NCBI RefSeq assembly: GCF_028435365.1
Contig: NZ_JAGTJJ010000046.1
Span: 28,178 to 92,177, forward strand
Origin: Polyangium jinanense
GTDB taxonomy: Bacteria; Myxococcota; Polyangia; Polyangiales; Polyangiaceae
Reading direction: 5' to 3'
Length of the DNA stretch: 64,000 nucleotides
Position 1 is the first letter of the stretch; the number at the start of each line of letters is the position of its first letter. Of this stretch, positions 1-64,000 are shown piece after piece. The notes below the pieces were generated by a model. The model was not told where the DNA came from. It searched no databases and saw only the letters and a list, made by a program, of their open reading frames with translations. A program made the position numbers and the translations under genes.

Positions 1-379
1 GCGGGTAATACGCGGGATGGCCGAGCACGACGACCGCGCCGTGCCCGGCCCCCCGCAGCCGTTCGAGCCCCTCGCGAATGAGCACGCTGCCAATGCCCTT
101 CCGGTGCCATGCGGGCAGCACGGCCATCGGAGCGAGCCCCTGCGCGATCTCGCGGCTGCCATCTCGGTCGATCTCGACGGGCGAAAACAGGACGTGGCCA
201 ACGACGTGTCCGTCTTGCTCCGCGACGAGCGAAAGCGTGATGGCCCCGGATCGGCGAAGCGCGTCGACGAGCGACGCCTCCTCGGGACGACCGAACGCGC
301 ATTCGTTCACGTTGCGCACGGCGGCGATGTCGGCGGGGAGTTCGGGGCGTACGAGGAGGGGGCTCACGGGGGCGAGCAT
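1..379 (-). CDS. GNAT family N-acetyltransferase (YhbS-like), 3' end outside window
   Basis: The minus-strand frame opens with ATG at 379 and runs off the left edge, giving about 126 residues. The sequence reads as a GNAT acetyltransferase of the YhbS type: an N-terminal beta strand with acidic residues (LVRPELPADIAAVRNVNECAF), a central strand VGHVLFSPVEI, then LAPMAVLPAWHRKGIGSVLI, which carries the acetyl-CoA pyrophosphate-binding R/Q-x-x-G-x-G/A pattern (RKGIGS), followed by AVVVLGHPAYYP. Such enzymes move an acetyl group from acetyl-CoA to an amine; the substrate cannot be told from sequence. The C-terminal part is missing because the window ends, not because the gene is broken. Confidence 0.85.
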   Translation of the reverse strand, partial: MLAPVSPLLVRPELPADIAAVRNVNECAFGRPEEASLVDALRRSGAITLSLVAEQDGHVVGHVLFSPVEIDRDGSREIAQGLAPMAVLPAWHRKGIGSVLIREGLERLRGAGHGAVVVLGHPAYYP

Positions 380-478
380 TGCGCAAGACGGGAACGTTTG
401 CAACCGCCTGCCGCGGGTCCACCGACGTGCGTCGCGGGGAGGTCTTTCTTTTGGCCCGAGGCCAGGGTAGTGGAAGGC

Positions 479-1216
479 GTGAGTTACGAATCCGGCCTCG
501 AAGGCTCCCTCGCGATCGACCCGCCGCCCGACCCCGCGCTCGTCCCCGATCTCCGGGCTGCGGTCGACGCCATCGCGGCCCTGCCCGGCGTCAAACCGGG
601 GCACGCCTCGACCTGGCGCCTCACGCCCCTCGGCGGCGGGCTCGTGAACGAGCAGGCATTCGACTGGGAAGTGCAGGTCGAATGGCTCCGGCGCATTTTG
701 GCCGAGGTCTTCGCGCCTCGCGGTTTGTCCCTCATGGGCAAACTCGAAGCCATCGGGGAGGACGACGAATCCCTCGCCGTCGTGCGTGTCGATGCCTCCG
801 GCATCGTGGTCGAGACCATCGAAGGAGAGCCGGACGATCCCGAGGGGTGGATCGATTTGCTGAAGAACGGGAGCGAGGAAGAGCGAGCGATCGCCGCCGA
901 ACAGCTCGGGGCCTACGACGAGGACGTCGCGGTCCCGGCCCTCACCCGCGCGCTCACGGATCCGAGCGGGGACGTGCGCCGGCGCGCGCTCGAAACGCTC
1001 GGCCAATTCGAAAAATCCGCGCTCCCGGCGCTCGATGCCGTCATCGGCTGTCTTTCCGACGAAAACCCCTTCGTTCGTTACTGGGCCACCTTCGCGCTCG
1101 GGCGCATGGGAAGCCTGGCGGCGCCGGCGCTTGGTCGCCTCGAAGAGCTGACGCGTGACACGGCCGAGGGCCCGCGTTATGGCGCGATCGACGCCCTTCG
1201 GCGAATTCGGTCCTGA
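479..1216 (+). CDS. HEAT-repeat protein, 245 aa
   Basis: An open frame extends upstream to position 17, but the part before about 470 is antisense to the acetyltransferase. The likely start is GTG at 479 (MSYESGLEGS), just after the divergent gene. The N-terminal 110 residues form an unassigned domain. The C-terminal half holds two to three HEAT/PBS-lyase-like repeats (SEEERAIAAEQLGAYDEDVAVPAL, DPSGDVRRRALETLGQF, DENPFVRYWATFALGRMG are the helical repeat cores). These repeats stack as helix pairs and normally bind proteins. No enzyme motif is visible. It is probably a cytoplasmic adaptor; the partner is unknown. Confidence 0.72.
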   Translation: MSYESGLEGSLAIDPPPDPALVPDLRAAVDAIAALPGVKPGHASTWRLTPLGGGLVNEQAFDWEVQVEWLRRILAEVFAPRGLSLMGKLEAIGEDDESLAVVRVDASGIVVETIEGEPDDPEGWIDLLKNGSEEERAIAAEQLGAYDEDVAVPALTRALTDPSGDVRRRALETLGQFEKSALPALDAVIGCLSDENPFVRYWATFALGRMGSLAAPALGRLEELTRDTAEGPRYGAIDALRRIRS

Positions 1217-1249
1217 AGAATCACGCGTGAACCATCCTGCTTCGAATGT

Positions 1250-2263
1250 TCACGTGGCCCCGGCCCGCGCCCGCCACGCGGCCAGAATTCGTTGCTCCTT
1301 GTCTTCGTCGATGCCGAGCTTGGGCAGCTCGGGCCGAGGCCGCGCTTGCCAGCCCGTGCGCATCAGCGCCCACGTGTCCGCGATCGTCTCGATCATCGGG
1401 CGGCAACGAAGCCCGAGCTGTTCGGCGCGCGGGACGGCCATTTGCCACGCGGCGCTGCACTCTGCGTCCATCGGCGCCCAGATCGGGAGCTCGCTCCACG
1501 GCTTGACGTCGTGCGCGAGGAGGAAATCGTCGTCGACCCACACGAGGCGCGCCGCGCTCTCCGTGACCTTCGCGCATTCCGAAAGGAGAGACCCGAACGT
1601 CGGATGGCCAGAAGGCCCGGCGACATTGAGCGCGCCGCCTTCGCCGCGTTCCAGGAGGTCCACGGTCAATCTCGCGACATCACGAGCATCGACGAGCTGC
1701 ATAGGCACGTCGGGCGCTCCCGGCGCGAGCACCTCACCGCCGCGGGCGATCCGCGAAAGCCACCAAGGGAGCCGACCGACGTCCTCGTACGGCCCCACGA
1801 TCACGCCCAGCCGCAAGAGCAACGCAGCCTCCCCATAATGCTCGACGACGGCCCGCTCGCACCCGGCCTTGAGCGTTCCATAATCGCCGTCATCGGGGCC
1901 AGCATCCGGCGCGCAATCGTACACACGGCTCGTTTCGTCGACAGGGAGCCGCGGCCGATCGACATAGACGGATGCTGTCGAGGCAAACGCATACACCGGG
2001 GCGACCTCGCGCAGCACGGCGGCAGCCTGATTGACCACACGCGGTACGTACCCGCTCGTATCCACCACCGCGTCCCAGCGCCCGGCCCGCAGTCGTTCGA
2101 GATCGGCCCGCTCGGTCCGGTCGCCGCGAATCACCTCCACGCCGGGGGGATCGGAAAAACTTCGGCCGCGGTTGAACGTGGTCACGTGGTGATCACGCCC
2201 GAGCGCCTCCGTCACGATCGTTCGACCGAGAAATGCCGTACCGCCGAGAACGAGGATCCGCAT
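1250..2263 (-). CDS. NAD-dependent epimerase/dehydratase family protein
   Basis: 337 residues from ATG at 2263. It begins with the Rossmann NAD(P) motif GGTAFLG (glycine-rich loop after MRILVL) and continues as an extended short-chain dehydrogenase: ASTASVYV holds the catalytic serine region, and the usual YxxxK is replaced by DYGTLKAGCE, which still gives Y-x-x-x-K (YGTLK). The C-terminal substrate region contains DARDVARLTVDLLERG and GALNVAGP, typical of SDR family members resembling isoflavone-reductase/nucleotide-sugar epimerases. Substrate unknown; a sugar nucleotide or related metabolite is likely. The same-frame open reading runs much further upstream (to 3403) but that part crosses a structured repeat and is not coding. 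The start overlaps by two bases the start of the broken DUF4419 gene on the other strand. Confidence 0.85.
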   Translation of the reverse strand: MRILVLGGTAFLGRTIVTEALGRDHHVTTFNRGRSFSDPPGVEVIRGDRTERADLERLRAGRWDAVVDTSGYVPRVVNQAAAVLREVAPVYAFASTASVYVDRPRLPVDETSRVYDCAPDAGPDDGDYGTLKAGCERAVVEHYGEAALLLRLGVIVGPYEDVGRLPWWLSRIARGGEVLAPGAPDVPMQLVDARDVARLTVDLLERGEGGALNVAGPSGHPTFGSLLSECAKVTESAARLVWVDDDFLLAHDVKPWSELPIWAPMDAECSAAWQMAVPRAEQLGLRCRPMIETIADTWALMRTGWQARPRPELPKLGIDEDKEQRILAAWRARAGAT

Positions 2264-2438
2264 GCCGACACCATGGCCCGTCGGGCCCGAGATGCCAAGC
2301 TTGGCCGATCCGGACCTTCCCGTGGTCGACCACGGTCCGACCCACGCGCTCCTCGGCGCTGTCCACCTCGCGTTCGCACAGCACCGGCCGCTCGTGCTCT
2401 CGCCCGACGCGGTATGGTTGACCATCGCGCAGGGCGTC
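2262..2438 (+). pseudogene. DUF4419 gene fragment cut off by a hairpin repeat
   Basis: The first 59 codons read as the start of a DUF4419 protein: HGPTHALLGAVHLAFAQHR, then LVLSPDAVWLTIAQG, the family's best conserved block. Homology stops at about 2433-2438, exactly where the repeat element R1 begins; the frame then runs through hairpin sequence and ends at a stop at 2607-2609. Behind the repeat a short frame in the same phase (2783-2915) ends in a proline- and lysine-rich tail (DVLAEWYFLPPPPPRKKKRP); it may be the remains of the 3' end of this or another gene. Family members are usually several hundred residues long, so this copy cannot be functional. The role of DUF4419 proteins is unknown to me. 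Confidence 0.7.
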
Positions 2439-2782
2439 GCGCCGGGGCGCTGCCCCGGGCCCCGCGGGGGCTGTTCGCCCCTCGACCCGAACCAGGGCCA
2501 GCCCTGGACCATTTGGGGAAGAACTGCGCGATGCGCAGTTCTTCCCACAGGCCGCTGGCAAGACCGCGAAGGAGCGTTGCACGCCGGCGACGGGCGCGTG
2601 GCCCGTTGAACCGTCAGCGTTGCCGTCTTGGTTGGCAGGATCTTCGTTCGTCTTGACCTGGCCTGTTCGATGAACTGCGCGGGAGCGCAGTTCATCGACC
2701 CCGGGTCCAGCGCTTGCGCTGGTCCGGGTCCAGGGGTGGACAACCCCTGGTGGGGCCTGGGGCAAAGCCCCAGCGAGGCGCC
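2433..2782 (+). repeat. Hairpin repeat element R1 (A-half first)
   Basis: About 350 bp, non-coding. It begins with GGCGTCGCGCC and ends with GAGGCGCC, a rough terminal inverted repeat. Each end consists of successive hairpins. Left half: GGGGC..GCCCC stems, CCAGGG/CCCTGG (around 2492-2507), and the 27-bp perfect palindrome at 2518-2544 (GAAGAACTGCGC, loop GAT, then its complement). Right half: the related palindrome at 2669-2696 (GATGAACTGCGC with loop GGGA), CCAGCG/CGCTGG (2707-2722), CAGGGGT/ACCCCTG and GGGGC/GCCCC. The middle (about 2550-2665) is less structured. The element interrupts the DUF4419 gene on its left and precedes the convergent HEAT gene on its right. Confidence 0.9.
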
Positions 2783-2922
2783 TCCCAGATTATTGACCCG
2801 AGCCCTCGACAGCGGCGGCGCCACGGATCTGCCCGAGGACGGTCGATTGCGCGACGTGCTTGCGGAGTGGTATTTCTTGCCCCCGCCGCCGCCTCGGAAG
2901 AAAAAGCGCCCCTGAGAATCCC

Positions 2923-5900
2923 TCAAGGCGGAAACACGAATCGCGCGGGCCCCGCGACGCCGGGCGCAGGGTCTTTCTGGTAATGGGCGAGCCGCGCGCG
3001 GCGCTCCTCCGTCCAGCCATTCTGGGGGGACGCGGCCTGAACGAGCGCGGCGAGCGCGATCCGGCGGAGCCTCCAGTCGGATTGCCCCCGCAGCGCCTCC
3101 TCCACGCGGCCCGGATGCACGGAGGTGCGCACCGCGTCGATCGCGGCCTCCAGCGCCTCGCGGTAGAGCCAGTCCTTCTTCGAAAGCGCGATCAGCGCGG
3201 AGCTGAGCTCCTTCGCGTCCCAGAGGCGCGAACCGAGAGAGAGATGATACGGCGTCGTCCAGGGGTTTTCTGCGAGCGCCGCGACGAACTCGGTCGCGAC
3301 CTGCACGTGCATGTGCGACGCATACGGACCGAGGCGCGACGAGATCACGGGCAGGAACGCGAGGAGGTGCTGACCTCGCGGCAAGAGCTCCTTCAATCGC
3401 CACGAGACGGTTTTCACCTCCGAGGCCGACATCCGCTGCAGGACCGCCGCGAGCGCGTGCGCCGCCTCGTCGTGCGAAGCAGCGCCGAGGTGCGCGAGCA
3501 AGCGCTTGAAGAGCGAGCGATTCGAATCACGCAGCGGCAAGTAGGCCGCGCGCTTCAGCAGATCGATCCGCGCCTCCGGCTCCGCGCGCCCGAGGATCGT
3601 CGAAAGCAGCCCGACGACCCGCTCCTCCGCCGCGGTCGAGAGCCTGCCGAGCGGAATATCCGCGAGCTTTGACGCCACGATCCAGTCAGGGTCGTGCACG
3701 GCCTTCTCGAAAACGGCCCAGGTCTGGTTTTTTTCAAGGTGATCCCACAGCGCCCGGAGAAGCGCAATCCGCACGTCTCGGTGCGTCCCGGGTTTGTCGA
3801 GGCGCAGGAGATCCTCGTAGGCGTCGTCGCCGCCGATTTCGCCGAGCAGCCGGACGACCTCTTTCGCGACGGTGACCTTGGTCGTCGGGACCGCGCGGAG
3901 CTCCGCGAGGACCTCGGCGCGCTCGAGCTCCGAAAAGACCTTCCGGAACGCATAAATCGCCCAGCGCGCCCGATCGTCGCCGAGCGCCTCGATGAGCACC
4001 GGCACGCCCTGGCGCGCGTCGAGCCACGGGAGCCCGCGGATGGCCATTTCGCGTACAGGCTGGCGAGGATCCGAGGCGAACGGCAGGATCGACGTCGCGT
4101 CCGCGAACGCGAGGCGCACGAGCGTGGTGATGGCGAACCGGAGCGTCGGGACGTCGCGCGTCTCGTCCTTCAAGACCGACACGAGCGCATCCGCATACGT
4201 GCGCTGCTGGAGCGCCGTCCACCGCCCGTGACCGACCTCGAATTGAATGATCCAGCTCGTGCGACCCGTGGCGTTGCGGCCCTTCATCGGCTGCGCCGAG
4301 AGGAGCGCGGGGCTCAGGAGATCCTGCCTGCGAAGGCTGACATACCGGGCGACCAAAGGAAGGAGGACAAAACTCTCGTCTTCGCGGAGGAGCTCGGGGA
4401 CGAGGCGCGTGAAGCGGCGCCTTTCGTGCGTGTCGAGCAATCCCAGGGCCGCGGCGGCGACGCCCGCGAACGGAAGCTCGCGCGCGAGCCGCTCCAATGC
4501 GTCGAGCAGCGGAGTCACGGCGCCGAGCCGCACACCGAGGCTCTGCGCGAGCGCAATGACGGAGCCCGCGCGCTCCTGCGTGGCCCAGCCCGCGGCAAGC
4601 TGGGCGAGGGCAGGGGAGAGGCGCTCGGCGTCCTTTTTGGTGAGCCCGTCCCCGAGCCCCCATGTGGAGACGGAGCCACGCACGGCCAAGAGCCGCGTGA
4701 TCCATTGCGCGCCCCAGGCCCCGTCGACGCGGAACAGGCGCACGACGAGGCGCTCGACGGCGGACGCGGTGGCCGAGGAGAGATCCGCAGCGTCGAGGGC
4801 GTCCTGCACGACCGCGCCGACGGCTTCGAGGTGCTCGGGGCCGAACGTGGCCACGCGAAGCGCGCCCAGCGCTTCGATCATGCTCTTCCGGACCGGATCC
4901 TGCTCGAACTTGCGCGCCTTGATGTTGGCGATCGCGTCGCCGAGCGCGGGTTTGTCGTGGCGTACGCTCGAAAGGAGAATCGATTGTGCCCGCGCTCGCT
5001 CTTCTCCCTCCGGGTGTCCGAGCCACGGGGCGAGCACCTGCTTCGCCTCGGCGAAGGACAAGAGGCCCGCGTAGACGATGCGCTGTTCGGGCTTCGAGGT
5101 CAGCGCCGGGCACCGTTCGAGGTGGCGCCTCGCCTCGCGCTCTCGCAAATCCCGCGGGAGCCAATCGAGGACGTGCGCGGGAATCGTGCCATCCGTCCCT
5201 TGCGCCGCGCGCGACCAGCGATCGAACGCTCGCTCGCGGACGTTCTCCTCTTCGGCCGATTCCGCCTTGAAATACCGGAACAGGAACGCGCCGAAACCGC
5301 CTCGGCCTCCCTGGACGAACGCGCGGAGGACGGCCTTCTGCTCGTCCGTCGAGAGCCGGAGGAACCAGCGAATGCCCTGTTTGCCGTCGCCGACTGTGCT
5401 CCATGCATTTCGGATGAGGTAATCGAGCCGCTCGGGGCCGAGATATCTCGCGACCTTGTCGAAGCGGACGACGCCAAACGCGCCCGGCGCGTGCGTGGGC
5501 CTTCCGCTCTCGTGGCGCGCCTTCAGGAGATCGAAGGTCTCGCGCGGGCGGGCGCGGACGAGGTGGCCGAGCGCCCGTGCGAACAGATTCGGCTGCTCGC
5601 CGCGGTCGAAGAGCGCCTGCATGAGCTTCAGCGTGCAATCCGGCGCGCGCTTCGCGAGGCCCGGGAGCTCGTCATAAAGGCGATGACGCTGCCGGGGATG
5701 GACGGTGTCGCTGCGCTGCAGATCCGCGAGGAACCAGGCCGCGGCGAAGCTCGCATGCCGCGAGCACAGGCGCCACCAGGCAATGGGGCCGCCCCCCTCG
5801 ACGAGGTGTTTCATGAAGCCGGAGACGAATGCCTCGGTGCCGAACGGCAGAAGGTCGATGACGAGCCGCTCTTGGCCCTCTTTCATGCGGGCCGCGAGAA

Positions 5901-6288
5901 ACGTGTCGACGACCGCCGTGCGCCTTTTTCGCACGAGCGCGGCGATGGTGCGGCAGAGGATCCGCTTCTCGACGATCGTGTCGAGGGCGCGCGCGGCCTG
6001 CGTATCGTCGCAGAACACGGCCACCATGCGGCTCGCCCGGCGGCGGACGGTGCGCGAGGCGTCGGAGAGTCCCTCGAGAATCCACGTCCCCTCGCGGCTC
6101 CTGAACACGGACCAGAGCGCGAGGACACGCTCGTAAATCTCGGGGCTCCCGTGAAGCTCGGCGAGCGTCCTTCGAGCATCCGCGTCCCCCTGGGCCGCCT
6201 TGCGCCCGACGTCGATGACGCGGCCGATGCGCCCATTGTTGGTGAGAGGCTCGATCTCGGCGAGGAGCGTGGCTTTCGTCATCGACAT
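2923..6288 (-). CDS. Large HEAT-repeat protein, 1121 aa
   Basis: Starts at ATG 6288 (MSMTKATLLAEIEPL) and spans 1121 residues, almost entirely alpha-helical repeats. HEAT-like units are clear near the N-terminus (SEIYERVLALWSVF, SDASRTVRRRASRMVAVFCDD) and in the second half (DPRQPVREMAIRGLPWLDA, VPVLIEALGDDRARWAIYAF, AKEVVRLLGEIGGDDAYEDL). There is no signal peptide, membrane segment or catalytic motif. A less repetitive stretch lies in the middle, around residues 280-420, with LDYLIRNAWSTVGDGKQGIRW. The shape suggests a cytoplasmic scaffold or sensor. It is transcribed alone, towards repeat R1. The long antisense frames on the plus strand are shadows caused by high GC. I do not recognise a named family. 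Confidence 0.85.
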   Translation of the reverse strand: MSMTKATLLAEIEPLTNNGRIGRVIDVGRKAAQGDADARRTLAELHGSPEIYERVLALWSVFRSREGTWILEGLSDASRTVRRRASRMVAVFCDDTQAARALDTIVEKRILCRTIAALVRKRRTAVVDTFLAARMKEGQERLVIDLLPFGTEAFVSGFMKHLVEGGGPIAWWRLCSRHASFAAAWFLADLQRSDTVHPRQRHRLYDELPGLAKRAPDCTLKLMQALFDRGEQPNLFARALGHLVRARPRETFDLLKARHESGRPTHAPGAFGVVRFDKVARYLGPERLDYLIRNAWSTVGDGKQGIRWFLRLSTDEQKAVLRAFVQGGRGGFGAFLFRYFKAESAEEENVRERAFDRWSRAAQGTDGTIPAHVLDWLPRDLREREARRHLERCPALTSKPEQRIVYAGLLSFAEAKQVLAPWLGHPEGEERARAQSILLSSVRHDKPALGDAIANIKARKFEQDPVRKSMIEALGALRVATFGPEHLEAVGAVVQDALDAADLSSATASAVERLVVRLFRVDGAWGAQWITRLLAVRGSVSTWGLGDGLTKKDAERLSPALAQLAAGWATQERAGSVIALAQSLGVRLGAVTPLLDALERLARELPFAGVAAAALGLLDTHERRRFTRLVPELLREDESFVLLPLVARYVSLRRQDLLSPALLSAQPMKGRNATGRTSWIIQFEVGHGRWTALQQRTYADALVSVLKDETRDVPTLRFAITTLVRLAFADATSILPFASDPRQPVREMAIRGLPWLDARQGVPVLIEALGDDRARWAIYAFRKVFSELERAEVLAELRAVPTTKVTVAKEVVRLLGEIGGDDAYEDLLRLDKPGTHRDVRIALLRALWDHLEKNQTWAVFEKAVHDPDWIVASKLADIPLGRLSTAAEERVVGLLSTILGRAEPEARIDLLKRAAYLPLRDSNRSLFKRLLAHLGAASHDEAAHALAAVLQRMSASEVKTVSWRLKELLPRGQHLLAFLPVISSRLGPYASHMHVQVATEFVAALAENPWTTPYHLSLGSRLWDAKELSSALIALSKKDWLYREALEAAIDAVRTSVHPGRVEEALRGQSDWRLRRIALAALVQAASPQNGWTEERRARLAHYQKDPAPGVAGPARFVFPP

Positions 6289-6333
6289 CGTGGTGGGGGA
6301 TGATACGGGTTTTCGACGAGGCGAAAAGAGTCC

Positions 6334-6750
6334 TCACGCCTCCGTTCGAGACATGCTGCCCTGCAAGCCGGCCCCGCGGGCGCGGAAGGCCGCGACGAGC
6401 CCGGCGACGAGCCACGCGGCGAGCGCCACGAGCTCCTGCCACGTGAACGAGCCGGGGACGAAGGGCAAGAGCTTCATGAGCACCAGGGCCGCCGAGACCA
6501 GCATGCCCGCGAGGGCGAGGAGCCGTTGCGACGCCGCCGGCTGCAAACGAAAATAAGCCGCGCACGCGCTCATCCAGCCCACCGCCGACGCCAGCGATCC
6601 GACTTCCGTCACGGGCACGAGAATGGCCTCGCCGAGCAGCGCACCCGCCGCCGTCCAGAGCCCCACGGCGAGCACCGCCACGGACGGCGTGAGGTTTGTC
6701 GGATGAACCTCGGCGAAGCGCGGCTGCGCGCGAGCTGTCCCATGGATCAT
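6334..6750 (-). CDS. Small membrane protein, four predicted helices
   Basis: The open frame begins at 6837, but ATG at 6750 (MIHGTARAQPRF) has a purine-rich GAAGG directly upstream and leaves room for the divergent promoter, so I prefer it; ATG 6774 is the alternative. The 138 residues contain hydrophobic stretches TPSVAVLAVGLWTAAGALL, LASAVGWMSACAAYF, LLALAGMLVSAALVLMKLL and LVALAAWLVAGLVAAF, so it is an inner-membrane protein with four helices. The C-terminus is short and polar. No functional motif is visible. It is divergent from the GT-C-like gene at 6861 and could share its promoter region. Confidence 0.6.
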   Translation of the reverse strand: MIHGTARAQPRFAEVHPTNLTPSVAVLAVGLWTAAGALLGEAILVPVTEVGSLASAVGWMSACAAYFRLQPAASQRLLALAGMLVSAALVLMKLLPFVPGSFTWQELVALAAWLVAGLVAAFRARGAGLQGSMSRTEA

Positions 6751-6846
6751 CCCCCCTTCGTCGAGGGGGAGCATCGAATCCGGGTTCTCCCGCGCCGTCA
6801 AGGCAGCCGTGCCGCGGCACCTCTGGTCCGCGCGCATCCGATCCCC

Positions 6847-6852
6847 TATACA
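6847..6852 (+). promoter_or_regulatory. Candidate -10 box close to the start codon
   Basis: TATACA lies eight bases before the ATG at 6861. If used as a -10 element the transcript would start at or next to the start codon, giving a nearly leaderless mRNA. The only ribosome-site-like bases upstream are GGTGG. No good -35 box is visible in this GC-rich context, so this is a suggestion only. Confidence 0.3.
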
Positions 6853-6860
6853 CGGTGGCC

Positions 6861-8642
6861 ATGCTGGCCCGCGTCAAGGGATGGCTCACAGGCAGGCGTG
6901 CTCCGCTGCTCGTCGCGCTCCTCGCGATCGTCCTGCTCCTGCCCACGCTCGGGGCCGGGGCGATCATGGACGATCACGCGCACCGGATGGCGTATCATTC
7001 GACGTTCACGCGGCCCGGCGGGCCTCGCGGCGACTGGGATCTCTTCCGCTTCCTCGACGACGATCCCGCCGCGCTCCGTTACCTCCGGGATAACGGCCTG
7101 TGGCCCTGGTGGACCGTCGACGGCTCGAAGCTCGCGTTCCTCCGCCCCCTCGCGTCGCTGTGGCACGCGCTCGATTACCGCGTCTGGCCGAACGCGCACT
7201 GGTTCATGCACGCCGAAAGCGTCCTCGTATTCGCGGCGACGGCGTTTTTCGCAGCGCACCTCTATCGAAGGCTGCTCGGCGCCACGGTCGCCGCGGGGCT
7301 CGCCGCGTTGATCTTCGCGGTCGACGACGCCCATTCGATGGTCATCACCTGGATCGCCAACAGGCACGCGATCCTCTCGACGCTGTTCGGCGTGATCGCG
7401 CTCGTCGCGCATGATCGTGCCCGCAGGGACGGCTGGAAGCCGGGCGTCTTCCTCGCGCCGCTCGCGCTGCTCGGGGCCATGTTCTCCGGGGAGAGCGGAA
7501 TCGGCGCGCTCGCGTATCTCTTTGCCTACGCCATCTTCCTCGATCGCGCGCCCCTGCGAGCCCGCGTGGCCGCGCTCCTCCCGCACGCCGGGGCTGCGCT
7601 GGTCTGGTTCGTCGCATACAAGCTCGGCGGTTATGGCGCGGCCGGCGGCGCATTTTACATCGATCCGCTGCGACAAACGGGGGAGTTCATCCGCGCGGTG
7701 GGTGCGCGTCTGCCGGTGCTCCTCGCCGGGCAGATGGCCGCGCCGCCCGCCGACGTGTGGATGCTCTGGCCGCCGAACGAGACCCGGAGCCTCGTGTCGA
7801 TTTGCCTGCTCGTTTTGCTCGTCGTGGGCGGCGGGATCTTCGCGGTGCTGCGCCGCGATCGCAATGCCGCGTTTTTCGCGCTGGGGATGGTGCTCTCTCT
7901 GCTGCCGACCTGCGCGGTTTGGCCGGGCGACCGGCTCTTGCTCTTCGCGGGGATCGGGGGATCGGGGCTCGTCGCATCGATGCTCACGGCCTCGCGGGAG
8001 CACCTCGGGCGGGCCGCGCGCGTGTACGCGGGCGCGGTGGCCGCGGTCCTCGTGCTCTTCCACCTCGTGCTCGCGCCCTTGCTGCTGCCGCTGCGGGCGT
8101 GGTCGACGGGATCGATGCTGCACGGATTCACCGAGCGGGCGATCGCGAGCATGCCCAGGATGGACGGGGCCGAGGGACGGACGCTCGTGGTGGTGAGCGC
8201 GCCCGACAGCGTGCTCGTGAATACGGTCATGGCGGCTTGGATCAACGAGAATGCGCCGTTGCCCTCGGAGCTCCGCGTGCTCTCGACGTCCGTCGGCGGG
8301 ACGCTGAAGGTCGGCCGTGTGGACGATCGCACGCTGTCGGTGACGCTCTCGGACGGGTTTTTCCGTGATCCGACGGCGACCGTGTTCCGGGATACGGAAA
8401 AGGCCCCTCTGCGCGTGGGAGACCGCGTCCCGGTCGGGGCCATGGCGGCGGAGATCGTGTCCGTGACCGAGGATGGCAAGTTGCCTTCGCGAATCGATTT
8501 CCATTTCGATCGGTCGCTGGACGATCCGTCGATGGTGTGGGCTGTCTGGGAGAAAACCCGATTCGTGCCGTTCGTGGTGCCGAAGGTAGGGGAGACGAAC
8601 GAGCTTTTGGTCGTGTCGTATCAGACGGCGATTGGCGGGTGA
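6861..8642 (+). CDS. Polytopic membrane protein, GT-C glycosyltransferase-like, 593 aa
   Basis: From ATG 6861. The first helix (about residues 14-34) is followed by MDDHAHR, an Asp-Asp pair in the first periplasmic loop, which is the place where GT-C glycosyltransferases carry their catalytic acidic pair. Roughly ten more hydrophobic helices follow (for example SVLVFAATAFFAAHLY, VAAGLAALIFAVDDAH, SICLLVLLVVGGGIFAVL, ARVYAGAVAAVLVLFHLVLA) up to about residue 430. The last 150 residues form a soluble, probably periplasmic, domain (EGRTLVVVSAPDSVLVNTVM). Such proteins move sugars from polyprenyl-phosphate carriers onto glycans or proteins. The fold assignment rests on topology and the DD pair, not on a family match. 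Upstream in-frame codons from 6696 overlap the divergent gene and are not used. Confidence 0.65.
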   Translation: MLARVKGWLTGRRAPLLVALLAIVLLLPTLGAGAIMDDHAHRMAYHSTFTRPGGPRGDWDLFRFLDDDPAALRYLRDNGLWPWWTVDGSKLAFLRPLASLWHALDYRVWPNAHWFMHAESVLVFAATAFFAAHLYRRLLGATVAAGLAALIFAVDDAHSMVITWIANRHAILSTLFGVIALVAHDRARRDGWKPGVFLAPLALLGAMFSGESGIGALAYLFAYAIFLDRAPLRARVAALLPHAGAALVWFVAYKLGGYGAAGGAFYIDPLRQTGEFIRAVGARLPVLLAGQMAAPPADVWMLWPPNETRSLVSICLLVLLVVGGGIFAVLRRDRNAAFFALGMVLSLLPTCAVWPGDRLLLFAGIGGSGLVASMLTASREHLGRAARVYAGAVAAVLVLFHLVLAPLLLPLRAWSTGSMLHGFTERAIASMPRMDGAEGRTLVVVSAPDSVLVNTVMAAWINENAPLPSELRVLSTSVGGTLKVGRVDDRTLSVTLSDGFFRDPTATVFRDTEKAPLRVGDRVPVGAMAAEIVSVTEDGKLPSRIDFHFDRSLDDPSMVWAVWEKTRFVPFVVPKVGETNELLVVSYQTAIGG

Positions 8643-8643
8643 C

Positions 8644-9666
8644 CTACCAGCGAGCGCGCATCTCCTCGGCCCAGCCGAAGAGGCCGTCCACGATCACGCG
8701 CTCGCCCCCGTCGCCCTGCACCTCGCCGGAGAAACGACCGAAGCACAGATGGAGATCCGCGCCGGCCACGACGAGCGGCACCTTCGTCCGTTTTTCGTGC
8801 GCCGGATGGAAGTCGAGCCGCACCCGATCGGAGGTTTCCGTCATGATCCGCCACGGTCTGCGAAAATCGCGGCGGTCATAGTCGAACCGGACGTCTTCGC
8901 CGACCTTGTGGAGCCGGCCGTCGATACAGATTCCATTTTCGGTCGCCCCCGTCCCATCGGTCCACTTGCCGCCGAATTGCAAGCCGACGACCTTCCCATC
9001 GACGACCCCCGACGCCGACGCCCAGTTCCAGACGGTATGCGTGGGCCAGACGCCGCGACCGAAATCGAGGCAGCCGAAGGCCTGCTTTTCTGGGCCGATC
9101 ACCTGCTCGACGCCGTCCACGCGGACGATCCCGGTCGCGGGGAGCGTGTTTTGCTTCGAGGTGAACTGGAACAACCTCTCACTCCACGGCACCACGACAT
9201 TGAGCGTCTCGTGCCCGGGCGGCCGAGCCACGAGCACGTCGGCCTCCACCAAGCGCCCGCGGCTCTGGAACCTGGTGACGAGGCGCGTGCCTCGGCTCTC
9301 CTCCCTGAATTCCAGTCGGAGCCCGAGCCCTTCGAACACGATATCGGCGCCGCCGACCGTGTCAGGCTGCGAGAACCCGAGCGCGAGTGGGACGGGGACG
9401 ACCTTTTCGAGCTCGCGGCCGGTCTCCAGATCGAGGAGAAGCGCGCTCGCCATGCCGAGGTAGTCGAAGTCCGCGTACGTCAGCGACAGGACGCCGCCCT
9501 CCCAGGTGACGCCCCAGTAATCCCAGCGCTTCCTTCGCCCCCAGGGGCCGCGCAGGTTGCATCGATGCAGGGGCCTTCGCGACCAACCCTTCGCCTCGGG
9601 GTTCAGCCGACCCTCCGGCGTGCAGAGGGCCACGTAGCGGTCGAGCTCGTGAGAATTTCCGCTCAT
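8644..9666 (-). CDS. DUF2804 family protein
   Basis: Start chosen at ATG 9666 (MSGNSHELDRYVALC) because GGAGG lies eight bases upstream; ATG 9693 is the other option. The 340 residues match the DUF2804 pattern: LCTPEGRLNPEAKGWSRRP at the N-terminus, WDYWGVTWEGGVLSLTYAD, FGCLDFGRGVWPTHTVWNW and GLQFGGKWTDGTGATENGI. Members are beta-rich proteins of about 330-350 residues; their biochemical role is unknown, although a lipocalin-like lipid-binding role has been suggested by fold. No signal peptide is present. The gene is convergent with the GT-C-like gene, the two stop codons being one base apart. Confidence 0.88.
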   Translation of the reverse strand: MSGNSHELDRYVALCTPEGRLNPEAKGWSRRPLHRCNLRGPWGRRKRWDYWGVTWEGGVLSLTYADFDYLGMASALLLDLETGRELEKVVPVPLALGFSQPDTVGGADIVFEGLGLRLEFREESRGTRLVTRFQSRGRLVEADVLVARPPGHETLNVVVPWSERLFQFTSKQNTLPATGIVRVDGVEQVIGPEKQAFGCLDFGRGVWPTHTVWNWASASGVVDGKVVGLQFGGKWTDGTGATENGICIDGRLHKVGEDVRFDYDRRDFRRPWRIMTETSDRVRLDFHPAHEKRTKVPLVVAGADLHLCFGRFSGEVQGDGGERVIVDGLFGWAEEMRARW

Positions 9667-9770
9667 CCGGAGAGCCTCCACGGATTTTCTCATGAATTTT
9701 CTAGCTTGTAAAGTGGCTCGTGGGGGGCCATATCCCGGGGCGCGTCAGGCATCCCCCGGAGGGTCAACCC

Positions 9771-11060
9771 ATGTCGTCACGATTCAAGCCCGAGGTCTAT
9801 GCCATCGATTTCGGCACCACCAATTCGCTGCTGGCGGCGGCGAACGCCACGTCCACGTGCCCCCCGATCCCCCTCGACGACGCTGCGTCCGATCCGACCA
9901 TCCTGCGCAGCCTGCTCTTTTTCGGCAAGAACGAGTTCTCGTGCGGCGCGGTGGCCATCCGCGACTTCGTCGCGAGCGGCATGCAAGGGCGGCTCATCCG
10001 CTCGATCAAGAAATTTCTCCCCGATCGCGGTTTCTCCGGCACGCAGATCAACCAGCGCGTCGTCACCATCGAGGATCTGATCAGCCGCTTCTTGCGGCTG
10101 ATGCGTGACCGCGCGAACCGCCATTTCGACGCCGACGTCACGCGCGTCGTGCTGGGGAGGCCGGCCATGTTCTCGCTCGATCCCGAGGAGGACCGGCTCG
10201 CCCAGAATCGGCTCGAACGCGCGGCGCAGAGCGCGGGTTTCTCCGAGGTCGCCTTTTGCCCCGAGCCCGTCGCAGCCGCCCACGATTTCGAGCTCGAGCT
10301 CGATCGGCCCATGACCGTCCTCGTGGCCGATTTCGGCGGCGGGACCTCGGATTACACGGTCGTGCGGATGCGGCCGGAGGGTTTTGCGGCCTCGGACGTG
10401 CTCTCGCTCGGAGGCGTGTCCGTGGCCGGCGACGCGCTCGACGGGAGCTTGATGCGCCACAAGATCGCGCGCCATTTCGGCGCGGAGGTCACCTACCAGG
10501 TCCCGCTCGGCAAGAACCTGCTCACGATGCCGCGGGGGATCATGGAAAAGCTCTGCTCGCCGGCAGACATGGCCGTGCTGCAGCACCGGGACATGCTCGC
10601 GTTCCTGCGCGACGTGCAAGCGTGGTCGCTCGGGGACGACGACCAGCGGCGAATGGATCAACTCCTCTGCCTGGTCGAGGATTCACTCGCGTTCCAAGTG
10701 TTCGAGGCCATCGAACACAGCAAGTGCGCGCTCTCGGAGGTGACGAGAACGCAGTTCGCCTACGAATACCCGACGATGAGCATCCACGAATGGATCACCC
10801 GCGACGAGTTCGAGGCCGGCGCCGAGCGATCGATTGACGCGATCTTGCGGGCGCTCGATCGAACGCTCGAAGAGGCTGGGCTCGGCTTCGGGTCGATCGA
10901 CGTGGTTTGTTGCACCGGAGGAACGGCGCGGGTCCCGCGGCTCGCGCGCGCGCTCGAAGAGCGATTCGGGCAAGGGAAGCTCCGCAAGCTGCGGAGCTTC
11001 CATTCGGTCGTGCAGGGGCTCGCGGAGCGGGCGCGGAAGATCGCGCGCGGCCTCGATTGA
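9771..11060 (+). CDS. Hsp70-like protein (YegD type)
   Basis: ATG 9771 is preceded by GGAGG at good distance. The 429 residues show the actin/Hsp70 ATPase signatures: phosphate-1 loop YAIDFGTTNSLLA near the N-terminus, VVLGRPAMF, phosphate-2 VADFGGGTSDYTVVRM around residue 185, and the adenosine loop VVCCTGGTARVPRLARAL near residue 375. The length is that of the ATPase domain alone: the substrate-binding domain of DnaK and the C-terminal lid are absent, as in YegD-like chaperone relatives. It probably hydrolyses ATP as a client or complex regulator in the cytoplasm. It is monocistronic and convergent with the next gene (gap four bases). Confidence 0.88.
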   Translation: MSSRFKPEVYAIDFGTTNSLLAAANATSTCPPIPLDDAASDPTILRSLLFFGKNEFSCGAVAIRDFVASGMQGRLIRSIKKFLPDRGFSGTQINQRVVTIEDLISRFLRLMRDRANRHFDADVTRVVLGRPAMFSLDPEEDRLAQNRLERAAQSAGFSEVAFCPEPVAAAHDFELELDRPMTVLVADFGGGTSDYTVVRMRPEGFAASDVLSLGGVSVAGDALDGSLMRHKIARHFGAEVTYQVPLGKNLLTMPRGIMEKLCSPADMAVLQHRDMLAFLRDVQAWSLGDDDQRRMDQLLCLVEDSLAFQVFEAIEHSKCALSEVTRTQFAYEYPTMSIHEWITRDEFEAGAERSIDAILRALDRTLEEAGLGFGSIDVVCCTGGTARVPRLARALEERFGQGKLRKLRSFHSVVQGLAERARKIARGLD

Positions 11061-11064
11061 AGCC

Positions 11065-12093
11065 TCAGCCGAGGAGGGGGTGCAGCGGGACGAACCCGAG
11101 GTAGGCCTTGGCCGCCAAGGGCTCGTCCGGCGCGAGGACGAGCTTGATCCCGATCGTGGTCGATACGGGGCTCGGGGCGCGATGCTCGGGCAGGGCGAGC
11201 CGCGCGTAGGGCGGGAACCGGAGGAGGGCGTCGCGTTTGTCCGGCGTACACACTTCCCGGGTGACGAGCTCGTCGAGGATCGGGCTCCAGCGAGGATCGC
11301 CGGGGGGATGATGCAGTTCGATGCCGAGCGTCGGTAGGACACGGCCTCCGATGTCCAGGTGAAAGCCGATCCGCATGTTCGCGGGGACCATGGTGGCGAG
11401 GAGGGGTTCGAGCCGCGAGCGCGGTCCGGGCCATTCGATTCGATCCAGATAAGCCGGGAGCTCGTCCCGGGGGATTGTGGCGACGAGGCGGAGCGCGTCG
11501 ATGCCGCGCGACGCGAGCGGCGCGACGTGGAGAACGCGGCCTCGGCGGGGCAATCGTTCGACGAGATGCGCCACGGTGTCGAACGTCGCGCACGGGAGCG
11601 GGCGCCCGAGCAGGAGCGAGGTCGCGCGGTCGAGGATGTCGAGACAAACAGCGCGCCCTCGTTCGTCCTGCTCCTCCGGCGGCTCTCCGTCACAGATGTG
11701 CCGCTCGATGCAGGGGAACGGGAGCGGTTGGGGTGCGGCGACGGAGTCCCCGTTCACGTCGAATTCGAGCCACAACGCAGGGACCTCGGTGTGGAGCCGC
11801 GACGCGGGATCGTCCCATTCTACGCAAAAATCGAGCACACCGCGCCACGCCCGCGCATCGAGCGCGGGAGCGCAACGCAGGAGGGCCCGAGGTCCGCCCG
11901 AACGCGCGAGCAGATACATCAGAAAATCGACCCGCGGGTTTTCCTCGAGACGGCATTCGAGGGCGATGCCGGACGCGGCCCTCGGCAGCCCTCGCGTGAC
12001 GGCCTGGAGCGCGCTCCGGGCGGCGTCCACGAGCAGGGCCTCCGGGAGGAGCGTCGCGACGAGGTCGAGCATCACGTCGGGCGCGACGATCAC
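11065..12093 (-). CDS. Hypothetical protein, about 342 aa, coupled to the upstream gene
   Basis: The best start is GTG 12093, whose codon overlaps the TGA stop of the upstream gene (GTGA), with GGAAGGGGGG just upstream; this indicates translational coupling. ATG 12111 is an in-frame alternative. I do not recognise the family. The protein has two similar-looking halves, each with alternating beta and helix segments (ALWLEFDVNGDSV in one, NMRIGFHLDIGGRVL in the other), ending with ISTTIGIKLVLAPDEPLAAKAYLG-like strands. No signal peptide, membrane helix or catalytic motif is seen. It probably acts together with the 187-residue protein encoded just before it. Confidence 0.7.
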   Translation of the reverse strand: MIVAPDVMLDLVATLLPEALLVDAARSALQAVTRGLPRAASGIALECRLEENPRVDFLMYLLARSGGPRALLRCAPALDARAWRGVLDFCVEWDDPASRLHTEVPALWLEFDVNGDSVAAPQPLPFPCIERHICDGEPPEEQDERGRAVCLDILDRATSLLLGRPLPCATFDTVAHLVERLPRRGRVLHVAPLASRGIDALRLVATIPRDELPAYLDRIEWPGPRSRLEPLLATMVPANMRIGFHLDIGGRVLPTLGIELHHPPGDPRWSPILDELVTREVCTPDKRDALLRFPPYARLALPEHRAPSPVSTTIGIKLVLAPDEPLAAKAYLGFVPLHPLLG

Positions 12094-12653
12094 CGCTTGC
12101 CCCCCTTCCACACACCGCCGATCTCGAAGCCGAGCTGGAGGTTCTCCAGGGGCAGCGGCGGGGCGCTCGCGCCCTCGTCTTCTCGCCGGGGATTCGCGAA
12201 GACCCAGTACACGCCCTGGTGCGCGTCCGGAGGGAGGGCGAAGCGCAGGGTGACCTTTTCTCCGCCAGGCGTGGTCTCCACTTGCCCGATTTCCCCTCGA
12301 ATGTGCGTATCCCCATGACGCAGCTCACATTGGGTGAACGCGCCCTCGAGCCTGGTCGCGAACACGGTGAGGAGCAGCTCGCCGTCCCGGGCCTCCCAGA
12401 AAAAGCCGGTCACCGTTTGTCGGCCGTAGACCCAGGGCAATGGTGTCGGCCCGACAAACGCCGCGGACGGTCTCGTTCGACTTATCTCGGCCGATAATGC
12501 TGCGACGATGCGACGCCGATCGCTCGACAGCAGGATCTCCTTCTCCTCCGCGGACAGGTCCCCCCGCCGGGATACGACCGCGACCGGATCCCGCCGGTAA
12601 GCCTCCTGGATGTCCGGATCCTGCGCCAGGCTCATGATGAACGCGAGCAGCAT
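12090..12653 (-). CDS. Hypothetical protein with LigA-like N-terminal helical domain, 187 aa
   Basis: ATG 12653. The first 45 residues (AFIMSLAQDPDIQEAYRRDP, then VSRRGDLSAEEKEILLSSD) follow the pattern of the small helical domain found in LigA-type extradiol dioxygenase subunits and in many short actinobacterial and myxobacterial peptides: hydrophobic-x-x-LA-x-DP, about ten residues, DP, then G-LS-x-EE-x-x-x-L-x-S. The rest (about residues 65-187) is beta-rich, with GELLLTVFATRLEG and GEKVTLRFALP, resembling an immunoglobulin-like sandwich. It is the first gene of a two-gene unit with the protein that follows (GTGA overlap). Function unknown; an N-terminal leader-like domain attached to a beta domain is unusual. 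Confidence 0.7.
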   Translation of the reverse strand: MLLAFIMSLAQDPDIQEAYRRDPVAVVSRRGDLSAEEKEILLSSDRRRIVAALSAEISRTRPSAAFVGPTPLPWVYGRQTVTGFFWEARDGELLLTVFATRLEGAFTQCELRHGDTHIRGEIGQVETTPGGEKVTLRFALPPDAHQGVYWVFANPRREDEGASAPPLPLENLQLGFEIGGVWKGGKR

Positions 12654-12689
12654 GTGTGCCTCCCCTTGTGCCGTCGAAGAAGCGAACCG

Positions 12690-14273
12690 TCAGCGCGCGT
12701 GATGGTAAAATACGTAATTGGAACCCATCGTGCTCGCGAGGGTGATGTCCGGCGCCGGCGAATGCGTGTAGCGGACGCGGATCTGCTCCCCGGGCGAAAG
12801 GCGTCGCGCGAAGGAAATCCAGTTGTCGCCGGGGACCACCACGTATGCGCCGCGGCCGAGGAGAGCGCCGTCGCGGCGTACTTCGAGGATGTCCTCGACG
12901 AGCTGGGCCGAGAGCGTCAACCCGGCCTGCGGTTTTTCGATCATGAAGGACTCGACGGTCTCGACGAGGGCGCTCCGATCGAGATCCGCCACAGCAATCG
13001 CCTCGCCGACGCCGCACGTGCTGGAGGACCACGCGGGGGTCGTGTCGAAGGCGCGCGACGTTCCGAGGAAGATGACGAGCGGCGCGCCATACCCGTAAAA
13101 CTGTGGGCCCCAGCGGCTCGCGAGCAGGTCGAGCGCGCCGTCGCCGTTCACGTCGGCGAGGCGGACGCCCGCGCCCCAGCCCGAGGTGTCCGAGGTCCAG
13201 ATGGGATCGGCGCTGGAAAAAGGCCAGTAGGCCATCAGGCGCGAATCGCTGCCGATGCCGCCCGCGCAACTCTCGGGTGGGGGCGGGCTCGGGTAGAGGT
13301 TGCCCACATACGCGCGGGGCACGGTCGGCGGGCGCGCCTGCGCGAGCTCGTCGGGCGGGACGAAGTCCTTGTAATGGTCGTTGTAAAACGTGACGATCCC
13401 CCGACGACCGCCGATCTTCCCAACATCGACGAAGAGCGGAATGCCGCGCTCGACGCGAGCTTTCCAGGACTCCGACGTCTCGAGTTTCACGTTGCCGCCC
13501 TCGTCGAGGGTTCCCCGATACACCGGCAGCCCCCGCGCGGCGACGAGGAGATCGAGGAATCCGTCGCCGTCGATGTCTGCGAATTTCGGGGTGAGGGCGT
13601 GCATGCTGGCGTCGGATCTCCATGCAGGCGCCTCCGACAGCGTGCCTCCGTCGTTTGCATAGATCCGTACGCGCCCAGGCTCGACCTTGCCCTCGAAGGC
13701 GACGGCGACGGCGAGATCGAGGTCACCGTCGCCGTCATAATCGCCGAGCGCGGCGCCTACGCTCGAAAATTCGTCGGCCGTGTAAAAGCTGGGCGTCCGC
13801 TCGAGCGTGCCGCCGCGATTGAAGTAGACCTTGGCGTACCCCGACGTGGCCGCGTCTCTCCAGGGGCCCACCGTGACCGCGACGTCGACGAATCCGTCGA
13901 GATCGATGTCCCCCACGGCGATTCCGGTGTGGTAATCCTCGTCCTCCGAAGACCAGCTCGGCTCGCTCGGGAAGCCGCCCCGACCGTCGTTGCGATACAC
14001 GGTCACGGGACGCCACGAAAGGTCGTTCCCATTGGCGACGACGAGGTCCTTGAACCCGTCGCCGTCGATGTCCGCGAGGGCGGCCCCGAGCGAATGCATT
14101 TCCGCGTCGGCGGATCGATATCCCGGCTCCGTCGGGTAGGGAGGAGCAACCGGAGGCTTGGACTCGCGGCCGCCGAAAACCGCGGGATCACGAGGCGCCG
14201 CCCCGAAGAGGGCTCCTACGAGCGCGAAGCACACCATCCCGATCCCGATCCTGGTCGCGGTGCCCCATGCCAT
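12690..14273 (-). CDS. FG-GAP/VCBS repeat protein, secreted, 527 aa
   Basis: ATG 14273 with an N-terminal hydrophobic export signal (IGMVCFALVGALFGAA). It holds at least five FG-GAP repeats with the calcium-binding D-x-D-x-D-G core: ADIDGDGFKDLVV, GDIDLDGFVDVAV, GDYDGDGDLDLAV, ADIDGDGFLDLLV and ADVNGDGALDLLA. These build an integrin-like seven-bladed propeller. The last about 100 residues form a beta domain (SALVETVESFMIEKPQAGLT..) resembling an Ig-like fold. Expected location: periplasm or cell surface. It is followed by the kinase gene on the same strand after a 15-base gap reading upstream (kinase stop at 14289 precedes this start), so the two could be co-transcribed, with the kinase first. 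Confidence 0.82.
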   Translation of the reverse strand: MAWGTATRIGIGMVCFALVGALFGAAPRDPAVFGGRESKPPVAPPYPTEPGYRSADAEMHSLGAALADIDGDGFKDLVVANGNDLSWRPVTVYRNDGRGGFPSEPSWSSEDEDYHTGIAVGDIDLDGFVDVAVTVGPWRDAATSGYAKVYFNRGGTLERTPSFYTADEFSSVGAALGDYDGDGDLDLAVAVAFEGKVEPGRVRIYANDGGTLSEAPAWRSDASMHALTPKFADIDGDGFLDLLVAARGLPVYRGTLDEGGNVKLETSESWKARVERGIPLFVDVGKIGGRRGIVTFYNDHYKDFVPPDELAQARPPTVPRAYVGNLYPSPPPPESCAGGIGSDSRLMAYWPFSSADPIWTSDTSGWGAGVRLADVNGDGALDLLASRWGPQFYGYGAPLVIFLGTSRAFDTTPAWSSSTCGVGEAIAVADLDRSALVETVESFMIEKPQAGLTLSAQLVEDILEVRRDGALLGRGAYVVVPGDNWISFARRLSPGEQIRVRYTHSPAPDITLASTMGSNYVFYHHAR

Positions 14274-14288
14274 TGCTGTCGCTCCCCA

Positions 14289-17200
14289 TCATTCCGGCGC
14301 TTCGATCCCGAGGCCGGGCGCGAAGATCGCGGCCCAGCGATCGGGCCGCCGCACGCCGAGTTGCTCCATGACCGTATCGGCGACGGTCACGAGCGCGCGC
14401 CCGGAGTCGCCGCCGGAGAGCTCGCCCTTGCGGCGGCGCGCGCAGGCCGCGTGCAGCGCCATTTCGGCCTCGTCGAAGCCACGAATGGCGGCGTCGAGGT
14501 GGGCGAGGGCCTCGTCTTCATGCCCGCGGAGCCGCGCCACGGCGGCCCGGAGCAAGGCCGCGGAAGGGGGGGCATCGGCGCGAATCTCGCCTTCGAGCCG
14601 CGACGCGATTCGTTCGGCTTCCCGCGCGAGCCGCGCGCGGCGGCGGGGTGGCGCCTCCGCGGCGATGGCAATCGCGGTGCGCGCGCGGAGAAACAGCATG
14701 TCGATCCGGGACGGCTGCACGCGGAGCTGTTGCGACCGGACAATGGCGCCCCACGCTTGCAGGACGCGCCTGCGCGCCATGGGGGCGTGGCCCTCGTAGA
14801 GGTCCGCGTAGGCCTCGATCCGGAGCGCGTACATGTGCTGCACGTGCATGCCCCCGCGGGTCCAGGACGCGACGCCCTCGCGCACGCGGCGGCGCGCCTC
14901 CTCGACATCGTCGGCGGCGATGCGCGTGACGGCGGATGCGCTGGACGCGCTGATGGCCGCGAAAAGATTGCCGAGCGACGTGGCCTCGCGATGCCAGGCC
15001 GCAGTGCGTTCCGCGAGCTCCTTTAGACGCCCCATCGCGTCGAGGGCGATGACGGCGACGACGTGCGCCATGTTATGGTACATCGCGAGATCGAGCCTGC
15101 GGCTGCGGAGATGGCGGCCGATGGCGTCATAACGATCGAGCGCCGCTCGCCAGCGCCCCTCGATCATGGTGGTCGCCGCGCCGTACATGGAAACGGTCTC
15201 CATGACATCGGGATCGTCGCAGCCGCTCGCGATTTCCGCTGCCCGCGCGAGGAGGCGCGCCCCCTCGGCCACCGCGGACGGCCCACCTTGCAGGAGCGAC
15301 AATTGCGCATACGTGCCAAGCGCCTGGGCGATCCGCGCGGGTTCGCCGGCGTCGAGCGCGAGACCGAGGCCGCGTATCAAAAACGCGCACGATCGCAGCG
15401 GATCGACGTCCGTCAGGGCCATGCTAACCGCCATGCAAACGTCGATCCGGGCGAGCACAGCCGGATCGACGTCGATAGCGTCGTGAGGCTGGAAATCGTA
15501 GCCACGACGCCGAATTCGAAGAATTCCCCGGAGGGCCATCATGGCGACGCTGGCGGTCGTCCTGGGCGGACGCAGACCGAGCCCGGGCAGGAACGTCGAG
15601 AGGACGCGGTTGCCCTCGTCCAGATGCCCGCCTACGAAAAGTTGCTCGATTGCGCGACGTCGCAAATCGAGCGCCTCGCGGGGAGGCGCTCCGTCGGCGC
15701 ATTCGAGGTAAAGCTCGGCTGCTTCCCGGCAACGACCCGCGTGCGCCAGCGCGTGGGCCCGACGGACCTTGATTTCGTGCGTCGTCTCCGGGGTATCCGC
15801 GGGCCCTCCGCGCCCCCAGTCGAGTGCGAGCGCGTAAAGCTCGGCCGCATGGGCGAAGGCCAGCGCCTCGCTCGCCCGGTCGGCCGCGGCGATCGCGTAA
15901 TGCGCCGCCTTGAACCTCTCTCCAGCACTCTGGAAATGCATCGCGAGCTCCTCCGGTTCGACCTCGGGCGACGTCTCCAGCACGGATGCCAAGCGCTCGT
16001 GCAGCGCGGCGAGCGCAGAGGCGTCGAGCATGGCGAGGATCGCGTCGCGGAGACGATCATGGGAGACCTCGCAGCCAGGGCGCTCATGCACGCTGCATAC
16101 CCTCAGCAGTCCTGCCGAACGCAGAGGCGTCAGGTAAGCGAGCGCTTCGTCGGCGAGCTCGGCCGCCGCGAATGCGATATCCTGTTCGAGCGGGCGCCCT
16201 GCGACCGCCACGATTTCGAGGAGCCGCCTCGAGGGCGCGGGTGCCGCGCTGAGCCTCTCCCGCATCGCCTCGCGCAGATCGACCCGCGGCACGGCGCGTG
16301 GCCCGGCCGCGAGGACGTGCCGCGCGAGCTCCTCGATGGAGAAGGGATTGCCCTCCGATTCCCGCACGACGGCCCGCGCCGTCGCCTCGTCCGCCGAGGG
16401 CCCGAGGCGATCCATGGCGAGCGCGATCGCCTGCTCGTGCGTGAGCGGCCCGAGGTCCACGTCGTGGAGCCGGATCAGGCCTCCCGCCGCGGCGACGAGC
16501 TGCCCGAAACGCGCCACGAATGCGCTCCGCTCGACCTCGTCGCTGCGGTGACAGGCGAGCATGAGCATCGCAGGCGCGTCGGGCGGTGAAAGCAGCTCGA
16601 AGAGGAGCTCGGCGCTGTCGACGTCGCCCCATTGCAAGTCGTCGATGCAGAGCACGAGCGGGCCGCGCGCGGCGAGGCACCGGAGGAGGTCTTTGAGCGC
16701 CTGAAATGCACGAATTCGCGCCCTGGGCGGGTCGATGGCTTCCGCTCGGTCCTCCGCCTGCGGGGCGGGGTCGATGAGCCCGAGCACCGGGAAGATTCGC
16801 TCGAGGTCCTGCAGATTCGGCGGGACCAGGGACCGCGTTTCCTCCGGCGGGAGGTTTTTCACGTACCGCGCGAGCGCGTCCACGAGGCTATCGAGCGCCT
16901 TGTACGGCACCGATTCGCGATCATGACAGCGGCCACGAAGGACGATGGCTCCTTCCCAGCGGTGGAGCGCCGCGAGGAACGTCGATGCGAGCGCGCTTTT
17001 TCCCACGCCGGACGCGCCCGAGAGCCGGACGAGCACCGCGCGATCGGCCGAGCTCTCCCGAAATGCCTCGAAGAGCGACGCCATTTCGCGCTCGCGTCCG
17101 ACGAGCGCGTGCCTTTGCCGGATCTCGACGAGCCGTGGATGCGCGACCTCGACGGGCGCCTCCGTCACCTCGAGCCGGGCAGCAATCTCCTCGTCCGACG

Positions 17201-18071
17201 GTCGCATCCTCGGATCGCCCCGGAGGAGCGCAAGGCAAAGCTCTTCGAGATCCTCGGGCACGTGCTCGGCAAGGATCGACGGAGGAATCGGACGGGTCGA
17301 GAGTTTCGCGTAAAGGACGTCCTCCACGCTGCCCTCGAACGGGAGGTGCCCCGCGAGCGCCTCGTAAAGCATCACGCCGACGCTGTACCAATCACTTTCG
17401 CGACGGCCCGGCTCGCCCAGGATCTGCTCGGGCGCCATGTACGCAGGCGTGCCGACGATGCCCTCGTGCAGAGCCGAAAGCTCGCCGGACGGCAAAGGCG
17501 AGAGCTCCCGCGCGAGCCCGAAGTCGAGGATCACGACCCTGTCGGCCTTCGTAAGGAGCACATTCGAGGGCTTCAGATCCAGATGCAATACGTCGGCGGC
17601 ATGAAGCGCGCGGACGCCACGCACGAAGCGGGAGAACACGAACCGGAGCCGCGCGGCGTCGAGCGGACGCACGGCCGCGCGCGTGGCGACCCGATCCTCG
17701 ATGTCGCGAGGAGGCTTGCGCCGCACGATCGACGCGGAGAGGTCACCCGTGCAGCCGGGCACGAAGCCGCTCAGCAAATGTTCGCCCTCGACGAACTCCA
17801 TCGAGAGCGCCCAGCGGCCCTCGTCGTAGATGAGCTCGTGGAACATCACGAGGTTCGGGTGCGTGATGTCCGCGAGCACGCGGAACTCCTGCTTGAAGCG
17901 GAGCAGCGCCGCCGCGTCGTCCTGGTAGAGGACCTTGAGGGCCACCCGCGCGCCGTACCGGAGGTCGATCGCCTCGTAGACGACGCCGAAACCGCCGGCG
18001 CCGAGGTGGCGGAGGATCGAGAATCGTTCGCTCGATTGGTTCTCCTTGCGTGGATTGCGTGGAGCGCCCAT
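14289..18071 (-). CDS. Serine/threonine kinase with AAA ATPase and TPR-like regions, 1260 aa
   Basis: ATG 18071 (MGAPRNPRKENQ) leaves a 170-base gap to the divergent activator; the in-frame start at 18224 would leave 17. Kinase domain, residues about 17-300: glycine loop GAGGFG (24-29), Lys46 in VALKV, catalytic HLDLKPSN (163-170), DFG (183-185), APE in YMAPEQ. The residue before the catalytic Asp is Leu, so it is a non-RD kinase and may not need activation-loop phosphorylation. An AAA/STAND-like ATPase follows: Walker A GASGVGKS (352-359), Walker B LVLCIDDLQW (472-481). The C-terminal 600 residues are TPR-like helices. This kinase-ATPase-TPR layout is common in myxobacteria. It probably phosphorylates or scaffolds signalling partners; the divergent FHA-domain regulator is an obvious candidate. 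Confidence 0.9.
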   Translation of the reverse strand: MGAPRNPRKENQSSERFSILRHLGAGGFGVVYEAIDLRYGARVALKVLYQDDAAALLRFKQEFRVLADITHPNLVMFHELIYDEGRWALSMEFVEGEHLLSGFVPGCTGDLSASIVRRKPPRDIEDRVATRAAVRPLDAARLRFVFSRFVRGVRALHAADVLHLDLKPSNVLLTKADRVVILDFGLARELSPLPSGELSALHEGIVGTPAYMAPEQILGEPGRRESDWYSVGVMLYEALAGHLPFEGSVEDVLYAKLSTRPIPPSILAEHVPEDLEELCLALLRGDPRMRPSDEEIAARLEVTEAPVEVAHPRLVEIRQRHALVGREREMASLFEAFRESSADRAVLVRLSGASGVGKSALASTFLAALHRWEGAIVLRGRCHDRESVPYKALDSLVDALARYVKNLPPEETRSLVPPNLQDLERIFPVLGLIDPAPQAEDRAEAIDPPRARIRAFQALKDLLRCLAARGPLVLCIDDLQWGDVDSAELLFELLSPPDAPAMLMLACHRSDEVERSAFVARFGQLVAAAGGLIRLHDVDLGPLTHEQAIALAMDRLGPSADEATARAVVRESEGNPFSIEELARHVLAAGPRAVPRVDLREAMRERLSAAPAPSRRLLEIVAVAGRPLEQDIAFAAAELADEALAYLTPLRSAGLLRVCSVHERPGCEVSHDRLRDAILAMLDASALAALHERLASVLETSPEVEPEELAMHFQSAGERFKAAHYAIAAADRASEALAFAHAAELYALALDWGRGGPADTPETTHEIKVRRAHALAHAGRCREAAELYLECADGAPPREALDLRRRAIEQLFVGGHLDEGNRVLSTFLPGLGLRPPRTTASVAMMALRGILRIRRRGYDFQPHDAIDVDPAVLARIDVCMAVSMALTDVDPLRSCAFLIRGLGLALDAGEPARIAQALGTYAQLSLLQGGPSAVAEGARLLARAAEIASGCDDPDVMETVSMYGAATTMIEGRWRAALDRYDAIGRHLRSRRLDLAMYHNMAHVVAVIALDAMGRLKELAERTAAWHREATSLGNLFAAISASSASAVTRIAADDVEEARRRVREGVASWTRGGMHVQHMYALRIEAYADLYEGHAPMARRRVLQAWGAIVRSQQLRVQPSRIDMLFLRARTAIAIAAEAPPRRRARLAREAERIASRLEGEIRADAPPSAALLRAAVARLRGHEDEALAHLDAAIRGFDEAEMALHAACARRRKGELSGGDSGRALVTVADTVMEQLGVRRPDRWAAIFAPGLGIEAPE

Positions 18072-18241
18072 GGTGTCCGCGGCGAGGAAGCGCGACGGCC
18101 TTGCGGCCCTATGGTGCTGGGAGGGTCGTTCGGCATCCGGAGGTTGCCACGAATTTCGCGCGGTCACGTCGGCCGGCTCGGTGTCCTTACTTCGCCCATC
18201 GACCCGCGCGCGTGGATCGGACAAGATTGCAGGGGATCAAC

Positions 18242-20149
<1,908 letters not shown>

Positions 20150-20966
20150 ACCCGGGCGAGCGCGCGGCGTGGGGGGCGTTCTCGAGCGCCCGCCGCGTCG
20201 CGCTGCGCTTGGTCGGGAGCTCGACGATGAACGTCGCGCCTTGTCCGGGCTCGCTCTCGACGCGGATCGACCCGCCGTGCGCCTCCGCGGCCGCGCGCGC
20301 GATGTAAAGACCGAGGCCGAGGCCGCCGAAGCGCGAAGGCGAGACGGCTCGTTCGAATCGCTCGAAAATGCGCGCTTGGTCCTCCTCGGCGATTCCGATC
20401 CCGTGATCCTGCACGACGAGCCGGGCTCCGCCCTCCACCTCCGCGACCTCGATGGCCACGGGCCTGCCTTCGCCATACACGAGCGCATTGCGGACGAGGT
20501 GCAGGACGAGCTGCTCGACCAGCATGCGGTCCCATTGTCCGCGAGGCGTGCCGGAGACGCGGATCGTGACGAGCGCGCGGGCGTCCGGGCGCTGCGCCAC
20601 ACGGTCGACGATATCGCCGACGAGCGCGCCCAGATCGACGTCCTCGCAGGCGATCGGGAGCTCGCTCGCCACGATTTGCGTGGCGTGCAGGAGCTCGTCG
20701 CAGAGGAGCGCCAGGCGCCCGAGCTGGCGGTCGAAGGTCTCCACCATGCTCGGAATGCGCGCCGGGACCTCCTCGGGGTGCTGCGAGAGGAGGCGACGAA
20801 TGTTCTGCGCCTGAAGCCGGAGCGCGGTGACCGGGGTCAAGAGCTCGTGGGAGGCGAGCGAGATGAACTCGTCACACGGCGCCCGCATGCAAGGCGGATT
20901 TTGTCGTGCCTCGACGGGGGAGCCGGATCGGGCAGCGAGGGCGGGGGAGGGATGCCGAGCACACAT

Positions 20967-21420
20967 GGTTGGACTCCTCGTCGGTTTTCCCTTGAGCATC
21001 GACCGTGCCACGACACGCGCCCCCTTCTTTCGCCGGATCCGCGCGTAGATCGCCATTTCATCGGGGCCGCTCGCTCGCCATTGCCTTGCGTGGTCAGGCA
21101 AGAAGCGTCAGACGCGGCCGCCCGTTCGCCGCGACGCGCGGGCAATGACGAACGCCTCTGGTTCGATGGGGACATCCACTTGTCCGTCTCCACCGGCCCC
21201 CGAACCGAGCATCGGTTTGTCCCTCCCGATTCACGCTCACCTCATTGCGCAGACCGATCGCGCGTATACCGGTACGTTCAGCGCGGGCGTCATCGTGGGG
21301 ATTCCCTTGCCGCGCTGAACCGAGCGGCTGCTCGCGCCGCTCCTCGGGTGTCCGGACGCCTTGCGTGTCCTCGGACCGGCGCGGGTTATACCACCAAGGG
21401 GCGCGGCCTATACTGCAGAC
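20967..21420. other. 454-base intergenic region
   Basis: Lies between the divergent histidine kinase and second kinase genes. Reading frames here are short or shadows. Near 21259-21285 there is a mildly AT-rich patch with GCGCGTATACCGGTAC. A second pair of AT-rich patches (TTATAC at 21386 and TATACT at 21409) sits directly before the kinase start. I see no convincing RNA gene or small protein. Confidence 0.5.
21409..21414 (+). promoter_or_regulatory. Candidate -10 box for a leaderless kinase transcript
   Basis: TATACT ends six bases before the ATG at 21421, and TTATAC lies 17 bases further upstream at 21386-21391 as a weak -35 candidate. There is no Shine-Dalgarno sequence before this ATG, so a transcript beginning at or near the start codon would fit. 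Confidence 0.35.
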
Positions 21421-24400
21421 ATGTCCAGAGGGCAGGACGAGCCCGCGACGCTCGGCCCCTACCATGTCCGAGGCATCCTTGGGCGCGGGGGAATGGGGAT
21501 CGTCTACTGGGGCGAGCACCGGGACACGGGGCAAGAGGTCGCCATCAAGACCGTCGAGGCCGCCTTTGGGCAGGAGATCGCCAGCATTCGACGCGAAATC
21601 CACGCTCTCGGACGCCTCCGGCATCCCAGCATCGTCCAGATCCTCGCCCAGGGCGTCGACGACGGGCGGCCGTGGTATGCCATGGAGCTGCTCCGCGGAC
21701 GCACGTTGCGCGCGCTCATCGAGGCGCGGCGCCCCGGCGAGCCCCTCTCGCCCGAGGAGCTCACGACGATCTGCAGCGTCATGCGCCGCCTCTGCGAGGC
21801 GCTGTCGTGCCTGCACGGCGCCGAGTTCGTCCACCGCGACCTCAAGCCGGAGAACATTTTCCTTCGGGACGACGGCACGCCCGTTCTCGTGGATTTCGGT
21901 ATCGCCGCGAGGTTTTCCGGGACGAGCGGGCGCGACGCGCTCGAAATGGGCGTGGTGACGGGCAGCCCGCCTTATATGTCGCCCGAGCAGATCCGCGGCG
22001 ATCTGGTGGACGCGCGAAGTGACCTTTATGCGCTCGGCTGCATCGTCTACGAATGCCTGACCGGTCGGCCGCCCTTCGAGGGGCACACGCCCCGCGACGT
22101 GATCGGAAAGCACCTCAGCGAGGCGCCCGCGCCGCCGTCGGCAAGCGTGTCCGGCATTCCCGCGGCACTCGATCGGCTGGTCCTCGATCTGCTCGCCAAA
22201 CGACCACAGGATCGAATGGGTTATGCCGAGGACGTGGCGGCCGCGCTCGCTGCCTTCGCGCCGGCCGAGCCCACGCCGCGGTGCTGGGGGGAGCCTTATC
22301 TGTATCGACCGAGCTTCATCGGCCGGCACGACGTCGTCTTGAAGCTGCAACGGCACCTCGGCGCAGCGCGGCGCGGGGAGGGGCAGTGCGTGTTCATCGG
22401 CGGCGAGAGCGGCATTGGCAAGACACGCCTCGTCGCCCAGCTCGCCGGTCTCGCCATGCGAGCGGGGTTCACGGTGGTGACCGGCGAATGCGTCGCACTC
22501 GGCGCGCACGGGGCCGGCGCAGCGCCGCTCCATCCGTTACGCCCGCTGCTCCTCGTCATCGCCGACCATTGCCGCCGCGCAGGTCCCGAGGCGGCGGCGC
22601 GCATCCTCGGCGATCGCGCGTCCATGCTCGCGGCCTACGAGCCTGCTCTCGCCATGCTCGCGCCGGAGGCGCCGGCGGCCGAGCCCCTGTCCGCGCTGCC
22701 TTCGGCGACGGCCCGGCAGCGGGTCGTCGCGGGCTTGACCGAGACGCTGCTCGCGTTCGCCGAGACCGAGCCGTTGCTTCTGGCGATCGACGATCTGCAA
22801 TGGGCGGACGAGCTCTCCCTGCGATTTCTGCGGGACCTCGTGTTTCGTCCGCTCGCGGGCCAGCGCATGCTCGTGGTGGGGACGTACCGCACGGACGAGG
22901 TGAGCGACACGCTCGCGGGCCTGCTCGCCGCGCCCCGAGCGAGCCGCGTCGAGCTCAGCGCCCTCGACGCGGCGAGCACGCGGCAGGTCGCGCGCGACAT
23001 GCTCGCATTGCCGGATTTGCCCCAGGTTTTCCTCGATTTCGTGGCCGAGGCCTCCGACGGAAACCCGTTTTTCCTGGCCGAATATTTGCGCACGGCTCTG
23101 TCCGAAGGGCTCTTGTACCGGGACGCGGGCGGTATCTTCCGTGTCGCCGCGAAGGGCCAGGATCCGAGCGCCGTGCGTGCCGCGCTCGGGTTGCCGCGCT
23201 CGCTCGCGGGCCTCATCGAGCGGCACCTCGCCGGCCTCGACGCGCCGAGCCGCTGGCTCGCCCATTTATCGGCGACGCTCGGACGCGAGGTGGACGAGGA
23301 GGTCCTGCGCCGCGCCGCGGATCTGCCCGAGTCGACATTGATGGATGCGCTCGGCAGCCTGCGGCGCGCGTACGTGCTCGAGGACGGAGGCGGGGGCCGG
23401 CTCCGGTTCCTGCACGAAAAACTCCGCGAGCGCGCTTATGCCGAGATCCCCGAGGACGAGCGGAGGGACGTGCATGCGCGCGTGGGGCGAGCGCTGGAGG
23501 AGGTTTTTCCGGGCGACCAGCGAGGAGAGCACGTCGAGGCGCTCGCGTACCATTATCAGCGGAGTGGCCACATCGAAAAGGCGGCGCAATATGCCGAGGA
23601 GGCCGCGGCGAAGGCCGCGCGCGCGTACGCGCTCGACGATGCGCGGCGGCGCTACGGCGACGCGCTCGCCCTGATGGAACAACTTCCCCAGACGGAGGAC
23701 GTGTCGAGGCGCCGCGTGAAGGTCACGGTGCGCTGGGCCGAGGCGTGCCTGTACGAGCCGTCGCCGCGGCAGATCGAGGTGCTCGCGGAGGCCCGGGAGA
23801 TCGCGGCACGGATCGGGGATGCGAACGGGGTCGTGCGTTGCGATTACTGGGCAGGCTGGATCGCCTACGCGCTCGGTGATCATGCGGGGGCCATCCGGGT
23901 CTCGGAGCGCGCGCTCGACGAGGCGCGCGCGCTCGGCGACCACAAGCTGCATTACCAGCTCGTGCTGAACCTGGGCCAGAATTACGCCGCGGCAGGCGCC
24001 TACGACGAGGCCCTCGCGTACATCCACCAGGGCATTTCGATGAAGGAGCAATCCCCCTGGGGCGGGCGGACCGCGGGGTGCGCGTACGGCTACGGATACC
24101 TGGGCATGATTCACGGCGACCGCGGCGAATTCGCGGAGGCGCACGCCCACCTCGATACCGCGCTCGCCATCGCGGCCGAGCTCGGGCGCCGCTCGCTCGA
24201 GGGCTCGGTGCTCGTGCAGCGCGCGATGGTCGAAGGGTGGCAGGGTGCGTTCGACGCGTGCTCCGCGACGGCGGAGCGCGCGCGGCAGCTCGCCGCGGTT
24301 CTGGGCGCACCTTACGTCGCGACCATGAGCAAGACCGCCGAGGGGCTTTCGCTGTTCTCGCTCGGCAAGCGAGAGGAGGGGCTCGCGCTCCTGCGGGAAG

Positions 24401-24846
24401 CGGTGCAATGGATCGAGGCCACAGGGACGCGGCTCAGCGTCTCGTGGAGCTACGGCGCGCTGGCCGAAGCGCTCGCGCTTGCGGGGCAGACCGAGGAGGC
24501 AGCGGCCTCCGCGCGCGCCGCGCTCGCGCGGGCGGAGGCGGGGGATCGCATCGGTCTTTCGACGGCGCACCGGGCGCTCGCGCTCACGGCGCGCGGAGAC
24601 GCGGCGCGCGAGCATATCGATGCGGCTCTCGAGACGGCGCGCCAGAAAAAATCCCCGCGCGAGGAGGCGCTCGCCCACCTCTGCGCGGCCAGGGTTTTTC
24701 GGGACGAAGGGGCGACCGCGACGGCGCGCGAGGAAGCGGACGCGGCGGTGGCCGCATTCGAGGCCATGGGAATGGTCGGGTTCGTGATCGAGGCGCGCGC
24801 GCTCCTCGCTTCGGCCGCCCTTTCGGGGAGCACGCGCGCCGCGTAG
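21421..24846 (+). CDS. Serine/threonine kinase with AAA ATPase and TPR repeats, 1141 aa
   Basis: ATG 21421 (MSRGQDEPATLG). Kinase domain about 14-280: glycine loop GRGGMG (21-26), Lys43 in VAIKTV, HRDLKPEN (138-145, an RD kinase), DFG (158-160), YMSPEQ. AAA ATPase: Walker A GGESGIGKT (327-335), Walker B LLLAIDDLQWAD at about 455. From about residue 690 the protein is built of TPR-like helix pairs (for example EDVSRRRVKVTVRWAEACLY, LGQNYAAAGAYDEALAYIHQ), up to the Ala-rich C-terminus. It shares its architecture with the kinase at 14289-18071 but the sequences differ well beyond a recent duplication. Likely a cytosolic signalling hub. It is convergent with the peroxidase-P450 gene, the stops being six bases apart. 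Confidence 0.92.
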   Translation: MSRGQDEPATLGPYHVRGILGRGGMGIVYWGEHRDTGQEVAIKTVEAAFGQEIASIRREIHALGRLRHPSIVQILAQGVDDGRPWYAMELLRGRTLRALIEARRPGEPLSPEELTTICSVMRRLCEALSCLHGAEFVHRDLKPENIFLRDDGTPVLVDFGIAARFSGTSGRDALEMGVVTGSPPYMSPEQIRGDLVDARSDLYALGCIVYECLTGRPPFEGHTPRDVIGKHLSEAPAPPSASVSGIPAALDRLVLDLLAKRPQDRMGYAEDVAAALAAFAPAEPTPRCWGEPYLYRPSFIGRHDVVLKLQRHLGAARRGEGQCVFIGGESGIGKTRLVAQLAGLAMRAGFTVVTGECVALGAHGAGAAPLHPLRPLLLVIADHCRRAGPEAAARILGDRASMLAAYEPALAMLAPEAPAAEPLSALPSATARQRVVAGLTETLLAFAETEPLLLAIDDLQWADELSLRFLRDLVFRPLAGQRMLVVGTYRTDEVSDTLAGLLAAPRASRVELSALDAASTRQVARDMLALPDLPQVFLDFVAEASDGNPFFLAEYLRTALSEGLLYRDAGGIFRVAAKGQDPSAVRAALGLPRSLAGLIERHLAGLDAPSRWLAHLSATLGREVDEEVLRRAADLPESTLMDALGSLRRAYVLEDGGGGRLRFLHEKLRERAYAEIPEDERRDVHARVGRALEEVFPGDQRGEHVEALAYHYQRSGHIEKAAQYAEEAAAKAARAYALDDARRRYGDALALMEQLPQTEDVSRRRVKVTVRWAEACLYEPSPRQIEVLAEAREIAARIGDANGVVRCDYWAGWIAYALGDHAGAIRVSERALDEARALGDHKLHYQLVLNLGQNYAAAGAYDEALAYIHQGISMKEQSPWGGRTAGCAYGYGYLGMIHGDRGEFAEAHAHLDTALAIAAELGRRSLEGSVLVQRAMVEGWQGAFDACSATAERARQLAAVLGAPYVATMSKTAEGLSLFSLGKREEGLALLREAVQWIEATGTRLSVSWSYGALAEALALAGQTEEAAASARAALARAEAGDRIGLSTAHRALALTARGDAAREHIDAALETARQKKSPREEALAHLCAARVFRDEGATATAREEADAAVAAFEAMGMVGFVIEARALLASAALSGSTRAA

Positions 24847-24852
24847 AGGTGG

Positions 24853-27420
24853 TCAGAGCCTCGATAGGAGCAGCGGGGCTGCGATCTCGGCCATCAGCGG
24901 ACCCGCTAGAAATCGACCGATGCAGGCGTGTGAGCCGTAGCCGAAGAGCAGCGAGTGTTCGTCCGGGCGGCCCGGCTGGAACACGTCGGGCTCTTCGAGC
25001 GCCTCGTCGTCGGCCATTGCCGAGGCGAGCGAGAGGATGACCCGGCTGCCCTTCGCAATACGGGTCGCGCGGGGTGTGCCCGCAGCGAGCTCGTAATCGG
25101 TGAGCGCGGTCCTGTAGAGCAGCGACGGATAGGGGTCGAAGCGAGCGGCTTCGAGCAGGATGTCCGTCAGCCGGTCCATGTCCCGCTTCTTCGCGGCCTC
25201 GCGCGCCTTCTTGCAGGCCTCGGGCGCGCCTTGGAGGTACGTGAGGGCATGCAGGAGGGTCATCGCGGTCGGGACCATCGTCCCGGAAACGATCCCGCCC
25301 AGGATTTGACGGATGGTCATGCGGTCGAGCCCGTGCGTGGTGGAGAGCGCGAGGAGCCGGCCGAGCACGTCGTCCCCCGCGAGTTTTCCACTCGCGATCG
25401 AGAGCTCCCGCGCGCGCAGGAGCTCTTCGAGGTAATGCTGGTATGCAATGCCGGCCGCAGCGCCGGAGGCTGCACGCTCGTCGCTGGGCAGTGGGAAAAA
25501 GATGTAGGCCGACGCCACGCTCAGCCAACGGAAAAGGTCCTCGTCGGAAGGTCCGGGCACGCCGAAGTATTCACCGGCGGTACGCACCACCGAGGCGATG
25601 ACGACCTGCGGAAGAAGGTCCGGCGCGCCGTTCGCGCGTCTCTCGAGGAGACCGAAGACGACGGGCGTGACGAAGCGTGCCCGCTCGAGAAGCCTCGGCA
25701 GGTCCCGAGGCCGGACGACGAGGCGCGCGAGGGATGCCTCGCGCTTGTGGCGTTCGCCGTCGAAGCCCAGGAAAAACGGGCCCACGGTGGCCGCCATGCG
25801 AGCCCCGTATTCCTGGGCCGAGAAGACCTCGGGTTTGGCGAGGACCTCCTGCACGTCCCGGAACCGCGACACGAGCACGCCGTGCGGGGTCTCGAAAATG
25901 GGCTGCTCCTTTCGCAGCGCAGCCCAGTTCTCCGCGGTGTCGCAGAAGGGCCTCCGCGCGGTCACCGGATCCAGGAGACAGGCCTCGACGCAGTCCCTCT
26001 TGTCCTCGTCGTTTTGCGCGAGCGCGTACTTCTGCAGGAACTTTTCGATTGCATCAGGCTGGGGTTTCTCCTCGTTCGTGATGTACCGGAGCGCTTCGAT
26101 GCCCGGCACGAAGAAATACGCGCCTCCGCGCACCCGGACGAAGCTCGGTAGCCCGCAGAGGGTGTGGACCGAGGCGAGCTCACCGTTCGGGCCGGCTGCG
26201 GGCACGGTATACGTCCCCTGCGGGAAGGGAGAGCCGGCGACGGGATCGTGGACGGTGCTGGGCTCGCCGCTGACGTTTCCGTTGTTCAGCCATTGCTGCA
26301 CGATCTCGAACTGAAGCGAGAGCGAGGCAGAGTAGGCGATGAACATGAGCCCGCGATCCACGTGGTCCTCGTCCTTTCCTTCCGGCAGCGGCGGGCCGTA
26401 CGCCATCCCGCGGCGGATGAGCCGGTGCGAGCGGACGGCGGTGCGCCTCGCAACGGGCAGGGCGTCACGCGGATTCACGCGACGGATGTGGGCGCCGAAC
26501 GGGCAGCGGAGCCCCTGCGGATCCTGCTCTTGATAGCCGAAATTGTCGCGCCGCTCGACTGGCATGTCGGGTTCGTCCTTGTCGGGGGCGAGCACGAGCG
26601 GCACGCCGCTCCGCCACCGGCCCATGAGCTTCGCGGCGACGAGCTCCTCGTCCATTCCGAGAATGGCCGCGTTTTTCGCGACGAAGCGGCGGAATCCGGG
26701 GACGTCCTGGCGCAACTTGCGGAGCGCGAGGTACGTGCCATTGCGGCGCAGCGCCCTCGGGTTCGGCCGAGCGGCGACGGCGCCGAAATCGTCGGGGTGA
26801 TCGAGCAGGAACGCGCCGGGTTCGAGCGCGCGCCCCGGTGGTGCGTCCGTCCCGTCGCCGACGATACTGGGATTGCTGCCGCCGTCGGCGAACCCGAAAT
26901 GCTCCCGCCCTCCCTCGAGCGACGCCGCCGTCTGCACGTGGAGGACGCGCACCCGAGCCGTTTCGGCCTCGGTGCGCAGTTCGCTTGCGCGCGCATCCGC
27001 CTCGGCATCGCTGCGCGCATAGACGATTGCCATCGCGTGCAAGGCCGGCGCGCCGGGGGGCAGGAGATCCCAGCGCTCGGGCGCGTCCTCGCCGACGTCG
27101 CCGAGGAACGCCGCGCGCTGCACCATTCCCTCGCGAAATTCCTCCGGGAAGCTCTCGAGCTCCTCGGCGGAGAGCCCCAGCGCCGCGAGCCCGTCGAACG
27201 TGAACGCGAGGTTCAGCGTGGAAGGCGGCCCCGGCGGCCTGGTGCGGGCCGTCGTGACTTCCGGGATCTTCGTGGCGATGAAGCGGCGCCCGGCAGGGAC
27301 GTCCTCGAAATGCAGGAACAGGAAGCGCGCGTGGCGCATGTTGAATGTTTTGCCGTAGGAGAGCAGGAGGTGGCCCTGCACGTCCTCGAACTCGATCATG
27401 GAAGCTTTGTTCGTGCTCAT
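24853..27420 (-). CDS. DyP-type peroxidase fused to cytochrome P450, 855 aa
   Basis: ATG 27420 overlaps the stop of the upstream gene (ATGA). Residues about 8-450 are a dye-decolourising peroxidase: the GxxDG motif GFADG with catalytic Asp179, the proximal heme ligand His311 in FGAHIRRVNPRD, and the distal-side segment HRLIRRGMAYG. Residues about 495-855 are a P450: HKREASL in the C-helix region, ExxR as E757-AA-R760, and the heme-thiolate loop FGYGSHACIG with Cys833. In helix I the usual A-G-x-E/D-T-T is replaced by SGTMVP (712-717), so the acid-alcohol pair that serves O2 activation is missing. That is seen in P450s that use peroxides or rearrange hydroperoxides. Two hemes in one chain suggest channelled chemistry, plausibly on a fatty acid released by the patatin encoded upstream (inference). 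No signal peptide; cytoplasmic. Confidence 0.9.
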   Translation of the reverse strand: MSTNKASMIEFEDVQGHLLLSYGKTFNMRHARFLFLHFEDVPAGRRFIATKIPEVTTARTRPPGPPSTLNLAFTFDGLAALGLSAEELESFPEEFREGMVQRAAFLGDVGEDAPERWDLLPPGAPALHAMAIVYARSDAEADARASELRTEAETARVRVLHVQTAASLEGGREHFGFADGGSNPSIVGDGTDAPPGRALEPGAFLLDHPDDFGAVAARPNPRALRRNGTYLALRKLRQDVPGFRRFVAKNAAILGMDEELVAAKLMGRWRSGVPLVLAPDKDEPDMPVERRDNFGYQEQDPQGLRCPFGAHIRRVNPRDALPVARRTAVRSHRLIRRGMAYGPPLPEGKDEDHVDRGLMFIAYSASLSLQFEIVQQWLNNGNVSGEPSTVHDPVAGSPFPQGTYTVPAAGPNGELASVHTLCGLPSFVRVRGGAYFFVPGIEALRYITNEEKPQPDAIEKFLQKYALAQNDEDKRDCVEACLLDPVTARRPFCDTAENWAALRKEQPIFETPHGVLVSRFRDVQEVLAKPEVFSAQEYGARMAATVGPFFLGFDGERHKREASLARLVVRPRDLPRLLERARFVTPVVFGLLERRANGAPDLLPQVVIASVVRTAGEYFGVPGPSDEDLFRWLSVASAYIFFPLPSDERAASGAAAGIAYQHYLEELLRARELSIASGKLAGDDVLGRLLALSTTHGLDRMTIRQILGGIVSGTMVPTAMTLLHALTYLQGAPEACKKAREAAKKRDMDRLTDILLEAARFDPYPSLLYRTALTDYELAAGTPRATRIAKGSRVILSLASAMADDEALEEPDVFQPGRPDEHSLLFGYGSHACIGRFLAGPLMAEIAAPLLLSRL

Positions 27421-28139
27421 GATTTCTCCCCCTGCAATGTCGCCATGACTTGTTCGAAATTACGCTCGATGGGCTCGATCTCGGCCGGAGCGAAGAGCCT
27501 CTGGTCCTTGAGGTCCTGGATGTTCGCGCGAACGCTGCCCGCGATCGACCGGAGGAAGCGGCTCTCCGCTACCTCGTCGATGCCGGAGAGCCGTGCGATC
27601 CCACGCTCGAGCTCGGCGAACAGCGAGACGATGTCGCCGCCGCAGCGAGCCTTGCGCCGAAATTCTTCGAATTGCGCGTGGAGCGCCTTCCACCACCGGA
27701 TGTCGACGACGGTGACGCCCGGGTTCGCCTCGTAAAACCGGTCGGCCTGCACCATGTGCTGCTTCACCCACGCGACGAACGGCTCGAACTGCGCGGCTCC
27801 AGGGTATCCCTCACAATGCATCCAGATGAGGTCGAGGCCCCAGGCCATGCGGACCGAGAAGTCTTTGAGGTACGGCTCGAGCTCGCCCACGAACATCGAG
27901 ACGAACAGGAGCCGCCGGCCGCCGTCGATGATGGACCACTGGCCGAAATGCACGGAATCGATGAGGTCGAGCACGCTCGGCCCCGTGTCCTTGCCGTCCG
28001 AGGACCCGTCGAGGACCACCTGGAGGCGATCGACGTACCGGAGCGCGGGGAGCGAAGGCACGAATCCCTGCAGGATCGGCGTGATCAGCACGAGCGATCG
28101 CACACGCGTCGCCGGAGCAATGGATTCCAATTCACGCAT
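27417..28139 (-). CDS. Conserved hypothetical between phospholipase and peroxidase-P450, 240 aa
   Basis: ATG 28139 with AAGGAG seven bases upstream; the stop overlaps the start of the peroxidase-P450 (ATGA), so the two are translationally coupled. The sequence contains SVHFGQWSIIDGGRRLLFVS, then FVGELEPYLKDFSVRMAWGLD and MHCEGYPG. This alternation of strands and helices recalls the ferredoxin-like fold of DyP-type proteins, and I have the impression of relatives placed near heme peroxidases, but no heme ligand motif is present and I cannot name the family. It could be a partner or fatty-acid-binding subunit of the fusion enzyme. No signal or membrane segment. Confidence 0.75.
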   Translation of the reverse strand: MRELESIAPATRVRSLVLITPILQGFVPSLPALRYVDRLQVVLDGSSDGKDTGPSVLDLIDSVHFGQWSIIDGGRRLLFVSMFVGELEPYLKDFSVRMAWGLDLIWMHCEGYPGAAQFEPFVAWVKQHMVQADRFYEANPGVTVVDIRWWKALHAQFEEFRRKARCGGDIVSLFAELERGIARLSGIDEVAESRFLRSIAGSVRANIQDLKDQRLFAPAEIEPIERNFEQVMATLQGEKS

Positions 28140-28178
28140 GATGTCTCCTTGTTCGTACGGGCAGATCGTCGCGGAAAC

Positions 28179-30134
28179 TCACACCTCGGGCGTGAACCGC
28201 AGCTTCCCCGCCGGGCTGAGCTTGCGCTCGGCGAAGAAGAACTCGTCGGTCGGGTGGTGCTTTTGCCACGTCTCCTGAAGCTCGGACCATCGGGCCATCA
28301 GATCGACGAGCGCGTCCATCCGCGCCTTGGCGTGGTGAAACCATTCGTCCTCGGCGGGGCTCACGGAGCCGTACCAGGGTTTGTCGCTGCGATAGGCTTC
28401 TTGCTCCTGTTCGAGGAGATCGTGGAGCGCCTGCCTCAGGCCGTTCGTGGTAAAACTCTTGCAGAGGCGCCCCAGCTCGATTTCCATGCGGGACATCAAA
28501 AGCACCGTGCGTACCCATCGATGCTGCGGGAAGTCAAATCGTTCGAGGAAGAGCCGCGCCGCGGTGTCGCCTTTTTCGACGAGCTTGTCGATGGTCTCGA
28601 CGTTCATGTCCAGGTTGAGCCCTCCTTCGTGTTTTTCGAGGTAGACCTGGGCGACTCGCTCGCGGTAGCCGGGTAGCGCGGCCTGGCTATCGTCCCGAAA
28701 GCTCTGCGCCAGCTCGAAGACCGCCCATAAAAAATCCTTCATGTCGGTGATCTCGCGGAACGTGGGGCTCGACGAGTGTCCGTCGCGCGGCTCGGGCAAG
28801 GAGACGTCGTCCCCCGGCGCGTGGTAGCCCTCCTTCGCACGCGGCGCCTTCTCCCGCAGGTTGATTCCGAAGGTCGGAAAGCGGGGGAACCAGCTATCGA
28901 AGAAGTGGATCGGGAAGTTGATCCCAATACCACCGTCGCTGAACCAGTGGCGCCGGAGCTCCCCCGATTCCTCGACGGTATACAGCGGCACCGCGCAAAG
29001 CAGCACAGGAAAACTGAGGCTCATCCGCATCGCCACGAGCACGGGCATGTGCTCGTCCATCGGGAAGACGTGATAGCCCGGCGGGAGCGCGGCGCTCTCG
29101 TGCGGAGGCGCGACGCTCACCAGGAAGCGGACCACGCTTTCGGGGAAGAGGCGCCGCATCTCGTTTTCCTCGAAGACGAACGAGCGGTCTTTCTTGAGCG
29201 TGCCGTCGAGCTCCTCCTCGGGCACCGCGCGCGGCTGCCGGACGTTGAGGTCGGAGGTGACCACCTTGAAATGAATGCCTCTCGCATGAAGCATTCCCAC
29301 GGTGAGGGGGCGATCGTAGGGCAGGCCGGCCATCTCCTGGAGGCCCTCGTGCATCCATTCGGTGAGGGGGACCTGGTCATGGCGCGAGCCGTCGTCGATC
29401 GAGCCCGTGCATAAGCCGAACAGGCTCGTGCCCTCGTCGTCGTGGACGTGCCGGAGGCACGCGAGGAGCGTCCCCACGATTCCACCGAGATAGGCGAAAG
29501 AGACGAGGAAGACCCCGCAGAGGGACAACCCGAGGAGCAGGGGGAGCCACGAGAGCTCGTTCGCGACCGCCATCGTGAAGAGCGCCGCGGACGGGACCAC
29601 GACCGCGAGGGAGACGAGGGCGCCCATGCGAGCGCCGCACCGCCGACCCCGCGTGTAGCCTTGGCCGGGGCAGGCCGCGCAGACGGAATCGATACCCGAC
29701 TTGCGCACCTCGGTGAACAGGCGCCGAGCGGGGTGGGGCGAGCGTCTTTCCTCTCCGTTCTGCCGTTTTTGATCACGCAGCCGTTTCGTGAGGAGGAGCA
29801 TTTCGAAGATGGGGCGAGCCTGCGGTGTCGGCTGGAAAAGGCCCATCAAAAAACCCTGCCGGTCGAGGTCCTCTTGCATGCGCTCGAACCGAGCGAAGCC
29901 ACCACCATCGGCTCGGCCATACTCGGCCGCAGCGGCGGCCGCGGCCGCGATGGCGCCGGCCGAGGCGCCGCCAATGCAACGAAAACGACGCTTCTTGGCG
30001 AGACGGAGGACCGCTGATGGATACACCACGCCGCTGGTGATGCCGCCCTTCATCACGAGGTCACACCGGGCGCGGTCTTCGTCCGGAACGCGCCGGTAGA
30101 CCTCGTTGTGATCGCCGCTCGTTCGATCATTCAT
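28179..30134 (-). CDS. Patatin-like phospholipase with two inserted membrane helices, 651 aa
   Basis: Start set at ATG 30134 (MNDRTSGDHNEVYRR), which fits a candidate sigma-54 promoter at 30164-30179; an upstream in-frame ATG (30224) is less likely. Patatin features: oxyanion loop KGGITSG (29-35), nucleophile Ser58 in GGASAGA, catalytic Asp400 in FSDGGIGINFP, giving the Ser-Asp dyad of patatins. Two hydrophobic helices (about 171-192 and 197-225) interrupt the catalytic domain, so the enzyme is probably held at the inner membrane. It should release fatty acids from lipids. It is the first gene of the operon ahead of the 240-residue protein and the peroxidase-P450, which suggests it supplies the substrate for oxidation. 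The C-terminal 200 residues are helical and unassigned. Confidence 0.9.
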   Translation of the reverse strand: MNDRTSGDHNEVYRRVPDEDRARCDLVMKGGITSGVVYPSAVLRLAKKRRFRCIGGASAGAIAAAAAAAAEYGRADGGGFARFERMQEDLDRQGFLMGLFQPTPQARPIFEMLLLTKRLRDQKRQNGEERRSPHPARRLFTEVRKSGIDSVCAACPGQGYTRGRRCGARMGALVSLAVVVPSAALFTMAVANELSWLPLLLGLSLCGVFLVSFAYLGGIVGTLLACLRHVHDDEGTSLFGLCTGSIDDGSRHDQVPLTEWMHEGLQEMAGLPYDRPLTVGMLHARGIHFKVVTSDLNVRQPRAVPEEELDGTLKKDRSFVFEENEMRRLFPESVVRFLVSVAPPHESAALPPGYHVFPMDEHMPVLVAMRMSLSFPVLLCAVPLYTVEESGELRRHWFSDGGIGINFPIHFFDSWFPRFPTFGINLREKAPRAKEGYHAPGDDVSLPEPRDGHSSSPTFREITDMKDFLWAVFELAQSFRDDSQAALPGYRERVAQVYLEKHEGGLNLDMNVETIDKLVEKGDTAARLFLERFDFPQHRWVRTVLLMSRMEIELGRLCKSFTTNGLRQALHDLLEQEQEAYRSDKPWYGSVSPAEDEWFHHAKARMDALVDLMARWSELQETWQKHHPTDEFFFAERKLSPAGKLRFTPEV

Positions 30135-30163
30135 ACCTTTACCCCCACGCCTCACGCCGAAGG

Positions 30164-30179
30164 TGCAACCGTGAGGCCA
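30164..30179 (-). promoter_or_regulatory. Candidate sigma-54 promoter for the phospholipase operon
   Basis: On the minus strand the sequence reads TGGCCTCACGGTTGCA: the -24 GG and -12 GC dinucleotides are separated by ten bases, and the -12 part TTGCA matches the consensus exactly. The predicted transcript starts about 20 bases before the ATG at 30134. One mismatch in the -24 part (TGGCC for TGGCA). Confidence 0.5.
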
Positions 30180-30320
30180 CGCGCGCGCCGCCGAGCGCCC
30201 CGGCGGCCGCAGCGCGTTTACCATCGCAGAAAAAAACGCGGATCAGCGCCGATCCCGTGATGCTACGGTTCGGCTGGTGTTGGGGGAGGGACGGGGAGAG
30301 GGGTGCCGAGCCTTGCGCGA

Positions 30321-30512
30321 TCAGGCAAGGCGGAGAGCCGACGTGCGGGCCCAGAAGTCCCGCAGGATCCGGGGCACCTCGACGTGCCCGAACGAGCCGC
30401 TGCGCTCGAGCACGTGAAATTCGGCCGAGGGTGCGAACGCCAGGAAGTGGCGCGGAAGGGCGGGATGGAGCGCCCGAGGCTCCGCGGCCGCGGCGGCCTT
30501 TTCCGTGCTCAT
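30321..30512 (-). CDS. 63-residue peptide, coupled to the ATP-grasp gene
   Basis: ATG 30512 overlaps the stop of the upstream ATP-grasp ligase (ATGA), so translation is coupled. The 63 residues begin with an Ala-rich stretch (MSTEKAAAAAEPRALHPALP) followed by a more conserved-looking C-terminal part (FHVLERSGSFGHVEVPRILR, then DFWARTSALRLA). No cysteines, no membrane helix, no double-glycine leader. It is the last gene of the minus-strand half of the nitrosourea-type cluster. It could be a small carrier or tether peptide for the ligases, a ribosomal precursor peptide, or merely a conserved accessory; the sequence does not decide. Confidence 0.6.
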   Translation of the reverse strand: MSTEKAAAAAEPRALHPALPRHFLAFAPSAEFHVLERSGSFGHVEVPRILRDFWARTSALRLA

Positions 30513-31786
30513 GATGGCGCTCCTCGTGAATCGTCGAGCTCCAGCTGCCGCTCTTTGTCGCGGATCTTGTGATAATCGGACAGCACCTGGGCGCGGTCCG
30601 CGTGCGCGAGGACCACGAAGCCGGGGTCCAGGCTGCCGAAGAGATCCCTCGTGGGCTGCAATCGATCGCCGTTCCGGAAGCGGATCACCGAGAAATAATG
30701 GCTCGGAAGCGCCTCGACGTCGGCGAAGATCTCCGCATTCCGCACGATCCCCGGCGTCCGGACGATCAGGAACACCACGAGGACGTGCGATTGCAGGCCG
30801 AAGCCTTCGCGGACGTGCCCGAGTCGGGCGAAATATCGCACGGTCCGGTCCACCTGGCTGTCGCCGGTCGCGACGCGGCAAAACCTCGGCTGGCCGCCGC
30901 CGTGCGGGCGCGCGCCGATCTCGATGAGCCGCGGTCCCTCGCGGGTGAGCATCAGCTCCACATGCGCCGCGCCGAACCGGATCCCGACCGCGTCGAGGAC
31001 GCCACGCGTGTAGCCGATCAAGCGCTCGATCCCCGGGGTTTTAGGGGACAACCATTCCATGCGCTCGTGCACCGCCATGTGCGGGCCGTTGTCCACCTTG
31101 TGGTAGCGGCACACGTCGGTGACGGTGTGTTTGCCCTCGTAGGTGAACGTGTCCACCACGTATTCGGTGCCGTTCACGTGTTCCTGCACGACGAGCCGAT
31201 CATTGACGATGCCGAGGCGGTTCGGACGACCGAGCATCGAATGAAACACCTCCCGCCAGTCTTCGCCGCGAGGGACGCGGGTCACGTCGTCCCTGCTGGC
31301 GCTCTTCGGCGGCTTGATCACGAGGTCCCGGCCGGCGAGGTTCGAGCGGCAGAGCCATGCCTCGACCTCGTCGGCGTCGCTCGTGCAGAGCTGGCGGATG
31401 ATGGGCAAGCCGGCCCGGGCCACGGCCGCGGCCATGTCGCCTTTGTGGCGGCGCGCGCTCGCCTTCTCGGGGTCGTTGGCCACGTCCGGGACCACCCGGG
31501 GCGCGAGCGCGTCCGCGAGTTCCACGCCCGATTCGGAGCCCGGCAGCACGCACCGGGGGCGCAAGGCACGCAGACGCTCCACCAAGGGCTCGAGGTCCTC
31601 GGTCGCGGTGAGGATCGTCTCGAAATGCTCCGGTCTGTAGGAGGCGGCGTAAGCGGCCGGCGGCGAGGGGCTGGAGACGACCGCCACGACCGGGACGCCG
31701 GCCGCCGCGAATGCAGGCGCAAAGAGGGCGCCCGAGGAATAGGGGTCGACGATCACGGCCGGCCCATTCGGGTTACTTCGAGGCAT
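30509..31786 (-). CDS. ATP-grasp ligase 1 (L-amino-acid-ligase-like), 425 aa
   Basis: ATG 31786 has AAGGAG upstream and lies inside the 3' end of the hydrolase gene (14-base overlap). The protein follows the ATP-grasp plan: N-terminal Rossmann-like domain (VIVDPYSSGALFAPAF), the lysine strand GRDLVIKPPKSASRDDVT, VVQEHVNGTEYVVDTF, and the metal-binding block HVELMLTREGPRLIEIGARP with its two glutamates, followed by HGGG. Relatives such as the bacilysin ligase BacD join two amino acids with ATP by way of an acyl phosphate. In this cluster it may couple the N-nitroso amino acid, or its precursor, to another amino acid (inference). Its stop overlaps the start of the 63-residue peptide gene. Confidence 0.87.
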   Translation of the reverse strand: MPRSNPNGPAVIVDPYSSGALFAPAFAAAGVPVVAVVSSPSPPAAYAASYRPEHFETILTATEDLEPLVERLRALRPRCVLPGSESGVELADALAPRVVPDVANDPEKASARRHKGDMAAAVARAGLPIIRQLCTSDADEVEAWLCRSNLAGRDLVIKPPKSASRDDVTRVPRGEDWREVFHSMLGRPNRLGIVNDRLVVQEHVNGTEYVVDTFTYEGKHTVTDVCRYHKVDNGPHMAVHERMEWLSPKTPGIERLIGYTRGVLDAVGIRFGAAHVELMLTREGPRLIEIGARPHGGGQPRFCRVATGDSQVDRTVRYFARLGHVREGFGLQSHVLVVFLIVRTPGIVRNAEIFADVEALPSHYFSVIRFRNGDRLQPTRDLFGSLDPGFVVLAHADRAQVLSDYHKIRDKERQLELDDSRGAPS

Positions 31787-32717
31787 GGTTCTCCTTCACG
31801 CAGGCGAGCCGGGCCGCCCGGCTGCAGTATCTGGCCCACGCGTCCTCGACCTGCGGACAGAGCCCTCGCGCGCGGACGGCGGAATGCACGAGGCCGGGTT
31901 CGATCACGAGGTCGACGTCGATGCGGTGCTCGCGGAGGCAGCGGGCGTAGGCTTCCGCGTCCACGCGTAGCGAATCGAGCTCCGCGCCCATCAGATATGC
32001 AGGCGGCAGGCCGTCGAAGGTCCCGCGAAGAAGCGGGGACACGTACGGATGCGCGACCTGCCAGGGATCGGGCGCGTAGCAGGCCGTGTAGTACTCATTT
32101 TCGCGGCCCGTGAGCAACTGGACGTCGGCGCCGCGGCGCCAGCGGGTGAGGTCGAGGACCGGGCTGATGAGGGCCTGGCCGCACAGTTTGGGGCCGCCAC
32201 GGTCGCGGGCCATCAAGGCCACGGCGACGGCCATGTTCGCGCCCGAGCTGTCGCCGGCAATGACGATCCGGTCGGGATCGATGCCGAGCCGCGCGGCCTC
32301 GACGACGATGCCGCAAAGGGCGCCGTAGCAGTCCTCGAGGGCCGCCGGGAAGGGGTGCTCGGGTGCCAGGCGAAAATCGGGCGCAATGGTGACGAGCCCC
32401 GATCGGCAGGCGAGCTCGGCGACGACGGTGTTGTGCGTCTCCAGCGAGCCGACGACGAACCCGCCGCCGCGAATGTAGACGAGCAGGCCGCGTCCCACCG
32501 GGGAGCGCGGGCGATACACGCGAATCGACAGGCGCCGCCGCCCGTGGGCGACCACGTCGTCGGTGATGATCACGTCCGGCGGCAGCTCGTACGGGAACTC
32601 GAGGGTGAGCCCGAGATAGAGGGCACGCTGCTCCGCGAGGGGGCGCGTGTAGAAATCGGGGGGCATGGCCCGGTTGTATCGGTCGATGAAGGTTTGGAGG
32701 CCAGCGGCGAGAGGCAT
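31773..32717 (-). CDS. Alpha/beta hydrolase, HSL family, with altered oxyanion motif, 314 aa
   Basis: ATG 32717, with GAGGAGG upstream. Hormone-sensitive-lipase family: the block LVYIRGGGFVVGSLETHN corresponds to the family's HGGG oxyanion motif, but His is replaced by Arg. Nucleophile Ser in GDSSGANMAVAVAL (about residue 157), acid in MGAELDSLRVD (about 252), catalytic His in EPGLVHSAV (about 280). The triad is therefore complete. It would hydrolyse an ester or amide, possibly removing a protecting group or trimming a coupled product of the ATP-grasp enzymes. It lies between the two ligase genes on the same strand, 174 bases after the first and overlapping the second. Confidence 0.88.
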   Translation of the reverse strand: MPLAAGLQTFIDRYNRAMPPDFYTRPLAEQRALYLGLTLEFPYELPPDVIITDDVVAHGRRRLSIRVYRPRSPVGRGLLVYIRGGGFVVGSLETHNTVVAELACRSGLVTIAPDFRLAPEHPFPAALEDCYGALCGIVVEAARLGIDPDRIVIAGDSSGANMAVAVALMARDRGGPKLCGQALISPVLDLTRWRRGADVQLLTGRENEYYTACYAPDPWQVAHPYVSPLLRGTFDGLPPAYLMGAELDSLRVDAEAYARCLREHRIDVDLVIEPGLVHSAVRARGLCPQVEDAWARYCSRAARLACVKENHASK

Positions 32718-32891
32718 TCAATCCTCCTCGGGGGCGCTCGGAGCGCCGGTGGGGGTCGAAGGGCAGGGGGGAGAGGACGCGGCGACGCGCGGTGGCCCAG
32801 CGCTGAACCGGGCCATCGCGAATGCCGCAGCGGAGCAGGGCAAGTGCGGGGGGCGAGGCAGGTGTCCTTGGCCTGCGTATTCGTGCGATTG

Positions 32892-34172
32892 CTATTGCCT
32901 GCCTCCCGCGGCTTTCGGGGACTCCTCCGGGCGCAGCTTGATCGCGCGCGCGGCTACCTCGGCGCCGGCGGCGCACTCCGCCGTTGTTTTTCCGGCCGTA
33001 ACGACGTACGCGTATCGGCTGGTGACGTGCCCGGCCGGCGGCAATTCGAGGCGCTGCCCGGGCGCCGCGAGGGCGGCTGCGACGTTCACGGAGGCCGGCA
33101 GCGCGGCCTTGTCCATGTCCACGGCGCCTACGACCGTGTCCTCTGCCGGATAGAGGAAATGCACGGACGCGACCCGCAGCCGGATCGGCATGGCGCGCGG
33201 CGGGCGGCCACAAGCCACGTCCACCGCGACCTGCCCCGGGTCGATGCCGGACGCGACCCAGCCGACGTAGGGAATGAGGTCGTCGCCCAGGCGGGCGTTG
33301 ATTTCGATCACCTTGGGGCCGGCGTCGGTCAGGCGGAGCTCGGTATGCGTAATCCCGGTCCGGAAGCCGACGGCCCGGTGTGCCGCGTCGAGCACACCGA
33401 GCAAGGCCGGGTCGAGGAGCAGCGGATCGGCCGCGTTCACGACATGCCCGATTTCCTCGAAATGCGGAGGGAAGCCGAGGATCTTGCGCGCCACGAAGAG
33501 CGGGATCGGCCGGCCGTTCACCCACGCGGCGTCCACGCTGATCTCCGGCCCTTCGAGGTATTCCTCGACGAGCACGCTCGCATCGTCATGGGGTACGCCG
33601 TCCTCGGTCGACGTCCGGGCATGGTGATAGGCCGCGGCGAGTTCGTCCGGGCCCTCGACGCGGCTCACGCCGATGCTCGCGCCGAGCGCGCGCGGCTTGA
33701 CCACGACCGGATACCCAATCCGAAAGGCCGTCGCGGTCGCCTCCTCGACGGAGGAAACCAGCTTGGAGATCGCTTGCGGCACGGAGGCCGCGGCCAATGC
33801 GCTGCGGGTCTGGTGTTTGTCGCGGCACCGGGCGACCGCGACCGGGTCGGTGCCCGGCACGCCGAGCGCCTCGGCGACGCGGGCCGCGTGCACCATGCGG
33901 ATCTCGTCCCAGCAGATGACGCCGTCGATCGGGACCATGGCCGCGACCGCGCGGGCGGCGGTGATCATGGCCTCCGCGTCGAGCGTGTCGACAATCTTGG
34001 AATCGGTGATGTACGACCGTTCCCAGGAGGGCTCCCGGTCGAGGAAGAGAACCACCCGCGCGGCCTGCGAGATCATCCGCAAGAGATATTCGCGGTAAAG
34101 GTGATACCCGCTGCTCACGAGGAGGACGGTGGGCCGGCCGCTCGGGTCGGCATTCGGATGGGCCTCGAGCAT
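32892..34172 (-). CDS. ATP-grasp ligase 2, 426 aa
   Basis: ATG 34172 with AAGGAG six bases upstream. First gene of the minus-strand half of the cluster. N-terminal domain TVLLVSSGYHLYREYLLRMI, then the ATP-grasp fold: YPVVVKPRALGASIGVSRVE (ATP lysine and glycine loop), VLVEEYLEGPEISVDAAWV, and metal ligands THTELRLTDAGPKVIEINAR. The last 90 residues form the beta-rich C-terminal domain of the carbamoyl-phosphate-synthase-like ligases. It activates a carboxylate as acyl phosphate and joins it to an amine. It resembles ligase 1 only in the common fold, so the pair probably carries out two different couplings or acts on two different amino acids. Confidence 0.87.
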   Translation of the reverse strand: MLEAHPNADPSGRPTVLLVSSGYHLYREYLLRMISQAARVVLFLDREPSWERSYITDSKIVDTLDAEAMITAARAVAAMVPIDGVICWDEIRMVHAARVAEALGVPGTDPVAVARCRDKHQTRSALAAASVPQAISKLVSSVEEATATAFRIGYPVVVKPRALGASIGVSRVEGPDELAAAYHHARTSTEDGVPHDDASVLVEEYLEGPEISVDAAWVNGRPIPLFVARKILGFPPHFEEIGHVVNAADPLLLDPALLGVLDAAHRAVGFRTGITHTELRLTDAGPKVIEINARLGDDLIPYVGWVASGIDPGQVAVDVACGRPPRAMPIRLRVASVHFLYPAEDTVVGAVDMDKAALPASVNVAAALAAPGQRLELPPAGHVTSRYAYVVTAGKTTAECAAGAEVAARAIKLRPEESPKAAGGRQ

Positions 34173-34495
34173 CGTGATCTCCTTGTTTTCTCGTTGGAGT
34201 CTGGCCCCTCGGCGCCCGCGTACTCAAGCGTCGTGCCACCGGGCCCCGCTCCCCGTTCGGGCCACGATCCGGCACGTTTGTCGATCCATGATCGGCCGAA
34301 CGAACCCCGCCTGCTTGCATGATCGAGCAAGTTCCTGCAAGGCCACGCAAAACGATGGAATGCTCGGGCTCGGCAGGCGCGCGGGGTGGCGGCGCGGGCG
34401 ATGGCGGCGCGGGCAGCCCTGAAAGCCGCGAATCGTGTCTGGCATACGAAATGCTGTGAGGGGGCTCTCGGCACACCGCCCTAAGGAGACACCTC
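34173..34495. other. 323-base divergent promoter region of the nitrosourea-type cluster
   Basis: Separates the minus-strand ligase/hydrolase genes from the plus-strand methyltransferase/metalloenzyme genes. It contains a candidate sigma-54 promoter on the plus strand near 34440 and several imperfect inverted repeats such as GAGCAAG..CTTGCATGATCGAGC around 34315-34340. I found no good sigma-54 match for the minus-strand genes. Confidence 0.6.
34440..34455 (+). promoter_or_regulatory. Candidate sigma-54 promoter for the sznE-sznF-like operon
   Basis: TGGCATACGAAATGCT: GG at 34441-34442 and GC at 34453-34454 with exactly ten bases between, TGGCA at -24 and TGCT at -12. Expected start near 34466, 30 bases before the GTG at 34496; AAGGAG at 34483-34488 serves as ribosome site. 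Confidence 0.5.
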
Positions 34496-35629
34496 GTGAA
34501 GTTGTATGACGGAATGAGCGCAGAGGACCCTACGCCCGCGTCCGATACGGGTCTGCAATCGAGCCCGGAGCACCGGCGAGCCCCCCGCGCGAAGCTACGC
34601 GTGGTGGCCGATCGGGCGCGCGCACGCGCCCTCGTCGAGGAGGGCCATCGCCTCGCCGCGAGCTTTCAACTGGAGCGGGCCCTCGAGCGATTCGAGGAGG
34701 CCTCGACGCTCGACGCCGACAACGAGGCCATCGTTCTGACGATGAACGGGCTCCTGCGCAAGCTCGTTCCACGCTGGTATTTCGCGATGCTGAACGATCA
34801 CGAGCGAAACCAGGCTTTCGAGCGCGCGCTCGAGATCGCCATTGGAGGCTCGCCGTGCACGGTGCTCGACGTGGGCTCCGGGACGGGGCTGCTCGCCATG
34901 ATGGCGGCCCGCGCGGGGGCCGGGGCCGTGTTCACCTGCGAGTCGGTCGTGGCGATCGCGCGATTGGCGCGGCGGATCATCGCGGAGAACAAGCTCGACC
35001 ATCAAATCTCGGTCATCCCCAGGGTGTCGACCGACCTCGTTGCCGGCCGGGACATCCCCCGGCGGGCCGATTTGCTGGTGACCGAGACCTTCGATTGCGG
35101 TCTGCTCGGCGAAGGGATCTTGCCCATCGTCCGCCACGCGCGGGAAAAACTCCTGCGACCGGAGGCGAAGGTCATCCCGGGGCGGGCGAAGGTCTGCTTC
35201 CAGCTCCTCGAGAGCGACGCCGTCCACCGCAACAACTTCGCCTTCGAGGTGGGCGGCTTCGACGTGAGCCTGTTCAATCAGGTCTCGACGAAGACATATT
35301 TTCCGGTGCGCCTGCGCGCGCACCCGCATGCCTTCCTGAGCCCTGCCGCGGAGGCGTTCGAATTCGACTTCGAGCGAGGCCCCCTGGATCCGCGCACATG
35401 CACCGTATCCGTCACGACGAAGCAGCGCGGCCGCGTCCACGGCATCGCGTTCTGGTTCGAGCTCGATCTCGGCGGCGGGGTCGTGCTGACGAACGCCCCG
35501 ACAAACCACCAGAGCCACTGGATGCAGGCCGTCCAGTGCTTCGAGACGCCGCTCGACGTCGAGCGCAACCAGGTCGTGACCGTCACGTGCAAGCACGACG
35601 ACACGAGCATCCGCTTCTCGCTCGCCTGA
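34496..35629 (+). CDS. sznE: SznE-like arginine N-methyltransferase (PRMT fold), 377 aa
   Basis: GTG 34496 with AAGGAG seven bases upstream. Residues about 44-80 form a TPR-like helix pair. Then comes the PRMT core in the PRMT7/9 style: YFAMLNDHERNQAF (95-108), motif I VLDVGSGTGLLAMMAARAGA (123-142) for S-adenosylmethionine, and the double-E loop ETFDCGLLGEG with Glu197 and Glu206, which grips the guanidinium group. The THW loop of PRMTs appears as SHW in HQSHWMQ. In streptozotocin biosynthesis SznE methylates free L-arginine to N-omega-methylarginine, the substrate of SznF. Here too the gene sits 22 bases ahead of a SznF homologue, which makes that role likely rather than protein methylation. 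Confidence 0.85.
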   Translation: MKLYDGMSAEDPTPASDTGLQSSPEHRRAPRAKLRVVADRARARALVEEGHRLAASFQLERALERFEEASTLDADNEAIVLTMNGLLRKLVPRWYFAMLNDHERNQAFERALEIAIGGSPCTVLDVGSGTGLLAMMAARAGAGAVFTCESVVAIARLARRIIAENKLDHQISVIPRVSTDLVAGRDIPRRADLLVTETFDCGLLGEGILPIVRHAREKLLRPEAKVIPGRAKVCFQLLESDAVHRNNFAFEVGGFDVSLFNQVSTKTYFPVRLRAHPHAFLSPAAEAFEFDFERGPLDPRTCTVSVTTKQRGRVHGIAFWFELDLGGGVVLTNAPTNHQSHWMQAVQCFETPLDVERNQVVTVTCKHDDTSIRFSLA

Positions 35630-35651
35630 TCCACCACCGATCCCCCACGGA

Positions 35652-37100
35652 ATGACGATGCAGCACAAGAAACGCTCCCTCTCGGACGAGCGCTCGAGGA
35701 ACCCGGCCGTCGACGATTACGATTTTTTCGCTCGGTGCCTGCAGGCGTACGGCGAGAGCGACCTCTACGCCGACATCGAGACCTGGCGCATCGAGGACAA
35801 CCCGTACCGGCGCCCGCTGCGGCCGCACGTGTTCAAGGACCTGAACTTCCAGAAGCCGCTCGCCCGTGAGGAGCTGCTCACCTCCGCCAGCCTGACCGCG
35901 TGTCGCACGCTGCTCACCATTTACGAGAGCGACTTCGTCCTGCTCCCGCGACGCGACCTCGCGTCGAAGCGCGCCGATATGGACGAATTCTACGGGCGGC
36001 GCGCGCAGGTCCTCGGCGCCATCGTGCGCCCGTGGCTGGAGTCGTATCTGTTCGGCTTCCTCGATGACGCGATCTCGACCTCCGGCCGCTGGACGCTCTC
36101 CTCCATGAGCGAGTATTTCGAGAGCTTCATCGCCGAGGAGCGGCGGCGGTCCGATGGCTCGATGGCCACTGCCATCCTCACCTCGGAGTACCCGCAGCAT
36201 GCGGCCCGGACGTGCCTCGTCCAGCTCGCGAGCGATTTTCTCCTCGAATCGTCCGCGATGGGGCGGAACGTGGGCGGCAGCTACGGGCCGCTCCAGTCGG
36301 AGATGTTCAAGATCCTCATCGACGAGCTCGGCTATGGTGTCCATCGGACCCGGCACAGCTCGCTCTACGAGGGCACCATGGAGAGCGTCGGCCTCGCCTC
36401 GACGCCGCACACCTACTGGCAGTTTTACCTGACGTCGTCGCTCCTCCTGAACAACTATTACAATTATGTGTGCCGCAATCACGGCCGGTTTTTCCGCTAC
36501 ATCGGGGCTCTCTTCCAGGCCGAGACCACCTTCATCGAGATGTGCCGCCGCATGGCCGACACGCTGCGCAAGGTCTTCGGCCCGGGCGTCGATGTCCGTT
36601 ACTTCCAGGAGCACGCCCATATCAATCAGCATCGCAGCCGGATGGTCTTCGACAGGATGATCCTGCCGGCCGTGGAGATGTTCGGGGAGGGGATCATCCC
36701 GGACATCGTGCGCGGCTTCGAGGAGGGCAAGCTCCTCGCCGGGATCGCGAAGCAGGACTACCTCGATCAGGTCGCCTGGTCCGACAGCAGCGCCCACTGG
36801 AAACTGCTGGCCCCGGCGATCCACCGAAACATCGAGCATAGCCGGGAGAAGCCGAAGGTGCAGCGGTTCATCGAGCCACGCGGCGAGCTCTCGGTGACCC
36901 ACGTGCACGACGGCGACGCGCTCTGCTTCATCCAGTCCGGCATCCTGCGGTTCGTGACCGGCCACGAGCGGTCGGTGCTGCTGCACGCGGGGGAGGGGAC
37001 GGTGATCCGTCGCAATCGGCTGCACGGCGCGCTCATCGAGTCCGAGGAGTGCACCTACGACATCCATTCCATTGGAGATTACGAGCAATGGCTGTCGTGA
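35652..37100 (+). CDS. sznF: SznF-like N-nitrosourea-forming metalloenzyme: heme-oxygenase-like diiron domain plus cupin
   Basis: 482 residues from ATG 35652 (ATG 35658 is also possible). Three parts: helical N-terminal region (1-145), heme-oxygenase-like diiron oxidase domain (about 150-345), C-terminal cupin (about 400-482). Compared with the ligands I recall for SznF, all positions fall at a constant offset of +10: Glu199, Glu225, His235, Glu291 and His321 for the diiron site, and His417, His419 and His458 for the mononuclear cupin iron. This fit over the whole chain argues for a true homologue. SznF hydroxylates N-omega-methylarginine twice, then the cupin rearranges it to the N-nitrosourea. 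Oddity: the positions of the last two diiron ligands are Asn325 and Arg328 instead of Asp and His, with His327 alongside; activity of the oxygenase site is therefore uncertain. Confidence 0.88.
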   Translation: MTMQHKKRSLSDERSRNPAVDDYDFFARCLQAYGESDLYADIETWRIEDNPYRRPLRPHVFKDLNFQKPLAREELLTSASLTACRTLLTIYESDFVLLPRRDLASKRADMDEFYGRRAQVLGAIVRPWLESYLFGFLDDAISTSGRWTLSSMSEYFESFIAEERRRSDGSMATAILTSEYPQHAARTCLVQLASDFLLESSAMGRNVGGSYGPLQSEMFKILIDELGYGVHRTRHSSLYEGTMESVGLASTPHTYWQFYLTSSLLLNNYYNYVCRNHGRFFRYIGALFQAETTFIEMCRRMADTLRKVFGPGVDVRYFQEHAHINQHRSRMVFDRMILPAVEMFGEGIIPDIVRGFEEGKLLAGIAKQDYLDQVAWSDSSAHWKLLAPAIHRNIEHSREKPKVQRFIEPRGELSVTHVHDGDALCFIQSGILRFVTGHERSVLLHAGEGTVIRRNRLHGALIESEECTYDIHSIGDYEQWLS

Positions 37101-37192
37101 TGGGCCGCTCGTCATGCGACCCGGGCGTTGACTCGATCCACCGCCTGGTGTAGGGTTTTCACATTCAGGTGGCGCCATGAAGGTCTTCCGGT

Positions 37193-37241
37193 AGCAACGC
37201 GGTTCTCTCGCCGGGCGGGTCCCCCCGCCGCCCGCGTTGCT
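37193..37241 (+). terminator. Strong hairpin downstream of the sznF-like gene
   Basis: AGCAACGCGG at 37193-37202 pairs with CCGCGTTGCT at 37232-37241 (ten base pairs), and the loop contains a second stem GGGCGGG/CCCCGCC. No run of T follows, so it may stop transcription only weakly or protect the 3' end. Confidence 0.5.
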
Positions 37242-37330
37242 CATGCCGGCGCGCTTCGTCGCCGTTCGTCCCGCGCTCACATTGCGCGAGCGAGCCGGCC
37301 TGCGTTCGACCTTCGCCCCCCGAGGACCTC

Positions 37331-37819
37331 ATGGCGCCCTGTCTTCCGCTTGCCATCAAGCTCACCCGCCGCGCCGTCGCGCGGCGTGACCTCTTCTGCG
37401 AGCTCGTTCAGAAAATCACGAAACCTTCCCAGGCCGAGGCGGCCTTCGCGTTTCATGCATTCGCGTTCAAGGCGGACGAGCATGCATTCGCCCGCGAGCT
37501 TCTCTCCCGCCGTACCGAGCTCTGGCTCTTCCGCGCGAACCAGCGCGCCTTTTGTGGCGATTTCCTGGCCGTCGACATGTCGAACCCGCGGCGGGTGCAG
37601 CGGCGGGCGTACGTGATCGAGCTGAAGCGGGGGATGCCGGTGCGGATTGGCGGTGGGGCGGTGGGGCTACAGCTCCAGAATGCAACGGTCGCCGTGCGAA
37701 CGCTCGCGCGGGAGCGTGGGTTGCTCGGGGACGAGGCCACGTGCGTCACCGTGTCGGGGGATGGGGCGGAGATCATCGGGATGTTCACGTCAGCGCGTTT
37801 GACGACGGAGTACGCGTAA
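37331..37819 (+). CDS. Hypothetical protein, 162 aa
   Basis: ATG 37331 follows GAGG at five bases. The protein is alpha/beta with a helical first half (LFCELVQKITKPSQAEAAFA, then FHAFAFKADEHAFARELL) and a second half of strands (RRAYVIELKRGMPVRIGGGA, then TVSGDGAEIIGMFTSARL). No signal peptide, membrane segment or known motif. The family is not recognised. The spacing to the nitrosourea-type operon (a hairpin and 230 bases) suggests a separate unit. Confidence 0.6.
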   Translation: MAPCLPLAIKLTRRAVARRDLFCELVQKITKPSQAEAAFAFHAFAFKADEHAFARELLSRRTELWLFRANQRAFCGDFLAVDMSNPRRVQRRAYVIELKRGMPVRIGGGAVGLQLQNATVAVRTLARERGLLGDEATCVTVSGDGAEIIGMFTSARLTTEYA

Positions 37820-37912
37820 GGCGTCTCTCCAAACGGCAGCGTGAAAATCGTGCTTGCGACTGGGACCACGCGCGTGAGCCTGTGTATGAAACCGCGCTCT
37901 GCTGGAGAGATC

Positions 37913-39793
37913 ATGGCAAAGTCGACAAATTGGCCCGTTCTGTCTCGTGTATCCGATCTGTCTCCGCCGCTTTCCGGTCGACCGGCGGCAGTCGACGAGA
38001 CCATCGTGGTCGCGCCTCGCGGCCAGTACGTCGCGGTCTTCGATGCCCTCCCGCCCGATGGCGAGAACGAGCGCGACGACAAGGACGCGCTCCGGGTCCG
38101 CGTCTTCTCGCATGACGGGCGCACCTTCACCGAGGTCCTCGACCACACCCCGGCGCGCATCGGCTACCGCTTCGGGGACGCCCGGCTCGGGAAGGCGGCG
38201 GTGTCGGATGCCGGCGTCGTCGCCTTCGCCGTGGGGAGCACGATCCACGTCGTCCGACCCGGCGGAAGCGCGTCGAAGATCGAGGCGCCCGGCGCGTGGT
38301 TCTTCTTCGATCCCATCACGCCCGAGCGGCTGCGCCTCATCGTGTACCGCGACGGCGGTGAGGTGATCGAGACGCACGACACGAGCACGAACACCCTCGT
38401 CGACACGCTCCGCATCGGCAACAGCGGAGGCCTCCCGCCGCAGGTCGATCCAGCGACCGGCGATGTCCTGCTCTACGACGGCTGGTACGCGCGCGAGGGC
38501 GGTGCCTTCACCCCGATCGATGGCGGCCAGAGCCCCGGCCATGTGCTCCGCGTCGGACGTGGCACGCTCCACCTCGGTCATGACGTCGAGCAACCCGGCG
38601 CCACGCAACGCCGCGGCCGCGACGGCACGGAGATCCCGGTGCCCGAGGCGTTTCAGGTCTGGCGACGCGCGGACGCCTGGCGCGCGCGTAACCCGATGCT
38701 CGCGAGCGTCGACGGTCGCTTCATCCTCGGCCGCTATGTCGGCAAGAACACGCTCTTCGACGCGGAGCGCCTCGAGCCGGAGGAGCTGCCCGTGGTGCCG
38801 CCCCAGCATACGCTGCGCGGCTCGGGGATCTGGGCGCTCCTCGACGACCACCTGGCGATCGGATCGCGCTTCGGCCTCTTCCTCGTCGACCTGCGCACGG
38901 GGCGCCCGATCGGCGACGGGCCCGTGGCGCTGCTCGGCCTCGCGCTCGCCGGCGAGCGTGTCGTCACCCTCCATGAAGACGGTGTCCGCGTCGACGGCGG
39001 CGCGCCCATCCCGGTCACGCCGACCGTCGAGCCCGTCCTCGATGGGCTCCGGATCTCGCCCGGAGGCCGCTGGGCGGCGGTGCGCTGCGGCCATGACGGC
39101 TTCCCGGTGGTGATCCTCGATCTCGCCGAGGGCCGCGAAGTGCGGCGGATCGAGCCTGCCGCGACCGTCGCGTGGATCGACGGGGATCGGCTCGCCGTCC
39201 ACGGCTCCACCGGTCTGCGCGTGCTCGACGTGACGACCGGCGTGATCACGGCGCTCGGTGACCTCCCGGGCTCCGCTTGCCTCGGCAGCGACGGCGCGGG
39301 CCGCTTCTTCGTCGGCACCGACGCGACGCTTGTCGAGCGCGACGCAAGCGGCGCGGTTTTGCGCACGCTCCCGGTCCCGAAGAAGCTCAAGGGCTACACG
39401 TGGCCCTCGGAGCTCGTCGTCCACGGGAGCGAGGTCTACGCGCTCGCGAGGTGCCGCATCTTCCGCTGGGACGCGGCCGGCAACTGCGAGCGGCTCAACG
39501 CGCTCGAGAACGGCATCGGGGGCGCGAAGACCGATCCGAAGTTCTCCGACGGCCCCTTGCGCAGCGTGGCCGTGAGCCACGACGGCCGCTGGCTCGCCGT
39601 GACCGCGAAGACGAAGAGCCACGCGCTTGGTGTCGTCGTCTGCGATCGCGAGGGCACGATCGCCGCATGGACGGGCCCGATCTTCGGCCGCCGGAGCGTC
39701 CATGGCGAGCGCGCCTTCTGCGCCTTCCGCGGCAAGACGCTCGTGGTCGGCACCGAGCACGGCGACGTCGGCGTGTACGCGCTGCCTGCCTGA
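37913..39793 (+). CDS. Beta-propeller (WD40-like) protein, 626 aa
   Basis: ATG 37913 (MAKSTNWPVLSRV) has GGAG upstream; the frame is open from 37841. The whole length is made of short strand repeats such as PRGQYVAVFDALPPDGEN, SPGGRWAAVRCGHDGFPVVIL and VSHDGRWLAVTAKTKSHAL, typical of propeller blades that read S/D-x-D/G-G-R-W-x-A-V. No signal peptide is present, so it is cytosolic, unlike most large propellers in this region. It is convergent with the 1007-residue gene (stops 20 bases apart). A binding or scaffolding role is likely; the partner is unknown. Confidence 0.75.
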   Translation: MAKSTNWPVLSRVSDLSPPLSGRPAAVDETIVVAPRGQYVAVFDALPPDGENERDDKDALRVRVFSHDGRTFTEVLDHTPARIGYRFGDARLGKAAVSDAGVVAFAVGSTIHVVRPGGSASKIEAPGAWFFFDPITPERLRLIVYRDGGEVIETHDTSTNTLVDTLRIGNSGGLPPQVDPATGDVLLYDGWYAREGGAFTPIDGGQSPGHVLRVGRGTLHLGHDVEQPGATQRRGRDGTEIPVPEAFQVWRRADAWRARNPMLASVDGRFILGRYVGKNTLFDAERLEPEELPVVPPQHTLRGSGIWALLDDHLAIGSRFGLFLVDLRTGRPIGDGPVALLGLALAGERVVTLHEDGVRVDGGAPIPVTPTVEPVLDGLRISPGGRWAAVRCGHDGFPVVILDLAEGREVRRIEPAATVAWIDGDRLAVHGSTGLRVLDVTTGVITALGDLPGSACLGSDGAGRFFVGTDATLVERDASGAVLRTLPVPKKLKGYTWPSELVVHGSEVYALARCRIFRWDAAGNCERLNALENGIGGAKTDPKFSDGPLRSVAVSHDGRWLAVTAKTKSHALGVVVCDREGTIAAWTGPIFGRRSVHGERAFCAFRGKTLVVGTEHGDVGVYALPA

Positions 39794-39813
39794 GAAACCG
39801 GGATCTCCCGAGG

Positions 39814-42800
39814 TCACGCGATTTTTCTCCAGTAGATGCCGTAAAGCGAGGTGACGTCGCCGTTGATCCGCGACGAAAGGTCGTCGTACACGCGCGTCAT
39901 GAGGACGCCGTTCGGCTCGCAGAGCGCCCGCAGCCGGTGTACGACGCGTCGTGGCTGCGTCGTATAGTCGGGCGGCAGCGGGCCCAAGCCGCCGTACCGC
40001 GTGGCAATCGCGACGAGGCGAATCCCGAGCGGCCGGCAGAGCGCTTGCTCGATGGCCTCGACGATCGCGAAGCGCAACCACGGCATCTGTCTTCGCAAAT
40101 AGAGTCCGTTCAAGAGGACCGCGGGCCCATCCTCGCAGAGCCCGAAGCCGCCAAACACGAACCCCTGCGCCTCCGCGACGCCCGCGCGGGGCGCGCGCAC
40201 GACCTGAAAGCAGAAGGAGAGCGGGTCCTTCCAGAGCGAGAGCACCATGCGCTGGGTGCTCACATCACGCCCGTACGCATACATGGAGCTCGTGCTGTTG
40301 AAGCAGCACGGCACGCAGTCGGCGAAGCGCAAGAACGCCGCGAAATCGCGCCGTTTGTCGAGGTACCGCAGCACGAGGACGCCGCTCGATCCGAGGGGCA
40401 GCGGCCGCGCGAGCGCGGGCACGGGCGGCGCGCCCTGGACGAGCGCCTGTACGGCTTGGTCGGCGCCGGGCAAGTGTCGGCGCAGGCGCGCGATCGGGCC
40501 GACGGCGACCGGGCCGACGTCCTTCTGCAAGCGCTCCACGATGCGCTGCCAATCGTGCTCACTCCACACGGCTGCGTTGTGCCCCGGCGACACGGGGCAT
40601 AACGCGGAGAGCAGTCGCAGCCGATCCGGCTCCTCGGCGAGCCCACGCACGAAGTCCTCGGGATCGCCCTGGAACAGTGCTTCGCGACGTTCGAGGATCT
40701 GGCGCACGCGCTCCTCGCCGGTCGCCGGCAGATCGGGCGTGTCCACGATCGCCAGCACCTCCGGGCCGGGAGGCGTGCCGACATCACGCGTAAAGGTCCG
40801 GACGAAGTCGGCGAGCCACGTGGAGGCACGATCGCCGAGGCGCAACATGAGGCGCGTGAACGTGCGGCCGTGCGCGCTCGCGGTGCCCGGCGGGAACAAG
40901 CCCCGAGCCTCGATTTGCGTCGCAGCCCATGGTGCCTGTCGATCCCGCGCGAAGACCTCGTACTGCTCGACGAAGATCTCCGTCGCGCGCTGGGGCGCGA
41001 GCGCGGCGAGCGCGCCGAACAGAGTTCTTCTGGTCTGCGCATGCCCGCTGCGTTCCACGGAGCGCACGAGCGCGTGTTGCAGGACGATCGTGGCCTGCTC
41101 CCCGCCGAGGTTCTGGAGGCAACGAATCCGCGATGTCGTGGCGGCACGCGCCTCCTCGCCGCCCGCGGGATCCTTGTCGAGTACGCGGCGCAGATAGGCG
41201 CGGCCCGCGTCGATCAGCGCCACGCGGCGCCGCTTGCGCATGTTCGTGAACGAGATCCCCTCGTCGTAATGGGCGCGCGCGGCGCCGAGCGCGTCGCGGA
41301 AACGTGGATCAAGACGGCAGCGATCCCAGCTCGACGTCGGGCCGAGCGCGCCGAGCGCAAAGGCTGCCTCGGGCGTGACGTGGCCGCCGACATCGAGATC
41401 CGCGAGCGTATCCCGCAGCGTGGAGGCGCTCTCGAGAAGGTCCAGGCAGTGCTCCGTGATCCGCGTGGCGTTGAGCACGTCCGCCTTCCACCAGCGCACC
41501 TCGTGTGGCTCTCCTTCGTCCGGATGAAGCAGGTTGTTCCAATATGCGGTGTTCCTGAAGAGCACGCGTCGCAGCGAAGCATCGTCGAATGCACGAGCCA
41601 CGAGCTCACGCGGCAGCAGGGCGTCACGTCCGTAGCCCGTGCGCGCACAAAAGATCCCGATCCGGACGAGCCATGCTTCGCGGGCCAGCTTGGTCTCCAT
41701 CGGCTCGGGCTCGCCGGGGAGCCGCGGCTCGTGCAGCGCTGCGCGCCGCGGTGGGACGAGCAGCGTCATCGGCAAGGCAACCACGCGCTTCTCGGCCCGC
41801 CGCACGAGGCCCGCATCGAGATCGAGGCGCGCGAGCAAGAGCTGGATCGCGGGCGCGAGCGCCGGATCCTCCACGCGCTGGATCCGTCGCCGCGCCGCGA
41901 GCCGCTCGCCGTGATCGGCGAAAAACGCCGCGATGGCGAGCTCGGCACGACCTCGCAGATATCGCCCCGGCGCGTGCGCGAGCAGCGCCTCGGCGTGGTC
42001 CAGCCGCTCCGCATGGAGCGCAGCGCCGATCGCGCCGAGCCAGCCGTGATTCCACGCGTTTCGATGCCGCACGGCGCGCAGAAGCGCGATGACCCCGGCG
42101 GGCCCACGCTCCGGATACCGCGCAATCGCCAGGAGCGCGCGCGCCTCTTGTCCTGCGCTGCCTTCGATGCGCGTCCGCATTTCCTCGGCGATGCGCGACG
42201 CCTCCCCGCCCATCACGAAGAGTTCGCGCACGAGCGGCAGCGACGGCCGATACATGCGCGCCTCCTCCAGCGAATCGAGATTCCCCACGAACGAGTACGA
42301 GCGCTCGCGCCCCGGGTGTTGCTCGATCCCGTCCTCGATCCGCGCGAGGGCGCGCTCGCGCAGCCATCCCTTCGGCAAGGCCCTCGCGCGTTCGAGGGCC
42401 TCGCGCCGCCGGCCGCTCGCAAGCTCGATGCTGAAGCGATGGATCCGCGCGGATTCGACGCTGCCGAAGAGCCCTTCCGCGCGCTCGGCGATCCGCGCGA
42501 TGGCCCGCGGGGCGGGGCTTTCCTCCGCCGCGAGCCGCTCCTCCAGATACGTCACGAGCAGCGCTCCCGCCGGACCGGCCTCGCAGTCCTCTCGTGCGCC
42601 CACGAGCGAGCGCAGCGACGAGAGGATCTCGCCGGAAAGCTCGCCTTCGCGGGCGACGGACCCGAGATATCGCCGCTCCAGCGCGCGCGCAGCGGCGGCG
42701 AGGTGAATCAACGTGCCGGCACGCACGGCGGGCCGGCGGAGATCTGCGGAAATGGAGACCATTCGACGAACAAAAACGATCACACGCGCCATCGAGTCCG

Positions 42801-42837
42801 TCGCAAACGGGTTCGATGCGCCATAGGCGGAGTCCAT
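39814..42837 (-). CDS. Large hypothetical protein with TPR-like repeats, 1007 aa
   Basis: ATG 42837 (MDSAYGASNPF); ATG 42792 (MARVIVFVRRM) is an alternative. The first 400 residues are helical repeats with short-chain TPR character (ALARIEDGIEQHPGRERSYS, RAELAIAAFFADHGERLA). The middle contains a helical region with WNNLLHPDEGEPHEVRWWK. The last about 250 residues form an alpha/beta domain with RYLDKRRDFAAFLRFADCVP, QGFVFGGFGLCEDGPAVLLN and LRFAIVEAIEQAL, which faintly resembles an acyltransferase (GNAT) fold; I would not assign it. No signal peptide. It is divergent from the YcaQ gene across 293 bases in which I see no gene. Confidence 0.72.
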   Translation of the reverse strand: MDSAYGASNPFATDSMARVIVFVRRMVSISADLRRPAVRAGTLIHLAAAARALERRYLGSVAREGELSGEILSSLRSLVGAREDCEAGPAGALLVTYLEERLAAEESPAPRAIARIAERAEGLFGSVESARIHRFSIELASGRRREALERARALPKGWLRERALARIEDGIEQHPGRERSYSFVGNLDSLEEARMYRPSLPLVRELFVMGGEASRIAEEMRTRIEGSAGQEARALLAIARYPERGPAGVIALLRAVRHRNAWNHGWLGAIGAALHAERLDHAEALLAHAPGRYLRGRAELAIAAFFADHGERLAARRRIQRVEDPALAPAIQLLLARLDLDAGLVRRAEKRVVALPMTLLVPPRRAALHEPRLPGEPEPMETKLAREAWLVRIGIFCARTGYGRDALLPRELVARAFDDASLRRVLFRNTAYWNNLLHPDEGEPHEVRWWKADVLNATRITEHCLDLLESASTLRDTLADLDVGGHVTPEAAFALGALGPTSSWDRCRLDPRFRDALGAARAHYDEGISFTNMRKRRRVALIDAGRAYLRRVLDKDPAGGEEARAATTSRIRCLQNLGGEQATIVLQHALVRSVERSGHAQTRRTLFGALAALAPQRATEIFVEQYEVFARDRQAPWAATQIEARGLFPPGTASAHGRTFTRLMLRLGDRASTWLADFVRTFTRDVGTPPGPEVLAIVDTPDLPATGEERVRQILERREALFQGDPEDFVRGLAEEPDRLRLLSALCPVSPGHNAAVWSEHDWQRIVERLQKDVGPVAVGPIARLRRHLPGADQAVQALVQGAPPVPALARPLPLGSSGVLVLRYLDKRRDFAAFLRFADCVPCCFNSTSSMYAYGRDVSTQRMVLSLWKDPLSFCFQVVRAPRAGVAEAQGFVFGGFGLCEDGPAVLLNGLYLRRQMPWLRFAIVEAIEQALCRPLGIRLVAIATRYGGLGPLPPDYTTQPRRVVHRLRALCEPNGVLMTRVYDDLSSRINGDVTSLYGIYWRKIA

Positions 42838-43130
42838 GCGCTCCTCCTTCGGGCGGACGCGGACCGGATGGCGCGTGCGCGACGCGGCTTCGAAGGCCCG
42901 CAGATCACGTGCAGCGCGCGCACTCGTCCCCGTCCGCCCTGGGTACGAGAAACACCAGGGGCGACGATGTGGGACGGGCCTTCGCGCTTACACGAAGAAG
43001 AAGAGCATGGCGGCGTGAGCCTGCACGCGGGGAGGGGGCCTTGTCAAGAGCCGTCGCGGCTGCCCGCACGGCGTGGCGCTCGCGCCCCGTTTGGCCCTCG
43101 GACGTACCGCGGCTACCATGCGGGTCCCCC

Positions 43131-44342
43131 ATGAAGGAGAAGATCGACCTCTCGGCTAAGCAGGCACGGCGCATCGCCCTCGCGGCGCAAGGTTTTGCCG
43201 AAGCGCGGCCGGCGAGCGTGAACCGCCGCCACTTCGCCAAGACGGCGGACCGGCTGGGCGTGATCCAGCTCGACAGCGTCAACGTCCTTGTCCGCACGCA
43301 CTATCTCCCCGCATTCTCGCGGCTGGGCGTGTATCCGCAGGCGCTCCTTGAAAAGGAGGCCTGGGGGAAGAAACGGTCGCTCTTCGAGTACTGGGGGCAC
43401 GAGGCCTCGCTCATGCCGCTCGCGCTTCAGCCCTTGCTGCGCTGGCGCATGGCGCGCGCGCAGGCGGGGGAGCTGTGGGGCGGGCTCGCGCGCTTCGCCA
43501 AGGAGAAACGCGCGTATATCAAGAGCGTGCTCGCCGAGATCGAAAAGCGGGGGCCGGTCACGGGAGGTGATTTCGCCACGGGCCCGCGGGGTGCGTCCGG
43601 CTGGTGGTCGTGGTCCGATGGCAAGCGCGCGCTCGAATGGTTGTTCTGGGCCGGATACCTGACGACGGCGACGCGGCGTGGTTTCGAGCGGGTGTACGAT
43701 CTGACCGAGCGGGTCATGCCTGCCGACATCATGGGCTTGCCCACGCCGTCGGAGGCGGATGCCCAGCGCGAGCTCGTCCGCATGGCCGCGCGAGCCATGG
43801 GCATCGCGACCGAGGCCGACCTGCGCGATTATTTCCGATTGCCCTTGCAGGGAGCTCGCGCTCGGGTGCAGGAGCTCGTCGAGGCTGGCGAGCTCTTGCA
43901 GGTCTCGGTCGAGGGTTTTCACAAGCCGGCGTACCTGCATCCCGAGGCGCAAACGCCGCGCCGGATCGGCGCCCACGCGCTCCTTTCGCCGTTCGACAAC
44001 CTGATCTGGTTCCGCGACCGCACCGAGCGGCTCTTCGGGGTGAAGGTCCGGCTGGAGATCTATACGCCGGCCGAGAAGCGCACCCACGGCTATTACGTTT
44101 TGCCGTTCCTCGAAGGCGACACCATCACCGCGCGGGTGGATCTGAAGGCCGACCGCAAGGCCAGCGTGCTCCGGGTGCAGGCCTCTCACACCGAGCCCGG
44201 CGCGGGTCCGGACACGCCCGACCGATTGGCGGCGGAGCTCGCCCATATGGCCGAATGGCTCGGGATGGAGCGGGTCGAGGTGGCGGGGCGGGGGAACCTG
44301 GCGAACGCGCTCGGGGCAGCCGTCGCGGCGCTTTCTGCGTGA
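43131..44342 (+). CDS. ycaQ: YcaQ/AlkX-type DNA glycosylase (winged-helix, HTH_42)
   Basis: ATG 43131, 403 residues, the usual length. The N-terminal LSAKQARRIALAAQGF is characteristic, and LGVIQLDSVNVLVRTHYLP carries the catalytic Q-x-D signature of the YcaQ branch (Q-x-Q marks the AlkZ branch). WGHEASLMPLALQPLLRWRM and LSPFDNLIWFRDRTERLFG follow as in the family. These monofunctional glycosylases are built from tandem winged helices and remove N7-alkylguanines, including those in interstrand crosslinks. It lies 6 kb from the nitrosourea-type cluster, with three unrelated genes between, so a self-protection role is only a possibility. In-frame codons before 43131 are antisense to the neighbouring gene. 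Confidence 0.9.
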   Translation: MKEKIDLSAKQARRIALAAQGFAEARPASVNRRHFAKTADRLGVIQLDSVNVLVRTHYLPAFSRLGVYPQALLEKEAWGKKRSLFEYWGHEASLMPLALQPLLRWRMARAQAGELWGGLARFAKEKRAYIKSVLAEIEKRGPVTGGDFATGPRGASGWWSWSDGKRALEWLFWAGYLTTATRRGFERVYDLTERVMPADIMGLPTPSEADAQRELVRMAARAMGIATEADLRDYFRLPLQGARARVQELVEAGELLQVSVEGFHKPAYLHPEAQTPRRIGAHALLSPFDNLIWFRDRTERLFGVKVRLEIYTPAEKRTHGYYVLPFLEGDTITARVDLKADRKASVLRVQASHTEPGAGPDTPDRLAAELAHMAEWLGMERVEVAGRGNLANALGAAVAALSA

Positions 44343-44346
44343 CGAC

Positions 44347-45270
44347 CTATCCCTGATCGCCGAGCGCGAGCGGCTCACGCGCGGCAATCCATTCGGCCGG
44401 AATCGACGCGCGCCCGGCCGAGAGCGCCACGACGCCGCCCGCCATCGCGCACGTCGTATCTCGATCCCCGAGCCCGCCGACGGTCGTCCAAAGCGCTTCC
44501 TCGTAGCTGTCCAGGTGCCGCGCGGCGCACCAGAGCGCAAAGGGCACCGTATCCCACGAGAGCACCCGATACCCCGATCCGAGCGCGAGCGCCGCCGTGC
44601 GCGGATCGTCCTCCAGCGCAATCGTCAATGCCTTCGCCAGACCGTCCTTCGTCTCGCCGTCGGGCGTATGGCGAAAGGCCGCGCGGAGCAACGCCTCGCC
44701 CGATCGAGGCTCCGCGCCCGTGCCCATACGCCACGCCACCGCCGCCGCGATCGCCACGGCGACGGCGCCGGCCTGGCCGTCCGGGTGGGCGTGCGTGACC
44801 TCGGCCGAGGCCTTGGCTTGACGCACGACCTCGTCGAGATCGTCGGCGAAGTAAGCACCGAGCGGCGCGACGCGCATGGCGCCGCCGTTCCCCATCGAGC
44901 CCGTCCCGCCGAAGACGGCCTTCGCGGTGAACTGCCACGGAATCTCCATGAGGATGTTCCGCAGGATCTCGTGGGCCGCGCCGCCGTACCCACGATCTGG
45001 CTCGGCGCCGTACCGCCTGGCGAACACGCGCGAAAGCACGTCTTGCTCGATCGTGCCGAGGCGCTCGAGCACCTCGACGATGCCGAGGGCCATCACGGTG
45101 TCGTCGGTGTACCTCCAGGGAGCGGCGGGGAGGGCGCGCTCGCTGATCAGGCGCTCGACGCGGTCGGGGTGCACGAAAAAGCGCTCGCCGAAGGCGTCCC
45201 CCGTGGAGAGGCCGTCGAGAGCGAGGAGGGCGCGTTCCATGCGGGATGCGTGATCGGCGGGGCGCGTCAT
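44347..45270 (-). CDS. ADP-ribosylglycohydrolase family protein, 307 aa
   Basis: ATG 45270. It starts with ALLALDGLSTGDAFGERF, then the metal-binding TDDTVMA at about residue 55, GGTGSMGNGGAMRVAPLG, AEVTHAHPDG, and the second metal site GLGDRDTTCAMAGGVVAL near residue 270 (D-x-D-T). These are the acidic residues that bind the two magnesium ions of the DraG/ARH fold. The enzyme removes ADP-ribose from protein or small-molecule acceptors in the cytoplasm. No ADP-ribosyltransferase is seen nearby. Convergent with ycaQ, with four bases between the stops. Confidence 0.9.
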   Translation of the reverse strand: MTRPADHASRMERALLALDGLSTGDAFGERFFVHPDRVERLISERALPAAPWRYTDDTVMALGIVEVLERLGTIEQDVLSRVFARRYGAEPDRGYGGAAHEILRNILMEIPWQFTAKAVFGGTGSMGNGGAMRVAPLGAYFADDLDEVVRQAKASAEVTHAHPDGQAGAVAVAIAAAVAWRMGTGAEPRSGEALLRAAFRHTPDGETKDGLAKALTIALEDDPRTAALALGSGYRVLSWDTVPFALWCAARHLDSYEEALWTTVGGLGDRDTTCAMAGGVVALSAGRASIPAEWIAAREPLALGDQG

Positions 45271-45766
45271 GGGGGGAGAATACCTCAGGTGCTACGCCGA
45301 GCGGTCCGGGTGATTCCGCAAAAGGTCCAGGCGCGCCGCGTCCCGGGTCCACGCGCGCCTTCGTCCACCGTGGGCGCTCCGTCCTCGGTTCCAGACGCTC
45401 CCTGCGGAACTCCGCGCATGGCTTCCCTGAAATCCAACCGCTCGACCTTCGGGTCCAGGCGCCGCGCGCGCAGCCCGCGCACGGTTCCGGGTGAGGTCCA
45501 CACGCTCCCAGGTCAGGTCCACGCGCTCCCGGGTCAGGTCACACGCGCTCCCGGGTCAGGTCACACGCGCTCCCGGGTCAAGTCCACGCGCTCCCGGGTC
45601 AGGTCACACGCGCGCTCGTGTGAACCCCACTACGTTCCGCATCAACCCCATGCGGTCCCTCGAGAGCCCCACGCGCCCCTGGCTCGGGTCCACGCGCCTC
45701 CAGGTGCCCACCCGCGAAGCGAGCAAGCGCCTCCCAAGGGCTCCCGCGAGCCTCGGGGCGATCGAC
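45271..45766. other. 496-base gene-poor stretch with a short tandem repeat
   Basis: No convincing gene. The middle is a minisatellite (45491-45618, listed separately); further degenerate pieces of the same pattern appear on both sides (for example GGGTCCACGCGCCTCCAGG near 45688). Short frames on both strands repeat a seven-residue motif because of the 21-base unit and are not protein genes. Confidence 0.6.
45491..45618. repeat. 21-22 bp tandem repeat, about six copies
   Basis: Units start at 45491, 45512, 45533, 45555, 45577 and 45598. The unit is GTCAGGTCACACGCGCTCCC plus GG; some units lack one base (GTCAGGTCCACGCGCTCCC plus GG). Two units (45533 and 45555) are identical. There are no spacers, so it is a minisatellite, not a CRISPR array. 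Confidence 0.9.
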
Positions 45767-46489
45767 TCACAGCGCGTCCCCGCCGGCTCCGCCGCCGTGG
45801 GTTGCTCTCCACTCCCTCTCCGCCTTCGACGGCATCTCTCGGGTCATCTCCGCGAGCGCGCGCATGCTTTCTCCGAGCGAATCCCGGACGGGCATCTCGA
45901 CGGCAAAGTCCTCCGCCACCGCCTCCGCGACGCGCCGCCACTTCTCGTCGACCGGCTGTCCGAGGTCTTCCGACAGCTCGACCAGTACGTCGAAGTAATA
46001 TGCGGCGTGCGCCAGAAACTTGGGCTCTTGATGGCTGAATGCCTCCTCGAAAGCCTCCAGGGCCTCGCGATGCCTTCCGAGCGCTTGCAATGTCCGCGCC
46101 TTTCCAAGGCCATACGACCATCGATACGTGATGTTCTCGAATCCAAGTTGCGCCTCGGCTTCGGATGCTTGCAGGGCTTCCTCGTACCTGCCAGCTGCGT
46201 AGAGGATGTACGCGCGCTCCGCCGCGATGCTTCGAGCCATCCATCCATCATGATCCCGATGGCGGTTCGCCTTTGCGAACGCATCCACCTGCGCGAGCGC
46301 CTCGTCGTACCGTTCGCTCTTCATGAGCTCGATGGTATCGAGAGTTTTGTACTCCAACGCCTCTTGCACCTCCAGACGGTCGAGGCACGTGGCGCACACC
46401 TCGATCGTGCGCCCTGCGCGCGTGTATGTATTCGTCGCCGCTCGCTTCTCGCAGAACGAGCAAGGTTGAGGTTTTTCAGGAGACGGCAT
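45767..46489 (-). CDS. Zinc-ribbon TPR protein, module copy A, 240 aa
   Basis: ATG 46489 with AGGAGG eight bases upstream; the much longer open frame (to 47005) crosses the neighbouring lipoprotein remnant. The N-terminus has two C-x-x-C pairs (CSFCEKR and CATCLDRLEVQEA), a probable zinc ribbon. The rest is TPR-like: RYDEALAQVDAFAKANRHRD, GRYEEALQASEAEAQLG, GRHREALEAFEEAFSHQEP. The C-terminus (DEKWRRVAEAVAEDFAVEMP, then SLGESMRALAEMTREMPSKA) is almost identical to copy B at 50626-51354, whereas the middle has diverged. A protein-binding role is likely. It is co-directional with the broken lipoprotein gene in front of it. Confidence 0.8.
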   Translation of the reverse strand: MPSPEKPQPCSFCEKRAATNTYTRAGRTIEVCATCLDRLEVQEALEYKTLDTIELMKSERYDEALAQVDAFAKANRHRDHDGWMARSIAAERAYILYAAGRYEEALQASEAEAQLGFENITYRWSYGLGKARTLQALGRHREALEAFEEAFSHQEPKFLAHAAYYFDVLVELSEDLGQPVDEKWRRVAEAVAEDFAVEMPVRDSLGESMRALAEMTREMPSKAEREWRATHGGGAGGDAL

Positions 46490-46512
46490 GACGCTTTCCT
46501 CCTGACGGGAAC

Positions 46513-46940
46513 TCAATACTGCCAATGCCGCGGGCACCTCTCTTCGGGCCAAATGCCGCCTTCGCGTTTGCACTCCGCAAGGCATCCCCTGCAATCCTTG
46601 TAGTCCCCATAGGTCTTCCTGTTCCGCTTCGGTTGCCGTGGGTTCTCGAGACACTCCTGGAACGGCGGTTGGCACTTCTCCTCCACCTTCCTCGGCCACT
46701 TTTTGATCGCCTCGGCCGTCTCCTCCACGGCATGCGCGGTGACAACGACGATGATCGTCACCCCCGCGGCAACGATCAACACCGGCACGAGGCTCACGGC
46801 GGGCCCGACGACCACGACGTTCCCCAGGGGACCACGGGGTTCCCCATGGGGCTGCTCCCACAGCCGAGCGGCGTGAAGACAACGCCCAACCCAACCGCGA
46901 GCCCCAAGGATGCCGTAAGCCTCGTTGCCGTGGAGTCCAT
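46513..46940 (-). pseudogene. Broken lipoprotein gene, module copy A
   Basis: ATG 46940 opens a frame with a lipoprotein signal (TRLTASLGLAVGLGVVFTPL, then GCGSSPMGNP) that ends at 46794. The downstream membrane and cysteine-rich part (VVVVGPAVSLVPVLIVAAG.. to EERCPRHWQY) is in another frame, reaching 46513. Copy B (51378-52103) is intact and has about 100 extra residues between these two parts. In copy B the sequence ATGGGGAAC occurs on both sides of the missing block, so a deletion between these short repeats (about 300 bases) with a frame change explains copy A. The distal part may still be translated from another start, but it would lack the export signal. Confidence 0.8.
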
Positions 46941-46985
46941 GTTCGGAAGTGTACGGACACGCCAGACCACGCGCCTCCCGACTGG

Positions 46986-46993
46986 ACACGTGT
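46986..46993. promoter_or_regulatory. Conserved palindrome ACACGTGT in divergent region, copy A
   Basis: The perfect palindrome lies 47 bases before the start of the plus-strand gene; the same site at the same distance occurs in copy B. The surrounding 60 bases (CTGGACACGTGTGCGCTCG and beyond) are also nearly unchanged between copies, which suggests an operator or promoter. A weak sigma-54-like spacing (TGG, ten bases, GC) coincides with it. Confidence 0.4.
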
Positions 46994-47039
46994 GCGCTCG
47001 CTCATGTAGCGTGCGCAACCTCCAGGGAGGAGGTTTCAC

Positions 47040-47798
47040 ATGGCGCTCGACTTGACCACCCTTTCTCCGGACGTTCGCGCGGCCTTCATCAAGGATGGCG
47101 AGCGATTCGGCTCCGAGGACACGCTGGATCAGGCGAATCAAACCTTGAATGCATACCTGACCCACGGCTCGAAGCTCGCCCCTTTCGGCTTCGTGGCCGA
47201 GGACGCCGCCGAGCTGAAGGACGCGCGGGATGCTTTGATCGAGGCCGGAATCGGGCGCGTGTCGAAGCGGACGAGCAAAAAGGTCGATACAGCCGCGCAC
47301 GCGGCGGCGATACGTGACGGGCAGGCCATTCGATTGCGCGCGCGATCGGTGCTCGCCGGAGCCAAACGCGCGCTGCTCCTCGCGGGCAAGGTGGATGCGG
47401 TCCAGAAAATCGACGTGCTGCTCGGCCTGGATTCCGTGGCCTCGGACGACGCCGAAGGGCTGGCCAAGCAGCTCGATGCCCTGCGCACCGCCTTGAAGGA
47501 GCCCGTCGTGGCAGAGGCCGCGAAGACCCGCGGCGGGCCACAAGCGGCCCTCGACCTCGAATCACGCGCGCAGGCGCTCCGCGACGCGGCGAAGTCGAAG
47601 GCGGAGCCACGGGGGACGCCCGTGGAGACCGAGACGCTCGACCTCATCGACGGGATCATCGTGAGCCTCACGCGCACGGCGAGGGAAGCCGCGGACGCGG
47701 CGGCGCGGGAGCTCGGGGAGCCGGCCATTGCGACGGCGTTCGAGCTGTCGGCGCTCTACAAACGGCACGCGAAGAAGAAGGCCGAAGAGCCGAAGTAA
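47040..47798 (+). CDS. Helical hypothetical protein, module copy A, 252 aa
   Basis: ATG 47040 with AGGGAGGAGG upstream. An alanine-rich helical protein, no signal peptide: DVRAAFIKDGERFGSEDTLD, then ARSVLAGAKRALLLAGKVDA and DLIDGIIVSLTRTAREAADA. It ends in a lysine-rich tail (KRHAKKKAEEPK). It is about 80 per cent identical by eye to copy B (52212-52979). It is divergent from the lipoprotein/TPR pair in both copies, so the three genes form one unit. The family is not recognised; I would guess a structural or adaptor protein in the cytoplasm. Confidence 0.8.
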   Translation: MALDLTTLSPDVRAAFIKDGERFGSEDTLDQANQTLNAYLTHGSKLAPFGFVAEDAAELKDARDALIEAGIGRVSKRTSKKVDTAAHAAAIRDGQAIRLRARSVLAGAKRALLLAGKVDAVQKIDVLLGLDSVASDDAEGLAKQLDALRTALKEPVVAEAAKTRGGPQAALDLESRAQALRDAAKSKAEPRGTPVETETLDLIDGIIVSLTRTAREAADAAARELGEPAIATAFELSALYKRHAKKKAEEPK

Positions 47799-47826
47799 GG
47801 CGGTTGATGCGCTTGTCGTTCTTCCC

Positions 47827-50445
47827 ATGAAACGAGCCCCCCTCGTCCTCCTCGCCCTCGTCGCGGCCTGCGGCGGCGCCCCCGCTTCGCCCTCGGCCTC
47901 CGCCCCGCAGGCCGCGCCCGGATCCACGTCGGCAGCTTCGCTCTTGCCGCGACCGGTGTTCGACCTCCCGCCCGCCCTAGGCACGTCCGCCTCGCTGGCG
48001 GATGCCGTCCAGGCGAGCCGGAGCATCGTCGTGGGCACGATCTCCGAGATCCACGCCTTCAAGCGCCCCTGCGAGGCCGACCTCGTCCTCGAAATGCGCG
48101 CTGATTTGGTCCTCCGCGGCCCCGCGCCGCAGGGTCACGTGCGGTCCATGCTCGTGGCCTTTCCACGCGCCGCAGACGCGAACAAGGGCTGCGAGCGCAA
48201 GCCGCTCGGGTATCGTGGCGCGCCCGCGCCGTCGCGCTTCGCCGTCGGGCAACGTCTCGTCTTTTTCGTAGGCGAGCGCCACGAGGTGGAGCGGGATCCC
48301 GCGCACCCGGCGCCGCGCTGGGACTTGCACGCCATGCACGAGTCCCCCGTCCACGGCGACGATCTCCTCGGGGTCGCGGACGTGGACGAGATCCCCGGCA
48401 TCGTCCGCCTGCGCGGGCCACTCGTCACCGACGCGCAACTCGCGCCCCTCGCCAGAAAACCCTCGCTGCACGTGGAGGGCGACGTCGTATTCGACGCCGC
48501 GACGGGCCTCGCGTGGCAGCGGGACGTGGCGCAACAAGAGCTCGCGATCGTCTCCGCCACGCGCCATTGTGAAAACCTCGTGCACGGGGGCCACGACGAT
48601 TGGCGCTTGCCTCGTTTCTTCGAGCTCCTCTCCATCGTCGAGCACCGCCGCAGCAGCCCCGCGCTCGATCCCTCGGTGTTTCGTGGTCCTCCCGACGGCC
48701 TCTTGTGGTCCGCCACCGACGACGCCGGCTCCCCCTGGGTCCTCGACGTCGCCGATGGAACCCTTCATTCGACCCATTACGACGATCCGAGCCCGTACGG
48801 CAAATACCACGTCCGCTGCGTGCGCTCCGCCGCGGGCCCCTCGCTGCGCGCCGCGCTGCCCGGCGCGCGTTACCGGAAGGCCGGGGGGCTCGTCGAGGAC
48901 GCGCTCCAGCGGCTTGGTTATTCGGGAGCGATCGCCCCACCCATGCGCTGGGCCGAGGCGAAAACGTTCTGCGAGGCGAAGGTCGAGGCCGGGCGCGACG
49001 ATTTTCGGCTCCCCACCGTGCGCGAGCTCGTGAGCTTGTCCGAGGCGAGCTGCGAGGAGCTCTGGCAGGACGATTCGCAGGGCGAGCAGGGGCTCTGGAC
49101 ATCGACGCTCGATCCCGACGACCAGGGCCGCGCATTCCAGGTGCGAAACCTCTGCTCGCCGCAGCACTGGTCCGAGAAGACGGTCGGGCCGCCCGAGCTC
49201 GCGAGCGAGGGCGAGGACCACGCGCGTTTCCGGGCCCTGTGCGTGCGCGATCTTCCGCTGCTCCCCACAGCCGGGCGCCTCGTCCGGAGCCGCTACCCGA
49301 GCGGCCACGTCTTCGCCGAGGGCGCGCTGCGGAATGGGAAGAGGCACGGCACGTGGACGTACCACCACGATCAGGGCCCTCCGTGGATGCGCCTCGACTA
49401 TCGGGACGGCGTGCTCGTCGGGACTTTTTCGATTTTTTACGACAGCGGCGAGCGCCTCGCCGAGGGCTCGTACGCCGCCGGCGCGCTGGCCGGGACGTGG
49501 ACGCAATTCGACGTGCTCGGGCGGCGTGAATTCGTGGTGCGCTACGAACGCGGCCAGCGCTCGGGGCTATCGACGACATACACGCCCGATGACGGGAAGC
49601 TCCTTCTCGAAGAGGCCTGGGCCGCAGGGCTCCGGCACGGGCCGGTCGTCGAACATCACCCGGTGGAAGGGTGGAAGACGAGCGTGACGCTCTACGAGGC
49701 CGGCCTGCGCGAAGGCACCGCCGAGACGTTTCACCAGGGCGGCAAGCCCGCCATGATCGGCCAATATCGAGGGGACAGGCCCGACGGCACGTTCAAGCGG
49801 TTCCACCCGAACGGCGCGCGCGCCGCCGTCTACTCGTTCCGCGACGGCAAGCTCGACGGCCCCTACGAATCCTGGCACCCGGACGGCAAGCCCCACAAGA
49901 AAGGCACGTACCGCGAGGGCCTGCGCGACGGACCTTGGCTCGCGCTGTATCCCTCGGGCAAACGCGAGGAGGAGGGCAATTTCCAGCGAGGCACGGGGAC
50001 GTTGCGAGCATTTTACGAGAACGGCAAGGTCCGGTACGAGGAGTCGATGGTGGGAGGGCTGCGCGAGGGGACGAGCGTGGTATTCCGGGACGACGGCTCG
50101 AAGGACCACGAAGTCGGCTTCTCCCGCGACGACCTCCACGGCCCATGGCGCGAGTACACTCCAAGCGGGCTGCTCCTGTCCGAACGGCATTACGAAAAAG
50201 GCCGGCAGCACGGGCCATTCGTGCGATTTCACCCGAACGGGCAGAAGGCCGAGGAGGGCACGAGCGTGCATGGCCAGAAGGTCGGCCCTTACCGGCGCTG
50301 GGACGAGAACGGCAAGATCAGCGAGGAGGGCGGCTTCCAGGCCGACCTGTACCACGGGACGTGGACCGACTACATCGCCGGCAAGCCCGTCCGTCGTCGA
50401 TTCTACGAGCGCGGGGTCGAAGTGCGTGAGCCCGAGCGGCTTTGA
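47827..50445 (+). CDS. Lipoprotein with two DUF1566 domains and MORN-type repeats, 872 aa
   Basis: ATG 47827, 28 bases after the preceding stop. Signal and lipobox LVLLALVAACGG put it on a membrane facing the periplasm or outside, with lipidated Cys around residue 15. After a linker and a domain to about residue 215 come two DUF1566 domains, recognised by the pattern LAWQRDV..W..A..HC..L..GGHDDWRLPRFFELLSI and by RDDFRLPTVRELVSL..LWTSTLDP..RALCVRD. From about residue 500 to the end there are about 15 short repeats of the MORN_2 kind (G-x-W-x-x-Y/F-H-x-x-G; for example RNGKRHGTWTYHHDQG, EGTSVHGQKVGPYRRWDENG). Such repeats are beta hairpins used for binding. Function unknown; likely a surface sensor or adhesion protein. 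Repeat R2 follows directly. Confidence 0.85.
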   Translation: MKRAPLVLLALVAACGGAPASPSASAPQAAPGSTSAASLLPRPVFDLPPALGTSASLADAVQASRSIVVGTISEIHAFKRPCEADLVLEMRADLVLRGPAPQGHVRSMLVAFPRAADANKGCERKPLGYRGAPAPSRFAVGQRLVFFVGERHEVERDPAHPAPRWDLHAMHESPVHGDDLLGVADVDEIPGIVRLRGPLVTDAQLAPLARKPSLHVEGDVVFDAATGLAWQRDVAQQELAIVSATRHCENLVHGGHDDWRLPRFFELLSIVEHRRSSPALDPSVFRGPPDGLLWSATDDAGSPWVLDVADGTLHSTHYDDPSPYGKYHVRCVRSAAGPSLRAALPGARYRKAGGLVEDALQRLGYSGAIAPPMRWAEAKTFCEAKVEAGRDDFRLPTVRELVSLSEASCEELWQDDSQGEQGLWTSTLDPDDQGRAFQVRNLCSPQHWSEKTVGPPELASEGEDHARFRALCVRDLPLLPTAGRLVRSRYPSGHVFAEGALRNGKRHGTWTYHHDQGPPWMRLDYRDGVLVGTFSIFYDSGERLAEGSYAAGALAGTWTQFDVLGRREFVVRYERGQRSGLSTTYTPDDGKLLLEEAWAAGLRHGPVVEHHPVEGWKTSVTLYEAGLREGTAETFHQGGKPAMIGQYRGDRPDGTFKRFHPNGARAAVYSFRDGKLDGPYESWHPDGKPHKKGTYREGLRDGPWLALYPSGKREEEGNFQRGTGTLRAFYENGKVRYEESMVGGLREGTSVVFRDDGSKDHEVGFSRDDLHGPWREYTPSGLLLSERHYEKGRQHGPFVRFHPNGQKAEEGTSVHGQKVGPYRRWDENGKISEEGGFQADLYHGTWTDYIAGKPVRRRFYERGVEVREPERL

Positions 50446-50451
50446 GAGGGA

Positions 50452-50610
50452 GGCGCTGAGCTGGGGCTTTGCCCCAGGCCCCACCAGGGGCTATCCGCCC
50501 CTGGACCCGGACCAGCGCAAGCGCTGGACTCGGGGTCGATGAACTGCGCGATGCGCAGTTCATCGAACAGGGGTTGAGCGAGAGCTGGGCCGGTCAAGAC
50601 GAACCCAGGC
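50452..50610 (-). repeat. Hairpin repeat element R2 (half element, inverted)
   Basis: Contains only the B-half: GGGGC/GCCCC, CCAGGGG..CCCCTGG, CCAGCG/CGCTGG (50511-50526) and the palindrome GATGAACTGCGC, loop GAT, complement (50538-50564), then a stub of the linker (GGTCAAGACGAACCCAGG). The A-half is missing. It sits between the convergent stops of the MORN lipoprotein and TPR copy B. Confidence 0.85.
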
Positions 50611-50625
50611 CTCGGCCCACCGCCG

Positions 50626-51354
50626 TCACGGCGCGTTCCCGCCGGATCCGGCGCCGTGGGTCGCTCTCCACTCCCTCTCCGCCTTCGACGGCATCCCTTG
50701 GGTCATCTCCGCGAGCGCGCGCATGCTCTCTCCGAGCGAGTCCCGGACGGGCATCTCAACGGCAAAGTCCTCGGCCCCTGCCTCGGCGACGCGCCGCCAC
50801 TTTTCGTCGACCGGCTGCCCTGCGTTCTCCGAAAACTTGACCAGCGTGGGCAAGTAATAGGGAATGGCCGATGCGTACATCGGATCCTGATGGCTGAACG
50901 CTTCCTCGAAAGCCGCCAGGGCGTCCCGATGCCTCCCGAACGCTTGCAAGATGCTCGCTTTGACGCTCCCGTTGAACCATCGATCCGTGACGTTCGGAAA
51001 GCCGAGCTGCGCCCAGGCTTCCCACGCCTTTTCGGCCTCCGCATATCGACCCGCCTCGAAAAGCACCATGGTTCGGTCTCTCGCGACGCTTCGAGCCAGC
51101 CATTTGTCGTGATCGCGATGGCGGTTTGCTGCCAGGAACTCATCTATACAAGCGAGCATTTCATCGTATCGCTCCTGGCGTTCCAGCTCCAGAATATGAT
51201 GGGCCCATTTCTGCTCATATGTATCTTGCACTTCCAGCCGGTCGAGACAGGTTGCACATACCATTTCGTTGAATTGCGGATGCACATACCTCACCGTCGC
51301 GGGCTGCTTCTTGCAGAACCAACAGAGCGGATGGTTTTCGTCGGCGGACTGCAT
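50626..51354 (-). CDS. Zinc-ribbon TPR protein, module copy B, 242 aa
   Basis: ATG 51354. Four-cysteine ribbon (CWFCKK and CATCLDRL) followed by TPR-like helices (RYDEMLACIDEFLAANRHRD, GRYAEAEKAWEAWAQLG, GRHRDALAAFEEAFSHQDP). The last 65 residues match copy A nearly perfectly while the N-terminal half is only moderately similar, a sign of local gene conversion or strong selection on the C-terminus. It is followed upstream on the same strand by the intact lipoprotein gene (gap 23 bases), so the pair is an operon with the lipoprotein first. Confidence 0.82.
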   Translation of the reverse strand: MQSADENHPLCWFCKKQPATVRYVHPQFNEMVCATCLDRLEVQDTYEQKWAHHILELERQERYDEMLACIDEFLAANRHRDHDKWLARSVARDRTMVLFEAGRYAEAEKAWEAWAQLGFPNVTDRWFNGSVKASILQAFGRHRDALAAFEEAFSHQDPMYASAIPYYLPTLVKFSENAGQPVDEKWRRVAEAGAEDFAVEMPVRDSLGESMRALAEMTQGMPSKAEREWRATHGAGSGGNAP

Positions 51355-51377
51355 GTCGCTTCACTTCTGGATCAGAC

Positions 51378-52103
51378 TCAGTTCGGGCGCCAGCCAGGGG
51401 GCGGGCACTTGTAGTTTGGCCATTGACCTTCGTCTTTTCTGCACGCAAAAAGACAGTCAAGACAACTCTTCTTCTCCCCGAACGTGCGCCGATTCCAGTC
51501 CGGTTGGGCTTGATTGTCGAGGCACTGGTCAAAGAGCGGTCTGCACTTCTCCTCCACCTTCCTCGGCCACTTTTTGATCGCCTCGGCCGTCTCCTCCACG
51601 GCATGCGCGGTGACAACCACGATGATCGTCACCCCCGCAGCAACGATCAACACCGGCACGAGGCTCACGGCAGGCCCGACGATCACGACGTTCCCCATGG
51701 CGCCGCGAGCGTGCGGGGACAGCATCACGCCCTCCAACGCCGACGATCGCAGCGGCGTGACGACCCCGGGCAACGACATCGCCTGGAGCGCGTGCTCCAT
51801 GCACGTTTCGATCTCCCGATCGCCGATCTCCGACTCCCGGATCTTGGCCTCGCGGACCTCTCCGCTCTCCATCACGTCGACGTCGAAGAGGATCGCGTAG
51901 TGGGTGCCCTTCAGCCGACCGGCGCCATGCTCGGCGCACGCCTCGAGCGCGGTGACCGTCGCCGCCGGCACCGACGGGCCGTCGCCCGAAGCATGACGGC
52001 TAGGCCGCGGGTTCCCCATGGGGCTGCTCCCACAGCCGAGCGGCGTGAAGACAAAGCCCAAGCCGAAGGCGAGCCCCAAGGATGCCGTAAGCCTTGTTGC
52101 CAT
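51378..52103 (-). CDS. Lipoprotein, module copy B, 241 aa
   Basis: ATG 52103. Lipoprotein signal with lipobox ending in TPLGC at residues about 23-27, then a periplasmic part containing LEACAEHGAGRLKGTHYAIL, DVMESGEVREAKIRESEIGD and IETCMEHALQAMSLP: the pattern of a C-terminal TonB-like domain (G-x-V, S-x-I/T-G-D, E-x-C-x-x-x-A). A membrane helix follows (VSLVPVLIVAAGVTIIVVVT), then a tail with seven cysteines (KCRPLFDQCLDN, CLDCLFACRKDEGQWPNYKC) that resembles tails found in other myxobacterial lipoproteins. It could link the envelope to the cytosolic module partners, with the tail either zinc-binding or disulfide-bonded. Copy A of this gene is broken. Confidence 0.8.
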   Translation of the reverse strand: MATRLTASLGLAFGLGFVFTPLGCGSSPMGNPRPSRHASGDGPSVPAATVTALEACAEHGAGRLKGTHYAILFDVDVMESGEVREAKIRESEIGDREIETCMEHALQAMSLPGVVTPLRSSALEGVMLSPHARGAMGNVVIVGPAVSLVPVLIVAAGVTIIVVVTAHAVEETAEAIKKWPRKVEEKCRPLFDQCLDNQAQPDWNRRTFGEKKSCLDCLFACRKDEGQWPNYKCPPPGWRPN

Positions 52104-52157
52104 GGAGTTTATGTTCGGAAGTGTACAGACACTCCAGGCCACGCGCCTCCCGTCTGG

Positions 52158-52165
52158 ACACGTGT
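52158..52165. promoter_or_regulatory. Conserved palindrome ACACGTGT in divergent region, copy B
   Basis: Same palindrome and same 47-base distance to the plus-strand start as in copy A, in a block of nearly identical sequence. Confidence 0.4.
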
Positions 52166-52211
52166 GCGCTCGCTCATGTAGCGTGCGCCACCTCCAGGGA
52201 GGACGTTCCAC

Positions 52212-52979
52212 ATGGCGCTCGATTTGACGATTCTTTCTAAGGAAGCCCGCGCGACCTTCATCAAGGATGGCGAGAAATTCGGCTCCGAGGACACGCTGGA
52301 TCAGGCAAATCAGACCTTGAATGCATACCTGACCCACGGCCCGAAGCTCGCGGCCTTCGGCTTCGCGCCCGAGGACGCCGCCGAATTGAAAGATGCGCGA
52401 GATCTGCTCATCGAGGCAGGCGTGGGGCGCGAGGCAAAGCGTACGAACAAGAAAGTCGACACAGCGGCACACGCAACGGCAATGCGGGACGGGCAGGGGA
52501 TTCGATTGCGCGCCCGATCGGTGCTCGCCGGATCCAAACGCGCGCTCCTCCTCGCCGGCCAAGCGGGAGCCGTCCAAAGGATCGTCGTGCTGCTCGATCA
52601 GGAGTCCGTGGCCGCCGACGACGCCGAAGGGCTGGCCAAGCAGCTCGATGCCCTGCGAGCCGCCCTGAAGGAGCCCGCCGTGGCCGACGCCGCAAAGTCC
52701 CGCGGCGGGCCACAAGCAACCCTCGACCTCGAATCCCGCGCACAGGCACTCCGCGACGCAGCAAAAGCAAAGGCGCAGCCACGGGGGACGCCCGTGGAGA
52801 CCGAGACACTCGACCTCATCGACGGAATCATCGTAAGCCTCGCGCGCACAGCGAGGGAAGCCGCAGACGCGGCGGCGCGGGAGCTCGGGGAGTCGGCCAT
52901 CGCGACAGAATTCGAGCTGTCGGCCCTGTACAAGCGCCGCGCGAAGAAGGACGACGAGGCGCCCGCGCAGGGCAGCTGA
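52212..52979 (+). CDS. Helical hypothetical protein, module copy B, 255 aa
   Basis: ATG 52212 with AGGGAGGA upstream. Counterpart of the gene at 47040: ARATFIKDGEKFGSEDTLDQ, AYLTHGPKLAAFGFAPEDAA, GIIVSLARTAREAADAAARE. Differences are spread along the length and largely conservative, so both copies appear to be under selection. The tail differs (KRRAKKDDEAPAQGS). Repeat R3 begins 14 bases after its stop. Confidence 0.8.
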   Translation: MALDLTILSKEARATFIKDGEKFGSEDTLDQANQTLNAYLTHGPKLAAFGFAPEDAAELKDARDLLIEAGVGREAKRTNKKVDTAAHATAMRDGQGIRLRARSVLAGSKRALLLAGQAGAVQRIVVLLDQESVAADDAEGLAKQLDALRAALKEPAVADAAKSRGGPQATLDLESRAQALRDAAKAKAQPRGTPVETETLDLIDGIIVSLARTAREAADAAARELGESAIATEFELSALYKRRAKKDDEAPAQGS

Positions 52980-52992
52980 GCAGCCCGTTGGG

Positions 52993-53305
52993 GGCGCCGC
53001 GCCGGGGCTCTGCCCCGGACCCCGCGGGGGCTATCCGCCCCTCGACCCGGACCAGGCACGGCCTGGACCGAGGGTGGAAGAACTGCGCTCCGCGCAGTTC
53101 TTCCAACGGGCCCGTTGGAAGACCAGGAACAGCGTTGCCAGTCACGGCGGTCTTGATTGGCAGGGCCTTCGCTGGTCTTGCCTCGGCCTGTTCGATGAAC
53201 TGCGCATCGCGCAGTTCATCGACCCTGGGTCCAGCCCCTGGCTGGTCCGGGTGCAGGGGCGGATAGCCCCTGCTGGGGCCTGGGGCAAAGCCCCAGCGCG
53301 GCGCC
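52993..53305 (+). repeat. Hairpin repeat element R3 (complete, A-half first)
   Basis: 313 bp bounded by GGCGCCGCGC at the left and GCGCGGCGCC at the right, a perfect 10-bp terminal inverted repeat. A-half stems: GGGGC/GCCCC, GGGGC..GCCCC, CCAGGC/GCCTGG (53051-53065), GAAGAACTGCGC with loop TCC (53077-53103). B-half: GATGAACTGCGC with loop ATC (53194-53220), CCAGCC/GGCTGG (53231-53245), CAGGGGC/GCCCCTG, GGGGC/GCCCC. It lies between convergent gene ends. Confidence 0.9.
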
Positions 53306-53311
53306 TTCTAC

Positions 53312-56170
53312 CTACCGCGCCGGCACGATCCGAAAGAGCCCGCCGGGGCCGACCACCCATCCAGGCTTTGCCCCGGGCGCGATCACCGACGATAGCGTGG
53401 CTTCTTTCCCGGCCGCGCTCGTGTCCACGCGGCGCAGGGCCTTGCCGTCCCAGTGCAGGAGCGTCGCGCCGTCTCCCACGATCCACACGTCGTTCGGCTT
53501 CGTGGCCGCCACGCCGCGAAGTAGGACCGGGTGCCGCACGCCGCCCTCGCGCTCGAGGTGGAATGCCTCCACGGTGTTGCCTTTCGCGTGGAGCACCGCG
53601 CCGGCGAGGCCGACTGCCCACGCCTCGCCGGGCCCCGCTGCCGCCACGGAGAGTAGCGCGCCGTCGGGCCCGCGGTGCCGCGTGAACGTGCGGCCGTCGA
53701 ACCGGACGAGTGTGCCCTCGCCCTCGGGCAAGATGCGGCCGTCGGACATGGAGGCGCCCGTGAGGCCGCCGGCGAACCAGGCGTCGTCGTCGGCCCGGAC
53801 GGCCACGTCGGCGTAGGCCGCGGGCGGGAGGCCCGTCACGAGGCGGATGCCGCGCGGGCCTTGGATCATCGCGTGCGGACCGTCGTCGTCGGCCGCGGAG
53901 ACGGCCCAGATGGCGCCCGAGGGCGCGACGGTGACGGAGAGCAGATCCGCGAGGGGTGTGGGCTCGGGGGACGCGCGTCCGCCGCGGACCGGGTGCCATC
54001 CCTCCGGCGCGAGCAGCGCGCCCTCGCCGGCGGCGGTCGGCGCGACGCACCGCTGGCAGCCGAGCGCGTTCGGTTTTCGCTCGGTGCATTGCGCGCAGAG
54101 GTTGCAATCCGGCTCGGGCGCGTACCAGCAGAAAAACGGCTCCGGCTTGGGCGCCTGGTAGAGGACGCGCGTGCGGGCGCCGTCGTATTCGACGACGCGC
54201 GCGCCGTCGTGCAGCCAGACGACGCCGCCCGGGCCCTCGGCGACGTGGAGGGCGGCGCGGAGCGGCTTCTGGCCGTCGACGTCGAGCACCACGCGCTCCA
54301 GGCGGTAGGACGGATCGGCGCCCGTGATGGGGAGCGCGAGGCTCGGAGAAGCCGCCGGCGGCGGAGGTGAAGGCGTGCCTTCGAGATCGGCCTCGGCCCG
54401 CGGGTCGGGCGTGATGTGCCAGAGGCCGGCCTCGCCGTAGACCCACACGTCACCGCGGCCGCTTCCGGTCAGCGACAGGCCGCTCATGCGCTCGATCCCG
54501 AGGATGTGCCACCAGCGCTGGCCGTCGAAGCGCGCGACCTCGCCTTCGATGCCCATGACCCAGACGTCGTCCCGGCCGCTGGCCCACGTGGACCTGTATG
54601 GGACGGGGCTCTCGTGGTCGCCGAGGACATCGGGGATCTCGAGGCCCTCGCCATCCGGGACGATCTTCGGCGTGACGCCGCGGCCGAATTCGACGCAGAC
54701 CGCGGGATCGCTGCTGCACAGGACTTCGCGACCGCCGGGGCTCGCCGTGTGGGACAGCTTCGTTCCGTATTCGATCTCGATGTTCGCGAAGGCGGCGCGT
54801 AGCTCGCGCCGCTCGCGATAGGCCGAACCCGCGCGTTCGAGCACGCACGGCCGCACGGCGCCCCCGACACGCACGCCGAGCACGAGCAGCGCGCCCGACG
54901 GGCTGCGCGAGAGGTTCAAGGGGACGAACCTGCTCACGCGCGCCGGTACGCCTTCGGCAAACACCTCCTTGGGAAAACTCATCGATGGCACGCCGAGGTC
55001 GGACCAGGTCCGGCCGTCGTAATGGAAGAGCCGATCGGCGTCCTCGCCCGGGGCCCGCTCGCGCTTGCCGAGCACCCAAACGTCGTTCGGCGCGGCCGCG
55101 ACGACGGATTGTACGTGCTCGAAAGGTTTTTCGGGGGAGAGGCCTTCCCGCTTGGCGCGATAGGCGATCGTGGGCTTCCAGGGCACCGGCGGGGTCGCGG
55201 GGGTTTCCTCGGTCGGTTTGCCTTTTCGCTTGTCGACGACGCGCACGCCCCCTGGCGGCCGAGATTCTGCGGTCTCCAGCACAGCGCCGCGATCGACGAG
55301 CACCGCCCCGTCGTCCGTATGCACGCGGAAGCTGCCGCCGGCGCGGGCTTCGATGCGGGAGATGGAGCCGCGCACGCCGAGCTGGTAGAGCGGTTTGCCC
55401 GCGGCATCGAGCGCGACGAGCGAGCCGTCGGAGGTGCCCGTGAGCACCGTGCCGTCCATGCCCACGGCGACCCTGCGGGGGCCCTCGGGCAGGGTCGGAT
55501 CGAGCGAAGGAAAGCGGCCGACGTGCACGCTCCACACGGGCTCGCCGTCCGGTCCGATCCGGGAGACGTGGCTCCCGTCGGAGACGACCATCACGCCGCC
55601 GCGCGCATCGATGTCGGAGAAGGCGAGGTCGACATCCCGCAGGCGCTTGCCAAAGGCGGCGTCGAGCACGTAGAGGTGCCTCTTGCCCTGGGCGTTCCGG
55701 CCGGAGAACTCGAACGCGAACAGGCGATCTCTGTCGCCTTTGGACGACGCAGGCTCCGTGCCCGTGGGGCCGGCGAGAAAGAGGCGCCAGGTGAAACCAC
55801 CCTTTTCGAGCGACGTCCTCCATGTCTCCTGGCCGCGCGCGTCGATGCGGAGGACGACGGGCGTGTAGGGGTTTTTCGGCGCTTGCTCCATCACGACGGC
55901 GTAGGCGCCGCCGTCCGGCGCGCCGAGCACCGCGAGCGCCCACCCGATCGTCACCTCGTAAAGCTCGTCGCCGTCGGGGTCGTACCCCGTGAGCACCGTC
56001 TTGGCGTCCGTGCCGGAGAGCTCGATCCACGGCAACCGAGACGCAGGCGCGGGGGCGGCCGCGGAAGCCTTGGCCGAAGCCGAGGGCGAAGGGACGTGCG
56101 CGGAGGGCGGCGGCGGCGGCGCGGCGCTGCACGCGCTGGCGAGGAGCAGGGGGACGAGCGCACGCCTCAC
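53312..56170 (-). CDS. Beta-propeller lipoprotein with cysteine-rich insert, 952 aa
   Basis: GTG 56170 overlaps the stop of the preceding gene (GTGA). Lipobox LLASACSA at the N-terminus, a Pro/Ala/Ser-rich linker, then many propeller blades with the repeated N/R-D-V-W motif: APNDVWVLGKRE, GRDDVWVMGIEG, GRGDVWVYGEAG, KPNDVWIVGDGATLLHWDG. Around residues 681-710 there is an insert with six cysteines (CWYAPEPDCNLCAQC, then GCQRC) of the C-x-x-C type, which could hold zinc or disulfides. It is probably anchored to a membrane on the periplasmic or outer side. It is expressed with the 423-residue lipoprotein encoded just before it. Function unknown. Confidence 0.83.
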   Translation of the reverse strand: MRRALVPLLLASACSAAPPPPPSAHVPSPSASAKASAAAPAPASRLPWIELSGTDAKTVLTGYDPDGDELYEVTIGWALAVLGAPDGGAYAVVMEQAPKNPYTPVVLRIDARGQETWRTSLEKGGFTWRLFLAGPTGTEPASSKGDRDRLFAFEFSGRNAQGKRHLYVLDAAFGKRLRDVDLAFSDIDARGGVMVVSDGSHVSRIGPDGEPVWSVHVGRFPSLDPTLPEGPRRVAVGMDGTVLTGTSDGSLVALDAAGKPLYQLGVRGSISRIEARAGGSFRVHTDDGAVLVDRGAVLETAESRPPGGVRVVDKRKGKPTEETPATPPVPWKPTIAYRAKREGLSPEKPFEHVQSVVAAAPNDVWVLGKRERAPGEDADRLFHYDGRTWSDLGVPSMSFPKEVFAEGVPARVSRFVPLNLSRSPSGALLVLGVRVGGAVRPCVLERAGSAYRERRELRAAFANIEIEYGTKLSHTASPGGREVLCSSDPAVCVEFGRGVTPKIVPDGEGLEIPDVLGDHESPVPYRSTWASGRDDVWVMGIEGEVARFDGQRWWHILGIERMSGLSLTGSGRGDVWVYGEAGLWHITPDPRAEADLEGTPSPPPPAASPSLALPITGADPSYRLERVVLDVDGQKPLRAALHVAEGPGGVVWLHDGARVVEYDGARTRVLYQAPKPEPFFCWYAPEPDCNLCAQCTERKPNALGCQRCVAPTAAGEGALLAPEGWHPVRGGRASPEPTPLADLLSVTVAPSGAIWAVSAADDDGPHAMIQGPRGIRLVTGLPPAAYADVAVRADDDAWFAGGLTGASMSDGRILPEGEGTLVRFDGRTFTRHRGPDGALLSVAAAGPGEAWAVGLAGAVLHAKGNTVEAFHLEREGGVRHPVLLRGVAATKPNDVWIVGDGATLLHWDGKALRRVDTSAAGKEATLSSVIAPGAKPGWVVGPGGLFRIVPAR

Positions 56171-57438
56171 GGCTTCTGCCCTCCCGGCACGCGGAATACG
56201 GCGCCCATGCGGATTTCCTCGTCGCCTTGTGTCGTCTTGGCCGTCGGATCACTGCCCACGAGCCAGAGCTCCCCCGAGGGGCTCCGCCATGCGTGCTGGA
56301 TCAAAAGTGGAGGCGCGGCGCGGCGTAGCGCGGCGCCGTCCCAGCGATAGAGCGCCTTCTCGCCGAAGATCCAGAAGTCCTTGCCGTCGCCCTTCCTGGA
56401 GGTGGCGCCGGGCGTTTCGAAGCGCTGCCCGCCGCCTTTCTCGGCGTCCCACCGGACGAGCTGCTCTTTTCCCTCGACCTCGGCGCCGAGGATCCACGCG
56501 GCTTCTTTCGCGTCGAACCAGATGTCGTTCACCGCTGCGAGCCCGAGCGCGAGCGGCGTCCAGGAGAGGCCATTGCCACGCCACGCGCGGTCGCCGGACA
56601 CCCAGATCCAGAGGTCGTCGGGCGCGCGCGCCGCGATTTGCGCGTCGGGTCCGTATCCCAAGTCGTTCGGCAGGGGCACGCGCCGGCCGTCGAGGAGGAG
56701 CAGATTGCCGCCATAAGCATTGACGAGCACGGCGGAGCCCTCCAGGCGGAGCGAGGCGCCGTCGACCGAGATCTCGGCGGCATGCGCGCCGTCGCCGCGC
56801 CCGGCCGAGCCGGGGTAGACGTAGTCGTCCGCGCCTTGCTCGCACGCCCAGCGGCCCTTCTTGCCGAGCCGCGACTCGACCACGCTCGCGCGCATGCCGC
56901 CCGTCTCCACGATGGCGCGGACGATCACGTCGTCGGCCTCGAAACGGATCGAGCTCCACGTGACCGGGAGCGCGCAGCTCGGGCCGAAGGGCTGACAGTT
57001 CTCCACCGCCTGCTTGGCGCACATGGCGGGCTGCTTCGCGCAATCGACGAGCGTGCCGCAGCAGCTATCGGTGAAGCACTGGGGCGTGCCGCGATCGACG
57101 ACACGCGCGCCGTCCCAGCGCAGCACGTGGCCGTCGGCCGCGACCATCCACACGTCGCGCTCATTGCGCGCGTCCACGCTGACGATCGTGGGCATCTGCG
57201 GCGGCAGCGGCACAGGCTCGAAGCGGCCCGCGAACGGGGCCACCGGGCCCGCGGCGAGGGCCACGGCGGAGGGCTCGTCGACCTGGAGGAGGCTCAATTT
57301 CGGCGGCCCGGCGGGGCGCGCGGCCGTCTCTTTGGGCGGGGGCGGCTCCGCGGGGGTCGGGAGGGGTGGCGGGAGCGGCGGACCGCTGCACGCGGAGAGC
57401 GCAACCAGCGCGAGGGACGAGGCAAGGACACGCGCCAT
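56167..57438 (-). CDS. Propeller-type lipoprotein, 423 aa
   Basis: ATG 57438 (MARVLASSLALVALSACSG); the frame continues to 57585 but the lipobox LSACSG fits this start. A Pro-rich spacer, then blades with RNERDVWMVAADGHVLRWDG, RAPDDLWIWVSGDRAWRGNG, VNDIWFDAKEAAWILGAE and GDGKDFWIFGEKALYRWDG, the same N/R-D-V-W type of repeat as the downstream gene. A cluster of eight cysteines (CFTDSCCGTLVDCAK, then CAKQAVENCQPFGPSC) occurs near residues 110-150. Translational coupling to the 952-residue lipoprotein suggests the two act together at the cell surface. Confidence 0.82.
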   Translation of the reverse strand: MARVLASSLALVALSACSGPPLPPPLPTPAEPPPPKETAARPAGPPKLSLLQVDEPSAVALAAGPVAPFAGRFEPVPLPPQMPTIVSVDARNERDVWMVAADGHVLRWDGARVVDRGTPQCFTDSCCGTLVDCAKQPAMCAKQAVENCQPFGPSCALPVTWSSIRFEADDVIVRAIVETGGMRASVVESRLGKKGRWACEQGADDYVYPGSAGRGDGAHAAEISVDGASLRLEGSAVLVNAYGGNLLLLDGRRVPLPNDLGYGPDAQIAARAPDDLWIWVSGDRAWRGNGLSWTPLALGLAAVNDIWFDAKEAAWILGAEVEGKEQLVRWDAEKGGGQRFETPGATSRKGDGKDFWIFGEKALYRWDGAALRRAAPPLLIQHAWRSPSGELWLVGSDPTAKTTQGDEEIRMGAVFRVPGGQKP

Positions 57439-57596
57439 GGGGAAGGAGGGAAGGTCGACGATCCGGGAAGTTTCGTCAATGCGCATCTCGCGTGCGCGCC
57501 GAAGGCGCGAGGCATTTACGAAAGGCGGGGCGCGAGCCATGACCAAGCGTGGGGGCTCAGGGGCACGGGCTCGGAGAACGGGCAAAGGGGGGAGAG

Positions 57597-59849
57597 ATGC
57601 GGCGGCGGACGTTCGGGGGAATCGGGCTCGCGCTGCTCGCCTCGCTGCTCGGATGTGGTGGCCGATCGGAGACCACGGCGCCTCCGTCGGGCTCCCTGGA
57701 AGATCGGCAGGTGCGCGCGCTGCTCGATCGCATGACGCTCGAAGAAAAGGTCGGTCAGATGAACCAGTACATCGCGCCGATCTACGCCCGGAGCATCGAT
57801 TCCCCCGATCTCGCAGAAAAGCTCGATGATCTGCTCGCGCGGGGGCTCGTCGGCTCTTTCCTGTTCGTCACGGATGCCGAGGAGGCGAACGCGCTCCAGG
57901 AAAAGGCCTCGCGCGCTCGGCTCGGAATTCCGCTGATCTTCGGCATCGACGCGGTGCATGGCCTCGCCCCCGTGCGCGGCGCGACGATCTTTCCCACGCC
58001 GATCGGCATGGCCGCGACGTTCGACGACGATCTCGTGGAGCGCAGCGCGGAGATCACGGCGCACGAGATGCGGGCCACGGGCATGCATTGGGCGTTTTCT
58101 CCGGTGCTCGACGTGGCCCGTGATCCGAGGTGGGGCCGGACGGCGGAGACGTTCGGCGAGGATCCGCTCGTCGTCGCGACCATGGGCCGAGCCACAGTCC
58201 GCGGCTTGCAGGGCCCGGACCGGTCGCGTCTCCGCACGCTCGCTTGCCTCAAGCATTTCCTCGGCCCGGGTGTGCCTCTCGGCGGCCGGAACATGGGGCC
58301 GGTGGACGTCTCCGAGCGGACGTTGCGCGGGGCGTTTCTCCCGCCGTTCCAGGCCGGCGTGGCGGCGGGCGCGCTCTCGGTGATGGCGGCGTACAACGAC
58401 GTCAATGGGGTGCCGAGCCATGCCTCGGACGAGCTGCTCACGCGGATCCTCCGGCGCGAATGGGGTTTTCGTGGGTTCGTCGTGAGCGACTGGGAGGGCA
58501 TCGAGATGCTCCACACCACGCACCACGTGGCCGCGTCGCAGAAGGACGCGATCCGGCAGGCGGTGCTCGCCGGCGTGGACATGCACATGCACGGCGAGGG
58601 TTTTTCCGAGCCGCTCCTCGAGCTCGTGCGGGAGGGCACCGTCCCCGCATGGCGAATCGACGAGGCGGCGGGACGTATCCTGCGGGTGAAGCACGCGCTC
58701 GGCTTGTTCGAGCAGCGGTACGTGGACGCATCGCGCGCCTCCTCGGTGCTCGCGGCGCCGGGGCACCTCACGGTGGCCCTCGAAGCGGCGAGGAAGTCCA
58801 TCGTGCTCTTGCGGAACGAGGGAAACCGTTTGCCCTTGCGCAAGAACCTGAAGAAGATCCTCGTCACCGGGCCAAATGCGGACAATACGGCCTTGCTCGG
58901 GGACTGGAGTGCGCCTCAACCCGCGGAGAACGTGATCACCGTGCTGGAAGGCATTCGCGCGGCGGTGTCTCCGGCGACGGAGGTTCGATTCGTGAATCCG
59001 GGCCGGGTGTTCGAAGAGACGGACGAGGCCCTCGCGCGCGCCGCCGAACAAGCCCGCGATGCGGACGTGGCCATCGTGGTGCTCGGAGAGAACGAGACGC
59101 GGTACGACGAGGCCGGCGTGCTCGACCGGCGGCGGCGCGAGCGAACCGGCGGCGAGGGCGCCGATCGCGCCGATCTGACGCTCGTGGGCCGGCAGCTGGA
59201 GCTCGTCCAGGCGGTCGTCGCGACGGGCACGCCGACGGTCGTGGTGCTCGTCAACGGTCGACCTCTCGCGATTCCGTGGATCGCCGAGAACGTCCCCGCC
59301 GTGCTCGAAGCCTTCGAACCGGGCCTCGTCGGGGGCCGGGCCGTCGCGGAGGTGCTCTTCGGCGACGTGAGCCCGAGCGGCCGGCTACCCATCTCCATTC
59401 CGCGCTCCGTGGGCCAGTTGCCCGTCCATTACAATCACCCACCGTCGGCCGAGGGGGCGTACGTCGACGAGAGCTCCGCGCCGCTTTACGCATTCGGCCA
59501 TGGATTGAGCTACACGCGGTTCGTGTATTCGCACCTGCGGGTTCCCGAGCGAATCCGGCAAGGGGAAGCCGCCTGGGTCTCCGTCATCGTCCGCAACGCC
59601 GGCCCCCGCGAGGCTGATGAGGTGGTGCTCATGTTCGTGAGCGACGTCGTCTCCAGCGTGACCCGGCCGGTGCGGCAACTCGCCGGCTTTCAGCGAGTGC
59701 GGCTTTCGCCGGGGGAAAGCCGGGTCGTCCACTTTCGGATCCCGTTCGATGCGCTGGCGCTCCACGACCGCCGGATGGCGCGCGTCGTGGAGCCGGGGCG
59801 GTTCGAGGTGTCGATCGGCGGCCTTTCCAGATCGTGGATCCTCGAATGA
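57597..59849 (+). CDS. Glycoside hydrolase family 3 beta-glucosidase, lipoprotein, 750 aa
   Basis: ATG 57597 with GGGGGGAG upstream. Lipobox LLASLLGCGG. GH3 N-terminal barrel: LTLEEKVGQMNQ-like start (RMTLEEKVGQMNQY), FGIDAVHGLAPVRGATIFPT, FSPVLDVARDPRWGRTAETF, GEDPLV, LKHFLG, and the nucleophile Asp in FVVSDWEGIEML. The second, Rossmann-like domain has RNEGNRLPLRKN and AVLEAFEPGLVGGRAVAEVL, and the last 120 residues are the fibronectin type III-like domain (AFGHGLSYTRFVYS..). This is a full-length beta-glucosidase/xylosidase acting on glucan fragments outside the cytoplasm. No other polysaccharide enzymes lie nearby. Repeat R4 follows. Confidence 0.93.
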   Translation: MRRRTFGGIGLALLASLLGCGGRSETTAPPSGSLEDRQVRALLDRMTLEEKVGQMNQYIAPIYARSIDSPDLAEKLDDLLARGLVGSFLFVTDAEEANALQEKASRARLGIPLIFGIDAVHGLAPVRGATIFPTPIGMAATFDDDLVERSAEITAHEMRATGMHWAFSPVLDVARDPRWGRTAETFGEDPLVVATMGRATVRGLQGPDRSRLRTLACLKHFLGPGVPLGGRNMGPVDVSERTLRGAFLPPFQAGVAAGALSVMAAYNDVNGVPSHASDELLTRILRREWGFRGFVVSDWEGIEMLHTTHHVAASQKDAIRQAVLAGVDMHMHGEGFSEPLLELVREGTVPAWRIDEAAGRILRVKHALGLFEQRYVDASRASSVLAAPGHLTVALEAARKSIVLLRNEGNRLPLRKNLKKILVTGPNADNTALLGDWSAPQPAENVITVLEGIRAAVSPATEVRFVNPGRVFEETDEALARAAEQARDADVAIVVLGENETRYDEAGVLDRRRRERTGGEGADRADLTLVGRQLELVQAVVATGTPTVVVLVNGRPLAIPWIAENVPAVLEAFEPGLVGGRAVAEVLFGDVSPSGRLPISIPRSVGQLPVHYNHPPSAEGAYVDESSAPLYAFGHGLSYTRFVYSHLRVPERIRQGEAAWVSVIVRNAGPREADEVVLMFVSDVVSSVTRPVRQLAGFQRVRLSPGESRVVHFRIPFDALALHDRRMARVVEPGRFEVSIGGLSRSWILE

Positions 59850-59861
59850 CGATTCCCCCCA

Positions 59862-60180
59862 GGCGCCGCTTCGCTGGGGCGTTGCCCCAGACCCCACCAG
59901 GGGCTATCCGCCCCTGGACCTGGACCAGCGCAAGCGCTGGACCCGGGGTCGATGAACTGCGCGATGCGCAGTTCATCGAACAGGCCAGGTCAAGACCAGC
60001 GAAGGCCCTGCCAATCAAGACCGCTGCGACCGGCAACGCTGTCGCTCGTCTTGCCACCGGCCTGTGGGAAGAACTGCGCATCGCGCAGTTCTTCCCCAAA
60101 TGGTCCAGGGCTTGCCCTGGTTCGGGTCGAGGGGCGAACAGCCCCCGCGGGGCCCGGGGCTGCGCCCCGGCGCGGCGGCC
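59862..60180 (-). repeat. Hairpin repeat element R4 (complete, inverted)
   Basis: About 319 bp in reverse orientation to R3. B-half first: GGGGC/GCCCC, CCAGGGG/CCCCTGG, CCAGCG/CGCTGG (59925-59940), GATGAACTGCGC with loop GAT (59951-59977). A-half: GAAGAACTGCGC with loop ATC (60068-60094), CCAGGG/CCCTGG (60105-60120), GGGGC/GCCCC stems. The linker (59980-60060) contains AAGACCAGCGAAGGCCCTGC, which is also found in R3 as its complement. Confidence 0.9.
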
Positions 60181-60255
60181 CCAACGCGGCAACCTTTCCG
60201 CCGGCCGATCTCGGGCGCCGCGGAGCGAGGGGGCGTCCCGTCCATGCCTTCGTTT

Positions 60256-60269
60256 AAGTCACTTGACTT
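60256..60269. promoter_or_regulatory. Inverted repeat, possible TetR operator
   Basis: AAGTCA-CT-TGACTT is a perfect 6+2+6 inverted repeat in the region before the TetR remnant. On the minus strand a good ribosome site (GGAGGGAGG) precedes an ATG at 60280 that opens only a seven-codon frame (MTEEVK then stop), which could be the stump of a lost divergent gene. Otherwise 60181-60392 holds nothing I can name. Confidence 0.4.
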
Positions 60270-60392
60270 CTTCAGTCATGCGCCTCAAACCTCCCTCCGG
60301 AGGTCTTGATGGGCACGGACGTCGGATTGCCTCGCCGCGAAGGGGTGGTCGTGGGCGGGCTGACCGAAATTCTGGTACACTGATAAAGGATC

Positions 60393-60791
60393 ATGGTCGG
60401 CCCGAGGATCAGGCAGACGCACGGAAGCGAGACGCGCGAGGTCATCCTCGCCGCCGCGGAGCGGCTCTTCGCCGAGCACGGGGTGGCGGCGGTCTCGAAC
60501 CGACAGGTGAGCGAGGCCGCAGGACAGGGGAACAACTTCGCCGTCGGTTACCATTTCGGCACCAGCACGAGGTCGGTCTTTCGCTTCATGGCCCAGGTGA
60601 CGACGGACCCGGCGCTCCGGCAGCTCGTGATCAGCGAGGCCAGCTCATCGTGCACATCTGCGCCGAGCGAGAACGCGCGCTGCAAGCGGGGCACGCCGAC
60701 GCCGCGCGCGACCTGGGAGGCCGCCGCGGTGGGGCTCGTGGACGCGATCGTCGGGTTATGGCTCGCGCCGGTCTCCACGACGGAACAATGA
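60393..60791 (+). pseudogene. TetR-family regulator, internally deleted
   Basis: ATG 60393. The N-terminus is a normal TetR DNA-binding domain: REVILAAAERLFAEHGVAAV, SNRQVSEAAGQGNNFAVGYHF. Right after this helix-turn-helix the chain jumps to a segment that belongs about 60-70 residues later in such regulators (RFMAQVTTDPALRQLVI). Further on, LIVHICAERERALQAG appears in another frame, and the last part (WEAAAVGLVDAIVGLWLAP) is back in the first. So at least two deletions or frameshifts have destroyed the ligand-binding domain, although an open frame of 132 codons remains by chance. It is upstream of a ferredoxin remnant and an intact ferredoxin reductase. Confidence 0.75.
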
Positions 60792-60822
60792 AACGAGCTT
60801 CTTTAGGACGGGTGAGAGGAGA

Positions 60823-60876
60823 ATGACCATGCGCGTGATCGTGGATCTGGACAAGTGCTGCGGGGCAGGCCAATGA
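60823..60876 (+). pseudogene. Remnant of a P450-type ferredoxin gene
   Basis: After a ribosome site (AGAGGAG) the frame reads MTMRVIVDLDKCCGAGQ and stops. MRVIVDLDKC-x-GAGQ is the usual beginning of the small [3Fe-4S]/[4Fe-4S] ferredoxins that serve bacterial P450s (C-x-G-A-G-Q-C), but the remaining about 50 residues are absent, and the stop TGA is part of the start of the reductase gene (ATGA). A deletion has joined codon 17 of the ferredoxin to the start of the reductase. Confidence 0.75.
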
Positions 60877-62075
60877 CGACCCCGTCGAGTGTGCTCGTCG
60901 TGGGCGCCTCCGCGGGCGGTCTCGCTGTCGCGGAGGCGCTGCGGCGCGAAGGGTATGAGGGCCGGCTTTCGCTGCTCGGCGCCGAGCGGCACTTGCCCTA
61001 CGACCGGCCGCCGCTGTCGAAAAAGGTGCTGTCCGGCGCCTGGAAACCCGAGCAAGCGCAGCTCCGCCCCGAGAGCGCGCTCACGAAGCTCGATGTCGAG
61101 CTCGTGCTCGGGGACGCCGCCATTCGCCTGGACGTCGCGGCGCGCGAGGTCACGACCGCCTCGGGACGTAGCCTGCGCGCGGACGTCGTCGTGCTGGCCA
61201 CGGGTCTCGAGGCGCGTCGGCTGCCAGGGCAGGAGGCATGGGCGGGCGTGCACGTGCTGCGCACCGTGGACGACACGCTCGCGCTGCGCGCGGATTTGCT
61301 CGCGGGGCCACGGGTGGTCGTCGCGGGCGACGGCGTGCTCGGCACGGAGATCGCCGCGACCGCGCGGGGCATGGGCCTCGAGGTCACGATGGTCGGCCCG
61401 CAATCGGCGCCGCTCGCGAATCAGCTCGGATTGCAGGTGGGCGGGTATCTGGCGAAGTTCCACGAGGATCAGGGCGTGAAGCTTCGTCTCGGGATCGGCG
61501 TGCAGGAGCTGCTCGGCGCGGAGGGACGGGTCCATGGCGTCCGTCTGGCGAACGGCGAGGTGTTGCCTGCGGACGTGGTCGTGGTGGCGATTGGCTCACG
61601 CCCGGCAATCGGATGGCTCGCGGGGAGTGGGCTTCAGCTGGCCGATGGAATCGTGTGTGATTCGCGGTGCCAGGCGGCGGCGGGCATTTACGCCGTCGGC
61701 GACGTGGCGCGGTGGCACCACGAGGGGCTCGGAACGGGGGTGCGGCTGGAGAACCGGACCAATGCCGTCGAACAGGCCATGGCGGTGGCGGCCAATATCC
61801 TCGGAAAGGATCGGCCGTACACGCCGGTGCCGTATTTCTGGACAGACCAATACGATGCCAAGATCCAGGTGCACGGTTTCGTCGGCGCCGACGCCGAGGT
61901 GGCGATCGTGGAAGGAGATCCTGCGCTCCGGCAGTTCGTCGCGCTTTATGGGAGCCGCGGGAAGGTCATTGGGGTGCTCGGGTGGAACATGGTGAAGCAA
62001 ACCCGGCAGCACCGGCAGCACGTGGTGGATGCGACGGCGTGGGAAGCCGTGCAGAAGCTCGCCATCCCGCAATGA
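60873..62075 (+). CDS. FAD-dependent ferredoxin reductase, 400 aa
   Basis: ATG 60873, overlapping the end of the ferredoxin remnant. First dinucleotide site VLVVGASAGGLAVAEALRRE (FAD), PYDRPPLSKKVLSG, ATGLEARRLPG, second site VVVAGDGVLGTEIAATARGM (NAD(P)H; here GDGVLG in place of the usual GxGxxG), then IYAVGDVARW with the FAD-binding Asp, and the C-terminal KIQVHGFVG domain. The family passes electrons from NAD(P)H to ferredoxins of P450 or dioxygenase systems. In this locus its ferredoxin is truncated and no P450 remains next to it; the P450 fused to DyP lies 33 kb away. The gene itself is intact and may serve another ferredoxin. Confidence 0.9.
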   Translation: MTTPSSVLVVGASAGGLAVAEALRREGYEGRLSLLGAERHLPYDRPPLSKKVLSGAWKPEQAQLRPESALTKLDVELVLGDAAIRLDVAAREVTTASGRSLRADVVVLATGLEARRLPGQEAWAGVHVLRTVDDTLALRADLLAGPRVVVAGDGVLGTEIAATARGMGLEVTMVGPQSAPLANQLGLQVGGYLAKFHEDQGVKLRLGIGVQELLGAEGRVHGVRLANGEVLPADVVVVAIGSRPAIGWLAGSGLQLADGIVCDSRCQAAAGIYAVGDVARWHHEGLGTGVRLENRTNAVEQAMAVAANILGKDRPYTPVPYFWTDQYDAKIQVHGFVGADAEVAIVEGDPALRQFVALYGSRGKVIGVLGWNMVKQTRQHRQHVVDATAWEAVQKLAIPQ

Positions 62076-62078
62076 GCG

Positions 62079-62564
62079 TCAGAGCGCCTCGATGAGGCTC
62101 ACCTGCCAGAGCGCGCAGGCCTCGCGCTTGCCCCCAGCCGGCGCGCGTCCACCGGTGATCCGCACCTTCGAGCCCACGCCCACGACCTTGCCGTTCTTCG
62201 TGTGGAGCTTGAGGTCCTTGTCCGTGAAATTCTTCGGCAGCCTCTCGATCTGATTCTTGCCGTCTCCGACCGGCACGTCGGCGTTCACGCGTTTGCCCTT
62301 GTTGCCAGGCTCGGAGAAGAGGTCGAAGTCACACGTGTCGCTGCAGACCTTGAGCATGCTCCGAGGCGCGCCGACATAGCCCTCGATGGTCACCTTCTTG
62401 GTGACGTTCAGGCCCTTCTCCATGGTGGGGTCGAACTCGGCGGCGCAGACGTTATCGAACGTGACGGGCGTGCCCGGCTTGGGCTCTTCGCAGCCGAGGC
62501 CGAGGGCCGCGAGCAGGGCGGCGGCCACGAGAACGATGGGGAGACGGTTGGGGGAGGCTGTCAT
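62079..62564 (-). CDS. Small lipoprotein, 161 aa
   Basis: Start at ATG 62564 (MTASPNRLPIVLVAAALLAA) so that the signal and lipobox LGLGCEE fit; 62603 is a longer alternative. The mature part is a compact beta-rich domain: PVTFDNVCAAEFDPTMEKGL, KVTIEGYVGAPRSML, VCSDTCDFDLFSEPGNKG, and GVGSKVRITGGRAPAG, reminiscent of an OB-fold (strand-G-Y/F-V and K-V-R-I-T-G). Four cysteines may form two disulfides. Convergent with the reductase gene (stops four bases apart). Function unknown. Confidence 0.75.
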   Translation of the reverse strand: MTASPNRLPIVLVAAALLAALGLGCEEPKPGTPVTFDNVCAAEFDPTMEKGLNVTKKVTIEGYVGAPRSMLKVCSDTCDFDLFSEPGNKGKRVNADVPVGDGKNQIERLPKNFTDKDLKLHTKNGKVVGVGSKVRITGGRAPAGGKREACALWQVSLIEAL

Positions 62565-62648
62565 CGTGCGGCGGATGTTACCCGGAACCGAACGGGCGGC
62601 CACATATTTGTACGCGCGCCTGCCACCGTGCTAGGGAACGGCATTCCC

Positions 62649-63749
62649 ATGCGGCGATTTCTCGTTTCGATGCTCGCCCTCGCGCTCGTGCCGCTGGCCA
62701 CGGCCGCCGCCGCGCCGAAGGATCCCAAAGCGGGGCTCGCGTATTACGAGAATCCGCGCACGCTCTCCCACGTGGCCGCGAAATTCGGGATTCCGGTCGA
62801 GGAGATCGCGCGCCTGAACGGCATCAAGGACAAGGACCATTTCCATCGGTACGGCCTCGTTTTGCCGGACGTGCCCTCGACACGGAAGCTCCCGCGCTAC
62901 GTGCCCTGGGCTCCGGCGCGGCCGCGCGCGATGTGTCCGGTCACGCCGTGGAAGCTCGTCGCGGCCCAGGAAAAGGGATGCACGGAGGCGTATTGCGGGA
63001 CCGGCCCCGGAGGCGGGCGCGCGTGCCTTTGCAGGGACGACCAGGCGGAGACGACGATATCTCTCACCACGAACGGGAAAACCCTGCGCCTGCCCGCAAG
63101 CATTTCCATGTGGAATCCGTGGGGATCGAGCTTCGTGGACGTGACGTCTGCCGACCTCGACAGCGACGGCTCGCCCGAGGTGATGCTCTCGACGCTGGGG
63201 GCCGTGTCGAACGGGCTCGGCCAAGAGTATCGCGAGTTCATCGTGGTCCGCGACGGCCGGGAATGGTTCCGCTACGACAGTGGCACGTTCACCGCGAAAA
63301 CGGCGCTCGTTCGCGTGGGGAACGAGTGCCACCTCGCTTCGGCGCACTGGGAAGAAGTGACCCATCCGCTGAAGGGTCCGGCCCTTCACCTCGTGGAGCG
63401 CACGTTCGACCCGACGAACCTTCGTGTCGACCGCGAGATCGTGGGCGCTCGCGCCGGCGAAGGCCAGTTTTACGAGCTGCCTTTCGACCCGCTCGCCCCG
63501 CGCACCTTGCCCGCGCAATCCGCCACGGTCCTCGCGATCTCGCGCGTCGATGACGGCACGACCGTCACGATTCGCACGGACGCGGGGAAGAAGACCCTGC
63601 CCGACGCCCGCTTCGGGGACGCGAGCACGGGGCGTGTGCTCCCCTTGGGCTTCCTTCCGAGCAAAGCCTCGGTGGGGAAGGGGAAGGTGCTCTTCGGGCG
63701 CTCACACGATATCGATATCGTGTGGCTGTCCAGCCCGAAGCAACGTTAG
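62649..63749 (+). CDS. LysM-domain exported protein, 366 aa
   Basis: ATG 62649 with a Sec signal (FLVSMLALALVPLATAAAA). A LysM-like domain follows at about 28-66 (TLSHVAAKFGIPVEEIARLN, then GLVLPDV), which would bind peptidoglycan or chitin-like glycan. The rest is a periplasmic beta-rich domain with a cysteine-rich patch (CTEAYCGTGPGGGRACLCRD, about residues 116-135) and one calcium-loop-like sequence (DLDSDGSPEVMLSTLG) as in FG-GAP proteins. No catalytic motif is seen. Probably a cell-wall-associated protein. Repeat R5 begins about 28 bases after its stop. Confidence 0.8.
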   Translation: MRRFLVSMLALALVPLATAAAAPKDPKAGLAYYENPRTLSHVAAKFGIPVEEIARLNGIKDKDHFHRYGLVLPDVPSTRKLPRYVPWAPARPRAMCPVTPWKLVAAQEKGCTEAYCGTGPGGGRACLCRDDQAETTISLTTNGKTLRLPASISMWNPWGSSFVDVTSADLDSDGSPEVMLSTLGAVSNGLGQEYREFIVVRDGREWFRYDSGTFTAKTALVRVGNECHLASAHWEEVTHPLKGPALHLVERTFDPTNLRVDREIVGARAGEGQFYELPFDPLAPRTLPAQSATVLAISRVDDGTTVTIRTDAGKKTLPDARFGDASTGRVLPLGFLPSKASVGKGKVLFGRSHDIDIVWLSSPKQR

Positions 63750-63777
63750 GCCGTCGCCGGAGTTGGTCTCTTCTTGG

Positions 63778-64000
63778 GGCCGCCGCGCCGGGGCGCTGCC
63801 CCGGGCCCCGCGGGGGCTGTTCGCCCCTCGACCCGAACCAGGGCAAGCCCTGGACCGTTCGTGGAAGAACTGCGCATCGCGCAGTTCTTCCACAGGCCGG
63901 TGGCAAGACCAGGGACGGCGTTGCCGGTTGCAGCGGTCTCGGTTGGCAGGGTCGTCGCTGGTCTTGACTCGGCCTGTTCGATGAACTGCGCATCGCGCAG
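63778..64000 (+). repeat. Hairpin repeat element R5 (A-half first, cut by window end)
   Basis: Begins with GGCCGCCGCGCC. A-half stems as in R1: GGGGC/GCCCC, GGGGC..GCCCC, CCAGGG/CCCTGG (63838-63853), GAAGAACTGCGC with loop ATC (63864-63890). The linker (GGCAAGACCAGGGACGGCG..) and the start of the B-half palindrome (63980-64000) follow; the rest lies outside the window. Confidence 0.88.

What the first reader, a model, noticed from the sequence alone, without database searches (positions are those of the whole stretch)
30321..37100. A compact myxobacterial gene cluster for an N-nitrosourea-type (N-N bond) natural product
Seen: a PRMT-type methyltransferase (34496-35629) and a three-part HDO-plus-cupin metalloenzyme (35652-37100) in one operon, divergent from two ATP-grasp ligases, an alpha/beta hydrolase and a 63-residue peptide. 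Known: in streptozotocin biosynthesis SznE methylates L-arginine and SznF converts it to an N-nitrosourea. The cupin histidines (417, 419, 458) and five diiron ligands fall at a constant +10 offset from those of SznF. Inference: the ligases couple the nitroso amino acid (or relative) to another amino acid instead of glucosamine, so the product would be a new peptide-like nitroso compound. No glycosyl-type gene of the streptozotocin pathway is visible here.
Basis: partly seen in the sequence, partly recalled or inferred. Interest (0 to 1): 0.95.

Follow-up and report, generated by a model that had tools for sequence, protein, structure and literature searches.

The report
Decaying nitrosourea gene cluster, intact elsewhere
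A Polyangium-like soil bacterium carries a damaged copy of a gene cluster that is predicted to make a DNA-methylating nitrosourea compound; undamaged copies lie in related myxobacteria and in cyanobacteria, and in two of the cyanobacteria DNA-repair genes that would likely protect the producer sit right beside it.

Summary
(1) The '63-residue peptide' is the in-frame remnant of a second alpha/beta hydrolase gene, whole in two other Polyangium loci and two cyanobacteria; an MFS exporter gene is also deleted here. (2) The SznF-like enzyme keeps its cupin histidines and five diiron ligands, but the other two (SznF D315, H318) are Asn and Arg; 120 of the 120 homologues listed (of 341 found) keep both. 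This copy is likely inactive. The cluster type is real: methyltransferase, SznF, two ATP-grasp ligases, exporter and two hydrolases recur in Polyangium and cyanobacteria. DNA-alkylation repair genes lie near 5 of 18 SznF-homologue loci, one protein fuses Ada's sensor half to the methyltransferase, and streptozotocin clusters carry MGMT and 2OG-oxygenase genes (PMC12224297 passage): support for a DNA-methylating nitrosourea. The ligases' partner stays open. Bold rival: FlcD, a one-iron relative, lost the same two ligands.

The parts
34496..35629 (+). PRMT-like methyltransferase (SznE-like); predicted to methylate L-arginine
   Evidence: PRMT_C 53 bits; nearest solved chains PRMT7/PRMT9; conserved beside SznF in L001, L002, L003, L004, L005, L017
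35652..37100 (+). SznF-like HDO-cupin protein, two diiron ligands lost
   Evidence: 478 bits to SznF 6m9r; model TM 0.90 to 6vzy; ligand check
36624..36635 (+). codons 325-328: Asn and Arg where SznF has ligands D315 and H318
   Evidence: D and H kept in 120 of 120 listed homologues
32892..34172 (-). ATP-grasp ligase 2 (L-amino acid ligase / BacD-like)
   Evidence: ATP-grasp_4 72 bits; best solved match BL00235 L-amino acid ligase 1e-21
32718..32891 (-). remnant of a deleted MFS exporter gene (174 bp here; 440-aa ORF in L017)
   Evidence: intact relative in L003 is MFS_1, 107 bits
31773..32717 (-). Abhydrolase_3 family hydrolase
   Evidence: 195 bits; best solved match carboxylesterase EST2; nine window-only changes incl. 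one deleted residue
30509..31786 (-). ATP-grasp ligase 1 (L-amino acid ligase, DdaF-like)
   Evidence: ATP-grasp_4 43 bits; full-length match to solved L-amino acid ligase 30vh, 1e-53; DdaF 142 bits against cut-off 840
30321..30512 (-).
   Evidence: intact relative in L003 is Abhydrolase_1, 81 bits

Best explanation
This is a damaged copy of a gene cluster predicted to make a DNA-methylating N-nitrosourea from arginine: its SznF-like enzyme lacks two of the seven diiron ligands, and its exporter gene and one hydrolase gene are deleted, so the pathway is likely off in this organism. Predicted working in the undamaged relatives: the PRMT-like enzyme methylates L-arginine; the SznF-like enzyme hydroxylates two guanidine nitrogens at its diiron site and its cupin domain rearranges the product to a nitrosourea amino acid; one or both ATP-grasp ligases join that amino acid to a partner, probably another amino acid; the MFS protein exports the product; the hydrolases trim or release it; Ada and an AlkB-like oxygenase, where present, undo methylation of the producer's own DNA. 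Shown here: the gene set, its recurrence in two phyla, the changed ligands and the deletions. Inferred: every reaction, the partner, and that the pathway is off. One end of the exporter deletion is shared with Polyangium sp. 15x6, the hydrolase deletions differ between the two, and the ligand change is seen in the window alone, so loss of the exporter probably came first.
For: SznF identity and fold. Ligands D315 and H318 changed, kept in 120 of 120 listed homologues and in 13 of 14 other loci aligned; a review passage says Ala at either ended SznF activity. Exporter and hydrolase deletions against L002 and L017. Further window-only changes at sites at least 98% conserved: SznF E423A, ligase 1 T165R and Y240H, methyltransferase H95Y; L002 and L017 have none of these. 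Same gene set in cyanobacteria. Repair genes near 5 of 18 loci, Ada-methyltransferase fusion, MGMT and 2OG oxygenase in streptozotocin clusters.
Against: The five open genes still show purifying selection against L001 (dN/dS 0.20-0.31), and window-lineage counts are only modestly raised (SznF 14 nonsynonymous:17 synonymous against 8:13 in L001; ligase 1 5:14 against 5:9), so decay is recent or partial. Ligase 2 has more lineage-only changes in L001 (8) than in the window (4), and L001 has its own strict-site change in the methyltransferase. The Polyangium clusters have no Ada or PF09859 gene nearby. 13 of 18 loci show no such repair gene in the flanks searched. No reaction was tested; the window's whole genome is not held, so a second, working copy elsewhere cannot be excluded.
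Confidence: 0.68

Rival explanations
1. The cluster works in this organism: the remaining ligands suffice, another transporter exports the product, and a nitrosourea amino acid is coupled to a partner.
For: Open frames throughout, purifying selection, all three cupin histidines and the Tyr kept.
Against: Both changed residues are iron ligands reported as essential in SznF and kept in 120 of 120 listed homologues; exporter and second hydrolase deleted; no YqcI/YcgG heme N-oxygenase, which stands in for a broken HDO in chalkophomycin-type clusters, in the sister genomes G001, G002 and G345.
Confidence: 0.12
2. The window's enzyme is changed rather than dead: with its metal motif now E-H-E-H-N-R it holds one iron, as FlcD (E-H-E-H-V-R) does, and carries out a different oxidation.
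For: FlcD lost the same two ligands and also has Arg at the second position (PMC11363339 passages); the review passage names loss of two alpha3 ligands as the route to a mononuclear site; the rest of the protein is conserved and the HDO region is modelled with high confidence.
Against: Seen in one sequence only; exporter and hydrolase are lost at the same time; strict sites in ligase 1 and the methyltransferase are also changed; His-to-Arg is an easy single change; overall fold match to FlcD is weak (TM 0.41).
Confidence: 0.08
3. The damage is an artefact of sequencing or assembly of the window's record.
For: The reads and the source genome are not held; all window-only changes rest on one record.
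Against: The exporter deletion shares an end point with the independent record L001, and L001 has other deletions in the same two genes; the ligand changes are substitutions among other substitutions, not indels.
Confidence: 0.04
4. In the intact clusters the SznF product is not an alkylating end product but serves as a nitric oxide source or a metal-binding ligand.
For: The review passage says the SznF product can break down to nitric oxide; other SznF homologues serve diazeniumdiolate metallophores.
Against: An arginine-methyltransferase-like gene beside SznF in 12 of 18 loci, and DNA-methylation repair genes beside several, point to a methylating product; no NRPS was seen in the flanks annotated.
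Confidence: 0.08

Closest known systems
SznE/SznF of streptozotocin biosynthesis (Streptomyces achromogenes var. streptozoticus)
   Same: Methyltransferase plus three-part HDO-cupin protein, 222 of 448 residues identical to SznF, same fold; repair-type genes reported in streptozotocin clusters and found in cyanobacterial relatives
   Different: Two diiron ligands lost in the window; ATP-grasp ligases and MFS exporter are part of this type; sugar-coupling genes SznH/J/K could not be compared because the cluster sequence is not held
GrbD/ChmM-type SznF homologues (diazeniumdiolate metallophores)
   Same: SznF relatives in which HDO ligands are lost while the cupin stays (PMC10849742 section 6)
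   Different: Those go with NRPS/PKS genes and a YqcI/YcgG heme N-oxygenase; none found in G001, G002, G345; the window keeps five of seven ligands
FlcD, mononuclear-iron HDO of fluopsin C biosynthesis
   Same: The same two ligand positions lost, Arg at the second
   Different: No cupin domain in FlcD as far as I recall; overall fold match weak (TM 0.41); different pathway
ATP-grasp amide ligases DdaF (dapdiamide), BacD (bacilysin), L-amino acid ligases
   Same: ATP-grasp family; ligase 1 matches a solved L-amino acid ligase (30vh) over nearly its whole length
   Different: Far below the DdaF (142 of 840 bits) and BacD (63 of 850 bits) cut-offs; substrates unknown

Membership tests
SznF-type nitrosourea synthase (window copy) | Seven diiron ligands in the HDO domain | tested here: not met
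   Five of seven; D315 and H318 are N325 and R328
SznF-type nitrosourea synthase (window copy) | Cupin triad H407/H409/H448 and Tyr459 | tested here: met
   H417, H419, H458, Y469
SznF-type nitrosourea synthase (window copy) | Three-part fold of SznF | tested here: met
   Model pLDDT 92.5, TM 0.90 to 6vzy
SznF-type nitrosourea synthase (window copy) | Turns N-omega-methyl-L-arginine into a nitrosourea | not testable with these tools
   Needs purified protein
szn-type gene cluster | SznE-like methyltransferase beside the SznF-like gene | tested here: met
   34496-35629; SznE itself was not available for alignment
szn-type gene cluster | O6-methylguanine repair and 2OG-oxygenase genes in the cluster | tested here: not met
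   None near the window or its Polyangium relatives; met in L003 and L004; an AlkZ-like gene 5.5 kb away is untested for linkage
szn-type gene cluster | Sugar-coupling genes (SznH, SznJ, SznK) | not tested
   No streptozotocin cluster sequence was available; primary papers not held
FlcD-type mononuclear HDO | Motif E-H-E-H-x-R | tested here: met
   E225 H235 E291 H321 N325 R328 against FlcD
FlcD-type mononuclear HDO | One iron per monomer | not testable with these tools
   Needs protein and metal analysis
Precursor-peptide role of the 63-aa ORF | A conserved short gene in related clusters | tested here: not met
   L002, L017, L003 and L004 have a full-length hydrolase there
DdaF / BacD amide ligases | Above the NCBIfam equivalog cut-off | tested here: not met
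   Ligase 1: DdaF 142 of 840 bits; ligase 2: BacD 63 of 850 bits; the general ATP-grasp_4 cut-off is met by both

The most novel reading that the evidence does not exclude
After losing its exporter, this lineage turned SznF into a one-iron oxygenase by dropping exactly the two ligands that FlcD dropped independently: a natural switch from diiron to mononuclear chemistry inside a nitrosourea pathway, while sister species and cyanobacteria keep the original enzyme and, through ATP-grasp ligases, make a nitrosourea peptide that works as a DNA methylator against which they carry their own repair genes.
Probability: 0.07. Interest if true: 0.85.

Novelty: new variant of a known kind. Interest (0 to 1): 0.5.

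Why it matters
If undamaged copies act as predicted, DNA-methylating nitrosoureas would be made not only by actinomycetes but also by myxobacteria and cyanobacteria, with stand-alone ligases instead of large assembly lines, and neighbouring DNA-repair genes would serve as a marker for finding more. The protein that fuses Ada's methylation sensor to the arginine-methyltransferase-like domain suggests a testable idea: a producer that senses methylation of its own DNA to set synthesis. The window shows how such a pathway may fall apart, and four related Polyangium loci at different stages allow the order of losses to be tested.

Tried and rejected
Rejected: the 63-aa ORF as a precursor peptide or carrier (it is a hydrolase remnant). 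Rejected: a heme N-oxygenase standing in for the broken HDO. PF08892 has no match in G001, G002, G345, G003 and G469; its one match is in G470, about 270 bp from that genome's degenerate SznF homologue. The window's own genome is not held, so for the window this is by relatives and by the window ORFs scanned. Considered: Ada near the Polyangium clusters. The PF01035 matches of G001 and G002 lie on contigs other than the cluster's, PF09859 has no match in G001, G002 and G345, and tblastn finds neither in L017 and L018. Led nowhere: single-sequence structure model (pLDDT 35.5). Paper searches: 'nitrosourea' + 'biosynthetic gene cluster' + 'myxobacteri' 0 papers; 'nitrosourea' + 'gene cluster' + 'self-resistance' + 'Ada' 0 papers; 'SznF' + 'ATP-grasp' 3 papers, of which I saw two passages of PMC12154649, neither about this cluster, and only the listing of the other two. 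I claim nothing about print beyond these searches of an open-licence library; the primary SznF papers are not held. Not finished: whether the AlkZ-like gene travels with the cluster.

Limits of the counts. The strict-site tests left P0001 and P0002 (SznF), P0121 (the window's own methyltransferase) and P0241 (ligase 1) out of the reference sets. Lineage counts use only codons where the outgroups agree. In the gene-neighbour counts a gene counts if tblastn gave at least 50 bits, or the record annotates it; flank lengths differ and L006 and L036 are short contigs; L036 also has a methyltransferase-like ORF that this test did not count.
Full report
What is there. The window is 68.6% GC. Two genes read right: a PRMT-like methyltransferase (34496-35629) and an SznF-like protein (35652-37100). 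Three open genes read left: ATP-grasp ligase 2 (32892-34172), an Abhydrolase_3 (31773-32717) and ATP-grasp ligase 1 (30509-31786). The SznF match is plain: 478 bits, 222 of 448 aligned residues identical, and an AlphaFold2 model from a 62-sequence alignment (pLDDT 92.5) overlays SznF 6vzy with TM 0.90.

The ligands. SznF has seven diiron ligands (seven HDO metal-binding residues in a legend of PMC10849742; six are named in PMC11705231; E189 as the seventh is recalled). The other two, D315 and H318, are N325 and R328. All 120 homologues listed keep both, as do 13 of 14 other loci aligned; the exception, L022, a 26% relative, keeps D only and has lost other HDO ligands too. Two of the 120 are the proteins of L001 and L002. 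The cupin triad and Tyr are kept. A review passage reports that alanine at any of six diiron ligands, these two among them, ended activity. E423, conserved in at least 98% of 118 homologues, is also changed; L001, L002 and L017 share none of these three changes.

The 'peptide' and the missing exporter. The 63 residues at 30321-30512 match the two ends of a hydrolase gene that is whole in L002, L017, L003 and L004 (307-315 residues; Abhydrolase_1, 81 bits in L003). The window has lost one large internal stretch and 12 bp; L001 has lost other stretches of the same gene. Between ligase 2 and the first hydrolase, L002, L017, L003 and L004 have an MFS exporter gene; L001 keeps parts of it and the window 174 bp. 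One end of the exporter deletion is the same in L001 and the window. Other open genes of the window carry changes at strict positions: ligase 1 T165R and Y240H (2 of 81 sites) and methyltransferase H95Y (1 of 42; L001 has a different one of 42); L002 and L017 have none. Among the six hydrolase sequences compared, nine changes are found in the window only, against 1, 3 and 2 in L001, L002 and L017; for ligase 2 the counts are 4, 8, 3 and 1, so there L001 is the more changed. Against full decay, dN/dS between window and L001 is 0.20-0.31 for the five genes, 0.23 and 0.34 for two flanking genes, and window-lineage counts are SznF 14 nonsynonymous to 17 synonymous (L001 8:13), methyltransferase 11:8 (6:12), ligase 1 5:14 (5:9). 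The loss is therefore recent, or part of the pathway still serves.

The cluster type elsewhere. The seven-gene set (methyltransferase, SznF, ligase 2, MFS, hydrolase, ligase 1, second hydrolase) is whole in L002 and L017 and, all on one strand, in the cyanobacteria L003 (Amazonocrinis) and L004 (Calothrix); L033 has it with a shorter second hydrolase of 257 residues. I compared 18 loci with SznF homologues: 4 Polyangium (the window included), 8 cyanobacterial, Pendulispora (L019), another Polyangiales (L022), a Pyrinomonadaceae MAG (L006) and three proteobacterial plasmids (L024-L026). An ATP-grasp gene lies near 11 of 18 and a PRMT- or PrmA-like methyltransferase gene near 12 of 18; L006, L020, L022, L025 and L036 have neither by this test. 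Among listed protein hits, identical longest-contig lengths pair SznF with the methyltransferase for 27 lengths and with ligase 1 for 18, against about 0.4 and 0.5 when lengths are shifted. Two proteins fuse an Abhydrolase_3 domain to ligase 1 (P0294, P0343). The type is rare: SznF matches in 2 of 377 genomes drawn from the phylum of G001, 6 of 183 of its order (two at only 26-27% identity), 4 of 388 drawn from the order of G003 and 6 of 217 of its family; not all of these have the full set.

DNA-repair partners. L003 and L004 continue with an M24 peptidase, Ada and a PF09859 oxygenase. A Pantoea plasmid has Ada directly upstream of its SznF homologue; a Methylobacterium plasmid has AlkA and Ada about 5.5 and 6.6 kb upstream of the methyltransferase gene, with other genes between; L034 has an HhH-GPD glycosylase behind the M24 gene. 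That is 5 of 18 loci; 13 show none in the flanks searched. For scale, six genomes of about 56 Mb in all have 12 PF01035 matches, so an Ada-type gene would fall within a given 20 kb well under 1% of the time; the genes of L003 and L004 are among those 12. P0158 joins Ada's metal-binding sensor and AraC domain to a methyltransferase of this family. A paper passage says a region has genes similar to ones of two deposited streptozotocin clusters, among them a 2OG oxygenase-like gene, two MGMT genes and a sigma factor gene (PMC12224297). The Polyangium clusters have no Ada or PF09859 nearby. An AlkZ-like glycosylase gene lies 5.5 kb from the window's SznF and in the same flank of L001, L002 and L018; whether it belongs to the cluster is untested.

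Mechanism. From SznE/SznF chemistry as told in PMC11705231 and PMC13108848 (passages), the undamaged clusters would make a nitrosourea derivative of citrulline. The nearest solved chains of the methyltransferase are PRMT7 and PRMT9; that PRMT7 adds a single methyl group is recalled. Both ligases resemble L-amino-acid ligases but stay below the DdaF and BacD cut-offs, so a small peptide is likely and its partner unknown. Four relatives of another branch have a Rieske protein next to SznF (L023-L026), a plausible electron donor.

Known or new. More than 400 cryptic SznF-homologue clusters were mined before; PMC10849742 (abstract, section 6 and passages seen) describes a cluster of SznF with 135 other proteins in szn-type clusters, 118 of diazeniumdiolate type and 48 beside NRPS/PKS genes among 426 proteins, and its main text does not use the term ATP-grasp; its supplement could not be read. 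The present type is best called a new variant of a known kind, and the window a damaged member. The FlcD comparison keeps a bold alternative open: exactly the two ligands that FlcD has replaced are replaced here, with Arg at the same place.

Noticed in passing
window 42594-44342 (+): AlkZ-like DNA glycosylase (PF06224, 233 bits), 5.5 kb downstream of the SznF-like gene and in the same flank of L001, L002 and L018; could be self-protection or just a neighbour.
   Followed up: partly
P0158: A 502-residue protein fuses Ada's metal-binding sensor and AraC domain to a methyltransferase 54% identical to the window's: possibly a damage-sensing biosynthetic enzyme.
   Followed up: partly
L005 8782-15153 and L034 10337-17783: A second cyanobacterial cluster type: methyltransferase, SznF, other hydrolase, amino-acid permease and M24 peptidase, without ATP-grasp ligases; L034 adds an HhH-GPD glycosylase.
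   Followed up: partly
L023, L024, L025, L026: SznF homologues on plasmids, three of them proteobacterial, each directly followed by a Rieske 2Fe-2S protein gene.
   Followed up: no
L022 9221-10693 (-) and G470:C1:11770399-11771022 (-): In another Polyangiales genome a 26% SznF homologue with broken HDO ligands lies about 270 bp from a YqcI/YcgG gene, the pairing known from chalkophomycin-type clusters.
   Followed up: partly
L006 8910-10301 (+): A 40% SznF homologue with all seven HDO ligands but no cupin histidines, between an aminotransferase and an ornithine/aspartate carbamoyltransferase gene: perhaps an N-hydroxylase only.
   Followed up: no
window 24853-27420 (-): One ORF with a DyP-peroxidase-like part and a cytochrome P450 part, 83-92% conserved in L017 and (first 458 residues held) L001.
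   Followed up: no
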